DNA of 41,958 bases from a virus, in IMG/VR virus record IMGVR_UViG_3300020385_000022, positions 1-41,958 of that record; one strand, given 5' to 3'. The translations under genes were made by a program, and so were the position numbers. A model generated the notes under the pieces. The model saw only the letters and a list, made by a program, of their open reading frames with translations, was not told where the DNA came from and ran no database searches. Of the stretch, positions 1 to 41,958 are shown in pieces; the first letter of the stretch is position 1, and each line of letters opens with the position of its first letter.

Positions 1-2
1 GG

Positions 3-68
3 TTACCATATTTTTATCGTGAACAAAGATTTTTTGCTATAGCCCCCTGGTTTGAAGGAATGGACTGA
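3..68 (+). CDS. Possible C-terminal tail of a gene that starts before the window
   Basis: Frame 3 is open from the window edge to a TGA at 66-68 and reads LPYFYREQRFFAIAPWFEGM plus one Asp, a plausible protein composition. Frame 1 is open for only 13 codons. A 16-codon ORF (74-124) follows but has no other support. Between 69 and 167 I see no convincing gene. Too short to assign a function; the gene identity depends on sequence left of the window. Confidence 0.25.
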   Translation, partial: LPYFYREQRFFAIAPWFEGMD

Positions 69-167
69 AGTCCATGCTATCCCGCCACAACGAAATGCTC
101 AACAAACATGGGAGATTGCTGTAAGCACTGCAAGTGATCTGTATATATATAATAAAGGGGGAGAATT

Positions 168-518
168 GTGCGTTGGTTGCTCGTATGCATATTATGGAGT
201 TCGAATATTGCCGCGCAGAACGTATTGTCTAATCCAAATCCACCTAATCCTAATTCCTTTAAAGTATTCCTAGCATCTACAGATAAACAACTGCATATGG
301 CAGGCTGCTTCATGATCTCATCCGTAACCACTTCTTATGTGTATAATAGGACAGCAGATAAGCGTAAAGCCATCCTAGTAGGTTTCGGGGTTGGTATGGT
401 AGCGGGTATATCCAAAGAGATATATGATATAGAACATGGCTCTCCGCAATGGGGTGATATAGCGGCTGATGCAATAGGCTCTGGCTTAGGAGCTATTACC
501 ATAACCTTTACCTTTTAG
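168..518 (+). CDS. YfiM/VanZ-like small membrane protein with signal sequence
   Basis: A 116-residue protein starting at GTG, preceded by a purine-rich GGGGGAGA stretch about 5 nt upstream. Residues 1-17 look like a signal peptide (MRWLLVCILWSSNIAAQ). The body has the layout of DUF2279/YfiM and VanZ-like proteins: a DKxLHMAG motif near residues 39-46, a hydrophobic stretch, then KEIYDIEHG and a WGDIAADAIGSGLG segment near the end. These families are small envelope proteins of unclear biochemical role that are common in Bacteroidetes and their phages. Its stop codon overlaps the stop of the leftward gene ending at 515, so the two transcripts converge. An envelope or lysis-related role would be a guess. 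Confidence 0.6.
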   Translation: MRWLLVCILWSSNIAAQNVLSNPNPPNPNSFKVFLASTDKQLHMAGCFMISSVTTSYVYNRTADKRKAILVGFGVGMVAGISKEIYDIEHGSPQWGDIAADAIGSGLGAITITFTF

Positions 519-754
519 ATTCTCCCTGTATAAGTAACACTGATTGCATTGTTACCTTTCTGCTTCCCATCCCAAGTAACGCTCTTCTCTTCAATAGGTT
601 CATATACATCATAAGGCTCATTTACACCGTTCTCATTCGTACGGTTAACTGTTATAACGCGGCATCGACCTACTCCTTCAATGTATACTATGTTCTTCAT
701 ATTATCGATAATCGATTCTATTTCCCCTACCGGGTCTCCAAATAAATGTTCCAT
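515..754 (-). CDS. Hypothetical protein, last gene of leftward operon
   Basis: A 79-residue protein on the minus strand, the third gene of a leftward operon driven from the promoter at 1075-1105. It is acidic in its first half, includes a YIEGVGRCRV strand-like stretch and a polar middle, and has no membrane segment or recognised domain. It begins just after the tiny gene 759-854 and ends convergently with the + strand gene 168-518, sharing 4 nt. The coding case rests on uninterrupted reading, tight packing and the upstream promoter. Function not recognised. Confidence 0.55.
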   Translation of the reverse strand: MEHLFGDPVGEIESIIDNMKNIVYIEGVGRCRVITVNRTNENGVNEPYDVYEPIEEKSVTWDGKQKGNNAISVTYTGRI

Positions 755-758
755 ATCT

Positions 759-854
759 TTATTGTTTTTCTATACAAGTTTCTACTCCGTTAACTAACAC
801 TATCTGGCATACAACTCCCGTCATTGCACAAACAAATTCTCTTACTGGTTTCAT
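759..854 (-). CDS. Tiny hypothetical protein (31 aa), middle gene of leftward operon
   Basis: Reads MKPVREFVCAMTGVVCQIVL followed by 11 more residues ending in EKQ. It has a short hydrophobic centre with two cysteines (residues 9 and 16) and a third near the end. It sits exactly in the gap between the two other minus-strand genes, with only 1 nt to the upstream stop and 4 nt to the downstream start. That placement is the main argument that it is translated. Function unknown; it could be a small membrane-associated peptide. Confidence 0.45.
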   Translation of the reverse strand: MKPVREFVCAMTGVVCQIVLVNGVETCIEKQ

Positions 855-855
855 A

Positions 856-1047
856 TTATGCTGGTATTAAATTTGCAATTCGTAATTTGTTATCTATACA
901 TGTACCTAAGTTAACGGCTATCACATTCATTCTATGAATCTTAACCACTCGGTATACTTCCCATTCTCCACCTTTCTCACATCTTGGTGTACGGTGTTCT
1001 GGCTTCAATTTTACTAACTGGTTTATTTTTAAATCTTCTTTAAGCAT
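856..1047 (-). CDS. Hypothetical protein, first gene of leftward operon
   Basis: A 63-residue protein on the minus strand. It starts about 28 nt downstream of a Bacteroidetes-type promoter whose -7 element lies at 1075-1081 (minus strand). The sequence (NQLVKLKPEHRTP, EWEVYRVVKIHRMNVIAVNLG) alternates hydrophobic and basic residues like a small SH3-like beta barrel, a pattern also seen in the phage proteins at 3327 and 7295. Function not recognised. Confidence 0.55.
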   Translation of the reverse strand: MLKEDLKINQLVKLKPEHRTPRCEKGGEWEVYRVVKIHRMNVIAVNLGTCIDNKLRIANLIPA

Positions 1048-1074
1048 CTCTATCTCTAATTAATTAATATAATT

Positions 1075-1105
1075 AAAGATAAGGAATAATTCGCAAACGT
1101 CCTAA
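1075..1105 (-). promoter_or_regulatory. Bacteroidetes-type promoter for the leftward operon
   Basis: On the minus strand the sequence reads TTAG (plus 1102-1105), exactly 20 nt, then TATCTTT (plus 1075-1081). It matches the + strand promoter at 3106-3136 in spacing, in the AAAAAGATT sequence leading into the -33 box, in a further upstream AAAAAAAGCT box, and in the transcribed leader after the -7 box. The -33 element is TTAG rather than TTTG. Confidence 0.7.
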
Positions 1106-1194
1106 TCTTTTTGAAGCTTTTTTTAAGCCACACTCAACTTTTTTTTAGGCCGCACTCTATCACCTTATACCCACCTTTTAACTCCGCTCACTGC

Positions 1195-1208
1195 ATATTT
1201 ATTTAAAA
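1195..1208 (+). promoter_or_regulatory. Putative late promoter (ATATTTAT motif)
   Basis: ATATTTATTTAAAA lies 26 nt before the start of the gene at 1228 (from the end of ATATTTAT). It is one of nine intergenic copies of the same motif in this window, all on the + strand before genes. Proposed target of the gp55-like sigma factor encoded at 16195-16983; the assignment is inferred from position and recurrence. Confidence 0.55.
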
Positions 1209-1227
1209 GAATTAAAAAGGTTCTCCA

Positions 1228-2217
1228 ATGAAGAAATCTGATATACATAAAATCATCCGTGAAGAGTTTGTAAACATCCTTCGCGAAGAAACACTTATAA
1301 CTGAAGCATTCCAAGACCCAATCGCACGAATGTTAGCTAAAGACCGAAGCTTAGGTAATAGCTGGTTTAACTTCTTTAATGCCATGTCCAAATCATTTGA
1401 TATTGCTTGGGATAAAGTACCTAAAGGAGCATTTCAAAAAGTAACTCCGGGTTCTCCTTTAGCTAAAAAAGGATTAGCTATTTATTATATTAAAGGTGAT
1501 GTAGAGAATCCATTTGCTGGTACAGATCGATATGGTTATTCACGTGATGCCAAAATTTATGGTCCAGCTGTATTAGCAGCTACTATCAACAATAAAATAA
1601 CATATCAAAGCGGTAGAGGTGACGATGCTACAGTTGGTGGTAAGAGTCGCCGAAGTGAACCGGTAGGTAAAGCTATTAGAGGTACCATGCAAGTTAATAA
1701 ACTTAAAGACATAGCCGATATGGTATATGTGTTTGATTTGGAATCTTATAGAGGTGGAACCACTGCATTGAAATCTGCTAGAGCGCAATTGAAATTAGGT
1801 AAAGATAAATTTACAGATCATAAAGCTTGGAAGAAAGCTAATTTGAGTCGTTACGAAGATATTTTACGATCTCGTGTTGGTGGTAGAGACCAAGTAGACC
1901 GTATGGTAGCAGATATAGTTAAAATTGCAAACCAAGCTGTAACAGATGCAGTTAGTGGTGCATTGAAGCAAGACCGATATGGTGATATCATGACAACCGT
2001 AAGCGGCCAAGAAGTTATGCTTAAAGATGTTACTCAATCAATGAGCAATGCATTAGAAGATTATAGACGTTATATCCAGTATGAGAATGATGAAGATGGG
2101 GCTGCAAAAGCAGATAGCTATAGTGGTCAATATTACAGTGCTAAGAAAAAAGAATATGCAATGGAACTTAAACGTTACCTTAAAGGATTTAAAACTGGTA
2201 AGATAAAAAGATACTAA
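1228..2217 (+). CDS. Putative internal virion protein with capsid-targeting-like N-terminus
   Basis: A 329-residue protein of unrecognised fold. Residues 1-26 form an amphipathic helix-like leader (MKKSDIHKIIREEF, then LREETLITE) ending in I-T-E before Ala27. That resembles the I/L-x-E site cut by the T4 prohead protease at the end of capsid-targeting sequences. The same type of leader opens the genes at 2219, 5710 and 19047. The rest is rich in Lys, Asp and Ala with no membrane segment. Residues near 100-130 (RDAKIYGPAVLAATINNKITY) and 170-190 (VYVFDLESYRGG) look like globular beta structure. A late-type promoter motif lies upstream, fitting a virion role. The packaging role is inferred, not shown. 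The start has no strong ribosome site but is the first ATG after the promoter. Confidence 0.6.
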   Translation: MKKSDIHKIIREEFVNILREETLITEAFQDPIARMLAKDRSLGNSWFNFFNAMSKSFDIAWDKVPKGAFQKVTPGSPLAKKGLAIYYIKGDVENPFAGTDRYGYSRDAKIYGPAVLAATINNKITYQSGRGDDATVGGKSRRSEPVGKAIRGTMQVNKLKDIADMVYVFDLESYRGGTTALKSARAQLKLGKDKFTDHKAWKKANLSRYEDILRSRVGGRDQVDRMVADIVKIANQAVTDAVSGALKQDRYGDIMTTVSGQEVMLKDVTQSMSNALEDYRRYIQYENDEDGAAKADSYSGQYYSAKKKEYAMELKRYLKGFKTGKIKRY

Positions 2218-2218
2218 T

Positions 2219-3100
2219 ATGAAGAAATTTAGACTACATCAGATCATACGCGAAGAGATTCATAATGTGATGAATGAAAGTATTGTTCCGGCGCTATATA
2301 AAAGTGTTCCGGACAATTACGCTTATGATAAGTTTGCTCGCGATATTGCAACGTTCTTTAAAGAAGAATATGGCGACCATTTAGTTAGTCGGTTCATGTC
2401 GGTGTTAGGTAAATCTTTAAAAGAATCAGTAAACGAAGGTAAAGTAGATAGAGTTGTAGGACACACTAGATACAAATATGTTGGTGATGGTAGAAAAGGA
2501 AAAGCAATTGTATCTGGTCCGATGAAGGATAGAGAAAAGGAAGCTATTATCAAAAGAGCTAAAAAAGCAGGATATGTTGCTAAACCTAATATGGGTGGAG
2601 GAGTAACTATTCATGTAGAATCAGTTAACGAAGCTAGTAATGATACTAGACTATCTGGGCCGTTCACTGGAGATGAATTAAAGAAAATGATTACTCGTGA
2701 TGAAGATACAATGTTTTTTGCCAATGGGCAATACTATCAAGCAACATCAGCATTCCAAGACTTTAAAGATGATTTATCAGTAATGGATAAAGATGGGTCT
2801 GAAGATTATATTGATATTAAAGATATTGAATTTGCAGAAGCAACTCATGGCTTTGCAGGCGTAGGTTTAGATAGAAAGAAAGGACAAGTACCCGACGCAA
2901 AAGATCTATCCATGATAAACAGAGGTAGAGCTAAAGCAGCATTAAAACAAATTAAAACAGGTAAACGTTCAGATGGCATGCCAGGACCATTTACCGCTAG
3001 GTTATTTGGAATAACATCATCTGGTGATGTACATCCAATTACGGATGAAGATGCGCTTAACCAATATAGTAAATTTGGATTGGCAGAAAAAAAGCTATAA
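2219..3100 (+). CDS. Putative internal virion protein with capsid-targeting-like N-terminus
   Basis: A 293-residue protein beginning 1 nt after the stop of the previous gene, so the two are translationally linked. Its N-terminus (MKKFRLHQIIREEIHNVMNE) matches the leader of the upstream gene and ends in M-N-E before Ser21. Two further V-N-E sites occur at ESVNEG (about residue 70) and ESVNEA (about residue 137) and would separate a basic, glycine-rich segment from an acidic C-terminal half. The C-terminus reads AEKKL; those codons overlap the upstream box of the next promoter (3106-3136). No known domain recognised. The shared leader and operon position suggest the same class of virion-packaged protein as gene 1228. 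Confidence 0.55.
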   Translation: MKKFRLHQIIREEIHNVMNESIVPALYKSVPDNYAYDKFARDIATFFKEEYGDHLVSRFMSVLGKSLKESVNEGKVDRVVGHTRYKYVGDGRKGKAIVSGPMKDREKEAIIKRAKKAGYVAKPNMGGGVTIHVESVNEASNDTRLSGPFTGDELKKMITRDEDTMFFANGQYYQATSAFQDFKDDLSVMDKDGSEDYIDIKDIEFAEATHGFAGVGLDRKKGQVPDAKDLSMINRGRAKAALKQIKTGKRSDGMPGPFTARLFGITSSGDVHPITDEDALNQYSKFGLAEKKL

Positions 3101-3105
3101 AAAGA

Positions 3106-3136
3106 TTTGGTAGAGTGAAATATTTTTCTTATCTTT
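3106..3136 (+). promoter_or_regulatory. Early-type Bacteroidetes promoter
   Basis: TTTG at 3106-3109, a 20-nt spacer, and TATCTTT at 3130-3136, matching the Bacteroidetes -33/-7 consensus. Upstream it carries the conserved AAAAAAAGCT box that also encodes the last codons of gene 2219-3100. It drives the cluster of small genes that begins at 3167. Confidence 0.8.
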
Positions 3137-3166
3137 AATTATATTAATAAATTAAAAGATAGAGAT

Positions 3167-3334
3167 ATGAAAAAGTCATTCGGTACAATGCAGGTAGAGT
3201 TATCAGGTAGTTTAGTTTCCATTTCAAGTAATGGATCATTAGTAAAAGCTCAAACCGTTTCGCCTAATAATGCGATTCGCGAATTTGAAGCAATTTGTAA
3301 CAAAGTTGAATCATATGTGTTAAAGAATGCGTAA
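3167..3334 (+). CDS. Hypothetical small protein (55 aa)
   Basis: Starts 30 nt after the -7 box of the promoter at 3106-3136. Begins MKKSFGTMQVELSGSLVSIS and ends in CNKVESYVLKNA. It looks like a short beta strand region followed by a helix. It overlaps the next gene by 8 nt (GA-ATG-CGTAA), typical of the coupling seen throughout the window. No family recognised. Confidence 0.6.
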   Translation: MKKSFGTMQVELSGSLVSISSNGSLVKAQTVSPNNAIREFEAICNKVESYVLKNA

Positions 3335-3647
3335 GAAATTAAAATTAGGAAATATTGTTCGGGTCAATTTTATTGGCTCGAACTACGTTTGCGAGATTAT
3401 TGAAGTGGTTGATAAGACAACATACAAAGCACGTAATATAAAAACTGGAGTCATCATTCCTAATCTGCGATGGAAGGCTCATAAAGATAAAAAATCGGTA
3501 TGGTTTATAGAAGCTTTTATTTCAGATACTCCTGGCGCAAAGTCAACAAGGAGCATAGATACCAGAAAACAGACTACAAAAAAATCAGAGCTTGATCAAG
3601 CTATTAAAAAACAAAAAGATTTCATAAAAGGTAACATAAAAAAATAA
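3327..3647 (+). CDS. Hypothetical basic protein with SH3-like N-terminus
   Basis: A 106-residue, strongly basic protein. Residues 1-60 alternate beta strands and turns (LGNIVRVNFIGSNYVCEIIE, then a YKARNIKTG segment) as in small SH3-like barrels. The last 40 residues are Lys/Gln/Thr-rich and probably helical or disordered. Nucleic-acid binding is a reasonable but unproven guess. It sits in the small-gene cluster downstream of the 3106 promoter, 3 nt before the zinc-finger gene at 3651. Confidence 0.55.
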   Translation: MRKKLKLGNIVRVNFIGSNYVCEIIEVVDKTTYKARNIKTGVIIPNLRWKAHKDKKSVWFIEAFISDTPGAKSTRSIDTRKQTTKKSELDQAIKKQKDFIKGNIKK

Positions 3648-3650
3648 GTT

Positions 3651-3893
3651 ATGGACTGTATAAAATGCAATTCTCGGATACCAGAAGGTAGAATACAAAT
3701 ATTACCAAATACAAAAACATGTGTTAACTGTTCAAGTACCAGCCAATGGTACGCAAGGCCAGTTATAACAGGTAAAACAACTTACTCGGAAGTTGAAGTA
3801 ATAAAAGATACAGATGCAATAAAAGAAATGCGACGATATGATTCCAAAGGCCGCACCGGATTTGGCTCAAGTTTATATCGTGTGCGTAAATAA
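3651..3893 (+). CDS. DksA/TraR-type zinc-finger protein
   Basis: An 80-residue protein with a C4 zinc finger at Cys3, Cys6, Cys24 and Cys27. The spacing and intervening residues (CIKC-N-S-RIPEGR, then LP-N-T-K-TCVNC) match the DksA/TraR C-terminal finger. The family binds the secondary channel of RNA polymerase through a coiled coil tipped with acidic residues. That coiled coil is missing before the finger here, since the finger is at the very N-terminus. A true DksA-like action is therefore uncertain. The 45 residues after the finger are polar and end in basic SLYRVRK. It could be a phage modulator of host transcription, or simply a zinc-ribbon protein. Confidence 0.7.
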   Translation: MDCIKCNSRIPEGRIQILPNTKTCVNCSSTSQWYARPVITGKTTYSEVEVIKDTDAIKEMRRYDSKGRTGFGSSLYRVRK

Positions 3894-3904
3894 AAGGATA
3901 TGCC

Positions 3905-4099
3905 ATGAGTTTAGAAGACAGTATGATGGATATGTTTAATGAAGTTCGTGATAAAGGACTTCAAAAAGAATTTGATAATCAACTTGAAAAGATGCGCATG
4001 CAATCTAAGCATGATCATAAAACTGCCAATGAAAGGTGGGATTATGCGTTAAGAAGAATTCAAGGCTGGAATCCAAACAAATCTGAAAAAAAGCTGTAA
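3905..4099 (+). CDS. Hypothetical helical protein (64 aa)
   Basis: A highly charged, probably all-helical protein (SLEDSMMDMFNEVRDKGLQK, then NQLEKMRMQSKHDHK). No membrane segment. It ends in SEKKL, and these last codons form part of the conserved AAAAAAAGCT box upstream of the promoter at 4105-4135. Function not recognised. Confidence 0.5.
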   Translation: MSLEDSMMDMFNEVRDKGLQKEFDNQLEKMRMQSKHDHKTANERWDYALRRIQGWNPNKSEKKL

Positions 4100-4104
4100 A
4101 AAGA

Positions 4105-4135
4105 TTTGGTAGAGTGAAAAAGATTTCTTATTTTT
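4105..4135 (+). promoter_or_regulatory. Early-type Bacteroidetes promoter
   Basis: TTTG at 4105-4108, a 20-nt spacer, TATTTTT at 4129-4135. The sequence from the upstream AAAAAAAGCT box through TTTGGTAGAGTGAAA is nearly identical to the 3106 promoter. The leader after the -7 box (ATATAGTAGATAATTA) is identical to that of the promoter at 9955-9985. Confidence 0.8.
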
Positions 4136-4170
4136 ATATAGTAGATAATTATTAAGAAAAACAAAGAGTT

Positions 4171-4299
4171 ATGAAAATTTTGAAAAACATGCATCCAACG
4201 GATAAAGAAGCGTTAGCAGGGATTACATTCCTGATAGGTACAATAGCATTATTTACTGCTTCATTATGGACCTTTGCAATGATTACCGGTCAATGTTAG
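4171..4299 (+). CDS. Tiny single-span membrane protein (42 aa)
   Basis: First ORF after the promoter at 4105-4135. It reads MKILKNMHPTDKEALAG and then a hydrophobic span (ITFLIGTIALFTASLWTFAM) ending in ITGQC. The short basic/polar N-terminus plus one transmembrane helix suggests a small inner-membrane peptide. It overlaps the next gene by 7 nt (ATG-TTAG). Membrane topology and role are unknown; a takeover or exclusion function is possible. Confidence 0.55.
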   Translation: MKILKNMHPTDKEALAGITFLIGTIALFTASLWTFAMITGQC

Positions 4300-4427
4300 A
4301 GTTCCTTAAACATGCGTTAGGCTTATGTGGTGAGTCACATCCTAACCTAATAACTGTATTGTTAGGTGCACCTGCTATAGGTTACCTGGCATATCGTATA
4401 CGAGAATTTAAAAGTAAAAATGTATAA
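4293..4427 (+). CDS. Tiny membrane-associated protein (44 aa)
   Basis: Begins MLEFLKHALGLCGESHPNLI, followed by a moderately hydrophobic stretch (TVLLGAPAIGYLAY) and a basic tail RIREFKSKNV. Its start lies within the end of the preceding gene (7-nt overlap), so it is likely translated by coupling. Positive-inside distribution would place the C-terminus in the cytoplasm. No family recognised. Confidence 0.5.
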   Translation: MLEFLKHALGLCGESHPNLITVLLGAPAIGYLAYRIREFKSKNV

Positions 4428-4428
4428 T

Positions 4429-4731
4429 ATGTTACGAAGAAAATATCAACAAGAAAAACCAGATCTAATTCAAGATGTAGTTAGTAAAGGCAAACTAACA
4501 GCTATTCTTTCAATCAAACTTCAAGGCGTTAGTAAAATAGCAGATCATTATATTTATGAAGTGCGATTTTTAGATAATGGTATTGAAAAAAATATACCTA
4601 TCATAGCATTTGATGTTACTCAAGCATTAGCTAAATTAGAACCACATCTTAATATAGGTATTCCGTCTGCTACTCTGAAGTGGATGCTTGGTAATGAAAG
4701 AAATGTGAAAGGTTCAAATATAAACTTATAA
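4429..4731 (+). CDS. Hypothetical protein (about 100 aa)
   Basis: Begins MLRRKYQQEKPDLIQDVVSK, with strand-rich middle segments (TAILSIKL, HYIYEVRFLDNG, PIIAFDVTQALAKLE). I chose the ATG at 4429 because many genes here start at a TAATATG context just after the upstream stop. An in-frame ATG at 4420 adds three residues and overlaps the preceding gene by 8 nt, and is also possible. The sequence has the look of a small alpha/beta cytosolic protein. Function not recognised. Confidence 0.55.
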   Translation: MLRRKYQQEKPDLIQDVVSKGKLTAILSIKLQGVSKIADHYIYEVRFLDNGIEKNIPIIAFDVTQALAKLEPHLNIGIPSATLKWMLGNERNVKGSNINL

Positions 4732-4732
4732 T

Positions 4733-4834
4733 ATGAAAAAAACAATTGCAGCATGGTTAGCATGTACCTTAGGCGTAGTATGGATATCATTTATATTATT
4801 TGCATTTTATACTTTTATTTCAGACTTATGGTAG
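4733..4834 (+). CDS. Tiny single-span membrane protein (33 aa)
   Basis: MKKTIAAWLACTLGVVWISF followed by ILFAFYTFISDLW: essentially one hydrophobic helix with two N-terminal lysines and an acidic end. The start is 1 nt after the preceding stop. The end overlaps the SWIM-finger gene by 7 nt. It is the third minute membrane peptide in less than 700 nt, which argues for a group of host-membrane acting peptides. Confidence 0.5.
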   Translation: MKKTIAAWLACTLGVVWISFILFAFYTFISDLW

Positions 4835-5001
4835 CCAAGTATAGAGAAATGGGATCTCGTAATAAGAAGACTGGTAAGTTAAATTATTATGATATTGAAC
4901 GACAAAATGGATCTTATAGTTGTTCATGCCCAGCCTGGACTTTCCGGCCATATACTGATTGTAAACATATCAAGCATTTAAGGGAAAAACTTAGAGATTA
5001 G
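4828..5001 (+). CDS. SWIM zinc-finger mini-protein (57 aa)
   Basis: I place the start at ATG 4828, overlapping the previous gene by 7 nt; a longer reading from 4753 would just be the shadow of the membrane peptide. The protein has a CxC-x10-CxH SWIM finger (Cys32, Cys34, Cys45, His47, within SCSCPAWTFRPYTDCKHI) and almost nothing else. SWIM fingers bind DNA or protein and usually sit in large helicases or transposases. A free-standing 57-residue form is compact. It may bind DNA or help assemble another factor. Confidence 0.7.
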   Translation: MVAKYREMGSRNKKTGKLNYYDIERQNGSYSCSCPAWTFRPYTDCKHIKHLREKLRD

Positions 5002-5015
5002 ATATTTATATTAAA
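5002..5015 (+). promoter_or_regulatory. Putative late promoter motif close to a start codon
   Basis: ATATTTATATTAAA, the same motif found before eight other genes, but ending (ATATTTAT) only 6 nt before the ATG at 5015. If used like the others the transcript would be leaderless or nearly so. It may also be chance in AT-rich DNA. Confidence 0.35.
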
Positions 5016-5236
5016 TGATTACGTTAGAAAACATATCAACAGGAGAGGTATTTGCCGGCGATGAATTAGAGTTCTTTGTCGATGATGATACTCTTATCGG
5101 AGAAGTATTTTTAGATGGAGATTTAATATTTCAATCTTTAGATGTCCTTGATGATGACCAATTAGAACATGCTTTAAAGTTAGAATTTAAAATGGTCGAA
5201 GAGGAAGAAGATATATTTTCTAACTTTGGTCATTAA
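5015..5236 (+). CDS. Hypothetical acidic protein (73 aa)
   Basis: A very acidic protein (FVDDDTLIGEVFLDGDLIF, then LDVLDDDQLEHALK and EEEEDIF). It has no cysteine and no membrane span. Its charge resembles DNA-mimic or adaptor proteins made by phages, but no family match is visible. It lies between the SWIM-finger gene and the histone-like gene. Confidence 0.5.
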   Translation: MITLENISTGEVFAGDELEFFVDDDTLIGEVFLDGDLIFQSLDVLDDDQLEHALKLEFKMVEEEEDIFSNFGH

Positions 5237-5240
5237 TTGT

Positions 5241-5254
5241 ATATTTATTAAAAA
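5241..5254 (+). promoter_or_regulatory. Putative late promoter (ATATTTAT motif)
   Basis: ATATTTATTAAAAA ends (ATATTTAT) 18 nt before ATG 5266, the same distance and flank as the copy at 19023. It precedes the histone-like gene. Confidence 0.6.
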
Positions 5255-5265
5255 GGATTAATGTT

Positions 5266-5451
5266 ATGGCATCGAATGAATTATTCGCAAAGATGGAAGG
5301 TTTATGGACAGAGTTCCAAGACAATCATTCCAAGTTTACAGAAAAAGGAAATAAAGCAGCTGCGACTCGTGCAAGAAAGGCAGTTGGTGAATTAAAAAAA
5401 TTAGTAACAGAATATCGAAAGGCATCTGTTGCAGAATCAAAAAGATCTTAA
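5266..5451 (+). CDS. Histone H1-like (Hc1-type) DNA-binding protein
   Basis: A 61-residue basic protein whose pattern matches the conserved N-terminal domain of bacterial Hc1/histone H1-like proteins: MASNELFAKMEGLWTEFQDN, then a KGNKAAATRARKA core and ELKKLVTEYRKAS. In Chlamydia and Bacteroidetes these proteins condense or coat the nucleoid. Here the Lys/Ala-rich C-terminal tail typical of full-length Hc1 is missing, leaving only the helical core. With a late-type promoter upstream, possible roles are condensing phage DNA for packaging or binding the host nucleoid. AAAGGA sequences lie upstream; spacing to the next gene is 3 nt. Confidence 0.75.
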   Translation: MASNELFAKMEGLWTEFQDNHSKFTEKGNKAAATRARKAVGELKKLVTEYRKASVAESKRS

Positions 5452-5454
5452 ACA

Positions 5455-5709
5455 ATGGCTAGACTAACTAATGCAGATTTGCACAAAGATATCCAGTTAT
5501 TAAAGCAAGATATCGATCATATGAAAGGCGCTCAATTGAAAATGGCAAATGACATTTCAATGATTAAGCGTACATTATTAGATCCGGATAAAGGTGCAAT
5601 TGCAAGAGTTAATCGTAATACCGAGTTTAGAAAGATAGCTGGTGGCGCGCTATGGTCCGTTTGGGTAACCATGGTTGGCGTCCTAGCTAAATTAATATTT
5701 TGGAACTAA
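5455..5709 (+). CDS. Coiled-coil protein with C-terminal membrane anchor
   Basis: An 84-residue protein. Residues 5-45 have heptad-like hydrophobics (ADLHKDIQLLKQDIDHMKGA), residues 46-60 are polar, and residues 62-83 form one membrane span (GGALWSVWVTMVGVLAKLIF). The layout resembles small phage proteins of the XhlA/haemolysin type found near lysis genes, but no endolysin is adjacent. A holin-accessory role is only a possibility. Directly abuts the next gene. Confidence 0.5.
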   Translation: MARLTNADLHKDIQLLKQDIDHMKGAQLKMANDISMIKRTLLDPDKGAIARVNRNTEFRKIAGGALWSVWVTMVGVLAKLIFWN

Positions 5710-6108
5710 ATGAAAAAATCAGACTTAAAAAATAAATTAAAATCGTTAGTTAAAGAAGAAGTATCTTCTTTACTAGCCGAACGAGATTATAAATACGGCG
5801 GTTTATTAGATCCAACAGATTTTGATCCAGTAGATCCAGAAGTACATATAATAGGATTTGGTTCAATGACCAGATCTGCTTTACGTCAAGAAATTGTAAG
5901 ACGTTTACAAGGTGCATTAAAGACTGCAAAGGATGCGGCTACAGGAGGTAGTAATTCATATGATAAATTTAAATCACTTGAAGGAGTTTTAGAACCAAAT
6001 GGAGTACTTCAGCAACAATTAAAAGCTGAAAGAGAAATATCACAACAAATGGAAGAGTTACGTAGTCAGGGAGGCCGGCGCGCCATTCCAATCCCTAAAC
6101 AAAAATAA
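5710..6108 (+). CDS. Putative virion protein with capsid-targeting-like N-terminus
   Basis: A 132-residue protein starting immediately after the preceding stop. Residues 1-24 (MKKSDLKNKLKSLVKEEVSS, then LLAE) repeat the amphipathic leader seen at 1228, 2219 and 19047 and end in L-A-E before Arg25. After it come an acidic Asp/Pro stretch (DPTDFDPVDPEVH) and a helical region with many Gln/Arg (LQQQLKAEREISQQMEELRS). It ends in a basic proline tail (IPIPKQK). No known domain. Packaging into the prohead is inferred from the leader only. Confidence 0.55.
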   Translation: MKKSDLKNKLKSLVKEEVSSLLAERDYKYGGLLDPTDFDPVDPEVHIIGFGSMTRSALRQEIVRRLQGALKTAKDAATGGSNSYDKFKSLEGVLEPNGVLQQQLKAEREISQQMEELRSQGGRRAIPIPKQK

Positions 6109-6115
6109 AGTTTTA

Positions 6116-6146
6116 TTAGGTTATTTGAAAAAGTTTTTTTATATTA
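6116..6146 (+). promoter_or_regulatory. Early-type promoter with TTAG -33 box
   Basis: TTAG at 6116-6119, a 20-nt spacer, TATATTA at 6140-6146. The TTAGG -33 form is shared with the leftward promoter at 1075-1105. It would start a transcript with a leader of roughly 90 nt before the barrel gene at 6245. A TTTG at 6124 is present but at the wrong distance. Confidence 0.55.
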
Positions 6147-6164
6147 ATAAACATTGAAAAAATA

Positions 6165-6182
6165 TGTGTACCTACGTGCACA
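6165..6182 (+). promoter_or_regulatory. Leader hairpin upstream of the barrel gene
   Basis: TGTGTAC-CTAC-GTGCACA can form a 7-bp stem (one G-T pair) with a 4-nt loop, close to the expected 5' end of the transcript. An 8-codon ORF (6164-6190, MCTYVHIY) runs through it. Just downstream AGGAG-G-CTCCT (about 6189-6199) is a second inverted repeat that contains a perfect ribosome-binding-like sequence. Regulation by this leader is inferred. Confidence 0.4.
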
Positions 6183-6207
6183 TTTATTAGGAGGCTCCTT
6201 AATTTAA

Positions 6208-6219
6208 GCCAATATTGGC
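6208..6219. promoter_or_regulatory. 12-bp perfect palindrome in the barrel-gene leader
   Basis: GCCAATATTGGC is its own reverse complement and lies 26 nt before ATG 6245. A related near-palindrome, GGCGATATTGCC, lies at 6682-6693, about 28 nt before the next gene's start (6722). Both leaders share the sequence AATATTGGC. It could be an operator or an RNA element; no protein is known. Confidence 0.4.
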
Positions 6220-6244
6220 ATAATTAAACTATAGGAGAAATTTT

Positions 6245-6655
6245 ATGAGAAAGTTAATTTTAACAATTACATTAGCGTGTGCGTCATTAGTGACAGCTGA
6301 CGCGCAAACAAAAGGTGACTGGTACATTGGAACCGGCGACGTATCAAATGTCGCTTGGACAGAATGGGCTGTGTCACCAACAGTTGGATATGCAGTGACA
6401 GACGCATTAGTATTAGGAGCATCTGTTACGCAAGTAACTGACGAAACAATGAATGTGGATGTAAATGTAAGATATTTCTTTAACGGATATTTTGCAAGCC
6501 TAGAATCTAACTTAAATTTGGACACCCAAGATATGCATCTTGGAATTGGAAAAATGTTTACATTATGTGAGAATGTATATGTTGATCCAAAAATCGTTTA
6601 TAACACAGAGGAACAGACTACGAACCTAGGATTAGGGTTCGGATTCAGGTTCTAA
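6245..6655 (+). CDS. OmpX/OmpW-like outer-membrane beta-barrel protein
   Basis: A 136-residue protein with an N-terminal signal peptide (MRKLILTITLACASLVTADA, probable cut before QTKGDW). It then has about eight alternating amphipathic strands separated by short turns, ending in FGFRF with a C-terminal Phe, the usual BAM recognition feature of outer-membrane barrels. Size and layout fit the small 8-stranded OmpX/OmpW/Opa-like class. A phage copy would be exported by the infected cell and placed in its outer membrane. Known roles of such phage or prophage proteins include blocking receptor use by other phages, but that is inference here. The start is supported by a GGAG at 6232-6235. It differs from its neighbours by its long, palindrome-rich leader. 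Confidence 0.75.
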   Translation: MRKLILTITLACASLVTADAQTKGDWYIGTGDVSNVAWTEWAVSPTVGYAVTDALVLGASVTQVTDETMNVDVNVRYFFNGYFASLESNLNLDTQDMHLGIGKMFTLCENVYVDPKIVYNTEEQTTNLGLGFGFRF

Positions 6656-6721
6656 AGTTTTTAAGCGAGCTTCCTAATATTGGCGATATTGCCACAAAAC
6701 AAAAAAGAAAAGGACAAGATT

Positions 6722-6946
6722 ATGGATTCAGTAATTAAGTACGTTACTAACTTCTTTTCAGGATTATTAGCTATTTTTATGGCAGTTATTCCTGTATCGA
6801 TTGTTTGGTATGTATTAACTGGTGGTGCCGTATTTGGTATCGATGTCGTAGCTAATCTTTCAAATCTTATTAATCGTTTAGGCGAAGGTGGATTTGTTGG
6901 AATAGTAGTATTGGTACTGGTAGTATCATTCTTTACGAAGAAATAG
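6722..6946 (+). CDS. Small two-span membrane protein (74 aa)
   Basis: I place the start at ATG 6722 after AAGGACAAG; an upstream reading from 6680 begins at a non-ATG codon and is polar. Residues 8-33 form one span (VTNFFSGLLAIFMAVIPVSI), residues 36-50 are glycine-rich, and residues 54-72 form a second span ending in FFTKK. It could be a holin or another pore-type membrane protein, but no endolysin is in view. It shares leader features with the barrel gene and is followed by a strong terminator. Confidence 0.55.
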   Translation: MDSVIKYVTNFFSGLLAIFMAVIPVSIVWYVLTGGAVFGIDVVANLSNLINRLGEGGFVGIVVLVLVVSFFTKK

Positions 6947-6968
6947 TTTTTTATTTTAATAAGTTTAA

Positions 6969-6995
6969 GTAAGGCCCTCCGGGGTCTTACTTTTT
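6969..6995 (+). terminator. Rho-independent terminator
   Basis: GTAAGGCCC-TCCG-GGGTCTTAC forms a 9-bp stem with one G-T pair and a 4-nt loop (6969-6990), followed directly by a TTTTT tract (6991-6995). It ends the membrane-protein operon just before the promoter at 7018. Confidence 0.9.
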
Positions 6996-7017
6996 CTTAA
7001 ACATTTCTTGAAAAAGA

Positions 7018-7048
7018 TTTGGTAGAATGAAAAAGAATTGTTATATTT
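7018..7048 (+). promoter_or_regulatory. Early-type Bacteroidetes promoter
   Basis: TTTG at 7018-7021, a 20-nt spacer, TATATTT at 7042-7048. The core AAAAAGATTTGGTAGAATGA matches the promoters at 3106 and 4105, but the upstream AAAAAAAGCT box is absent because the terminator lies there. Confidence 0.8.
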
Positions 7049-7077
7049 AAGTATTATTAATTTAAAAGAAAGAGAAG

Positions 7078-7290
7078 ATGGCATATTATGTATCTCGAGT
7101 AAAAATTGCAACCGATACACCAAAAGGTGTTAAATGGTTGAATGAAAGTTATTTAGTCAATGCGGTATCAGTTGGTCATGCAGAACAATTAGTTCATGAA
7201 GATTTTAAAGATAGCGGATCTGATTTTGAAGTTAAGTCAGTATCGGCCTCTCCGATCAATAAAGTAATTGGTACAACTAAAAAATTATAA
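7078..7290 (+). CDS. DUF4494-like small protein
   Basis: A 70-residue protein: YYVSRVKIATDTPKGVKWLN, then ESYLVNAVSVGHAEQLV and a FEVKSVSASPI strand. This order (basic strand, ESYLV-A-S-EAE helix, EV strand) resembles the Bacteroidetes phage family DUF4494, whose function is unknown. First gene after the promoter at 7018-7048. It ends in TTKKL. The family call is by eye and moderate. Confidence 0.5.
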   Translation: MAYYVSRVKIATDTPKGVKWLNESYLVNAVSVGHAEQLVHEDFKDSGSDFEVKSVSASPINKVIGTTKKL

Positions 7291-7294
7291 GGAG

Positions 7295-7699
7295 ATGGTA
7301 GAATATGAAGTTAATGACAAAGTTGTATTTCGATTCAACAACGTAAATGAAGTAGCCGTTATAACAAATGTGCGACGGCATAAAAAAACAATAACAGGTT
7401 ATGATATCAGATCTGAAAAAGGTTCTGGTTACGTTATTGTACAAGTGGATGCTAATTTAACTACCAGACAACGTAATAAACGTGTCGAGTATCCGCTAAT
7501 TGATTCCAAGTTAACCGCGGCTTGGATTGGTAGTGATTCCGAAACAAATTTATTTGCAAAAGAAAATGTAGGACATACTCGTCAGAACTTTTCAAAAGAT
7601 ATGACTTTAGTTTTAGATGGTGAAGGTTCTGGATGTGTCCAGCATTTTGAAAGACATAACGATTTAATATTTCCAACTCAAGGACCTAGATCATTTTAA
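7295..7699 (+). CDS. Hypothetical protein with SH3-like N-terminal half
   Basis: A 134-residue protein. I take ATG 7295, which sits right after AAGGAG; a longer reading from 7268 needs a TTG start and overlaps the upstream gene by 23 nt. Residues 1-50 (YEVNDKVVFRFNNVNEVAVI, then GYDIRSEKGSGYVIVQ) look like a beta barrel of SH3 type. The rest has no recognisable motif. Function unknown. Confidence 0.55.
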   Translation: MVEYEVNDKVVFRFNNVNEVAVITNVRRHKKTITGYDIRSEKGSGYVIVQVDANLTTRQRNKRVEYPLIDSKLTAAWIGSDSETNLFAKENVGHTRQNFSKDMTLVLDGEGSGCVQHFERHNDLIFPTQGPRSF

Positions 7700-7700
7700 T

Positions 7701-7982
7701 ATGAATAAATTTCAAAAAAAAGTACTTAAACAATTTCCAAATGCATATGTAGAATCATCTGCAACTGGATTGCGTATTATTAATAATGATCGGTATTTAG
7801 CTAAAGAATTTTATATGCCAGATACCACATGTGAAGATACGGCATGGGAATATGCGGCATTGGCATGTAAAATGGCTCAAAATTTTAATCGGGCCCATCC
7901 CTCGAGGATGGATCTTAGTGATGTTGAAAATAAGTTAGCTAGAATTAATCGACGTAAACGGAATGGTAGACGTGTTAAATAA
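7701..7982 (+). CDS. Hypothetical protein (93 aa)
   Basis: Starts at a TAATATG context 1 nt after the previous stop. The N-terminus (KFQKKVLKQFPNAYVE) resembles a short recurrent phage motif, followed by a strand-turn-strand, a helical middle (CEDTAWEYAALACKMAQNFN) and a basic tail (INRRKRNGRRVK). The basic tail suggests nucleic-acid contact. It overlaps the methyltransferase gene by 20 nt. Function not recognised. Confidence 0.55.
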   Translation: MNKFQKKVLKQFPNAYVESSATGLRIINNDRYLAKEFYMPDTTCEDTAWEYAALACKMAQNFNRAHPSRMDLSDVENKLARINRRKRNGRRVK

Positions 7983-8646
7983 ATTAAAAGAAATATTCAT
8001 GGTAGATAAAGTAATACCTCGAGGTAAAGAATGGCCAGATGAAAAACAAGGAGTGTTACCAGATGATTGGCAACCTACGGAAGAATTAACTCCATTAGAT
8101 ACAGATCCAGAATATTTAGAATATTCTGCAGAAGCCGTAGGATTTGGTAATCGTGAAATGCAATGGGATTTATATAGGAATGTAGTATCTCATATTCCGG
8201 AAGGTGATAGTGTATTAGATTTTGGTTGCGCGCGCGGAGATTTTAAAATATTTTATGCAAATGATTATAAATTTGATTTAGATTATATTGGTATTGATAT
8301 GAATCAAAACTTGATTAATGCTGGATTGAAAGTATATGAAAATACAGTTGATATAAGATGTGAAGATTGGTTCAAGCTTGATAAAAATTTAAAAATGGAT
8401 TGGTGTATTAATATTAAATCTAATAATTTACGATATGATGCAAATTTAAAATTATCAGATAACCAATATCTTAAAGATACAATCCAATCAATGTATGATC
8501 ATGCAAATAACGGTATTGTTATATTACTAGATAGCACAGTACATAATCCTGGCGATGTTTTAGTTTGGGCACAGGATACTTTAGGAGGAGTGGCAATAGA
8601 CCATTCTTTTTCAGATAACGAATATACATTAATAATTTATAAATAA
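7963..8646 (+). CDS. SAM-dependent methyltransferase
   Basis: A 227-residue protein with a Rossmann-type methyltransferase core. Motif I VLDFGCARGDF at residues 84-94 binds SAM; YIGIDMN at about 109-115 is the second strand with its acidic ribose-binding residue. A later strand (NGIVILLDS) fits the core fold. There is no DPPY or PC motif, so it is not an obvious DNA adenine or cytosine methylase. Small-molecule, RNA or protein substrates are possible. The first 60 residues are acidic and proline-rich. The start at 7963 overlaps the upstream gene; ATG 7999 is an alternative. Confidence 0.75.
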   Translation: MVDVLNKLKEIFMVDKVIPRGKEWPDEKQGVLPDDWQPTEELTPLDTDPEYLEYSAEAVGFGNREMQWDLYRNVVSHIPEGDSVLDFGCARGDFKIFYANDYKFDLDYIGIDMNQNLINAGLKVYENTVDIRCEDWFKLDKNLKMDWCINIKSNNLRYDANLKLSDNQYLKDTIQSMYDHANNGIVILLDSTVHNPGDVLVWAQDTLGGVAIDHSFSDNEYTLIIYK

Positions 8647-8659
8647 AAAGAACCAGATC

Positions 8660-8929
8660 ATGGGAAGAGTAAACAATGCATTTGCGTATGATAAGAAACG
8701 CAGTCAAAGAATGGGAAAATTGTATAGTACAATTGATTTCAATGTAAATGATAAAATCTCTGCGGATTTATTTAAAGCAGTTCCAGAGAAACCAATTGTT
8801 GGTGAATTAGAAATTGGTGGCAAATCATTTAAAGTAACATATCAAGAAATTGATGCAATGATGACAACGTTGCAAGAAGCAAAACGAACCGTAGAATCTA
8901 AGTATCGATTAGGTCTTATGAATAAGTAA
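8660..8929 (+). CDS. Hypothetical protein (89 aa)
   Basis: Basic N-terminus (MGRVNNAFAYDKKRSQRMGK), then a mixed alpha/beta body with a C-terminal helix (YQEIDAMMTTLQEAKRTVES). No known motif. It lies 13 nt after the methyltransferase in the same transcription unit and before a late-type motif. Function not recognised. Confidence 0.55.
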   Translation: MGRVNNAFAYDKKRSQRMGKLYSTIDFNVNDKISADLFKAVPEKPIVGELEIGGKSFKVTYQEIDAMMTTLQEAKRTVESKYRLGLMNK

Positions 8930-8935
8930 AATTTG

Positions 8936-8949
8936 ATATTTATTTAAAA
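8936..8949 (+). promoter_or_regulatory. Putative late promoter (ATATTTAT motif)
   Basis: ATATTTATTTAAAA ends (ATATTTAT) 17 nt before ATG 8960 and is followed by an AGGTAAGG ribosome-site-like sequence. Identical over 14 nt to the copy at 1195. Confidence 0.55.
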
Positions 8950-8959
8950 GAGGTAAGGT

Positions 8960-9163
8960 ATGACAAAATGGGCATTGTATACACGATATTCAAATGAAAA
9001 TAGATCTTATGTTATGTCAACAGAACAAACTTCGAAGGCAGAAGCAAGAGCTTATTTTATGGGTATTAAACGATTAAATGCAGAACAATTTGATAATCTT
9101 TATCAAGTCGATCTCATGAAAGAATCAAAATCAAATCCTAATAAAGGATTATTACTTGGATAG
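8960..9163 (+). CDS. Hypothetical protein (67 aa)
   Basis: Begins MTKWALYTRYSNENRSYVMS, followed by a helix (SKAEARAYFMGIKRLNAEQF). Its order (strand, TE-T-SKAEARAYF helix, YQVDL strand) resembles small phage proteins of the DUF4494 type seen at 7078, but the match is weak. Preceded by a late-type promoter. Function unknown. Confidence 0.5.
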   Translation: MTKWALYTRYSNENRSYVMSTEQTSKAEARAYFMGIKRLNAEQFDNLYQVDLMKESKSNPNKGLLLG

Positions 9164-9165
9164 AT

Positions 9166-9576
9166 ATGACATTTTCAGAACTAAATATTGATGAAGATAC
9201 ATTTGATATTTTCATAAACATTAATGCAACTCATAAAATTGAATTTTTATCTGATGCGTTGGAGTTTGGTGCTGAGGCTGCCATGTTAAAACAAATCGAA
9301 CGATTGTCAAGTGAGTTTGAATCGACACCTAAAATGCCAGTAGTATCATCACAAGACTTTATGTCAGGTGATTATAGATTATGTGTTACTACTCTTGAAA
9401 ATGAAGTTCAATTAAATTCGGATAGTCCTAAAACAATACGAGCCTTTGTTTTAAAACTATTTATGGATGGCGTTATACTAATGCCATTAGATACAAAAAA
9501 ATCAGAAATGGATATGTACCGGTATTTTAAAGCTTTCAAAGTGGAAGGCCGGTGCAATCCAATTTCTTTAAGTTAA
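9166..9576 (+). CDS. Hypothetical protein (136 aa)
   Basis: An acidic protein starting 2 nt after the upstream stop. It has a helical N-terminal half (KIEFLSDALEFGAEAAMLKQ) and a C-terminal region (FVLKLFMDGVILMPLDTKKS) with mixed secondary structure. No membrane span or catalytic motif recognised. It shares the operon of gene 8960. Confidence 0.5.
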   Translation: MTFSELNIDEDTFDIFININATHKIEFLSDALEFGAEAAMLKQIERLSSEFESTPKMPVVSSQDFMSGDYRLCVTTLENEVQLNSDSPKTIRAFVLKLFMDGVILMPLDTKKSEMDMYRYFKAFKVEGRCNPISLS

Positions 9577-9582
9577 TTACAA

Positions 9583-9822
9583 ATGTCCTACCAATTTATC
9601 GATCATGGTGATCAAAAACTTTTAATCAAACGTACCTTTAAAGAGTATCAATTAAAGCCTCAATTTAATGTTGATGTATTAAATAAGTGGCTTGGTACAG
9701 ATATAATATTACGTAAGAATGGCATATTCTATTGCTGTGAAACAATACAAGACGCCACAATAATTGAACCGGAAGAAGTTCCGGTACTTACACAAAACTC
9801 AGGAAGTACGCAGCCATCATAA
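9583..9822 (+). CDS. Hypothetical protein (79 aa)
   Basis: Begins MSYQFIDHGDQKLLIKRTFK. The middle (NKWLGTDIILRKNGIFYCCE) is strand-rich with two adjacent cysteines, and the tail is polar. A GC-rich hairpin (ACCGGAA-GAAG-TTCCGGT, 9768-9785) sits near its 3' end without a T-run. No family recognised. Confidence 0.5.
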   Translation: MSYQFIDHGDQKLLIKRTFKEYQLKPQFNVDVLNKWLGTDIILRKNGIFYCCETIQDATIIEPEEVPVLTQNSGSTQPS

Positions 9823-9865
9823 CTAGCACGTATAATCCTTTTGATATTTCTACTTTTCTTTTCAT
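9788..9865 (-). CDS. Possible tiny leftward membrane peptide (25 aa)
   Basis: The minus strand reads MKRKVEISKGLYVLVMMAAY followed by FLSFV: a basic head and one short hydrophobic stretch, like the tiny membrane peptides at 4171 and 4733. It overlaps the 3' end of gene 9583-9822 antisense, and I find no good promoter for it. It may be chance; reported at low confidence. Confidence 0.2.
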   Translation of the reverse strand: MKRKVEISKGLYVLVMMAAYFLSFV

Positions 9866-9903
9866 ATTATAATATAACAACATTTTCTCTAAAACATATT
9901 AAG

Positions 9904-9918
9904 TAAACATTAAGTTTA
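9904..9918. promoter_or_regulatory. Inverted repeat upstream of the 9955 promoter
   Basis: TAAAC-ATTAA-GTTTA is a 5+5 inverted repeat embedded in three spaced TTAAG units (9899-9925). It lies about 37 nt before the -33 box of the next promoter, a position suited to a transcription-factor site. In AT-rich DNA a 5-bp repeat is weak evidence alone. Confidence 0.3.
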
Positions 9919-9954
9919 CATTAAGAAACTTTTTTAAAAAAAGCTGCCAAAAGA

Positions 9955-9985
9955 TTTGGTAGCGTGAGAACTATTCCTTATTTTT
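9955..9985 (+). promoter_or_regulatory. Early-type Bacteroidetes promoter before the ligase operon
   Basis: TTTG at 9955-9958, a 20-nt spacer, TATTTTT at 9979-9985. It carries the AAAAAAAGCT box upstream and shares its leader (ATATAGTAGATAATTA) with the promoter at 4105. It drives genes 10016 and the DNA ligase. Confidence 0.8.
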
Positions 9986-10015
9986 ATATAGTAGATAATT
10001 AATTAAAATAAAGAT

Positions 10016-10312
10016 ATGGAAAGATTAAATTTAAACCGATTATTAAAGATTCAAGAGATTGCGGAATGCGAAGTAGAAATTTGCGCCGATAATGTTACAA
10101 AAGAATTGGATACCTTTAATAATGAAAAGTATGAAAATGTAGTTTCATTTGTAGAATTAAGATTTGGTTATTGGAGAATGTTAACCGAAGAGCAATTAGA
10201 ACAAATTCATGAAGTACTTCAAGAAAGATTTCTTAAAATGGAACTTTGGATGGATGATTGGGATGAAGATTGTGGTAGAAAAGTGAGTTATAGAATTATA
10301 GATAAATACTAA
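10016..10312 (+). CDS. Hypothetical acidic helical protein (98 aa)
   Basis: A probably helical protein (LNLNRLLKIQEIAECEVEIC, then LTEEQLEQIHEVLQERFLK), net acidic, ending in a polar YRIIDKY. First gene after the promoter at 9955 and 3 nt before the DNA ligase, so it is made with the repair/replication set. Function not recognised. Confidence 0.5.
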   Translation: MERLNLNRLLKIQEIAECEVEICADNVTKELDTFNNEKYENVVSFVELRFGYWRMLTEEQLEQIHEVLQERFLKMELWMDDWDEDCGRKVSYRIIDKY

Positions 10313-10315
10313 GAT

Positions 10316-11611
10316 ATGAATAAAGATTTAAAACGATTATTAGATTTTGTTAACCAAATGAAGGCTACTTCTTCTCTTAATGAGAAAAAGGTTATTATTG
10401 GTACTATTAAGAACGATGAGTTCATTAAACGGGCCTTAAAATACGCCTATGACCCCTATAAGAAGTACTATGTTACTTCTGCGACTTGTAAGAAAAGATC
10501 CGATTTATATGAACTTCCAGTCTTTGCTGATCTGTTCTGTATATTAGATGATTTGAATAGTAGGTATTATACCGGACATGATGCAATTGGATTAGTAAAT
10601 GGGTTTATTAAAGAACAAGATGAGCAATTTGAAGATCTAATTTTTTCAATTATTGATCGTAATTTGGAACTTCGTGCATCTGCATCAGTTATTAACAAAG
10701 TTATTCCTGGATTGATTCCAACCTTTGATGTTGTCTTAGCTAATAAGTTTGATCCTAAACGAGCTGATTGGAACGATGTATGGTTAGCATCTCGTAAGTT
10801 AGATGGCGTACGATGTATTACAATTGTCGATATACAAGGTAATGTTAAATGTTATTCACGTCAAGGTAATGAGTTTGAAACATTGAATGTGGTACGAGAA
10901 GCCGTTAAACAAATGGGACTTCGTGGTGTTGTATTTGATGGAGAAATTTGTTTAATGGACAAAGATGGTAATGAAGATTTTCCAGGTATCATGAAACAAA
11001 TCAAAAGAAAAAATCATACTATTGACAATCCTCGATATGTGATGTTTGATTATTTAACCTTATCAGAATTTGATAACAAGTCAAGTGAAATGCCGTTAAC
11101 CGGTAGATTAGGTAGATTTGCTAAGATTACATCATATATAGAAAGTTCTATATATTTAAGTGTATTAAATCAGGTAGTAGTTAACGATGATGATCATTTT
11201 GCTAAATTAAGTGCAGAAGCAGAAAAGTTAGGACATGAAGGTCTTATGGTAAGAAAGAATGTTGGCTATGAAGGTAAGAGAACTCAAAACTTATTGAAAG
11301 TTAAAAAGTTTCATGATGCAGAATATCAAGTTGTAGATTTAGATTTTGAAGACCACCGTGTTATCCGAGAAGGTAAAGAAGTTGTAATGCCAATGTTAGC
11401 TCAGGTATGGATTGAGCATAAAGGTTATAAAGTAGCAGTTGGTTCTGGATGGAACCAAGAACAACGAATCCGTTACCAGAAAAATCCTAGCGAGTTAATT
11501 GGTAAAACAATTACCGTTCAGTACTTTGAAGAGACTAAGAATCAGCAAGGAGGCCTTTCATTACGATTCCCAACCGTTAAGCATGTCTTTGAAAATGGAA
11601 GAAATTGCTAA
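10316..11611 (+). CDS. ATP-dependent DNA ligase (T4 gp30-like)
   Basis: A 431-residue ligase that seals nicks using ATP. The nucleotidyltransferase motif I is KLDGVR with catalytic Lys161, nearly the same position as Lys159 of T4 ligase. Later motifs are visible: FDGEICLMD (motif III), HEGLMVRK (motif IV) and LLKVKKFHD (motif V), followed by a C-terminal OB-fold region (VVMPMLAQVWIEHKGYKVAV). The N-terminal 150 residues are a T4-like DNA-binding domain. Length is slightly below T4 gp30 (487). It probably joins Okazaki fragments and repair products. Transcribed from the promoter at 9955 after one small gene. Confidence 0.93.
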   Translation: MNKDLKRLLDFVNQMKATSSLNEKKVIIGTIKNDEFIKRALKYAYDPYKKYYVTSATCKKRSDLYELPVFADLFCILDDLNSRYYTGHDAIGLVNGFIKEQDEQFEDLIFSIIDRNLELRASASVINKVIPGLIPTFDVVLANKFDPKRADWNDVWLASRKLDGVRCITIVDIQGNVKCYSRQGNEFETLNVVREAVKQMGLRGVVFDGEICLMDKDGNEDFPGIMKQIKRKNHTIDNPRYVMFDYLTLSEFDNKSSEMPLTGRLGRFAKITSYIESSIYLSVLNQVVVNDDDHFAKLSAEAEKLGHEGLMVRKNVGYEGKRTQNLLKVKKFHDAEYQVVDLDFEDHRVIREGKEVVMPMLAQVWIEHKGYKVAVGSGWNQEQRIRYQKNPSELIGKTITVQYFEETKNQQGGLSLRFPTVKHVFENGRNC

Positions 11612-11618
11612 TCAATTA

Positions 11619-11649
11619 TTTGTTTATTTGTAAAATTTTTCTTATATTT
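11619..11649 (+). promoter_or_regulatory. Early-type Bacteroidetes promoter before uvdE
   Basis: TTTG at 11619-11622, a 20-nt spacer, TATATTT at 11643-11649. Only about 5 nt separate the -7 box from ATG 11655, so the transcript would be leaderless or have a minimal leader. Confidence 0.6.
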
Positions 11650-11654
11650 AAAAT

Positions 11655-12701
11655 ATGAATGAAAACGTAAGACTAGGTTATGCCTGTGTTAACATGACGT
11701 TAACCGAGAGGCCAAAAAAGTTAGGTGGTAGAGTTACAACTTCTCGTACGGCTAGAAAAGCTAGCTGGTATCCAACGCGTGACTTGTCATTGTTAGGTGA
11801 GCGTGCATTACTAAACGCTACTGACTTGTTACATTATCTGAAATGGAACGAAGACCATAACATCAAATTATTTCGTGTAGGTTCTGAATTAGTGCCATGG
11901 CATGATCAATTCGAATTACATGAACTTCCTCAGTATGATGAGTTAGCAGCTAAGTTGTTAGAATGTGGTAACTATGCTCGAGAGCATGGTCATCGATTAA
12001 CTACACATCCAGGTCCATTTCATGTGTTAGGTTCTCCGCATGAGCATGTTGTTGATAAGACTATTATCGGTCTTGAGCGACATTCCGAACTATGGGACCT
12101 TATGGGCTATACACCATCTCATGAGAACAAGATCAATATTCATATTGGCGGCGCTTATGGTGACCACGAGACTACTGCAACCAGATGGATCAAAAACTAT
12201 TATCGATTATCTGAAGCATGTAGAGCTCGTTTAGTTGTTGAGAATGATGATAAGCCTTCCATGTATAGCGTGCGTCAATTGTATGACCTGTTCCATCGCG
12301 AGACTGGCATACCTATTACATTTGATTATCATCATCATATGTTCCATCCGGCTGGCCTTAGCGAATACGAAGCATTACAGATGGCTGCTAGTACATGGCC
12401 AGATGATGTTAGACAATGTACTCATTATAGCGAATGTCGTAGACATGAGTTCCAACGTAAGTTTGAAGCTAAAATGGCTAAGCAGAATATTCCACTTAAC
12501 GAAGTTAGCGAATGGCCAACGTTTGCTAAAATGAAACATGACATAGATAAGATACGTATGCAAGCTCATTCCAATTATATCAAAGATGAGATACGTACTT
12601 ATGATATGGATTTAGATATTGTAGTAGAAGCTAAAGCCAAAGAATTGGCAGTTTTACGTTATCGCGATATTTATCAATATAATAAAAAGGTTTTACTATG
12701 A
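11655..12701 (+). CDS. uvdE: UV damage endonuclease UvdE/UvsE
   Basis: A 348-residue TIM-barrel metal-dependent endonuclease that nicks DNA 5' of UV photoproducts. It opens with the family start LGYACVNMTL. Conserved features include FRVGSELVPWH, THPGPFHVLGSP, NKINIHIGGAYGDHE, RLVVENDD and the metal-binding ITFDYHHHMFHP run, with His, Glu and Asp ligands all present. It is slightly longer than typical, owing to a charged helical C-terminus. Base composition looks a little less AT-rich than its neighbours, which could reflect separate acquisition. It suggests a phage exposed to sunlight. The end overlaps the next gene by 4 nt (ATGA). Confidence 0.93.
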   Translation: MNENVRLGYACVNMTLTERPKKLGGRVTTSRTARKASWYPTRDLSLLGERALLNATDLLHYLKWNEDHNIKLFRVGSELVPWHDQFELHELPQYDELAAKLLECGNYAREHGHRLTTHPGPFHVLGSPHEHVVDKTIIGLERHSELWDLMGYTPSHENKINIHIGGAYGDHETTATRWIKNYYRLSEACRARLVVENDDKPSMYSVRQLYDLFHRETGIPITFDYHHHMFHPAGLSEYEALQMAASTWPDDVRQCTHYSECRRHEFQRKFEAKMAKQNIPLNEVSEWPTFAKMKHDIDKIRMQAHSNYIKDEIRTYDMDLDIVVEAKAKELAVLRYRDIYQYNKKVLL

Positions 12702-12871
12702 AAGATAGAGAAAATGTATTAAGAATACTAGACGAAACTGATAACATGGTCATGATTATTGATCAAGCAGTAAAGAATGGCAATCCTATTGATCCGTTAG
12801 AAGCTAGAAATCGATTTCGTACTATCCGTCAAAAATTAAAGTTTGTGACTGACCGCGTAACCGCAAGTTAA
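12698..12871 (+). CDS. Hypothetical helical protein (57 aa)
   Basis: Reads MKDRENVLRILDETDNMVMI, then a QAVKNGNPIDPLEA turn and a basic helix (RFRTIRQKLKFVTDRV). The start overlaps the stop of the UV endonuclease gene by 4 nt, a classic coupling arrangement, and the stop is 2 nt before the next ATG. A helix-turn-helix-like hairpin of unknown role. Confidence 0.6.
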   Translation: MKDRENVLRILDETDNMVMIIDQAVKNGNPIDPLEARNRFRTIRQKLKFVTDRVTAS

Positions 12872-12873
12872 AT

Positions 12874-13953
12874 ATGAAACGTAAATTACTTCCAATTGTT
12901 ATAGCATTATCTGCTCTAGCAGTATCTGCCTCTGCAGCATTTTATTCAGTATTTGGATTAAGTAAATTATTCGCAGGAGCTAGTATACAAGTAATTATAA
13001 TGGCTAGTTCTTTAGAATTTGCAAAACTAGTAGTAGCGTCTTTATTATATCAATATTGGAATAGTATAAATAAAGTATTACGAATATATCTTTCTATATC
13101 CGTATTCATATTAATGGTTATAACATCTGGCGGTATATATGGATACCTTTCTGGGGCGTACCAAGAAACAGCAAATGAATCAGAATTTTTAGATAAACGC
13201 ATAGCTATAATCGATCAAAAAAGAACAAGATTTGAAGAACAACGAAATGATTTAAAAGAATCTGTGATAACTTGGTCAGAGGCATTAAGTAATCCTATTA
13301 CAATACAATATGTAGATAAAGAAACTGGTCAACTAGTAACTACAACATCTTCACGTCAACGCAAATTATTACAATCACAATTACAGGAAGCAAAAACTAA
13401 TTTTAATGCGGTTACAGATTCCATAGCAAAATTAGATGTAGAAATATTAGAACAACAAATAGGAAATGATACTGCACGTGAGTTAGGACCTTTAAAATAT
13501 TTATCAAATTTATTAGATGTGGAAATGGATAAAATTATTAACTGGTTTTTATTGTTAATTATTTTTGTATTTGATCCATTAGCAATCTCAATGGTTGTAG
13601 CTGCAAACTTTGCATTTTCTCAAATAACTGTTAAAAGTAAAAAAGAAGATTATTTTAAAACACGTAACCGTGAATTAGAACGTAGAGTAGAAGGTAGTCT
13701 GCCAGAAGGTGCAGAATGGGGTGTATCATATTCTTTAAAAGATAACAATCATTTTGATCCAGCAGATGTTGATGAATTAAAACATTGGGAAGATGAATTA
13801 GAAAAGGATAAAAATATACAAATTACAGATCAAGATGAAAAGCGTATGGATGTTATTGGACAGAATGGTAATGATGGATTACATTACAAGGAAGATATAT
13901 ACGATGAAAAAGATAAGAAAGGCCCAAATCGGGGCAATGGTTATTGGTATTAA
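12874..13953 (+). CDS. Multi-span membrane protein with coiled-coil loop
   Basis: A 359-residue membrane protein. There are three spans in the first 95 residues (PIVIALSALAVSASAAFYSV; an IQVIIMASSLEFAKLVVASL span; LRIYLSISVFILMVITSGGI) and a long charged coiled-coil segment at about 100-205. A fourth span follows at about 217-245 (WFLLLIIFVFDPLAISMVVA), then a highly charged cytoplasmic tail of about 100 residues. This layout is reminiscent of DUF4407 proteins and of uncharacterised membrane proteins in marine T4-like phages. Likely inner membrane. Function unknown; possible links are host-membrane remodelling or superinfection immunity. Confidence 0.6.
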   Translation: MKRKLLPIVIALSALAVSASAAFYSVFGLSKLFAGASIQVIIMASSLEFAKLVVASLLYQYWNSINKVLRIYLSISVFILMVITSGGIYGYLSGAYQETANESEFLDKRIAIIDQKRTRFEEQRNDLKESVITWSEALSNPITIQYVDKETGQLVTTTSSRQRKLLQSQLQEAKTNFNAVTDSIAKLDVEILEQQIGNDTARELGPLKYLSNLLDVEMDKIINWFLLLIIFVFDPLAISMVVAANFAFSQITVKSKKEDYFKTRNRELERRVEGSLPEGAEWGVSYSLKDNNHFDPADVDELKHWEDELEKDKNIQITDQDEKRMDVIGQNGNDGLHYKEDIYDEKDKKGPNRGNGYWY

Positions 13954-13967
13954 TAAATAAATAAATT

Positions 13968-14501
13968 ATGGCTAGAAAGAAAAAAGTTACACACAAATTT
14001 AAATCTCGCACTCGAGATAATCAACGAGAAATGATTTGCAGAAATAGTATTGCAGATGAATCTTATTTTGCATGGGAACATTTGAAATCTCTTAATCGAT
14101 GTAAACAATGGGTTAAGGTTACTGAAAATACAACGGCAGTGCTATGTTCTAAATGTACTGGTAAAACTGTACCACCGCCAGAAATGAGAAAAGGTTATGT
14201 CTCAAAAGGAAGACCGCGTGGTTGGCAATTTATGAAAGAGTTTGTTGATAAAGATGGCAACGTATTTCATAAAGGTGTAGAGCAGAAAAAATTAAAAGGT
14301 ACTAAAGCTGCTACTAAAATTGAACCTAAACAATCTAAACGTAAAATGTCAAAAGGTGAAAAGGCTAATTTAAGACAGGCTATTTTAGAACAAATGGCAT
14401 TGGTTAGAGGTGATGTAAAGAAGGCACGGTTTAAAAAGGATATTAAATCGGGGCAATCACAATTGAAAAAATTAGAACGCCAATTGAAAAAGATTAGATA
14501 A
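13968..14501 (+). CDS. Basic protein with possible zinc site
   Basis: A 177-residue, strongly basic protein. Residues 1-80 include a RCKQWVKVTENT segment and a LCSKCTGKT knuckle (Cys47 and the CxxC near 59-62), compatible with a partial zinc ribbon. The segment PEMRKGYVSKGRPRGWQFMK is an AT-hook-like basic/glycine stretch. The last 60 residues form a Lys-rich helix. DNA or RNA binding is likely; the precise role is not recognised. It precedes the promoter at 14505. Confidence 0.55.
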   Translation: MARKKKVTHKFKSRTRDNQREMICRNSIADESYFAWEHLKSLNRCKQWVKVTENTTAVLCSKCTGKTVPPPEMRKGYVSKGRPRGWQFMKEFVDKDGNVFHKGVEQKKLKGTKAATKIEPKQSKRKMSKGEKANLRQAILEQMALVRGDVKKARFKKDIKSGQSQLKKLERQLKKIR

Positions 14502-14504
14502 TCT

Positions 14505-14534
14505 TTTGATCTACGAAAAAAATTCTTTATATTT
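14505..14534 (+). promoter_or_regulatory. Early-type promoter before the protease/sigma operon
   Basis: TTTG at 14505-14508, a 19-nt spacer, TATATTT at 14528-14534, then about 23 nt to ATG 14558. No AAAAAAAGCT box. It would drive the ClpP-like, HD and sigma-factor genes as one unit. Confidence 0.65.
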
Positions 14535-14557
14535 AATAAATTAATAAAAGGTAATAG

Positions 14558-15169
14558 ATGAGTATATACGATGAAAATGCTACGCAGCCGGTGGAGCAAG
14601 AAGATGAAAAAGAAAATGGCTCATTGTATGAGGCCTTACATAATCAATTAGCTACATTAGTTGATTATAATGATTCAATAATATTTCTTAATGATGAAAT
14701 AACTGATACTACATTAACAGATCTTATTATACGTATGCGTAGTTTATTGCAAAATCGTGAAGATAAAACAGCACCTGTTAATTTAATGATCAATTCTCCA
14801 GGTGGTGATGTTCATGAAATGTTAGGTATTATTGATTATATTGAATCATTAGATGTTAAAGTGAATACAATTTGTAGAGGTAGAGCCTTTTCCGCGGCGG
14901 CTATTATTTTATCATGTGGTACTGGTACAAGAATGATGAGTAAACGTTCAACAGTTATGTTTCATCAATCATCTAGTTTCTTAGGAGGTAAAATGAGTGA
15001 TATATCTGCATACTTAGATAACGTAAAGAATATAGAAAAGACTATATATGATATATTAGCAGAAAAAACTAATAAAGACCAAGCTTGGTGGAAAGATAAT
15101 ATGAAATCAGATTTATACTTAACCGCGGAACAATTAAAAGAATATAACGTAATTGATACAATAATATGA
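14558..15169 (+). CDS. ClpP-like serine protease
   Basis: A 203-residue protein of the ClpP/crotonase fold. The triad is visible as Ser112 (GRAFSAAA), His136 (MFHQ) and Asp185 (SDLYLTAEQLKEYNVID), with the oxyanion-loop SPGGDV at about residues 86-91. Length is that of ordinary ClpP. The first 25 residues are acidic and lack the usual N-terminal loop motif, so docking to a ClpX/ClpA unfoldase is uncertain and no ATPase partner is encoded here. It could replace host ClpP, act alone on small substrates, or serve as a head-maturation protease as S14-like enzymes do in some phages. Overlaps the HD gene by 4 nt. Confidence 0.88.
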   Translation: MSIYDENATQPVEQEDEKENGSLYEALHNQLATLVDYNDSIIFLNDEITDTTLTDLIIRMRSLLQNREDKTAPVNLMINSPGGDVHEMLGIIDYIESLDVKVNTICRGRAFSAAAIILSCGTGTRMMSKRSTVMFHQSSSFLGGKMSDISAYLDNVKNIEKTIYDILAEKTNKDQAWWKDNMKSDLYLTAEQLKEYNVIDTII

Positions 15170-15909
15170 AATTAACAGCCGATCAAATAGCACAGAATTG
15201 GGACGAATTATTAAACGTCATAAAAACAGAATTTACAGGAACTCGTAAAGATAAATTATTAGCAATGTATACTGATTTAGAAGACCGCATGGCTATGGCT
15301 CCAGCTTCTTCTTATAGCCATTTTCATAATGCCTTTGCTGGCGGTTATGTTGAACATGTTTTACGTGTAATAAAATGTGCTAAAAAGGTATATGACTTAT
15401 GGACGGATATGGAAGCTGATATGTCTGGTTATACGCGCGAAGAACTTATTTTTACTGCATTAAATCATGATATTGGTAAAATGGGATTTCCAGGAGATGG
15501 TAACGAAGTTTATCAATGGAATGACTCTGAATGGCATAGAAAGAATCAAGGCAAAGAATATAAAATTAATCCTAATAATCCATTTACATTAGTAAATGAC
15601 TTATCTATTTGGTTATTACAACATTATGGAATAGAAATATCATGGAATGAAATGTTAGGTATTAAATTAACAGATGGATTATATGATGATTCCAATAAAC
15701 CATATTTTATTTCTAGATCCGCAGATGCTAAATTAAAAACTAATTTAGGGTATGTAATGCACCAAGCTGATTGTATGGCAGCGAGGATAGAGTATGAGCG
15801 TTGGAATAATAATAAACCTATTACTACTAATACACCTAAAAAGAAAATAACAAATCCGCAAACACAAATCAATGCTAATAAAATGTTTAACGATTTATTT
15901 GGAGATTAA
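15166..15909 (+). CDS. HD-domain phosphohydrolase
   Basis: A 247-residue protein with an HD-superfamily metal site: an upstream His in GGYVEHVLRV (about residues 61-70), the His101-Asp102 pair in NHDIGKMGF, and a later Asp in YVMHQADCMAAR. Such enzymes hydrolyse phosphate esters, for example dNTPs, cyclic nucleotides or (p)ppGpp. The substrate cannot be told from the sequence. Its position between a protease and the late sigma factor, with overlapping starts, suggests a regulatory or host-takeover role. Confidence 0.82.
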   Translation: MKLTADQIAQNWDELLNVIKTEFTGTRKDKLLAMYTDLEDRMAMAPASSYSHFHNAFAGGYVEHVLRVIKCAKKVYDLWTDMEADMSGYTREELIFTALNHDIGKMGFPGDGNEVYQWNDSEWHRKNQGKEYKINPNNPFTLVNDLSIWLLQHYGIEISWNEMLGIKLTDGLYDDSNKPYFISRSADAKLKTNLGYVMHQADCMAARIEYERWNNNKPITTNTPKKKITNPQTQINANKMFNDLFGD

Positions 15910-15910
15910 T

Positions 15911-16195
15911 ATGATAACAACAATTATAATATTATCAGTACTATTACTAATTTCGGTATTTGTAAATTTTAATCAAATACGTAAACAAGAAGCTAACGAA
16001 TCATATATTGAAGAATTAGAAAATTCAAATACAGAATATTATCAATTTTTTACAACTTTAAAGTCGCGAATGAACGAATCTAATTCAAAATTAAAACAAA
16101 TTGACCGATTAGGATCTTTTGAATCAGATGATGAAACCGGATTTATATTTGATGAATTGCGTGATATAATTGAAAACCTCAATAAAGGATTTTAA
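15911..16195 (+). CDS. Single-span membrane protein with coiled coil
   Basis: I choose ATG 15911, 1 nt after the HD stop in a TAATATG context; a reading from 15872 would overlap the HD gene by 38 nt. Residues 1-20 are one membrane helix (MITTIIILSVLLLISVFVNF), followed by a charged coiled coil (RKQEANESYIEELENSN) and a polar tail ending LNKGF. 94 residues. Small anchored coiled-coil proteins of this type are common next to phage sigma genes, but the role is unknown. The stop overlaps the sigma-factor start by 1 nt. Confidence 0.6.
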   Translation: MITTIIILSVLLLISVFVNFNQIRKQEANESYIEELENSNTEYYQFFTTLKSRMNESNSKLKQIDRLGSFESDDETGFIFDELRDIIENLNKGF

Positions 16196-16983
16196 TGGAA
16201 ACACTTAGCCCAGTTGATAAATTTTATGAATGGTTAGAAAAAGAATTATCAGATATAGAATCGAATGGTCCAAAAAAACGTCGTGGTAGAAAACCTACAA
16301 AAAATATGTATTTCACATACATGACAGATCAAGCGATTATTGCATATAATAAAGAATCTAGTTATGCTAAACGTAATAAAGTATTTCGTGAGCATATTAA
16401 TTATCCTTTTAATAAATTAGTAGAAAATATTTATCATACATTTAGATTTTCGTATTTTGATGTACCTTATGAAGATGTTAAAGCAGAAGTAGTAGCATTT
16501 TTAACAGAAAAAATAGGAAAGTATCAAGAAGGGAAAGGAAAAGCTTTTTCTTATTTTTCTATTGTTGCTAAAAATTATCTTATTATACAAAATAATGCAA
16601 ATTATGCAAAATTAAAATTACGTAGTGAACCATCTGAGATAGATGCTAATAGAAATATTAGTGCAGAGGTATCATTAAATGATCATCAAGAATCGTTACG
16701 AGATTTTACCGATTTATGGGTCAATTGGTATGATACTCATATTAATACAATATTTGTTAATAAACGTGATATCATTGTAGCCGATACAATACTTGAATTA
16801 TTTAGAATACGAGAGAATATAGAAAACTTTAATAAAAAGGCATTATATATTCTAATTAGAGAACGTACCGGATTAAAAACACAAAATATTACAAAAGTAC
16901 TCAATGTAATGAAACGAGATTATATGAAAATGTATACTGTTTATCGTAAATCAGGTCATATAGTCGATTCAACAAATCTTTGA
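16195..16983 (+). CDS. Late-transcription sigma factor (T4 gp55-like)
   Basis: A 262-residue protein matching the phage sigma factors that replace host sigma for late genes. The diagnostic region is KIGKYQEGKGKAFSYFSIVA followed by KNYLI (AFSYFSIVAKNYLI at 117-130), the sigma region 2-like core-binding and -10 recognition segment. Upstream, YPFNKLVENIYHTFRF (about 64-79) fits the preceding helix. The N-terminus carries a basic PKKRRGRKPTK stretch. The C-terminal third is helical (LFRIRENIENFNKKALYILI). T4 gp55 is 185 residues; this one is longer. It should direct RNA polymerase to the ATATTTAT motifs found before the virion genes, usually with a clamp-linked co-activator (gp33) not seen here. 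Confidence 0.85.
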   Translation: METLSPVDKFYEWLEKELSDIESNGPKKRRGRKPTKNMYFTYMTDQAIIAYNKESSYAKRNKVFREHINYPFNKLVENIYHTFRFSYFDVPYEDVKAEVVAFLTEKIGKYQEGKGKAFSYFSIVAKNYLIIQNNANYAKLKLRSEPSEIDANRNISAEVSLNDHQESLRDFTDLWVNWYDTHINTIFVNKRDIIVADTILELFRIRENIENFNKKALYILIRERTGLKTQNITKVLNVMKRDYMKMYTVYRKSGHIVDSTNL

Positions 16984-16996
16984 TATTTATATAAAA
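16983..16996 (+). promoter_or_regulatory. Putative late promoter at the start of the tail block
   Basis: ATATTTATATAAAA ends (ATATTTAT) 15 nt before ATG 17005 and is followed by AGGA. It begins on the last base of the sigma-factor gene's stop codon. It marks the switch from regulatory to virion genes. Confidence 0.65.
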
Positions 16997-17004
16997 GGAT
17001 TATC

Positions 17005-17415
17005 ATGAGTACAGAATTTGAATTATTTAATGGAACAAATTTTTCTGATTTGATGCGTGATATTTATCATAATTCAAAAAAGAAGTCTAGACAGATCGAT
17101 GGATTGATAAAAGAACTACAACCATTAATTAAAAATACTGGTGATGCCTCTGTATTAGTTCCCATGATAAAAGATTATCTAGAAGTATCTGTTAAAAACG
17201 ATGATGCCTTAGTAAAATTAGCCGCAGTTGTACAACGTTTAATATCTGCTACAAATAAAGAATCCGATGATAGTGAGTTTGGTTTATCCGATGAAGAACG
17301 TCGACAATTATTAGAAGAAGCAGAATCTGAAGTTAAAAAATTGCAAGCAGATAATAAGGAAAATAATGCCGAACAATATAAATCTACAGATCGGTCAAGT
17401 AGTACAGACAGATGA
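17005..17415 (+). CDS. Hypothetical protein, probable tail/baseplate accessory
   Basis: A 136-residue, mostly helical protein (SDLMRDIYHNSKKKSRQIDG, DYLEVSVKNDDALVKLAAVV, and ELLEEAESEVKKLQ-like ending). The tail is Ser/Asp/Arg-rich. It is the first gene after the late-type promoter and overlaps the spike-like gene by 50 nt. T4-like phages of marine hosts carry small helical proteins at this position, but I cannot name a family. Confidence 0.5.
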   Translation: MSTEFELFNGTNFSDLMRDIYHNSKKKSRQIDGLIKELQPLIKNTGDASVLVPMIKDYLEVSVKNDDALVKLAAVVQRLISATNKESDDSEFGLSDEERRQLLEEAESEVKKLQADNKENNAEQYKSTDRSSSTDR

Positions 17416-18367
17416 TAAAATTCAATATGATAAATTTCAGGATAAAAATAATATAGATTTACTTCCTGGATCTGTACGTGTGCGATTACGTAGTTCAACA
17501 ACTGCATTAGCTAGCGAAGTAATTGCTTTGCCAGCAAATCCAAATTATTTAAATGTACCATTATATGGTGAACAAGTAATTATATTTTCTGCCATTGATG
17601 GTAAAACTCCTAATACAAAAAAAGAACAATATTATTATTTACCATATGTAAATACACATGGCCAAGTTAATAATGGCATTATGCCATTTATTCAAGATAC
17701 TAAAGCTAAATCAAATTCATATTCCACATCTGGAATATCTTCTACTTCTAAATCAAAAAAGCCAGAACAGATATCATTTGAAGAAAAAGATATAGTTACT
17801 ATACAACCATATCAAGGAGATACAATATTACAAGGCAGATTTGGATCATCATTAAGATTTTCTAGTACTCATAAAAAGTTAGATAAATATTTACAATCTC
17901 CTATATGGGAAGGATCAACAGTAGGCGACCCGTTTATTGCATTGACATGTGGTATTGACGGTGCTACAAAAGATGATTATTACACCATAGAAAATCCGGA
18001 TAAAGATGCAAGTTTAATTTATTTATCTTCAACGCAAAAAATAAATAATTTAAAATTGGCTCAACAAAAAATTGGTCAAAAAACTAAACCTTTATCTTCG
18101 TATAAAAACCCTCAAGTAATTATATCATCTAATCGATTAATATTTAATGCACGAGAAGATGAATTAATATTAGCATCTAAAAAAGATATTAAGTTAGCAA
18201 CTCCAAATTGGTCTGTAGATGTTGATAATTTAGTAACTCAATTAGAAGCATTAGTAACTGCAATAACTAAGATGACACATCCTACTGGTGTTGGCCCTTC
18301 TGGTCCACCTATAAACATTGCTGACTTTGCAAAGATATTAACAGAGATAAAACTAATGAAACAATAA
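17366..18367 (+). CDS. Baseplate spike/hub-like protein (gp5/GpV-type)
   Basis: A 333-residue protein. Residues 33-100 look like the OB-fold of phage spike proteins (LLPGSVRVRLRSSTTA, then NPNYLNVPLYGEQVIIF). A central segment PYQGDTILQGRFGSSLRFSS and the late RLIFNAREDELILASKKDIK run are repeat-like strands typical of a beta-helical needle. The C-terminal 50 residues are helical plus a Pro/Gly loop. The start, ATG 17366 after AAGGAA, makes a 50-nt overlap with the upstream gene and is needed for the N-terminus. Its likely place is the central spike that punctures the outer membrane. It lacks a lysozyme domain. Confidence 0.6.
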   Translation: MPNNINLQIGQVVQTDDKIQYDKFQDKNNIDLLPGSVRVRLRSSTTALASEVIALPANPNYLNVPLYGEQVIIFSAIDGKTPNTKKEQYYYLPYVNTHGQVNNGIMPFIQDTKAKSNSYSTSGISSTSKSKKPEQISFEEKDIVTIQPYQGDTILQGRFGSSLRFSSTHKKLDKYLQSPIWEGSTVGDPFIALTCGIDGATKDDYYTIENPDKDASLIYLSSTQKINNLKLAQQKIGQKTKPLSSYKNPQVIISSNRLIFNAREDELILASKKDIKLATPNWSVDVDNLVTQLEALVTAITKMTHPTGVGPSGPPINIADFAKILTEIKLMKQ

Positions 18368-18996
18368 TGAATAAACCATCATGGCTTTCAGCTGAGCTTC
18401 AAGGAATAATAGATAATAATAGTCCATTAAATGGTCTAAAATTAGGTATTGTACTGGCTAAATTCTCATTGACTATTATTCCTCCTACATTAGGCGCGGC
18501 TACTGGTATCATTCCTGCAATGCGTGCATATAACTCAGCACGTATATATGGCAAAGTTAAAGGTATTGAAGATGCGGTAAATACATTTGCTAAACAAAAT
18601 GCAAATGGAATGTCTCCTATATCAACTGGATTATTTACTGGAATTGCTCCACCTCCTCTTAAAGGTACTCAGCCATTATATGATATTGTACGTGATTTAA
18701 AACAAGACAAAAAATTTTTATGTGATGCATTAGCAAAAGCTATTTACATAAATTGGACTTTAGGTAAATCAATTTTTACTCCATTTGGAACTACTATACC
18801 TACATGGAATATTCCATTTCTTTCAAAAAAGATTAAAGATGAAGCAAAAGATCAAGGAGTAGATATTGATCAAATTATTCTAAATGCTAAAACAGAAGTT
18901 AGATCTGCAGTTCAATCATCTATTACTCAAGCAACGCGTGAAATTACATCATATGATACAGATGAATACCAAATACGATTAGATCAATTCAATTAA
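18367..18996 (+). CDS. Hypothetical tail-associated protein
   Basis: A 209-residue protein beginning at the last base of the spike-like gene's stop. Two hydrophobic, Pro/Gly-rich segments (LGIVLAKFSLTIIPPTLGAA; a TPFGTTIPTWNIPFLS segment) flank a helical middle. The C-terminus is charged and helical (EVRSAVQSSITQATREITSY). Its position between the spike-like gene and the gp25-like gene suggests a baseplate hub or tail-lysis accessory. No family recognised. Confidence 0.5.
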   Translation: MNKPSWLSAELQGIIDNNSPLNGLKLGIVLAKFSLTIIPPTLGAATGIIPAMRAYNSARIYGKVKGIEDAVNTFAKQNANGMSPISTGLFTGIAPPPLKGTQPLYDIVRDLKQDKKFLCDALAKAIYINWTLGKSIFTPFGTTIPTWNIPFLSKKIKDEAKDQGVDIDQIILNAKTEVRSAVQSSITQATREITSYDTDEYQIRLDQFN

Positions 18997-19022
18997 TTAT
19001 CAACCTAATTTATTAATGTAAC

Positions 19023-19036
19023 ATATTTATTAAAAA
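19023..19036 (+). promoter_or_regulatory. Putative late promoter (ATATTTAT motif)
   Basis: ATATTTATTAAAAA ends (ATATTTAT) 17 nt before ATG 19047 and is followed by GGATAA. Same 16-nt flank (through GG) as the copy before the histone-like gene at 5266. Confidence 0.65.
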
Positions 19037-19046
19037 GGATAATACT

Positions 19047-19499
19047 ATGAGCTCAAAATCATTTGTAAAGTTATTACGAAAAATTATAAAAGAAGAAGTT
19101 CGAGGAGCAGTACGTGAAGTATTGAATGAACAAAAAGTTAGCCATAATCAAATTATCAACCATGGTATGAATTTATCTGAAATTACAGAAAATCCAATGC
19201 CAAATCGTCCGATTGCTAAAAAACAGTTTACAAAAAATTCAATGTTAAATGATTTATTAAATGAAACAGCTAATACTGTTCCATCTCAGGAACAATTAGA
19301 TTGGAATACGATGAATTTTAAATCTGAAATGGCAGATGCTTTTGGTATGAATGCAGGACCTACTGCTCCATTAACGACGACAGGTATTAATGGAGAGGCA
19401 ATTAATATGAATAATCAATCAGTAGCATCCACAATGAATGCTATGACAAAAGATTATTCCGCATTAATGAAAGCTATAGATAAAAAGCGTGGTAAATAA
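19047..19499 (+). CDS. Putative virion protein with capsid-targeting-like N-terminus
   Basis: A 150-residue protein. Residues 1-28 (SSKSFVKLLRKIIKEEVRGA, then VREVLNE) are a basic amphipathic helix ending in L-N-E before Gln29, matching the leaders at 1228, 2219 and 5710. The rest is low-complexity, rich in Asn, Met and Thr (ITENPMPNRPIAKK, FGMNAGPTAPLTTTG), and ends in a basic DKKRGK. A flexible, small, possibly cleaved protein made with the baseplate genes fits an internal or assembly-linked virion component. Overlaps the gp25-like gene by 1 nt. Confidence 0.55.
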   Translation: MSSKSFVKLLRKIIKEEVRGAVREVLNEQKVSHNQIINHGMNLSEITENPMPNRPIAKKQFTKNSMLNDLLNETANTVPSQEQLDWNTMNFKSEMADAFGMNAGPTAPLTTTGINGEAINMNNQSVASTMNAMTKDYSALMKAIDKKRGK

Positions 19500-20026
19500 T
19501 GGCTAGACCAGTATATAAATACCAACCACGTAACGAATCACCGGATGTAGCTATCGGTATTATGTTACCGTTTAATAATTCTAGTAAATCAAAACCTGTT
19601 ACTTCGAATTATGCATCTGGCAGCATTGCTGGTGGTATAGTATTTGCTCAATCATATACTACACAAGATCAAGTTGTTTCAAATTTAAAAAATTTGTTGT
19701 TAACACGTAAAGGTGAACGATATATGCAACCTAATTTTGGTACTAATATTTATGATACTCTTTTTCAAAATAATGTTGATGATTTGCGATTAACTCTTAA
19801 AGATAGTTTAATAGAAGATATTGAATATTGGTTACCATATATCAATGTAAATGATGTTGTTATATCTAGTAGTACTGATATGCATGCATTATCAATTATG
19901 TTAAAATTTACAATAACTAATATTGGTTCAGAAATGGTAATTAATATATTAGCATCAGAAAATGATTTTACTGTATCGGATGCAACTCCGTCATTAGAAT
20001 TACAACAAATTAGTAGAGTATATTAA
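19499..20026 (+). CDS. Baseplate wedge protein gp25-like
   Basis: A 175-residue protein of the gp25/GpW-like (lysozyme-fold-derived) wedge family. It shows DQVVSNLKNLLLTRKGERYM followed by QPNFGTNIYD (the G-E-R-x-M-x-P-x-F-G signature at about 72-86), then DLRLTLKDSLIEDIEYWLPY. gp25 joins gp6 and gp53 in the wedge and contacts the sheath. The 50-residue N-terminal extension is polar. It is followed 14 nt later by the gp6-like gene, the usual partner order in contractile-tail phages. Confidence 0.88.
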   Translation: MARPVYKYQPRNESPDVAIGIMLPFNNSSKSKPVTSNYASGSIAGGIVFAQSYTTQDQVVSNLKNLLLTRKGERYMQPNFGTNIYDTLFQNNVDDLRLTLKDSLIEDIEYWLPYINVNDVVISSSTDMHALSIMLKFTITNIGSEMVINILASENDFTVSDATPSLELQQISRVY

Positions 20027-20040
20027 GGAAAGGTTAACTC

Positions 20041-21894
20041 ATGAGCGATTTAATTAAAAAAGATGTGAAATATTTAAATAAAGATTTTGCTCAGTTTAGA
20101 CAAAATTTAATAAACTTTGCAAAAAATTATTTTCCGGATACATATCAAGATTTTAACGAATCTTCTCCTGGTATGATGTTTATAGAAATGGCATCATATG
20201 TTGGTGATGTATTATCATACTATACAGATACATCTTTCCGCGAATCATTACTAAATTCAGCGCAAGAAGATTCTAATGTATTAGCTTTATCTCATCTTTT
20301 TGGATATAAACCAAAATTAAATTCACCAGCAACATCTAAATTAGATGTGTTTCAATTAGTAATTGCATCTGGTTCCGGAGAAAATGCGGCGCCTGATATG
20401 TCATATGCTTTATCAATTGACTCTAATATGGAATTAGAAAGTGAAGAAGGTGTAAAATTTAGAACAGTACAGCCAATTGATTTTAACGATGATCCAGAAA
20501 TATCTGTATATGAAATTGATGGAGATAAAAATGTTGCTCGATATCTTTTAAAGAAACAAGTTAGTGTTGAATCTGGTGAAATAAAACAATTGGAATTTTC
20601 GTTTGATAGTCCTAAACCATATGATCGAATAACATTGCCAGATACAAATGTAATTGATATTGTAAGTATAATAGATTCTGCAGGTAATAATTGGTATAAC
20701 GTTGATTATTTAGCACAAGATACTATTTTTGAAGATATTGCAAATATACCATTTAATGATCCAACTTTATCTAAATTTAGATCTACTGTACCTTATATCT
20801 TAAAACTGCGTAAAACACCTAGAAGATTTATTACTCGGTTACGTGATGATAATCGTTTAGAGATACAATTCGGATCTGGCATTTCTTCTGATTTAGATGA
20901 AGAAATTATTCCTAATCCAAAAAATGTTGGAATGGGATTAGAATACCTTAAGAGAACAACAACTGATTCGATTGATCCTACTAATTTTTTATATACTAGT
21001 ACATATGGTATAGCTCCTTCAAATACTACATTAACAGTGCGTTATACCGTAGGAGGAGCTGTAACAGATAATGTAGGAGTTAATTCGATAACAAAGATAA
21101 ATTCTATATCATATTTAAATGAAACAAATATAGTAGATTTATCAGATTCAAAACAATCAGTTGCTGTTACAAATTCAGAACCAGCAACTGGTGGGAAATC
21201 TAAAGATAATATCGAAAGTATTCGTCAAAATGCCATGGCAGCATTTGCGGCTCAAAATAGAGCAATTACTAGAGAAGATTATATTGCAAGAGTATATGCC
21301 ATGCCATCACGATTTGGTTCGGTTGCAAAAGCATATATTGTAGGAGATACTCAAATTAACGTATCAGATCAAACATATCCATCTGATATAATTGATAATC
21401 CATATGCGTTAAATTTATATTTGTTAGCATATAACACGTCCGGTCAATTTGTCGAAGCGAATCAGGCTCTTAAAGAGAATATAAGAACTTATATATCACA
21501 ATATCGTATGTTAACAGATGCTATAAATTGTAAAACAGCATTTATAATTAATTTAGCTGTTGACTTTGAAATTATTACACGTCCTAATTTTAACAGTAAT
21601 GAAGTAATACTTGCATGTATTGCAAAACTAAAAACATTATTATCAAATGAAAGAATGCAAATAAATGGACCGATTGATATTTCTAGCCTGATTTCATCGC
21701 TTGATAAAGTTAATGGCGTACAAAGTGTTGTAGATTTTGATTTTACAAATAAAGTAGGTGGTGTATATTCTTCAAATATTTATGACGTAAAATCAGCTAT
21801 TAAAAATAATATTTTATATCCTTCTTTAGATCCTTGTATATTTGAAATAAAATATCCAAATGATGATATAAAAGGAAGGGTGATTAAACCTTAA
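20041..21894 (+). CDS. Baseplate wedge protein gp6-like (GpJ family)
   Basis: A 617-residue protein of the T4 gp6/P2 GpJ family that forms the ring holding the wedges together. It opens KKDVKYLNKDFAQFRQNLIN, then NESSPGMMFIEMASYVGDVL, a common opening in this family. A middle beta-rich domain and the conserved-looking AITREDYIARVYAMP segment (about 420-434) follow. The C-terminal part (ISSLISSLDKVNGVQSVVDF) is the usual dimerisation-end region. AAGGAAAGG precedes the start. Next to the gp25-like gene as expected. Confidence 0.88.
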   Translation: MSDLIKKDVKYLNKDFAQFRQNLINFAKNYFPDTYQDFNESSPGMMFIEMASYVGDVLSYYTDTSFRESLLNSAQEDSNVLALSHLFGYKPKLNSPATSKLDVFQLVIASGSGENAAPDMSYALSIDSNMELESEEGVKFRTVQPIDFNDDPEISVYEIDGDKNVARYLLKKQVSVESGEIKQLEFSFDSPKPYDRITLPDTNVIDIVSIIDSAGNNWYNVDYLAQDTIFEDIANIPFNDPTLSKFRSTVPYILKLRKTPRRFITRLRDDNRLEIQFGSGISSDLDEEIIPNPKNVGMGLEYLKRTTTDSIDPTNFLYTSTYGIAPSNTTLTVRYTVGGAVTDNVGVNSITKINSISYLNETNIVDLSDSKQSVAVTNSEPATGGKSKDNIESIRQNAMAAFAAQNRAITREDYIARVYAMPSRFGSVAKAYIVGDTQINVSDQTYPSDIIDNPYALNLYLLAYNTSGQFVEANQALKENIRTYISQYRMLTDAINCKTAFIINLAVDFEIITRPNFNSNEVILACIAKLKTLLSNERMQINGPIDISSLISSLDKVNGVQSVVDFDFTNKVGGVYSSNIYDVKSAIKNNILYPSLDPCIFEIKYPNDDIKGRVIKP

Positions 21895-21903
21895 GGAGAT
21901 TAA

Positions 21904-23043
21904 ATGTATAGAATATTTTATGCAGAAAAGGATGCGACTTTATACGAACGGTACCCAGAACAAAATTCTGGTATTGACCAAATTTTAGAATTAACAAAAA
22001 ATGTATCTGGTTCTAAAATTGAAGGTAAGATTCGTAACAAGACATATAATTCTAGAATATTAATCGATTTTGGTTCGGAAATTACTAATTTAACCACAGC
22101 TGTTACTAATGGGAAAATTCCACCAATTGGTACCGGTAATACATCTGCTTCTATATATCTATCTTTAAGATCGTCAGATGCTTCTGATTTGTTACAAACA
22201 TATAATTTACAAGCATTTCCAATATCACAATCATGGGAAAATGGAAATGGATATAAAAATGATACTCCTAAAACAACAAATGGTGCATCATGGTATTATC
22301 GAAACTCAAAAGATCAAGCAACATATTGGAGAACGGGGTCTGCTCAATATAATTGGCAACCATCAGCTACTGAAAAACATTTAGGTGGTGGTACATGGAT
22401 TACCGGTTCATTATATGAAGCATCTCAATCATTTGAAAATCAGATACCTGATATACGTATGGATGTAACTGATATAGTAAATAATTGGGTTAAAGGTAAT
22501 ATTTCTAATCATGGATTTATAATTAAACGTACAAAGGATGATGAATTATCTGGTGATGTGTTAGGTTCAATTAAATTTTTTGGTAGAGAATCGCATACTA
22601 TTTTTGTACCAAGATTAGAAGTAATATGGGATAATACATTATTTACAAATACATCTTCTGCTCAAATCACATCCGACTCATATGTTCCATATTTTAAAAA
22701 TATAAAATCAGAATATAAAACATCAGAAATAGCGAAGTTTAGATTAGGCGTACGTCCAGAATTTCCATCAAAGACATATGTAACATCCTCATATTATTTA
22801 ACTGGAGAACGATTACCTACATCATCATTTTATAAAATTTTAGATACTGAGACTAAAGAAACTATTATTTCATATGATGTATTAGGAACTAAAATTGACT
22901 GTGATGTAAATGGTAGTTTCTTTAAATTAAGAATGGATTCATTTATGCCAGAACGATATTATCAAATAGAATTAAAGATTGAAAGAGATGGCGGCGATGA
23001 TATACAAGTATTTGACGATTTTTATTTTAAGGTTATTAATTAA
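21904..23043 (+). CDS. Virion protein with DNRLRE-like domain
   Basis: A 379-residue protein. The first 230 residues resemble the DNRLRE (carbohydrate-binding, CBM96-like) jelly roll: KDATLYERYPEQNSG at the start, ILIDFG strand, SWENGNGYK loop, and the diagnostic DVTDIVNNWVKGNISNHGFI at about 187-206. The C-terminal 150 residues are another beta-rich region ending FYFKVIN. In phages of Bacteroidetes and marine bacteria this domain occurs in baseplate or fibre-connecting proteins and may bind surface polysaccharide. AAGGAG precedes the ATG. Confidence 0.6.
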   Translation: MYRIFYAEKDATLYERYPEQNSGIDQILELTKNVSGSKIEGKIRNKTYNSRILIDFGSEITNLTTAVTNGKIPPIGTGNTSASIYLSLRSSDASDLLQTYNLQAFPISQSWENGNGYKNDTPKTTNGASWYYRNSKDQATYWRTGSAQYNWQPSATEKHLGGGTWITGSLYEASQSFENQIPDIRMDVTDIVNNWVKGNISNHGFIIKRTKDDELSGDVLGSIKFFGRESHTIFVPRLEVIWDNTLFTNTSSAQITSDSYVPYFKNIKSEYKTSEIAKFRLGVRPEFPSKTYVTSSYYLTGERLPTSSFYKILDTETKETIISYDVLGTKIDCDVNGSFFKLRMDSFMPERYYQIELKIERDGGDDIQVFDDFYFKVIN

Positions 23044-24146
23044 TGATAGATCGATCGAAATATAGAGAATATAAATTAGTACAGACTCGCATACAAGGTA
23101 AGTTAGATTCAGAGTTTGAATTTTTTGATACTATAGTTGGAGTCGGTACCGATATAAGTACAGATGAATTTATTTCTGATGTAAAATTATCTGGCGATTT
23201 CCATGATGCATTAATTAATAATGAAGTTCAGATTGCTTTAAAGTCTGGTAATATAGAACCTATACTAATTCCTGATTATAAAACGTTAGAGGTAATGTTA
23301 GTAGAACGTGGACTAACATATAATGCAATACGTATTCAAACAAATATAGATGAATTTATATATGATGATTTAAATGAATTGGCATCCCGGTTATCAGAAT
23401 ATAATAATGTTATTCGTTTTGAATCTGGTTATAAGCCGGCTTTTCCATTCTTTAGAGATCCAGGAGATTATATTGATGGTAATGATTATGATGAACAAGT
23501 ATATCAGAAACAAACATATTTAGAAAAACTTCGTGCGCAATATGAAGGCGAAATGATTGTATTAAATGATTTTAATGCTGATATTATAGTAGAATCTGTA
23601 AGAATGATGATTTACGGTGAATGGAGATCTATTGCATATGCAACTACACAGAACGGGCGGCCTTTTCCAGAGTCAACCACATTAGAATATTATAATCATA
23701 TTAATGGTTTAGGATTAGATTATGATGCAACAGCAGACTGGTATGATGATAATTCAATATTAAATGTAATGATCGATGAAGGGGTGATTACTAATTTACA
23801 AGATGATGGATTAAGTTCGCCAGTTTGGAATGATTTCAATCATTATGAATATGATGAAGGAGGTCGTCGTGGTATAAGTAATACAGATTATGTACAAGTT
23901 GCTAGATATCAACGATATATTAATACAACAAACAATGAAGTATTTGATTTAGAATATATGCAGCCATATGAACCGGAAGGATCTGAGTTGTATTATGATG
24001 AGTATGCTGGTTGGAATGATTTAGTATCAAATAATTCTAGTCAACAATCTGAACCTAATGTAAGAAGATCAGTACTCATAGATCGTAATAATTTACCGGA
24101 ACGTGTAGTATCTCAAGTTCGAAACGTGAGACGATTAGGAAGATAA
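23043..24146 (+). CDS. Hypothetical baseplate/tail structural protein
   Basis: A 367-residue, very acidic, Tyr/Asp-rich protein (FFRDPGDYIDGNDYDEQVYQ; DATADWYDDNSILN) with a mainly alpha/beta N-terminal half. It starts on the last base of the previous stop and ends 1 nt before the 1238-residue gene. The dense clustering of structural genes makes a virion role likely. Function within the baseplate is not recognised; an uncharacterised wedge component is the simplest idea. Confidence 0.55.
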   Translation: MIDRSKYREYKLVQTRIQGKLDSEFEFFDTIVGVGTDISTDEFISDVKLSGDFHDALINNEVQIALKSGNIEPILIPDYKTLEVMLVERGLTYNAIRIQTNIDEFIYDDLNELASRLSEYNNVIRFESGYKPAFPFFRDPGDYIDGNDYDEQVYQKQTYLEKLRAQYEGEMIVLNDFNADIIVESVRMMIYGEWRSIAYATTQNGRPFPESTTLEYYNHINGLGLDYDATADWYDDNSILNVMIDEGVITNLQDDGLSSPVWNDFNHYEYDEGGRRGISNTDYVQVARYQRYINTTNNEVFDLEYMQPYEPEGSELYYDEYAGWNDLVSNNSSQQSEPNVRRSVLIDRNNLPERVVSQVRNVRRLGR

Positions 24147-27100
24147 ATGGCAAAAAATATCATAAATAATATAGAAGATGTTTTAATTAAAGATGGCATA
24201 GTTGAATGTCATTATTATACACCAGGAGATTCTCCTCGGTATATTGTAGGCGGTGTTATTGAAAATCATTTATTTGATACATCAACACTTCTTGTAAATC
24301 ATAATGCAGTTTTAAATTCTTTTAATATTCGTCGAGGAAAATTTGATGTTAATATAAACATATATAATCCATTATTAGGCTCTGTAGATTTCCCAATGAT
24401 ATTCCTTAAAGAGATATCTCCAGATCGCCGTGAATTAAAACTTGAACATGTGGTAGTTGATGATCCTGAAAATCATGACGGAATGTTACAAGAATTTGTT
24501 GATAATTTAACTGTCGATGCAGAACCCGTATTAAATTTTGGTGATGATCAACTTGTAAAAATTATTAATCAAATAGTAATTGATGATGAATTAATAATAC
24601 GATTATTAGAACCGTTACCGGCAGACATTGAAGAAGGCCAATCTGCTTGGATTGTCGATGAAATTGCAGATACATTTAATGATACTATAACTATAAGTTC
24701 AGAAGATAAAGGTTTTGATTCATATACAGAATTACTTGGACCAAACTTTAATATTGAAACGTCATATGGTACTATTACAGAAACAGATTTTGAATCATGG
24801 AATTCATTATTAAATGCAAATACAGCTACATCTCAAAATATTATTGATAAAATGTTTTCCGGATCTTTATCAGGTGTAAAATTAGGGATAGATTATTCCG
24901 GACTTAATAATTTTATACAGTTTTCATCTGCTAAAGAACGTGTTGCAAATTTTAAATATAAATTAGAATTAATTGAATATTATGATAATCGTATTAGTAT
25001 ATTAAACGATACTTCTGGATCGGATATTTCTGCATTGCAAAATAATGTGGCTATAAATACTAATAGAAAAAATGATGTTATAGGATCATTTGATGGTTTC
25101 GAACGATGGTTATACCATGAACCAACGTCTAGTTTATTTACGCATCAAACAATGTATGAATCGGAAGAATATGAAATAGAAGGTGGGCGTATAGGATCAC
25201 AATTATATCGTATTCCATCATGGCCTAAATATATATCTGATGGTAAATATGTTTTGCATACTACAACTTCACCATTGGCAACCAATTGGTATACAAATGT
25301 ATCTGCTACAGCTTCATTATACGATTCAGAGAATAATAATTCGTTACAAAAAACAATACCAGAACATATACGGCGAGATGAAAATAATTCTCAATATGAA
25401 TTATTTGTTAATATGATAGGACATCATTATGATATTATATATTCATATATTAATAATTTATCAAAAATATATAAACCAGAAGAACATCCAGAATTAGGGC
25501 AAAATAAACATGTATTATATCAAGTTGCGAAATCATTAGGATGGAATTTATCAGATGGTAATCAAGCTTCAGCATTATGGCAGTATAAATTAGGTGTATC
25601 ATCTGGTTCTGGACAATTTGCTAGTACTGGATCATTATTTTCTAAATCAGATGAAATAATTACAACTGATATTTGGCGTAGAATAGTTAATAATTTACCG
25701 TATATACTTAAAACTAAAGGTACTACAAGGTCTTTAAAAGCTTTATTAAATATATATGGTATCCCGCAGACTTTACTTTCTATAAGAGAATATGGAGGTC
25801 CTAAAGTTGCAGATGATGTACCGGCAATTATCGAAGATCGTTTTGTATATGCATTACATTTTGATTCTGATGCACATTTAGAAATTCCTAATAATTGGGT
25901 TTCAAGTAGTATCGGAACATGGGGAATTGATAGAGGTGAAATTCCAATATTAACTCATGAATTAAGATTCCGTCCAGATAAAAAACAGAATATGGCTTTA
26001 ATGAGTAATCGTATTAATGATTCGATTCAATCATGGGCTATAGCGCTGCAATATACTAGTTCATATTCTGGAAGTGATAAATATGGAAGACTACATTTTG
26101 TAATGCCGACTGGTGCTGGTAAAGCATCCGCATCAATGACAAATTACTTTCCAGTATATGATGGTAATCTTTGGAATTTAAGTGTTGGAATTGATACATA
26201 TAATACTAGTTCAAATACCGATACTACATATACTGTTAGATGTCAGCAAGCATCTGATTATATTACAAATAAAATTGTACATTCAGCTAGTATTAATTTA
26301 ACACCATCAGTAGATACACATCAAATGTGGGCATCAGCTTCAGATGGAACAAATTCTCATATATTACGGTTAGGAGGAGAAATTAATGGCATTGATACGT
26401 ATGCAGTTAAAGCTACTTTATCAGCTTCATTTGGAGCTCCTATTAATAGTGCTAGTATTTATAATGGAAATCCTATAACAAATAATGATAGATATTCAAA
26501 TATATTTCCTGGTACATTTACTGGTTCTATGCAAGAATACCGAAGTTGGCTCGAGGTGGTAAATGATGTTAGTTTTGATTTACATACATTTAATCCAACT
26601 TCGTATGTGTCTAGCATTTCTCCTACTTCATCATTTGATACATTGATACGACATTATCCTTTTGGTACAGATTTAAAAACATTCGATTGTTCTGGAGCTC
26701 CTAGTAATTATCGATTTACATCGAGTCATCCAAATCAAGCAATACAAGATTTTTCACCACCATTTACAGATCAAAATAATACATATGCATCCGCTAGCGG
26801 ATTCCAAACTCCTGTCAGTGAAATACGTGGTAACTTTGTACCAGTTAATGAAACGTATTATATACAAGGTGTATCAATCGGTGGTAGTTTACCTAGATCA
26901 CAAAAAATACGTTTAGAAGATAACCAATTAATTAATAATTTATCACCGGTACAAAATGCAGAACGTTCTAGATTTGATAGAGCTCCAATTGATACAAACC
27001 GTATAGGTTTATTCTATTCCATGGCAGATCAAATTAATAAAGATATTTTTAATCAAACTGGTGATGTTGATGTTGATAATTTTATAGGAAATCCAGAAGA

Positions 27101-27863
27101 CCAATTTAAAATTGATTATCCTGATTTAGATTCTTTTTCAAAAGAATACTGGAAAAAATATACTGATAGAAATGATGTTAATGCTTTTATAAGAATTTTC
27201 AGTCAATTTGATTTTGCTTTATTCGATCAAATGAAACAATTATTACCAGAACGAGCAGATGAAGCCATGGGATTATTAGTAGAACCACATGCAATTGAAA
27301 GAGCAAAAGTTAGATTAGTAAGACAACCAGAATTTACCAATCCACAGTATGATGCATTAATACCAGAACAAATACCTAGCTCAAGCGCAGAAAGTATTAA
27401 TTATGAAGCTTCTATATCATTTGATGAAAGTATAATATCTGGAATATCGATATATCAAACAGCGTCGAATGGTTATGTTGATAGCAATTATTTAATAAAT
27501 GTACAAGTTTCACAAACTGGTAGCCATACCGGGTCTGTTAATGAAGGATTTGTTTTAAATTCTAGGACTAGTGATATATACACAACTGAAACATTTTTTT
27601 ATAGTTCACCTGAAAGTGCATCGGTAGGACAATATTTTAGCAGATCATCTGCGGCAGGAACATATCGCGATGATGTTTTCATAATGCCAGAAAATCAAAA
27701 ATATGCAGGTAGTAAAATAACCGGACCAGGAATTAACCAAGCATCAATATATCCTCAATTAGATTTTAAACCAATTATTGAAGTGTATTCTGTTAATCCT
27801 AATCAATTAATTTATAATGAAACGCCACCACCAGATGGTGTAGGAACATTACGTGTAGAGTAA
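24147..27863 (+). CDS. Large baseplate wedge protein with GpI-like and lectin-like parts
   Basis: A 1238-residue protein and one of the largest here. Residues 405-552 hold a tail-protein-I-like (GpI) region, with TDIWRRIVNNLPYILKTKGT followed by TRSLKALLNIYGIPQT as its core. Residues about 565-770 look like a concanavalin A/LamG-type sandwich (LTHELRFRPDKKQ, GKASASMTNYFPVYDGNLWN). The N-terminal 150 residues are strand-rich; the C-terminal 200 contain a helical DALFDQMKQLLPERADEAMG-like segment. Place and size suggest the T4 gp7 position in the wedge, joining the inner ring to fibres. The exact equivalence is inferred. Confidence 0.65.
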   Translation: MAKNIINNIEDVLIKDGIVECHYYTPGDSPRYIVGGVIENHLFDTSTLLVNHNAVLNSFNIRRGKFDVNINIYNPLLGSVDFPMIFLKEISPDRRELKLEHVVVDDPENHDGMLQEFVDNLTVDAEPVLNFGDDQLVKIINQIVIDDELIIRLLEPLPADIEEGQSAWIVDEIADTFNDTITISSEDKGFDSYTELLGPNFNIETSYGTITETDFESWNSLLNANTATSQNIIDKMFSGSLSGVKLGIDYSGLNNFIQFSSAKERVANFKYKLELIEYYDNRISILNDTSGSDISALQNNVAINTNRKNDVIGSFDGFERWLYHEPTSSLFTHQTMYESEEYEIEGGRIGSQLYRIPSWPKYISDGKYVLHTTTSPLATNWYTNVSATASLYDSENNNSLQKTIPEHIRRDENNSQYELFVNMIGHHYDIIYSYINNLSKIYKPEEHPELGQNKHVLYQVAKSLGWNLSDGNQASALWQYKLGVSSGSGQFASTGSLFSKSDEIITTDIWRRIVNNLPYILKTKGTTRSLKALLNIYGIPQTLLSIREYGGPKVADDVPAIIEDRFVYALHFDSDAHLEIPNNWVSSSIGTWGIDRGEIPILTHELRFRPDKKQNMALMSNRINDSIQSWAIALQYTSSYSGSDKYGRLHFVMPTGAGKASASMTNYFPVYDGNLWNLSVGIDTYNTSSNTDTTYTVRCQQASDYITNKIVHSASINLTPSVDTHQMWASASDGTNSHILRLGGEINGIDTYAVKATLSASFGAPINSASIYNGNPITNNDRYSNIFPGTFTGSMQEYRSWLEVVNDVSFDLHTFNPTSYVSSISPTSSFDTLIRHYPFGTDLKTFDCSGAPSNYRFTSSHPNQAIQDFSPPFTDQNNTYASASGFQTPVSEIRGNFVPVNETYYIQGVSIGGSLPRSQKIRLEDNQLINNLSPVQNAERSRFDRAPIDTNRIGLFYSMADQINKDIFNQTGDVDVDNFIGNPEDQFKIDYPDLDSFSKEYWKKYTDRNDVNAFIRIFSQFDFALFDQMKQLLPERADEAMGLLVEPHAIERAKVRLVRQPEFTNPQYDALIPEQIPSSSAESINYEASISFDESIISGISIYQTASNGYVDSNYLINVQVSQTGSHTGSVNEGFVLNSRTSDIYTTETFFYSSPESASVGQYFSRSSAAGTYRDDVFIMPENQKYAGSKITGPGINQASIYPQLDFKPIIEVYSVNPNQLIYNETPPPDGVGTLRVE

Positions 27864-27888
27864 AGGCATGGTAAATTTACCAATAAGC

Positions 27889-27902
27889 ATATTTATTAAA
27901 AA
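27889..27902 (+). promoter_or_regulatory. Putative late promoter (ATATTTAT motif)
   Basis: ATATTTATTAAAAA ends (ATATTTAT) 19 nt before ATG 27915 and is followed by GTAGGATAA. It lies in the only gap (51 nt) of the long structural run. Confidence 0.65.
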
Positions 27903-27914
27903 GTAGGATAAGAT

Positions 27915-28595
27915 ATGGGATATTTAAATAATAGTTCAATAACAATTGATGCAATTCTGACAAAAAAAGGTAGAGAATTGTTAGCACGTGGACGTGATGA
28001 ATTTGTAATTACACAATTTGCATTAGCAGATGATGAAATTGATTATGATTTATATAATCCAGAACATCCTAGTGGTACTGCATTTTATGGTGCAGCAATA
28101 GAAAATTTACCAATGTTAGAAGCATTGCCAGATGAAACACAGATGATGAAACATAAATTAGTTACATTACCAAAAGGTACTGCACGTATACCGGTAGTAT
28201 CTGTAGGACAAACAGCTATAACATTGCAATCTAACCAAACTACTGTTATTAAACCTGATACGGTTAATTTTTCTGGTGGTAATAGACAATTTGGTTATAC
28301 AGCAATATTATCAGATTCTGATGTAGCTGAAATTAGAGCTACTCAAACAGTTGGCGGTGATGGAGCATCGGCATCAGTTCCTCAATTTATAGGAGATTCT
28401 GAGGCGGCTCAAAGTGTAACTATACAAGGTATGGAATTTGAAGTAATTGCAAAAGAACAATTTGATTCAAATAAAACAGCTACTATAATAATTATTGGAA
28501 ATGAAACAGGTGGTAGAGTTTCAATTGATTTAACAGTTAAAAAATTAAGCGTATCGACGATTAAAAATAGAGGCAATCGTACTCGTACAAGATAA
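27915..28595 (+). CDS. Virion structural protein
   Basis: A 226-residue protein opening GYLNNSSITIDAILTKKGRE, then LLARGRDEFVITQFALADDE. This start (a strand, then A-x-LTxxGRELLA, then FVIT-FAL-DDEIDY) is shared by abundant structural proteins of T4-like marine phages. The rest is beta-rich with Thr/Gly and ends in a basic KNRGNRTRTR. Its location after the large wedge protein suggests a tail or fibre-base component. Confidence 0.6.
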   Translation: MGYLNNSSITIDAILTKKGRELLARGRDEFVITQFALADDEIDYDLYNPEHPSGTAFYGAAIENLPMLEALPDETQMMKHKLVTLPKGTARIPVVSVGQTAITLQSNQTTVIKPDTVNFSGGNRQFGYTAILSDSDVAEIRATQTVGGDGASASVPQFIGDSEAAQSVTIQGMEFEVIAKEQFDSNKTATIIIIGNETGGRVSIDLTVKKLSVSTIKNRGNRTRTR

Positions 28596-28607
28596 AGGAT
28601 AATAAAA

Positions 28608-29945
28608 ATGGCTAGACGAACTTATAGATCAAATTTTAGAGGTGCGCGTGCTGCAAATAAAGCACCTCGGCAAGCAACTCCGGTACGAGCTACTTCACCA
28701 GAACCTACCCGTCAACGTCAAAAGGCACCGGTTCCTACTCGAATAAGTAGTATATCGATAGAAGAACGTGCGCAGGAATTAGCTGATGAAATAATAGCAC
28801 AACGCGAAGCCGAAGCTCGTACATCTAGATTAGGAAAAATATATACTCGGTTTGATGTTGTTGATGATGTATTAGCTAATAATGTTGAAACTGTAACGCG
28901 TGGATTATTTGCTGGTAATGTTGCAAGTTTAACAAGTATGTTTACATCTTCAAATTTAACAGATATTCAAAAAACATATTATCAGGAAATTTATAGTACC
29001 GGAGATCCTGCTTCTAATTCTTCTGCAAATGTAGAATTATCTTTAGCATATGGACATTTTAATGGTTCTGGGTCTAAAGATGCTGCAGGTAGTTTAAATA
29101 ATGATACACCATCTAGAGCAATTTATAAACAATATGCTCAAGTATTATTAGGGCCAGATGATAAAAAGTTTACCATTAATGGATCAGATACAGATTCAAT
29201 TTATGTATTAAATTTTAACCGCGCACGTATGCGAGAAAAAGTAGATCCAGGAAATTTTGAAATAACATTAGCTCAATTATCTGGTTCATTAGGACCATCG
29301 GTACCAAATGCTGCTCATACTGGATCTCATGTAAAAATAGCTGGTAAAGATTTATATATACAATTAATTGATGATTCGTCATTAACATCTGCTACTTTAG
29401 GAGAATCAGGTCAAGTTTATAATATAGTATCTGGTTCATTAGATGGAGCAGGTATGTATTTAAATAGCGGTGATACTGTAAATTACGGATTATTATATCC
29501 ACAACATGGTGTTGCAATATTAGATGCTCGACAATTAGATAAAGTACATGCATCTGGAGGAGTTAATTTCCATACTGTTACTGGTTCTCAAATACAAGGT
29601 GAAAATGCTGTAAAATTATTTACATCAATTTCTAGTTCAGCTGGAGTAGTAGGCGGATCTATTACTGGTGGTATTCAGGCTCGTTCCGCGGAAGCAGTTA
29701 AATCAACATATTACTTTGTTAGAGCTAAAAATGCTGAATTTAATTATTCCAATAATCCTTCTTTTGTTACTGGATCATTAGGTCAATTATCTTTTAATTC
29801 ATTTAAAAATGATCCTCAAACTTTTATTACATCAGTTGGATTATATAATGATAGACGAGAGTTATTAGCAATCGCTAAATTAAGTCAGCCTTTATTGAAA
29901 AATTACACTAGAGAAGCGTTAATAAAAGTAAAATTAGATTTTTAA
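28608..29945 (+). CDS. Virion structural protein with shared GLYND C-terminal domain
   Basis: A 445-residue protein. Residues 1-80 are basic and Pro/Arg/Ala-rich, with a helical EERAQELADEIIAQREAEAR. The middle is Ser/Gly-rich beta structure. The C-terminus (ITSVGLYNDRRELLAIAKLS, then QPLLKNYTREALIKVKLDF) is clearly related to that of the next gene. AAGGATAA precedes the ATG. Probably a neck, tail-tip or fibre-base protein. Confidence 0.6.
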   Translation: MARRTYRSNFRGARAANKAPRQATPVRATSPEPTRQRQKAPVPTRISSISIEERAQELADEIIAQREAEARTSRLGKIYTRFDVVDDVLANNVETVTRGLFAGNVASLTSMFTSSNLTDIQKTYYQEIYSTGDPASNSSANVELSLAYGHFNGSGSKDAAGSLNNDTPSRAIYKQYAQVLLGPDDKKFTINGSDTDSIYVLNFNRARMREKVDPGNFEITLAQLSGSLGPSVPNAAHTGSHVKIAGKDLYIQLIDDSSLTSATLGESGQVYNIVSGSLDGAGMYLNSGDTVNYGLLYPQHGVAILDARQLDKVHASGGVNFHTVTGSQIQGENAVKLFTSISSSAGVVGGSITGGIQARSAEAVKSTYYFVRAKNAEFNYSNNPSFVTGSLGQLSFNSFKNDPQTFITSVGLYNDRRELLAIAKLSQPLLKNYTREALIKVKLDF

Positions 29946-29963
29946 AATAATAAATGATATGAT

Positions 29964-31661
29964 ATGCCAGTTATTCCAAGTGTTTTCAGACCAATACGAT
30001 CAAATGATTTTCAGCGACGAGCATTTAAATCATATAAAACATATCGAATAACTAGCACTGCATTTACTACATCATCTGGATATGTTCATCATAATGGTAT
30101 ATATCGTAAATTACCAATTAATATAGGACATGCAGCAGAAACCTTTCCAGTCAATTCATTAGATGGTACAAATCAACATGTGATTTGGCATAGTTTAGAT
30201 CATAGGTATTATGGAGATCCGTATAACCCAGTTAAATCTAATGAATTAACTAACGCAACTGTTACGGAAAAACATTTATATGAATCAGCATCATGTTTAG
30301 TTGCGCCATATTTAGAAGTAGGTGAACGTATTAAACCGGGTACAGTTACAGGAACATTTACTAATGGACATTCATATACATTACAAGATGATGGTTACGG
30401 TAATTTACGTGATACCATAATATCAACAGCTAGTTTTGCATCATCTAGCCGTAATATTTTTCATATGTCATTTAATAAAGAATTTGGTAATAAAGGCCCG
30501 GTACAAAAACAATATAAAACTAGCAATTTTAAAGAAGAAGATGGTATTGGTATAAATATGACCGGTGGTGTAACTCAAACTTCTGGTAATTCATTTAAAA
30601 CTAATAATAAAACGTTTATACGTGTTCCTCATGAGGAAACATTTAATAAATTTAATTATTACGATGATTGGTCTATATCATTCTGGATATATAATTCAGT
30701 AGTCAAAAATAGACCTATTATATCAAAAGGTGGTGTACGTAAACAACTTTATATTGATAAAAGAAATAGTTTAACTAAATATCGCGATAAGACGGTTAAT
30801 ATGCCAAGTATTACATCATCTTACTCTAACATACGTACACCATTTGTAATTGGTGTTGCTAGGCCTGCAGGTAATGGACTATCAGGCTCTGTTCATTTTC
30901 ATGCATCTGATGGTACGCGTGAACTTCATATATCATCATCAGCTGCAAATTATATATCATCGAATTTAGAATGGCAGCATGTATGTATACGTAATTCAGC
31001 TTCATTATGTCAAATGTTTGTTAATGGAAATTCTGCAGGTACTACATCAGGATCATTACCTATAGGTGTAACATCAAATAATGATGATATTATAATAGGT
31101 AATTTTATTTCTGGAAGTCAAAGTATAACAAATGATAATTATATAGCAGAAATTCGTATGTATGATTATGCGGTATCCAATACAGAAATTAATTCACTAT
31201 CAAATCGTCATTATTTATCTGGTTCATTATTTCAAACAAATGTAGCGGGTAATGTATTTTACCGTAATGGCGAAATGGTAATTTCATCGCCTATGTCAAA
31301 ATATAATACCGGATCCGGTGGTTTCGGTAATACATTTAATGTTTCATATAAAGGTACTCATACTATATATGAAAATGAAGTACTAGTACGTGTACCAAAA
31401 GATCAATTCAATGTTTCGATGAATCCTACTGCCACATTCACGCCTGCTACAAATAAAATTTTATCTCAAACAGAAGAAGGGCATGCATTACCAGGAGATA
31501 CACGTAAAACTATGTTTACATCAAAACAAGTTAATCCATATATTACTACAATTGGATTATATAATGATAAAGCTCAATTATTAGCAGTTTCAAAATTAGC
31601 TCAACCGGTGCAAAAACGTGATGATATTGATATGAATTTTATCGTTCGTTGGGACTACTAA
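29964..31661 (+). CDS. Virion structural protein with LamG-like lectin domain
   Basis: A 565-residue protein. Residues about 162-409 form a concanavalin A/LamG-like sandwich (NIFHMSFNKEFGNKG; DDWSISFWIYNSVVKNRPII; LEWQHVCIRNSASLCQMFVN; YIAEIRMYDYAVSNTEIN). Such domains in phages bind host-surface sugars or decorate the virion. The C-terminal 50 residues (ITTIGLYNDKAQLLAVSKLA, then QPVQKRDDIDMNFIVRWDY) match the end of gene 28608, so the pair probably share a mounting domain. Confidence 0.7.
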   Translation: MPVIPSVFRPIRSNDFQRRAFKSYKTYRITSTAFTTSSGYVHHNGIYRKLPINIGHAAETFPVNSLDGTNQHVIWHSLDHRYYGDPYNPVKSNELTNATVTEKHLYESASCLVAPYLEVGERIKPGTVTGTFTNGHSYTLQDDGYGNLRDTIISTASFASSSRNIFHMSFNKEFGNKGPVQKQYKTSNFKEEDGIGINMTGGVTQTSGNSFKTNNKTFIRVPHEETFNKFNYYDDWSISFWIYNSVVKNRPIISKGGVRKQLYIDKRNSLTKYRDKTVNMPSITSSYSNIRTPFVIGVARPAGNGLSGSVHFHASDGTRELHISSSAANYISSNLEWQHVCIRNSASLCQMFVNGNSAGTTSGSLPIGVTSNNDDIIIGNFISGSQSITNDNYIAEIRMYDYAVSNTEINSLSNRHYLSGSLFQTNVAGNVFYRNGEMVISSPMSKYNTGSGGFGNTFNVSYKGTHTIYENEVLVRVPKDQFNVSMNPTATFTPATNKILSQTEEGHALPGDTRKTMFTSKQVNPYITTIGLYNDKAQLLAVSKLAQPVQKRDDIDMNFIVRWDY

Positions 31662-31662
31662 C

Positions 31663-31676
31663 ATATTTATATTAAA
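31663..31676 (+). promoter_or_regulatory. Putative late promoter before the resolvase
   Basis: ATATTTATATTAAA ends (ATATTTAT) 19 nt before ATG 31689, just after the stop of the lectin-like structural gene. Resolving replicated DNA before packaging is a late task, so late control fits. Confidence 0.6.
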
Positions 31677-31688
31677 TAGGAACAAGTT

Positions 31689-32096
31689 ATGGCATGGAAA
31701 CGTAAATCTAAGATACGTGCAAACGCAATTAAACACGGTTATAGAAGTGGATTTGAACATCGAGTATCAGCTCAATTAAATGAAGCAGAAGTTAAATTTG
31801 GATATGAAGATACGGTTATAAAATATATCAAACCAGAAACAAAACATACTTATACAATTGATTTTACTTTACCAAATGGAATTTTAGTTGAGACAAAAGG
31901 TCGTTGGGTTTTAGAAGACCGTAAAAAACATTTACTAATTAAAAAACAACATCCAGAATTAGATATACGAATAGTATTTCAATCAGCTCGTACAAAAATA
32001 CGTAAAGGTTCAAAAACAACATATGGTGATTTTTGTGATAAACATGGAATTCCATGGGCAGAAAAAAGTATACCAGAAAGTTGGTTAAAAGGTTGA
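31689..32096 (+). CDS. T7 endonuclease I-like Holliday junction resolvase
   Basis: A 135-residue nuclease closely resembling T7 gp3. Catalytic residues Glu23, Asp58, Glu68 and Lys70 keep exactly the spacing of T7 Glu20, Asp55, Glu65 and Lys67. Surrounding sequences RSGFEHRVSAQLNE, HTYTIDFTLPNGILVETKGR, DRKKHLLIKKQHPELDIRIV and the TYGDFCDKHGIPWA end are all T7-like. T7 gp3 is 149 residues and acts as a domain-swapped dimer that cuts branched DNA. T4 uses an unrelated resolvase (gp49) for this job, so the gene was probably exchanged. Its late-type promoter supports a role in debranching DNA for packaging. Confidence 0.92.
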   Translation: MAWKRKSKIRANAIKHGYRSGFEHRVSAQLNEAEVKFGYEDTVIKYIKPETKHTYTIDFTLPNGILVETKGRWVLEDRKKHLLIKKQHPELDIRIVFQSARTKIRKGSKTTYGDFCDKHGIPWAEKSIPESWLKG

Positions 32097-32122
32097 TCTT
32101 ACGAAATATTTTTGATATATTC
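32092..32122 (+). promoter_or_regulatory. Possible early-type promoter before the primase
   Basis: GTTG at 32092-32095, a 20-nt spacer, TATATTC at 32116-32122. It aligns with the promoter at 14505-14534 but both boxes are one base off consensus. The leader before ATG 32211 would be about 80 nt and is AT-rich with no clear hairpin. It would let the replication genes be made early although they lie inside late genes. Confidence 0.4.
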
Positions 32123-32210
32123 AATGTATAATTAAATTTTCATGAAAGTTAATCTTGAAATGAAACATTGTTATAGTATATGACAATGCTAATATATTAA
32201 TATAATATTA

Positions 32211-33134
32211 ATGAGCAAATTCTCTGTAATTACACTTTTAGAATCCGTATTAGGTAAAGGTAAAATAAACTCTAATGATAATATTGCATTTCATTGTCCT
32301 TTCTGTCCTACTACTAAAAAGAAAATGGAAGTTAATGTTGTTTCTCAACATTGGCATTGTTGGGTATGTAATGCCGCTGGAAGAAAATTAACTGTATTAT
32401 TTCGTAAGTTAAATGTCCAACGAGAAAAAATATCGCGGTTAATTCAATTACTCGATGACGTTGAATACCGTCCTACAAAAACAACAACAGATACACCTGT
32501 TATACAATTACCCGAAGAATATAAACCATTATGGAAAATTGATACAAAATCTCCGGAGTATCGTAATGCTATATATTATTTAAAGAATAGAGGTATTACT
32601 ATATATGATATACTTAAATATAGAATAGGATATTGTACCAATGGATTATATAATGGTAAAATAATTATTCCAAGTTATGATGCAAATGGTAGTTTAAACT
32701 ATTTTGTAGGACGTGCATATTATGATACTGATTATAAACATAAGAATCCAAATGCATCAAAAGATATTGTAGGATTTGAATTACATATTAATTGGAATAT
32801 GCCAATTATATTAGTAGAAGGTGCATTTGATGCAATTGCAATTAAACGTAATGCAATTCCATTGTTTGGTAAAACAATATCAAATACTCTTAAAAAACGT
32901 ATTGTCGAAAAAGGTGTTAAAGAAATATATATTTGTTTAGATATGGATGCACGTAAACAAGCATTAGAAGCCGCGGATTATTTCATGTCAAATGGATTAG
33001 AAGTATATTTTGTAGACCTACCTGATTCAGATCCTAGCGAATTAGGATTTAACCGAATAAAATATGAAATTGAACATACTGTAATGTTAACTCAAGAAAA
33101 ATTAATGGAACAAAAGATATTATGCACAATATAG
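32211..33134 (+). CDS. DnaG-type DNA primase (T4 gp61-like role)
   Basis: A 307-residue primase that would make RNA primers for lagging-strand synthesis. The N-terminal zinc-binding domain has Cys29, Cys32, Cys50 and Cys53 (CPFCP, then CWVCNAAG). The TOPRIM domain shows the Glu203 motif (VEGAFDAIAI) and the Asp244-x-Asp246 pair (LDMDARKQA). A YRIGYC-like segment near residue 140 belongs to the usual RNA-polymerase basic region. Size is near T4 gp61 (342) and below host DnaG, with no helicase-binding C-terminal domain. Overlaps the recombination nuclease gene by 13 nt. Confidence 0.88.
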   Translation: MSKFSVITLLESVLGKGKINSNDNIAFHCPFCPTTKKKMEVNVVSQHWHCWVCNAAGRKLTVLFRKLNVQREKISRLIQLLDDVEYRPTKTTTDTPVIQLPEEYKPLWKIDTKSPEYRNAIYYLKNRGITIYDILKYRIGYCTNGLYNGKIIIPSYDANGSLNYFVGRAYYDTDYKHKNPNASKDIVGFELHINWNMPIILVEGAFDAIAIKRNAIPLFGKTISNTLKKRIVEKGVKEIYICLDMDARKQALEAADYFMSNGLEVYFVDLPDSDPSELGFNRIKYEIEHTVMLTQEKLMEQKILCTI

Positions 33135-36100
33135 ATATTGGAATTGAAAAGATTGATAAAATTTATCACATTGCAGATGTACATGTTAGAAATGTTAAAC
33201 GTCATAAAGAATATAGATTAGTATTTAAACGTTTGTATTCGTATATTAAAAAAACAAAAACGCTTGATTCATTAATATATGTGGCCGGTGATATTGTACA
33301 TGCAAAAACAGATATGTCACCTGAACTTGTATCTGTAGTTTCAGATTTCTTTAAACAATTAGCAGATTTAGCACCTACTATAGTAATTACTGGTAACCAT
33401 GATTGTAACCTAAATAATAACTATCGCTTAGATGCATTATCTCCTATTGTTAAAGCCTTAAATCATCAAAACTTACACTATCTTAAAGACAACGGTGTAT
33501 ATAGTATGGCCGGAGTACACTTTAACGTAATGTCGGTGTTTGATAAGCCATCAGATTATATAAAAGCTGATAGTTTTGAAGGAGATTATAAAATTGCATT
33601 ACATCACGGTTCAGTACATAATGCATCAACAGATGCCGGATTTGTATTAAGTAATACTCATGTTACAACTGAAATATTTAAAGGACATGATTTAGTATTA
33701 TTAGGTGATATTCATAAACCACAATTTTTAGATGATGATAAAACTATAGCATATGCCGGCTCATTAATACAACAAAATCATGGAGAAGCATTAGACCATG
33801 GAATAATGGTATGGGATTTAAAATCTAAACAATGTGAATTTATTGATATTGAAAATGATTATGGATATTATACATTTCATGTAGATGCTGGTAAAATAAC
33901 AAATCCTAGCGATAAAATACCTTTACGTCCTAGATTGCGATTTAAAGTGAAAGATACCGATTCTGCAACGTTGAAACGAATAATCGCAGATGTTAAATCT
34001 CAATACAAAGTACAGGATATTGCGTTACAAAAAGTCAATGCATTGAATACAACTGATTCAAAAAATAAAATTAATTTTGGTAATATACGTGATGTTGAAT
34101 GGCAAAATAAAGTAATTACAGATTATTTAACAGATGAATATGCTTTAGATGATGAATTATTAGATACTGTTAGATATATTAATCGACAAGTGCATAGTAA
34201 ATTACCAACAAGTACATTGACTAGAAATATAACATGGACGCCAAAACGTTTTGAGTTTTCAAATATGTTTAGTTATGGTACAAATAATTCCATAGATTTT
34301 TCAAACATGAATGGAACATATGGATTATTTGCTCCAAATGCTTCTGGTAAGTCAACATTATTAGATGCATTAGCATTCTGTTGTTTTGACCGATGTTCGC
34401 GAACAAAAAAAGCAGCCCATGTATTAAATAATAAAAAATCTAATTTTCAATGTAAATTTGAATTTGATTTAGGAAAATATACATATTTTATTGAACGTAA
34501 AGCAAAGAAACAAAGTAATGGCCATGTTAAATTAAATGTAGATTTTTGGCGTATTGATGAATCTGGTAATCATGAAAGTTTAAATGGCGAACAACGAGAT
34601 TCTACAAATAAAAGTATAAGACAATATTTAGGTTCATACGAAGATTTTGTTTTAACTGCTTTATCATTACAAAATAATAATACTGGGTTTATTGATAAAA
34701 CACAAAGAGAACGTAAAGATCTTTTATCTCAATTTTTAGATTTAGATATTTTTGAAAAACAATATTTAATTGGACATGAAGATATTAGAGAAACTGCGGC
34801 TTTAATTCGTGAATATAAAAGAAAAGATTTTTCAACAGATCTATCTGCAGCAAAAGATATTATATCTCAATTTACCGGTTCATATGAACAAATGAAATTA
34901 GATAAAACTGAACATGAAGAAATGAAATCAAATTTAAATGATATCATTTTTGTCATGACAAAAGAATTAAAAAAAGTTGATGAAACATTAGATCCGGATA
35001 TCATCTCGAATAAAATTGAACAAGCTAAAATACAGTTACAAGAGTATATACAAGATAGAGATCAAAAAGCTGGCATGATCGTATCTAAAAAAGATTTGAT
35101 AAATAATACACAATCTAAAATAGATTCAGTTGATGAAGATAAATTATATTCTGACATTGATATATTAAAAACATATATATCTGATGTTGAAAAATTAAAG
35201 AATGATTTAAAATTAAAACAACTTAAAATTCAGCATGCTCAAAAAATGGTTTCCAAATTAGATAAACATGAATGGGATCCAGAATGTAAATTTTGCATGG
35301 CTAATCCATGGCTTCATGAAACTAAACAAGTTGCAGATTTATTACCAAAATTAATTGACGAAGAACAACAAATATTATTTGATATAGATGATCTTGGAAA
35401 TAAAATAGATGAATTACGAAAAGAACAACCACGTGAAAAGATAGATATGTTAAATGCATTTAAATCTGATGTCAATAAATGGAATCAATTATTAGCTACA
35501 ATGGAACATGAACATAGTAAATGTGAATGGGATATTGAAACATTGTTTGTTAAAATTTCTGATTATAAAAAACAATTAACAAAGTCTAAGCGACAAAAAG
35601 ATAATATTGAATTTAATAAAAAGAAAAATTCTGAAATTCAAGAAATACGTGATGAAATAACAACCGTAAATACTGAATTAAGTGGTTTAGATTCTAAATT
35701 ATTAAATTTATCTGGTAAATTAAAAATGGCTGAAAAAAGTCGTGAAGATGCTGAATCAGGTATTAACAGATTAAAAACATTAGAACAACAATATCAAGCT
35801 TATGAATATTATCAAAAAGCAGTTAATCGTGACGGCGTACCGTACCATTTAATATCTAAAGCATTACCACAAATAGAATCCGAAATAAACAATATACTTA
35901 ATCAGATAGTTGATTTTACTATGGTAATGGATACCGATGGTAAGAATATAAATGCTTATATTGTTTATGATGATGATAATTATTGGCCATTAGAATTGAC
36001 TTCCGGAATGGAAAAATTTATTTCATCTTTAGCAATACGCACTTCATTAATTAATGTGTCAAATTTACCTAGGCCAAATTTCTTAGCAATTGATGAAGGT

Positions 36101-36274
36101 TTTGGAGTTCTAGATTCTGATAATTTAAATAGCATGTATATGTTGTTTGATTATTTGAAATCACAATTTGGATTTATAATGTGTATATCTCACATTGATG
36201 CAATGCGTGATATCGTAGATAAATTAATAGAAATCAAAAAAGTTAACGGATATTCTGAAATTGCATATGACTAA
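33122..36274 (+). CDS. Single-chain Mre11-Rad50 nuclease (gp47-gp46 fusion)
   Basis: A continuous 1050-residue ORF joining two proteins that are normally separate. Residues 1-370 are an Mre11/SbcD phosphoesterase: ADVHVRN (about 19), VAGDIVHAK (about 54), GNHD (91-94), HHGSVHN (about 160) and LLGDIHKPQ (about 193), covering the metal ligands. Residues 380-1050 are a Rad50/SbcC ATPase: Walker A APNASGKST (404-412), a long coiled coil, a zinc hook CKFC (Cys722, Cys725), ABC signature LTSGMEKF and Walker B FLAIDEGFG (Asp991-Glu992). It processes DNA ends for recombination-dependent replication and host DNA breakdown. In T4 the two are separate genes. No frameshift is needed; a covalent 1:1 complex follows. 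Confidence 0.93.
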   Translation: MHNIDIGIEKIDKIYHIADVHVRNVKRHKEYRLVFKRLYSYIKKTKTLDSLIYVAGDIVHAKTDMSPELVSVVSDFFKQLADLAPTIVITGNHDCNLNNNYRLDALSPIVKALNHQNLHYLKDNGVYSMAGVHFNVMSVFDKPSDYIKADSFEGDYKIALHHGSVHNASTDAGFVLSNTHVTTEIFKGHDLVLLGDIHKPQFLDDDKTIAYAGSLIQQNHGEALDHGIMVWDLKSKQCEFIDIENDYGYYTFHVDAGKITNPSDKIPLRPRLRFKVKDTDSATLKRIIADVKSQYKVQDIALQKVNALNTTDSKNKINFGNIRDVEWQNKVITDYLTDEYALDDELLDTVRYINRQVHSKLPTSTLTRNITWTPKRFEFSNMFSYGTNNSIDFSNMNGTYGLFAPNASGKSTLLDALAFCCFDRCSRTKKAAHVLNNKKSNFQCKFEFDLGKYTYFIERKAKKQSNGHVKLNVDFWRIDESGNHESLNGEQRDSTNKSIRQYLGSYEDFVLTALSLQNNNTGFIDKTQRERKDLLSQFLDLDIFEKQYLIGHEDIRETAALIREYKRKDFSTDLSAAKDIISQFTGSYEQMKLDKTEHEEMKSNLNDIIFVMTKELKKVDETLDPDIISNKIEQAKIQLQEYIQDRDQKAGMIVSKKDLINNTQSKIDSVDEDKLYSDIDILKTYISDVEKLKNDLKLKQLKIQHAQKMVSKLDKHEWDPECKFCMANPWLHETKQVADLLPKLIDEEQQILFDIDDLGNKIDELRKEQPREKIDMLNAFKSDVNKWNQLLATMEHEHSKCEWDIETLFVKISDYKKQLTKSKRQKDNIEFNKKKNSEIQEIRDEITTVNTELSGLDSKLLNLSGKLKMAEKSREDAESGINRLKTLEQQYQAYEYYQKAVNRDGVPYHLISKALPQIESEINNILNQIVDFTMVMDTDGKNINAYIVYDDDNYWPLELTSGMEKFISSLAIRTSLINVSNLPRPNFLAIDEGFGVLDSDNLNSMYMLFDYLKSQFGFIMCISHIDAMRDIVDKLIEIKKVNGYSEIAYD

Positions 36275-36287
36275 TATTTATATGAAA
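36274..36287 (+). promoter_or_regulatory. Putative late promoter before the tail fibre
   Basis: ATATTTATATGAAA ends (ATATTTAT) 19 nt before ATG 36300, followed by AAAGG. It starts on the stop codon of the nuclease gene and allows the fibre genes to be expressed late, apart from the replication genes before them. Confidence 0.6.
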
Positions 36288-36299
36288 TAAAGGTAACGT

Positions 36300-39200
36300 A
36301 TGGCTGCAGGTACATGGAATCAAGGTCGACTTGAAAAACGTGTTGAAAAAATTAAATTAAATGAATATCCAACGATACAATTTGAAGACGCATCATTAAC
36401 ATCAGAACAAGTATTTAATGTTGTAGAATTTCCAAATCGGTTTACAGCTGGAAAAAATTTAATAAAAATTCGTGCTTCTGCTAAGACATTAGTTAAAAAT
36501 TCTACAATTCATATTGAAGTATTAGATTCTAATGGTGATCCAATGTATTATGAGCCACTTAATTATCTTGAACATGATGGTACTCGAGTAATTGCCATAC
36601 ATGTATATCCTGATAAAACAGCTCCTGGTATAGGTACTATTTATTTAGCTGGACGTATTAAAGAAACATTAGATACAGGTGAATCTGTACCATTTAGTAG
36701 AAATTGGAAAGATATAAATTATTATAATAATCCAAATATTATTTGGTCAAGAAATATTTCAATTGCACCAGAAAATTCAAAAAATAAAACAGAGATAATT
36801 TTTACACGTCCGTATCCAAAAGCAACTGTACGTGAACGTGTAAATAGATTTTTTACTCCGATTAATTTAACTGATGTTGCCGTAGATAAACCTGGTTCTG
36901 GTACAGTTACAATTTCAGCTATACCAAGTACAACTCAACCTCCAGTTTCAATAAAATCACCATATGCGGCAGCTTCTAAAGGCTCTTCTGGAGTTAAAAA
37001 ACAAACAAATTTTGAAGGAGCTGCTTCTGCAAAAACTCCAATGAAATCAGTTGGAAAACAAGTAGTAGTAGTACCTAAAGTTAAAAAATTTAATACAACA
37101 CCGGCTGATGAAGCGGCTAATAAAAAAGGCCAGCCGGTTGAAGTAGAAAGTGCTCAAATTGTTACAATATCAACGTTTAGTAGATTAGAAACTTCTGGAT
37201 TTGTATTATCATCTTCCATGGAAGGAGGTACAATAACAATTGTGAATCCAAACGTTAATATGCTTCAAGGTAATAGTTTTATTGATACTGATGGACGTCT
37301 GATACCGGTATCACAACCAACAGATTGGGCAGGCGTTACTAGTTATGAACTAGGTGACCCATCAATACAACTTTCCGGAAGTTATACATTTGTCATCGAT
37401 AAAATATTATCAAGTACAAAGGCAAATGTATTTTTAACTAATGGATTTAAAAATGAAGAAGAAAATACCTATGGAGCATTTTCTTTTATAACCATTGGTG
37501 CACAATCTCAATATGAAATAAAAGATATAAATGCGACATCAAATTTCACATGTAGTTATGTAGAACCATTCATATTATCAGAGACGCAGCAATCACAATC
37601 ATTTGCCGAAATTGTATTATCAAATATTGAACCTGCAACTGGGGATGTACATAAAATTCAAACATTATATAAACCATCAGGTCAGTTTGGCGATTTTATA
37701 GATGCAGGATATGTGGAAGTTGAAGAAGTTGAAATTTTTGAAGACGTAACGTCATTTGAGTCAATACCAGGATTAGGTGTAGTATATAACCGTATTGGAT
37801 TTTTTACTGATTTAGGTGATTTTAATAAATACTGGGAAACAACAAATGGATCTATTACTCCAGATGTTACATTAACACCATCATATGATTCTGATGTTTT
37901 ATTAGATGGAATAGAATTTACTCCAGATTCTACATTTGATAATACTTCAAATCGTTTTGGATATATTCATTTAAAATCAGAATATCATGTAAAAGTATTT
38001 GAAGATACAAGATATGTATTATCATTTAATGCCGTGGCTGACGATACTACACATACATCTTCAGATCCGGATATTAAATATTCTCGTTTAGATGTTTATA
38101 TTTCCGGAAGTAATTCATCTATAGAAACTGATTCCGAATACATTAATCAATATTTGATATCAAATTTAGATGTTGATAATAATTTATCTGGCGATTTAAT
38201 TAATAACGGAAAATTAGGTACTCGTGTATCCACAATTGAAATAAAACCAGGAATTACGTATAATGATATTCCAATATTTACTTATTTTAAAACTTTAAGA
38301 GAAGAAAATATTGACGTATATTTTGTGGTTCGTCGTGGTAAATGGGCTATATCAAATTTAAGTCTGAAATCAAATAAACAAACTGGATTTTCTCCAAACT
38401 TTACACGAATAAATACACGTATACCATCTGAATTTTTAGAAACACCATTAACATTTAAATTTCTTTATTATGATATAAATAATAATAAAGCACAAGCTGA
38501 AACAACTGTATATCCAGTTACATTTTACGGTGATAATTTAGTAATAAGCGGTGATAATAATTTATTAAGCGGTTCGGTATATATTGGTAATACTATAGGT
38601 TCTGGTATTGAATTAGCCGGTGTAAATTCTGGGTTTATTAGATCTATTGGTTATGAAGGATTTATATCAGCATCACGTACAGATCAACCTGGTGGGTTCA
38701 TGTTATATACTGGATCTGTATTACCAGGAGCCCCTGATAACTATTCTGGTGTAGGAATTGAAATTGTACAAGATTCATCGAGTTTTTTCAAATTTGATAC
38801 AGAAGATGGAATTGATATACGTGCTAAAAAATTCTTTATAGGTTCAGAAGCTTCGCAATTTGTAAGTGGTAGTACTGGTAAAATAGAAATTTCATCATCT
38901 AATTTTCATTTAAAACCTGATGGTGGATTAATAATTGGCGGAGATACTGTTATTAACGCAGACTTATCAGTTGAGCAATTATTTGTACCCGCAGGTACTA
39001 CCGCCGCCGGTTCTGGAAATAAAGCATTTATTAATAGTAGTGGTATTGCTAAATTTTCTGGTGACGGAGCCGGTTCATATAAAGTAGAATTTGATGGCGC
39101 TGGTACATCAAAAATTGGTGGTTGGGTTATCAACGATGATAATATCACCGGTGATCAAATGATTATCCGATCAAATGGGACTATTGAATCTGATGGATTT

Positions 39201-41288
39201 CAATCAAATGTTCCTGGCTCTGGTTTCCGTTTAACGGCAGCATCTGGAGGATTTTTAGAAGTAGAAAATGCAAGAATACGTGGTACATTATCAACCGCAG
39301 TATTTGAAAAAGAAACTGTGAATGCTGTGGGTGGTCAATTATATGTAGCTAATTCAACAACATTGACAGGATCTGCTGAAAATCCTGGCGGATCATATAC
39401 TGCTACTGATACAACAATGTCAGTAGTTAATGCTTCTGGATTCGCGGTCGGAGAAATACTCACAGCTAAAAAAATCTCTGCAACAGGATTTAATACAGAA
39501 TATTTACTAGTAAATTCTGCATCACGGGCATCCGCATCAAGTGATACAGATTTTTCCGGAAAAATATTTGTTCAACGTGCATACGGACAAGGACAAGCCG
39601 GCGGCTCCGGTTCATTAGGAGGCTCACCAGGCGGTGCCGTACCATATACAGGTTCTCAAGTAATTGTATCAACTGGTAAACAAGGTACTGGTTATATACG
39701 ATTAAATGCAAATCCAAATGATGAATATACACCGTATATGCAGATTGTGGAACGTACTGGAAGTGGTATTTATGATTTAGATTTAAAAGCACAGTTAGGT
39801 GATTTAAAAGGAATAACAGATACCATTAATGGAGAAGAGGTTACTGGATTTGGATTATATACTGATAATGCTTTCTTGAAAGGTGGTATAGTAGCCACAT
39901 ATGGATCAATTGGAGCATTGAGTATTGGATCTCAATCCATATCCATTGGTAATAACCGTTATAATGATACTAATACCAAATTTTTTGTTAGTTCGAGTGG
40001 TAAATTTTCATTAGGTCAAAAATTTAAATGGGATGGATCAGATTTAACAATTGCTGGAACAATTACAATAACCAATCCAGGAGATATTGATGCATCGCAG
40101 ATAGATAACTCCACCTCTGGGTTCACAGATGATTCAACAGCTACCGAAGCTTTAACATCGGCATCAATTGCACAAACATCAGCATCGGCAGCACAGACTG
40201 ATGCAAATACTGCAAATGCTCTAGCATTAGCATCAGTTAATACTGCCAATGCAGCAAATGTCACAGCACAAGCTGCTCAGGCCACAGCAAATGCAATTGA
40301 AGCAGTGACACAATCATTAACAAATCCAGCCGAATATACATTTGGAGGAAATGGATTTACATTAGGTACTCATAATCCTAATACCGGTCTTAATCAAACT
40401 CATGACTTTTTTGGATATTTTGAAGGGTCGTCACCAAAAACATTTATGTCATCATCTGGTGATTTCTTTTTAGGTGGTACCGGAGGAGCATTTGTATGGG
40501 ATGAATCTGAAGGTGCTTTAAAAGTGAGCGGATCATTAGTTTCATTAAATGTTAGAGACTTTTTCTTAGGAAGCGAAAATCAATTTATATCTGGAGCAAA
40601 TGGAAACATTGAAATATCGTCTAGCAATTTTCATTTAACGACTCAAGGCGATTTAACCGCATCTAACGCGGACTTTGATGGATTTGCAATTGCCAGATCA
40701 TTACGACAAAAAGCTGTGACAATAACACAGGCTAATATGCATCAATATTGTCGACAATTGATAAAGGGTGAAAATTCTAATGGAGAACTAAACGGTCAAG
40801 ATGTTGACAACGTTGTTTCTACAACAACTGAAATAGTATTAGATGGTTCTTTAGGCGGGGAAATAACATCGCATGTGATAATAAATGTAGATCTTGCATC
40901 CCAAAGTCCAGATGATGCAAATTTCACCGCCGGCCAATTAGAAGTCATCGGCGAAGGAACCGTGCCATCATCTGATTTTCAACGAATAAGTTCTAACATA
41001 CCATCTGAAATCATTGACGTTTATCCGAATGGAACACATACTATGGACGCGTCAGCTGATGATGGAACTTATGCATTTGGAGGCATACGAAAAATTACGT
41101 CCCCTAATACACCATCCGGCGCCAAAGTACCGGTTACAATTGAAATAGGAGATGATGTGGATGTGGATATGTATGTACCTGTTGGTATCGCATCTGGCGG
41201 CTCACCATTTGGGAATATTTATAGAGTATTTACTGAGCAAATGAACTACCTGCCACCTCAATTGAGAGCAGGACCAGGAGGAGGATAA
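36300..41288 (+). CDS. Giant tail fibre protein
   Basis: A 1662-residue fibre. The N-terminal 185 residues (AAGTWNQGRLEKRVEKIKLN; a globular YNNPNIIWSRNISIAP segment) look like a baseplate-attachment domain shared by marine T4-like phages. A Thr/Ser/Gly-rich beta region follows, with a Pro/Lys linker near 200-285. Two copies of a 30-residue block (FFIGSE-x-SQFVSGSTGKIE at about 843; FFLGSENQFISGANGNIEIS at about 1420) mark repeated stem units. An Ala/Thr coiled coil at about 1279-1342 (SASIAQTSASAAQTDANTAN) probably trimerises. It ends in a Gly-rich RAGPGGG. No chaperone domain is present here; the next gene carries one. Confidence 0.78.
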   Translation: MAAGTWNQGRLEKRVEKIKLNEYPTIQFEDASLTSEQVFNVVEFPNRFTAGKNLIKIRASAKTLVKNSTIHIEVLDSNGDPMYYEPLNYLEHDGTRVIAIHVYPDKTAPGIGTIYLAGRIKETLDTGESVPFSRNWKDINYYNNPNIIWSRNISIAPENSKNKTEIIFTRPYPKATVRERVNRFFTPINLTDVAVDKPGSGTVTISAIPSTTQPPVSIKSPYAAASKGSSGVKKQTNFEGAASAKTPMKSVGKQVVVVPKVKKFNTTPADEAANKKGQPVEVESAQIVTISTFSRLETSGFVLSSSMEGGTITIVNPNVNMLQGNSFIDTDGRLIPVSQPTDWAGVTSYELGDPSIQLSGSYTFVIDKILSSTKANVFLTNGFKNEEENTYGAFSFITIGAQSQYEIKDINATSNFTCSYVEPFILSETQQSQSFAEIVLSNIEPATGDVHKIQTLYKPSGQFGDFIDAGYVEVEEVEIFEDVTSFESIPGLGVVYNRIGFFTDLGDFNKYWETTNGSITPDVTLTPSYDSDVLLDGIEFTPDSTFDNTSNRFGYIHLKSEYHVKVFEDTRYVLSFNAVADDTTHTSSDPDIKYSRLDVYISGSNSSIETDSEYINQYLISNLDVDNNLSGDLINNGKLGTRVSTIEIKPGITYNDIPIFTYFKTLREENIDVYFVVRRGKWAISNLSLKSNKQTGFSPNFTRINTRIPSEFLETPLTFKFLYYDINNNKAQAETTVYPVTFYGDNLVISGDNNLLSGSVYIGNTIGSGIELAGVNSGFIRSIGYEGFISASRTDQPGGFMLYTGSVLPGAPDNYSGVGIEIVQDSSSFFKFDTEDGIDIRAKKFFIGSEASQFVSGSTGKIEISSSNFHLKPDGGLIIGGDTVINADLSVEQLFVPAGTTAAGSGNKAFINSSGIAKFSGDGAGSYKVEFDGAGTSKIGGWVINDDNITGDQMIIRSNGTIESDGFQSNVPGSGFRLTAASGGFLEVENARIRGTLSTAVFEKETVNAVGGQLYVANSTTLTGSAENPGGSYTATDTTMSVVNASGFAVGEILTAKKISATGFNTEYLLVNSASRASASSDTDFSGKIFVQRAYGQGQAGGSGSLGGSPGGAVPYTGSQVIVSTGKQGTGYIRLNANPNDEYTPYMQIVERTGSGIYDLDLKAQLGDLKGITDTINGEEVTGFGLYTDNAFLKGGIVATYGSIGALSIGSQSISIGNNRYNDTNTKFFVSSSGKFSLGQKFKWDGSDLTIAGTITITNPGDIDASQIDNSTSGFTDDSTATEALTSASIAQTSASAAQTDANTANALALASVNTANAANVTAQAAQATANAIEAVTQSLTNPAEYTFGGNGFTLGTHNPNTGLNQTHDFFGYFEGSSPKTFMSSSGDFFLGGTGGAFVWDESEGALKVSGSLVSLNVRDFFLGSENQFISGANGNIEISSSNFHLTTQGDLTASNADFDGFAIARSLRQKAVTITQANMHQYCRQLIKGENSNGELNGQDVDNVVSTTTEIVLDGSLGGEITSHVIINVDLASQSPDDANFTAGQLEVIGEGTVPSSDFQRISSNIPSEIIDVYPNGTHTMDASADDGTYAFGGIRKITSPNTPSGAKVPVTIEIGDDVDVDMYVPVGIASGGSPFGNIYRVFTEQMNYLPPQLRAGPGGG
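38829..38915 (+). repeat. First copy of fibre repeat block
   Basis: Encodes FFIGSEASQFVSGSTGKIEI, SSSNFHLKP. It matches the block at 40560-40647 at most protein positions (FF-GSE, QF-SG, G-IEISSSNFHL) but much less in DNA, so the duplication is old and kept at protein level. Confidence 0.7.
40560..40647 (+). repeat. Second copy of fibre repeat block
   Basis: Encodes FFLGSENQFISGANGNIEIS, SSNFHLTTQ. Related to 38829-38915; the copies are separated by about 575 residues and each is followed by a strand-rich segment. Confidence 0.7.
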
Positions 41289-41291
41289 AAT

Positions 41292-41792
41292 ATGTCATAT
41301 AAAACAATGAGATTAGCTAAAAAAGGTATGTATACATTTACAACTGATAGCAATGAAAATATTGGATTTTTAGGAGGTACGACTCACGTTTTTGGTATTA
41401 GTGCAGATTCCGATTCCATAATAAAAGGAGATTTAGATGTAGGAACAGACTCTGACAGCGAAATAAGATGTACTGGTGATATAATAGCATTTTCCACATC
41501 AGACATCAAGCTTAAAACAGATGTTACACCTATTACAAATCCTATAAGTAAAATACAGCAATTATCTGGTAATACATTTACATGGAAACCAGCTGCCGGA
41601 AAACGAAAGGTTGGCATCGCAGATGTAGGAGTCATTGCTCAGGAAGTTAATTCTGTGTTACCGGATATAACTCGAGAAGTTGATGGCGTAATGTCAGTGC
41701 GATATGAAAAATTGATACCATTACTAATAGAATGTGTAAAGGATCAACAAACGCAGATAGATGAATTAAAACTTAAATTGGAGGATAAATAA
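41292..41792 (+). CDS. Small fibre protein with S74 intramolecular chaperone
   Basis: A 166-residue protein. Residues 1-65 form short fibre-like beta repeats (GDLDVGTDSDSEIRCTGDII). Residues about 70-166 are a Peptidase_S74 (endosialidase-type) chaperone: S70-D-IKLKTDV as the cleavage-site signature, then KIQQLSGNTFTWKPAAGKRK, VGVIAQEV, VRYEKLIPLLIECVKDQQ and a coiled-coil end. Such domains trimerise the fibre and then cut themselves off. It starts 3 nt after the giant fibre stop in the same unit, so it is likely the fibre tip or a partner. It overlaps the next gene by 1 nt. Confidence 0.87.
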   Translation: MSYKTMRLAKKGMYTFTTDSNENIGFLGGTTHVFGISADSDSIIKGDLDVGTDSDSEIRCTGDIIAFSTSDIKLKTDVTPITNPISKIQQLSGNTFTWKPAAGKRKVGIADVGVIAQEVNSVLPDITREVDGVMSVRYEKLIPLLIECVKDQQTQIDELKLKLEDK

Positions 41793-41958
41793 TGGCGTCT
41801 AGTACATCATATAACGGAATAAACAGATTTTTAACACAAGTAAATTCAAATTATCCAGGATGGTTCGGACCTACAGGAATCACTAACAGCAATCCATATT
41901 CTGACTCTGGCTTCATTTTTCCAGAATCTTTAGATGCACCAACTAGTTTTAAAGATAG
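41792..41958 (+). CDS. Start of a further gene, cut by the window end
   Basis: Begins MASSTSYNGINRFLTQVNSN and runs open to the last base (55 codons visible), with Tyr, Pro and Ser-rich composition (YPGWFGPTGITNSNPYSDSG). The start overlaps the S74 gene's stop (TAATG). It is probably another fibre or virion protein by context, but too little is visible to name it. Confidence 0.7.
   Translation, partial: MASSTSYNGINRFLTQVNSNYPGWFGPTGITNSNPYSDSGFIFPESLDAPTSFKD

Follow-up and report, generated by a model that had tools for sequence, protein, structure and literature searches.

The octamer ATATTTAT is probably the start signal of late promoters in this phage, read by the phage's own sigma factor in a T4-like switch that would use a different recognition sequence (probability about 0.8). 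It was picked out in the window (the whole stretch of 41,958 nucleotides that was analysed) by a first-pass annotation, which proposed it as a candidate late-promoter motif. The box and its placement are confirmed, with support far stronger than the sequence alone could show. Its predicted late-promoter role is strongly supported because position, strand, class of downstream gene, conservation, sites following terminators, a fixed AAA and a separate set of host-type promoters all point to it. A literature search found no publication describing a ATATTTAT box for a phage.

Nine copies, all on the + strand and in front of genes, were found where they had been annotated. The focal copy (16983 to 16990) lies upstream of gene 17005 and was kept in 83 of 85 distinct upstream regions of relatives (among the matches listed). 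Among the matches listed, the box was also kept upstream of gene 19047, which heads a baseplate cluster (19023 to 19030; 67/72 relatives), and of gene 27915 (27889 to 27896; 41/41). The copies before gene 8960 (8936 to 8943), the endonuclease I/resolvase gene 31689 (31663 to 31670) and the large gene 36300 (36274 to 36281) were kept in 10 of 11, 36 of 48 and 12 of 14 relatives, while those before gene 1228 (1195 to 1202), gene 5015 (5002 to 5009) and the histone H1-like gene 5266 (5241 to 5248) were each present in the one relative found. Much as annotated, eight of the nine stop 14 to 25 nt short of the ATG; the ninth, at 5002, stops 5 nt short. The ATG of gene 5015 lies so close to this box that the predicted transcript (AAATG) would be almost leaderless. 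The stop codon of the preceding gene shares its last base with the box at 16983 and at 36274. The annotated classes of downstream gene also held, with baseplate genes after 19047, an Hc1 histone-like protein at 5266 and an endonuclease I/resolvase at 31689; boxes precede terminase, sheath, tube and baseplate genes, that is, late (virion) genes.

Eleven further copies (eight on the + strand, three on the - strand) lie elsewhere in the window, and the total of 20 is no excess over the 18.1 found in shuffled sequence. The annotation's proposed check against shuffled sequence is therefore negative for the plain count, which would have missed the signal, and positive for placement upstream of genes. 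Open reading frames were called mechanically and every 8-mer in the 50 nt upstream of starts was compared with its genome-wide frequency; ATATTTAT ranked first of all 8-mers (9 vs 0.55 expected, P = 8e-9). The mechanical set omits the start at 17005 and includes a small ORF after 12667, so that its nine are not exactly the annotated nine; the copy at 12667 lies inside a gene end, 23 nt upstream of that ORF, and is not followed by the AAA seen after other sites. The octamer again came first in phage Mel-JY01 (18 vs 2.5, P 2e-10), and in Flavobacterium phage immuto it belonged, along with TATATTTA and TATTTATA, to the overlapping group that ranked highest (19 vs 1.1, 1e-17). The identical script applied to T4 returned the known late box TATAAATA first (12 vs 0.43), which validates the upstream 8-mer test.

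The signal is strand-specific. Upstream of starts the box outnumbers its reverse complement by 19 to 1 in immuto and 21 to 2 in Mel-JY01, and the extended pattern ATATTTATNNNAAA favours the sigma gene's strand by 19:0 and 23:1 in two long relatives, each of which has one copy of the reversed-pattern control. The T4 consensus TATAAATA itself occurs once upstream of window genes (0.36 expected). Its exact reverse complement, TATTTATA, is present at four of the nine window copies simply because their ninth base is A. That the box is the T4 box on the opposite strand is ruled out by the strand specificity in immuto, Mel-JY01 and the two long relatives.

Relatives were collected by IMG/VR scans with the sigma (two scans), the endonuclease (one) and gene 1228 (one); none came from a viral_contigs scan with gene 7963. 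With distinct upstream regions of orthologs of each window gene as the unit, the nine boxed genes keep ATATTTAT in 252 of 274, against 5 of 828 for the remaining window genes (both among the matches listed). Directly 3' of the sigma gene the box persists where the homologous sigma is as little as 47% identical; it is still there in immuto, whose sigma is 39.6% identical and where the rest of the gap is scarcely conserved. A small number of the remotest homologs have no box at this place. At gene 31689, several of the 12 relatives (out of 48) that miss the box appear to have a different gene arrangement upstream. Upstream of the 19047 ortholog in five relatives (L134, L136, L139, L143 and L144) the exact box is replaced by ATAATTAT followed by TAAAAA, possibly a variant box.

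Alignment columns 5' of the box are mostly far less conserved. After it come three free bases and then AAA at +4 to +6 from the box, found in 83 to 100% of sequences at each of six sites (88 to 98% at the focal site before gene 17005). At these sites the AAA keeps its register relative to the box, although the distance to the start codon spans 4 to 34 nt in relatives, so the A-triplet is part of the box and not of the ribosome site. The AAA sits where transcripts should start. The Flavobacterium -7 box is TAnnTTTG at -12 to -5 (PMC9723704), and registering the TTT of the late box with it places +1 on the first A of the AAA; the predicted transcript start for gene 17005 is A16994, ±1. No conserved -35 element was found at boxed sites, and TTTG at host spacing lies upstream of 8 of 248 late boxes only. 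As in a T4-type late promoter, this would be a lone -10-type box lacking a -35 element, with its position relative to the start read from the AAA. In Mel-JY01 and immuto a terminator-like hairpin stands just 5' of 9 of 38 boxed genes vs 14 of 430 others (Fisher 7e-5 and 0.03, respectively); the boxes thus often lie just 3' of terminators, as expected for promoters. A ribosome-binding element was ruled out by the variable box-to-start distance.

Genes outside the late set have promoters of the Bacteroidota type, TTTG-N19/20-TAnnTTTA, upstream of genes 7078, 10016/10316, 11655 and 14558, a set disjoint from the boxed genes. All are on the + strand. TTTG-N20-TATATTTA precedes genes 7078 (7018 to 7049; kept in 4/4 relatives) and 11655 (11619 to 11650), TTTG-N20-TATTTTTA precedes gene 10016 (9955 to 9986), and TTTG-N20-TATCTTTA lies at 3106 to 3137. 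TTTG-N19-TATATTTA (14505 to 14535) heads the protease/HD/sigma operon and is kept, under the strict pattern, in 11 of 45 relatives. Spacers of 18 to 20 were searched, and all near-start examples in the window have 19 or 20. Orthologs of 7078, 10016/10316, 11655 and 14558 carry a host-type promoter in 4/4, 2/3, 7/12, 7/23 and 11/45 cases, in that order; at orthologs of boxed genes it is absent except in 2 of 54 at gene 31689. In order along the DNA come the host-type promoter at 14505, an operon ending in the sigma gene, and then a late box on the last base of the sigma stop codon. The promoters at 3106, 7018 and 9955 have a common extended TTTGGTAG..TGA at -33 and are perhaps a distinct early subclass.

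The host is presumably a member of the Bacteroidota, since the host of immuto is a Flavobacterium and promoters of the TTTG/TAnnTTT kind point the same way. Mel-JY01 (PP395634) is recorded as a Microcystis phage; its sigma and tail protein group it with Flavobacterium phages, and the host label may stem from a non-axenic culture.

The sigma gene (16195 to 16983, + strand) encodes a protein of 262 aa. Aligned with hhalign against a gp55 profile (T4, Vibrio, Aeromonas and cyanophages), residues 42-131 match gp55 domain 2 (P = 1.3e-4), and it was the sole match among 45 window proteins (next P 0.051). A gp55-family region 2 is thus supported by a weak but specific match. Searches of Pfam, PHROGs and PDB sequences gave no usable match. 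The AlphaFold (AF2) model is helical (pLDDT 84); sigma factors make up about half of the PDB structures that it matches by fold, none of the matches being individually significant, and similar names appear among its matches in a viral structure library. Members of the gp55 family are small and have no sigma region 4, whereas here helices are predicted C-terminal to region 2 (190-204, 214-225 and 229-253, within residues 190-253). The C-terminal hydrophobic sliding-clamp motif of that family is also missing, the protein ending in VDSTNL. Because of the extra C-terminal domain and the missing clamp motif, the window sigma is best described as probably working like gp55 and sharing its core domain, rather than as a standard gp55 member. 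Most of its homologs have S[PA]V[DE]xFY near the N-terminus (window 16195-16240), conserved amid variable surroundings, and those without it often end in KSEFLE; both resemble the C-terminal clamp motif SLDFLYE of T4 gp55. In a 170.8-kb relative the sigma match (G001:141966-142667) contains two in-frame TAA codons, perhaps through a frameshift, an error in sequencing or the placement of the match ends.

The annotation had matched the box to this gp55-like sigma, and that pairing is supported indirectly. Adjacency, co-occurrence and the presence of no other recognisable sigma in five related records argue for it; the Pfam search that found no other Sigma70 region 2 protein in those records misses the window sigma too. 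The C-terminal helical domain, absent from gp55, tells against a simple match. The comparison that had been suggested with other phages carrying this sigma is divided: immuto, Mel-JY01 and the IMG/VR relatives have both box and sigma, and in the 484-kb phage LR756508, whose sigma is 39% identical, ATATTTAT was not enriched in the 50 kb examined (80-130 kb). The top upstream 8-mer of that stretch is, weakly, TTTAAGTT.

These observations bear on who reads the box. A late promoter could instead be read by the principal sigma of the host, which would take the box for a -7 element that lacks TTTG and would be helped by a phage activator, or some other phage factor could read it; the neighbouring sigma would then serve other promoters. 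The A--TTT that the box has in common with the Bacteroidota -7 box TAnnTTTG (PMC9723704) would fit this, as would the LR756508 stretch, but the phage's host-type promoters retain their TTTG and stand on other genes, the box travels with the sigma in the relatives named above, and the Pfam search, with its blind spot for this sigma, offers no second candidate among the five records. Recognition by the host sigma or another factor is accordingly considered unlikely, and reading by the phage's own sigma is preferred.

An RNA-level element (a translation enhancer or processing site) in place of a promoter would account for boxes near start codons and for the part that the box takes in a hairpin at gene 17005 (described below). 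It is very improbable, since the box-ATG distance, compared both within a phage and from phage to phage, ranges from 2 to more than 40 nt with the AAA constant relative to the box, since boxes follow terminators, where upstream RNA would not carry them, and since most genes have no box. As for a motif that arose by chance in AT-rich sequence and was selected by eye, the total count, equal to the shuffled expectation, speaks for it; the positional P of 8e-9, rediscovery in two other phages and the ortholog counts of 252/274 vs 5/828 (among the matches listed) leave it a vanishingly small probability, and the ortholog conservation test had already refuted it.

In the preferred model, a late promoter read by the phage sigma, ATATTTAT would be the sole conserved promoter element, at about -11 to -4, the -10 (Bacteroidota -7) position, and RNA would start at the AAA that begins on the fourth base after the box. 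Early and middle genes, including the sigma operon, would run from the host-type promoters. The sigma would then join host RNA polymerase and steer the enzyme to the solitary box in front of virion, tail, resolvase and histone-like genes, a step for which gp55 with TATAAATA in T4 is the model. At gene 17005, which is the first late gene to follow the sigma gene, read-through RNA would sequester the ribosome site in a hairpin formed around the box, while box-started RNA, free of the 5' arm, would be translated. Late timing would thereby be enforced twice.

This hairpin is new here; in read-through RNA it would keep the ribosome site masked. In the window its 5' arm, AATCTTT (16975 to 16981, + strand), overlaps the end of the sigma gene, and its 3' arm, AAGGATT (16995 to 17001, + strand), is the ribosome-site-like sequence (AAAGGA) of gene 17005. 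Arms flank the box at this site in relatives also, as the pairs TAATCCTT/AAGGATTA, AAGTCCTT/AAGGACTT, GATAGTATCC/GGATACTATT, GCCTCTT/AAGGGGC, among others. Stem scores average 13.80 vs 11.53 (sd 0.30) with flanks swapped between relatives, and 15.76 vs 13.33 with wider flanks, although relatedness inflates pairing scores and swaps do not fully remove shared ancestry. Pairing is maximal at a single register, -1 with +5, and no such excess was found at the other five late sites tested (8960, 19047, 27915, 31689 and 36300). When folded, the ribosome site has a probability of being unpaired of 0.34 in read-through RNA vs 0.74 in the predicted box-started RNA. The window's own stem is among the weaker ones (0.40), and its 5' arm overlaps coding sequence. 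A conserved hairpin masking the ribosome site of gene 17005 in read-through RNA is, on this comparison, somewhat favoured.

Ribosome-site-like sequences precede eight of nine boxed genes in the window vs 10 of 36 others (Fisher 0.0014), 13 of 19 vs 76 of 206 in Mel-JY01 and 0 of 19 vs 7 of 180 in immuto; many replication genes have one in no relative. Bacteroidia ribosomes ignore such sequences through bS21 (PMC9976891), and phage bS21 has been linked to late replication (PMC9723584). Sigma and bS21 are both encoded by Mel-JY01, G001, G003 and LR756508, and immuto has no bS21. Ribosome sites and phage bS21 could possibly form a translational late switch. As a tentative picture, one that is doubtful as a whole, a large, little-characterised T4-type clade on Bacteroidota would have rebuilt its late programme: a divergent sigma (region 2 plus a C-terminal domain, with a clamp-type motif moved to the N-terminus) would read the lone -7-like ATATTTAT, late mRNAs would be marked by ribosome sites readable via phage bS21, and a hairpin would lock the first late gene.

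With the box, late genes of these phages can be mapped directly in silico. The phages are common in IMG/VR (at least 600 profile-scan matches), and no usable Pfam or PHROGs model matches their sigma. In a lineage whose promoters are of the Bacteroidota type, the box would represent a T4-type late switch that recognises another sequence. Each genome has a single sigma and some twenty sites, which makes sigma-box co-evolution testable, and immuto (Flavobacterium sp. LMO8) is a cultured representative.

In T4 late transcription, gp55 reads the lone -10-type box TATAAATA, with no -35 element (PMC2988020). The window resembles T4 in having a lone -10-type box near start codons, a phage sigma with a gp55-like region 2 and virion genes downstream; it differs in the box, ATATTTAT, and in a sigma with an extra C-terminal helical domain and no C-terminal clamp motif. 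In silico late boxes of the T4 relatives S-PM2, KVP40 and 44RR are near that of T4, and Aeh1 has a/gC for TA (PMC2988020). The Aeh1 change affects the first two bases, whereas ATATTTAT, aligned as nATATTTAT, has the central AA replaced by TT, the first T lost and a last T added. T4 genes e, soc and 49 have hairpin-masked ribosome sites that are freed in late-promoter transcripts (PMC3014915). At gene 17005, as in those genes, a conserved stem pairs the ribosome site with sequence 5' of the late start, the late box lying in the 5' part of the hairpin and the 3' arm being the ribosome site; unlike theirs, this hairpin, known from sequence comparison alone, would guard the late gene that comes first after the sigma operon. 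Bacteroidota sigma A promoters have TTTG at -33 and TAnnTTTG at -7 (PMC9723704). The late box differs from them in having no TTTG at -33 and no fixed T before its A, but shares A--TTT, and the phage's non-late genes use the host form with G changed to A.
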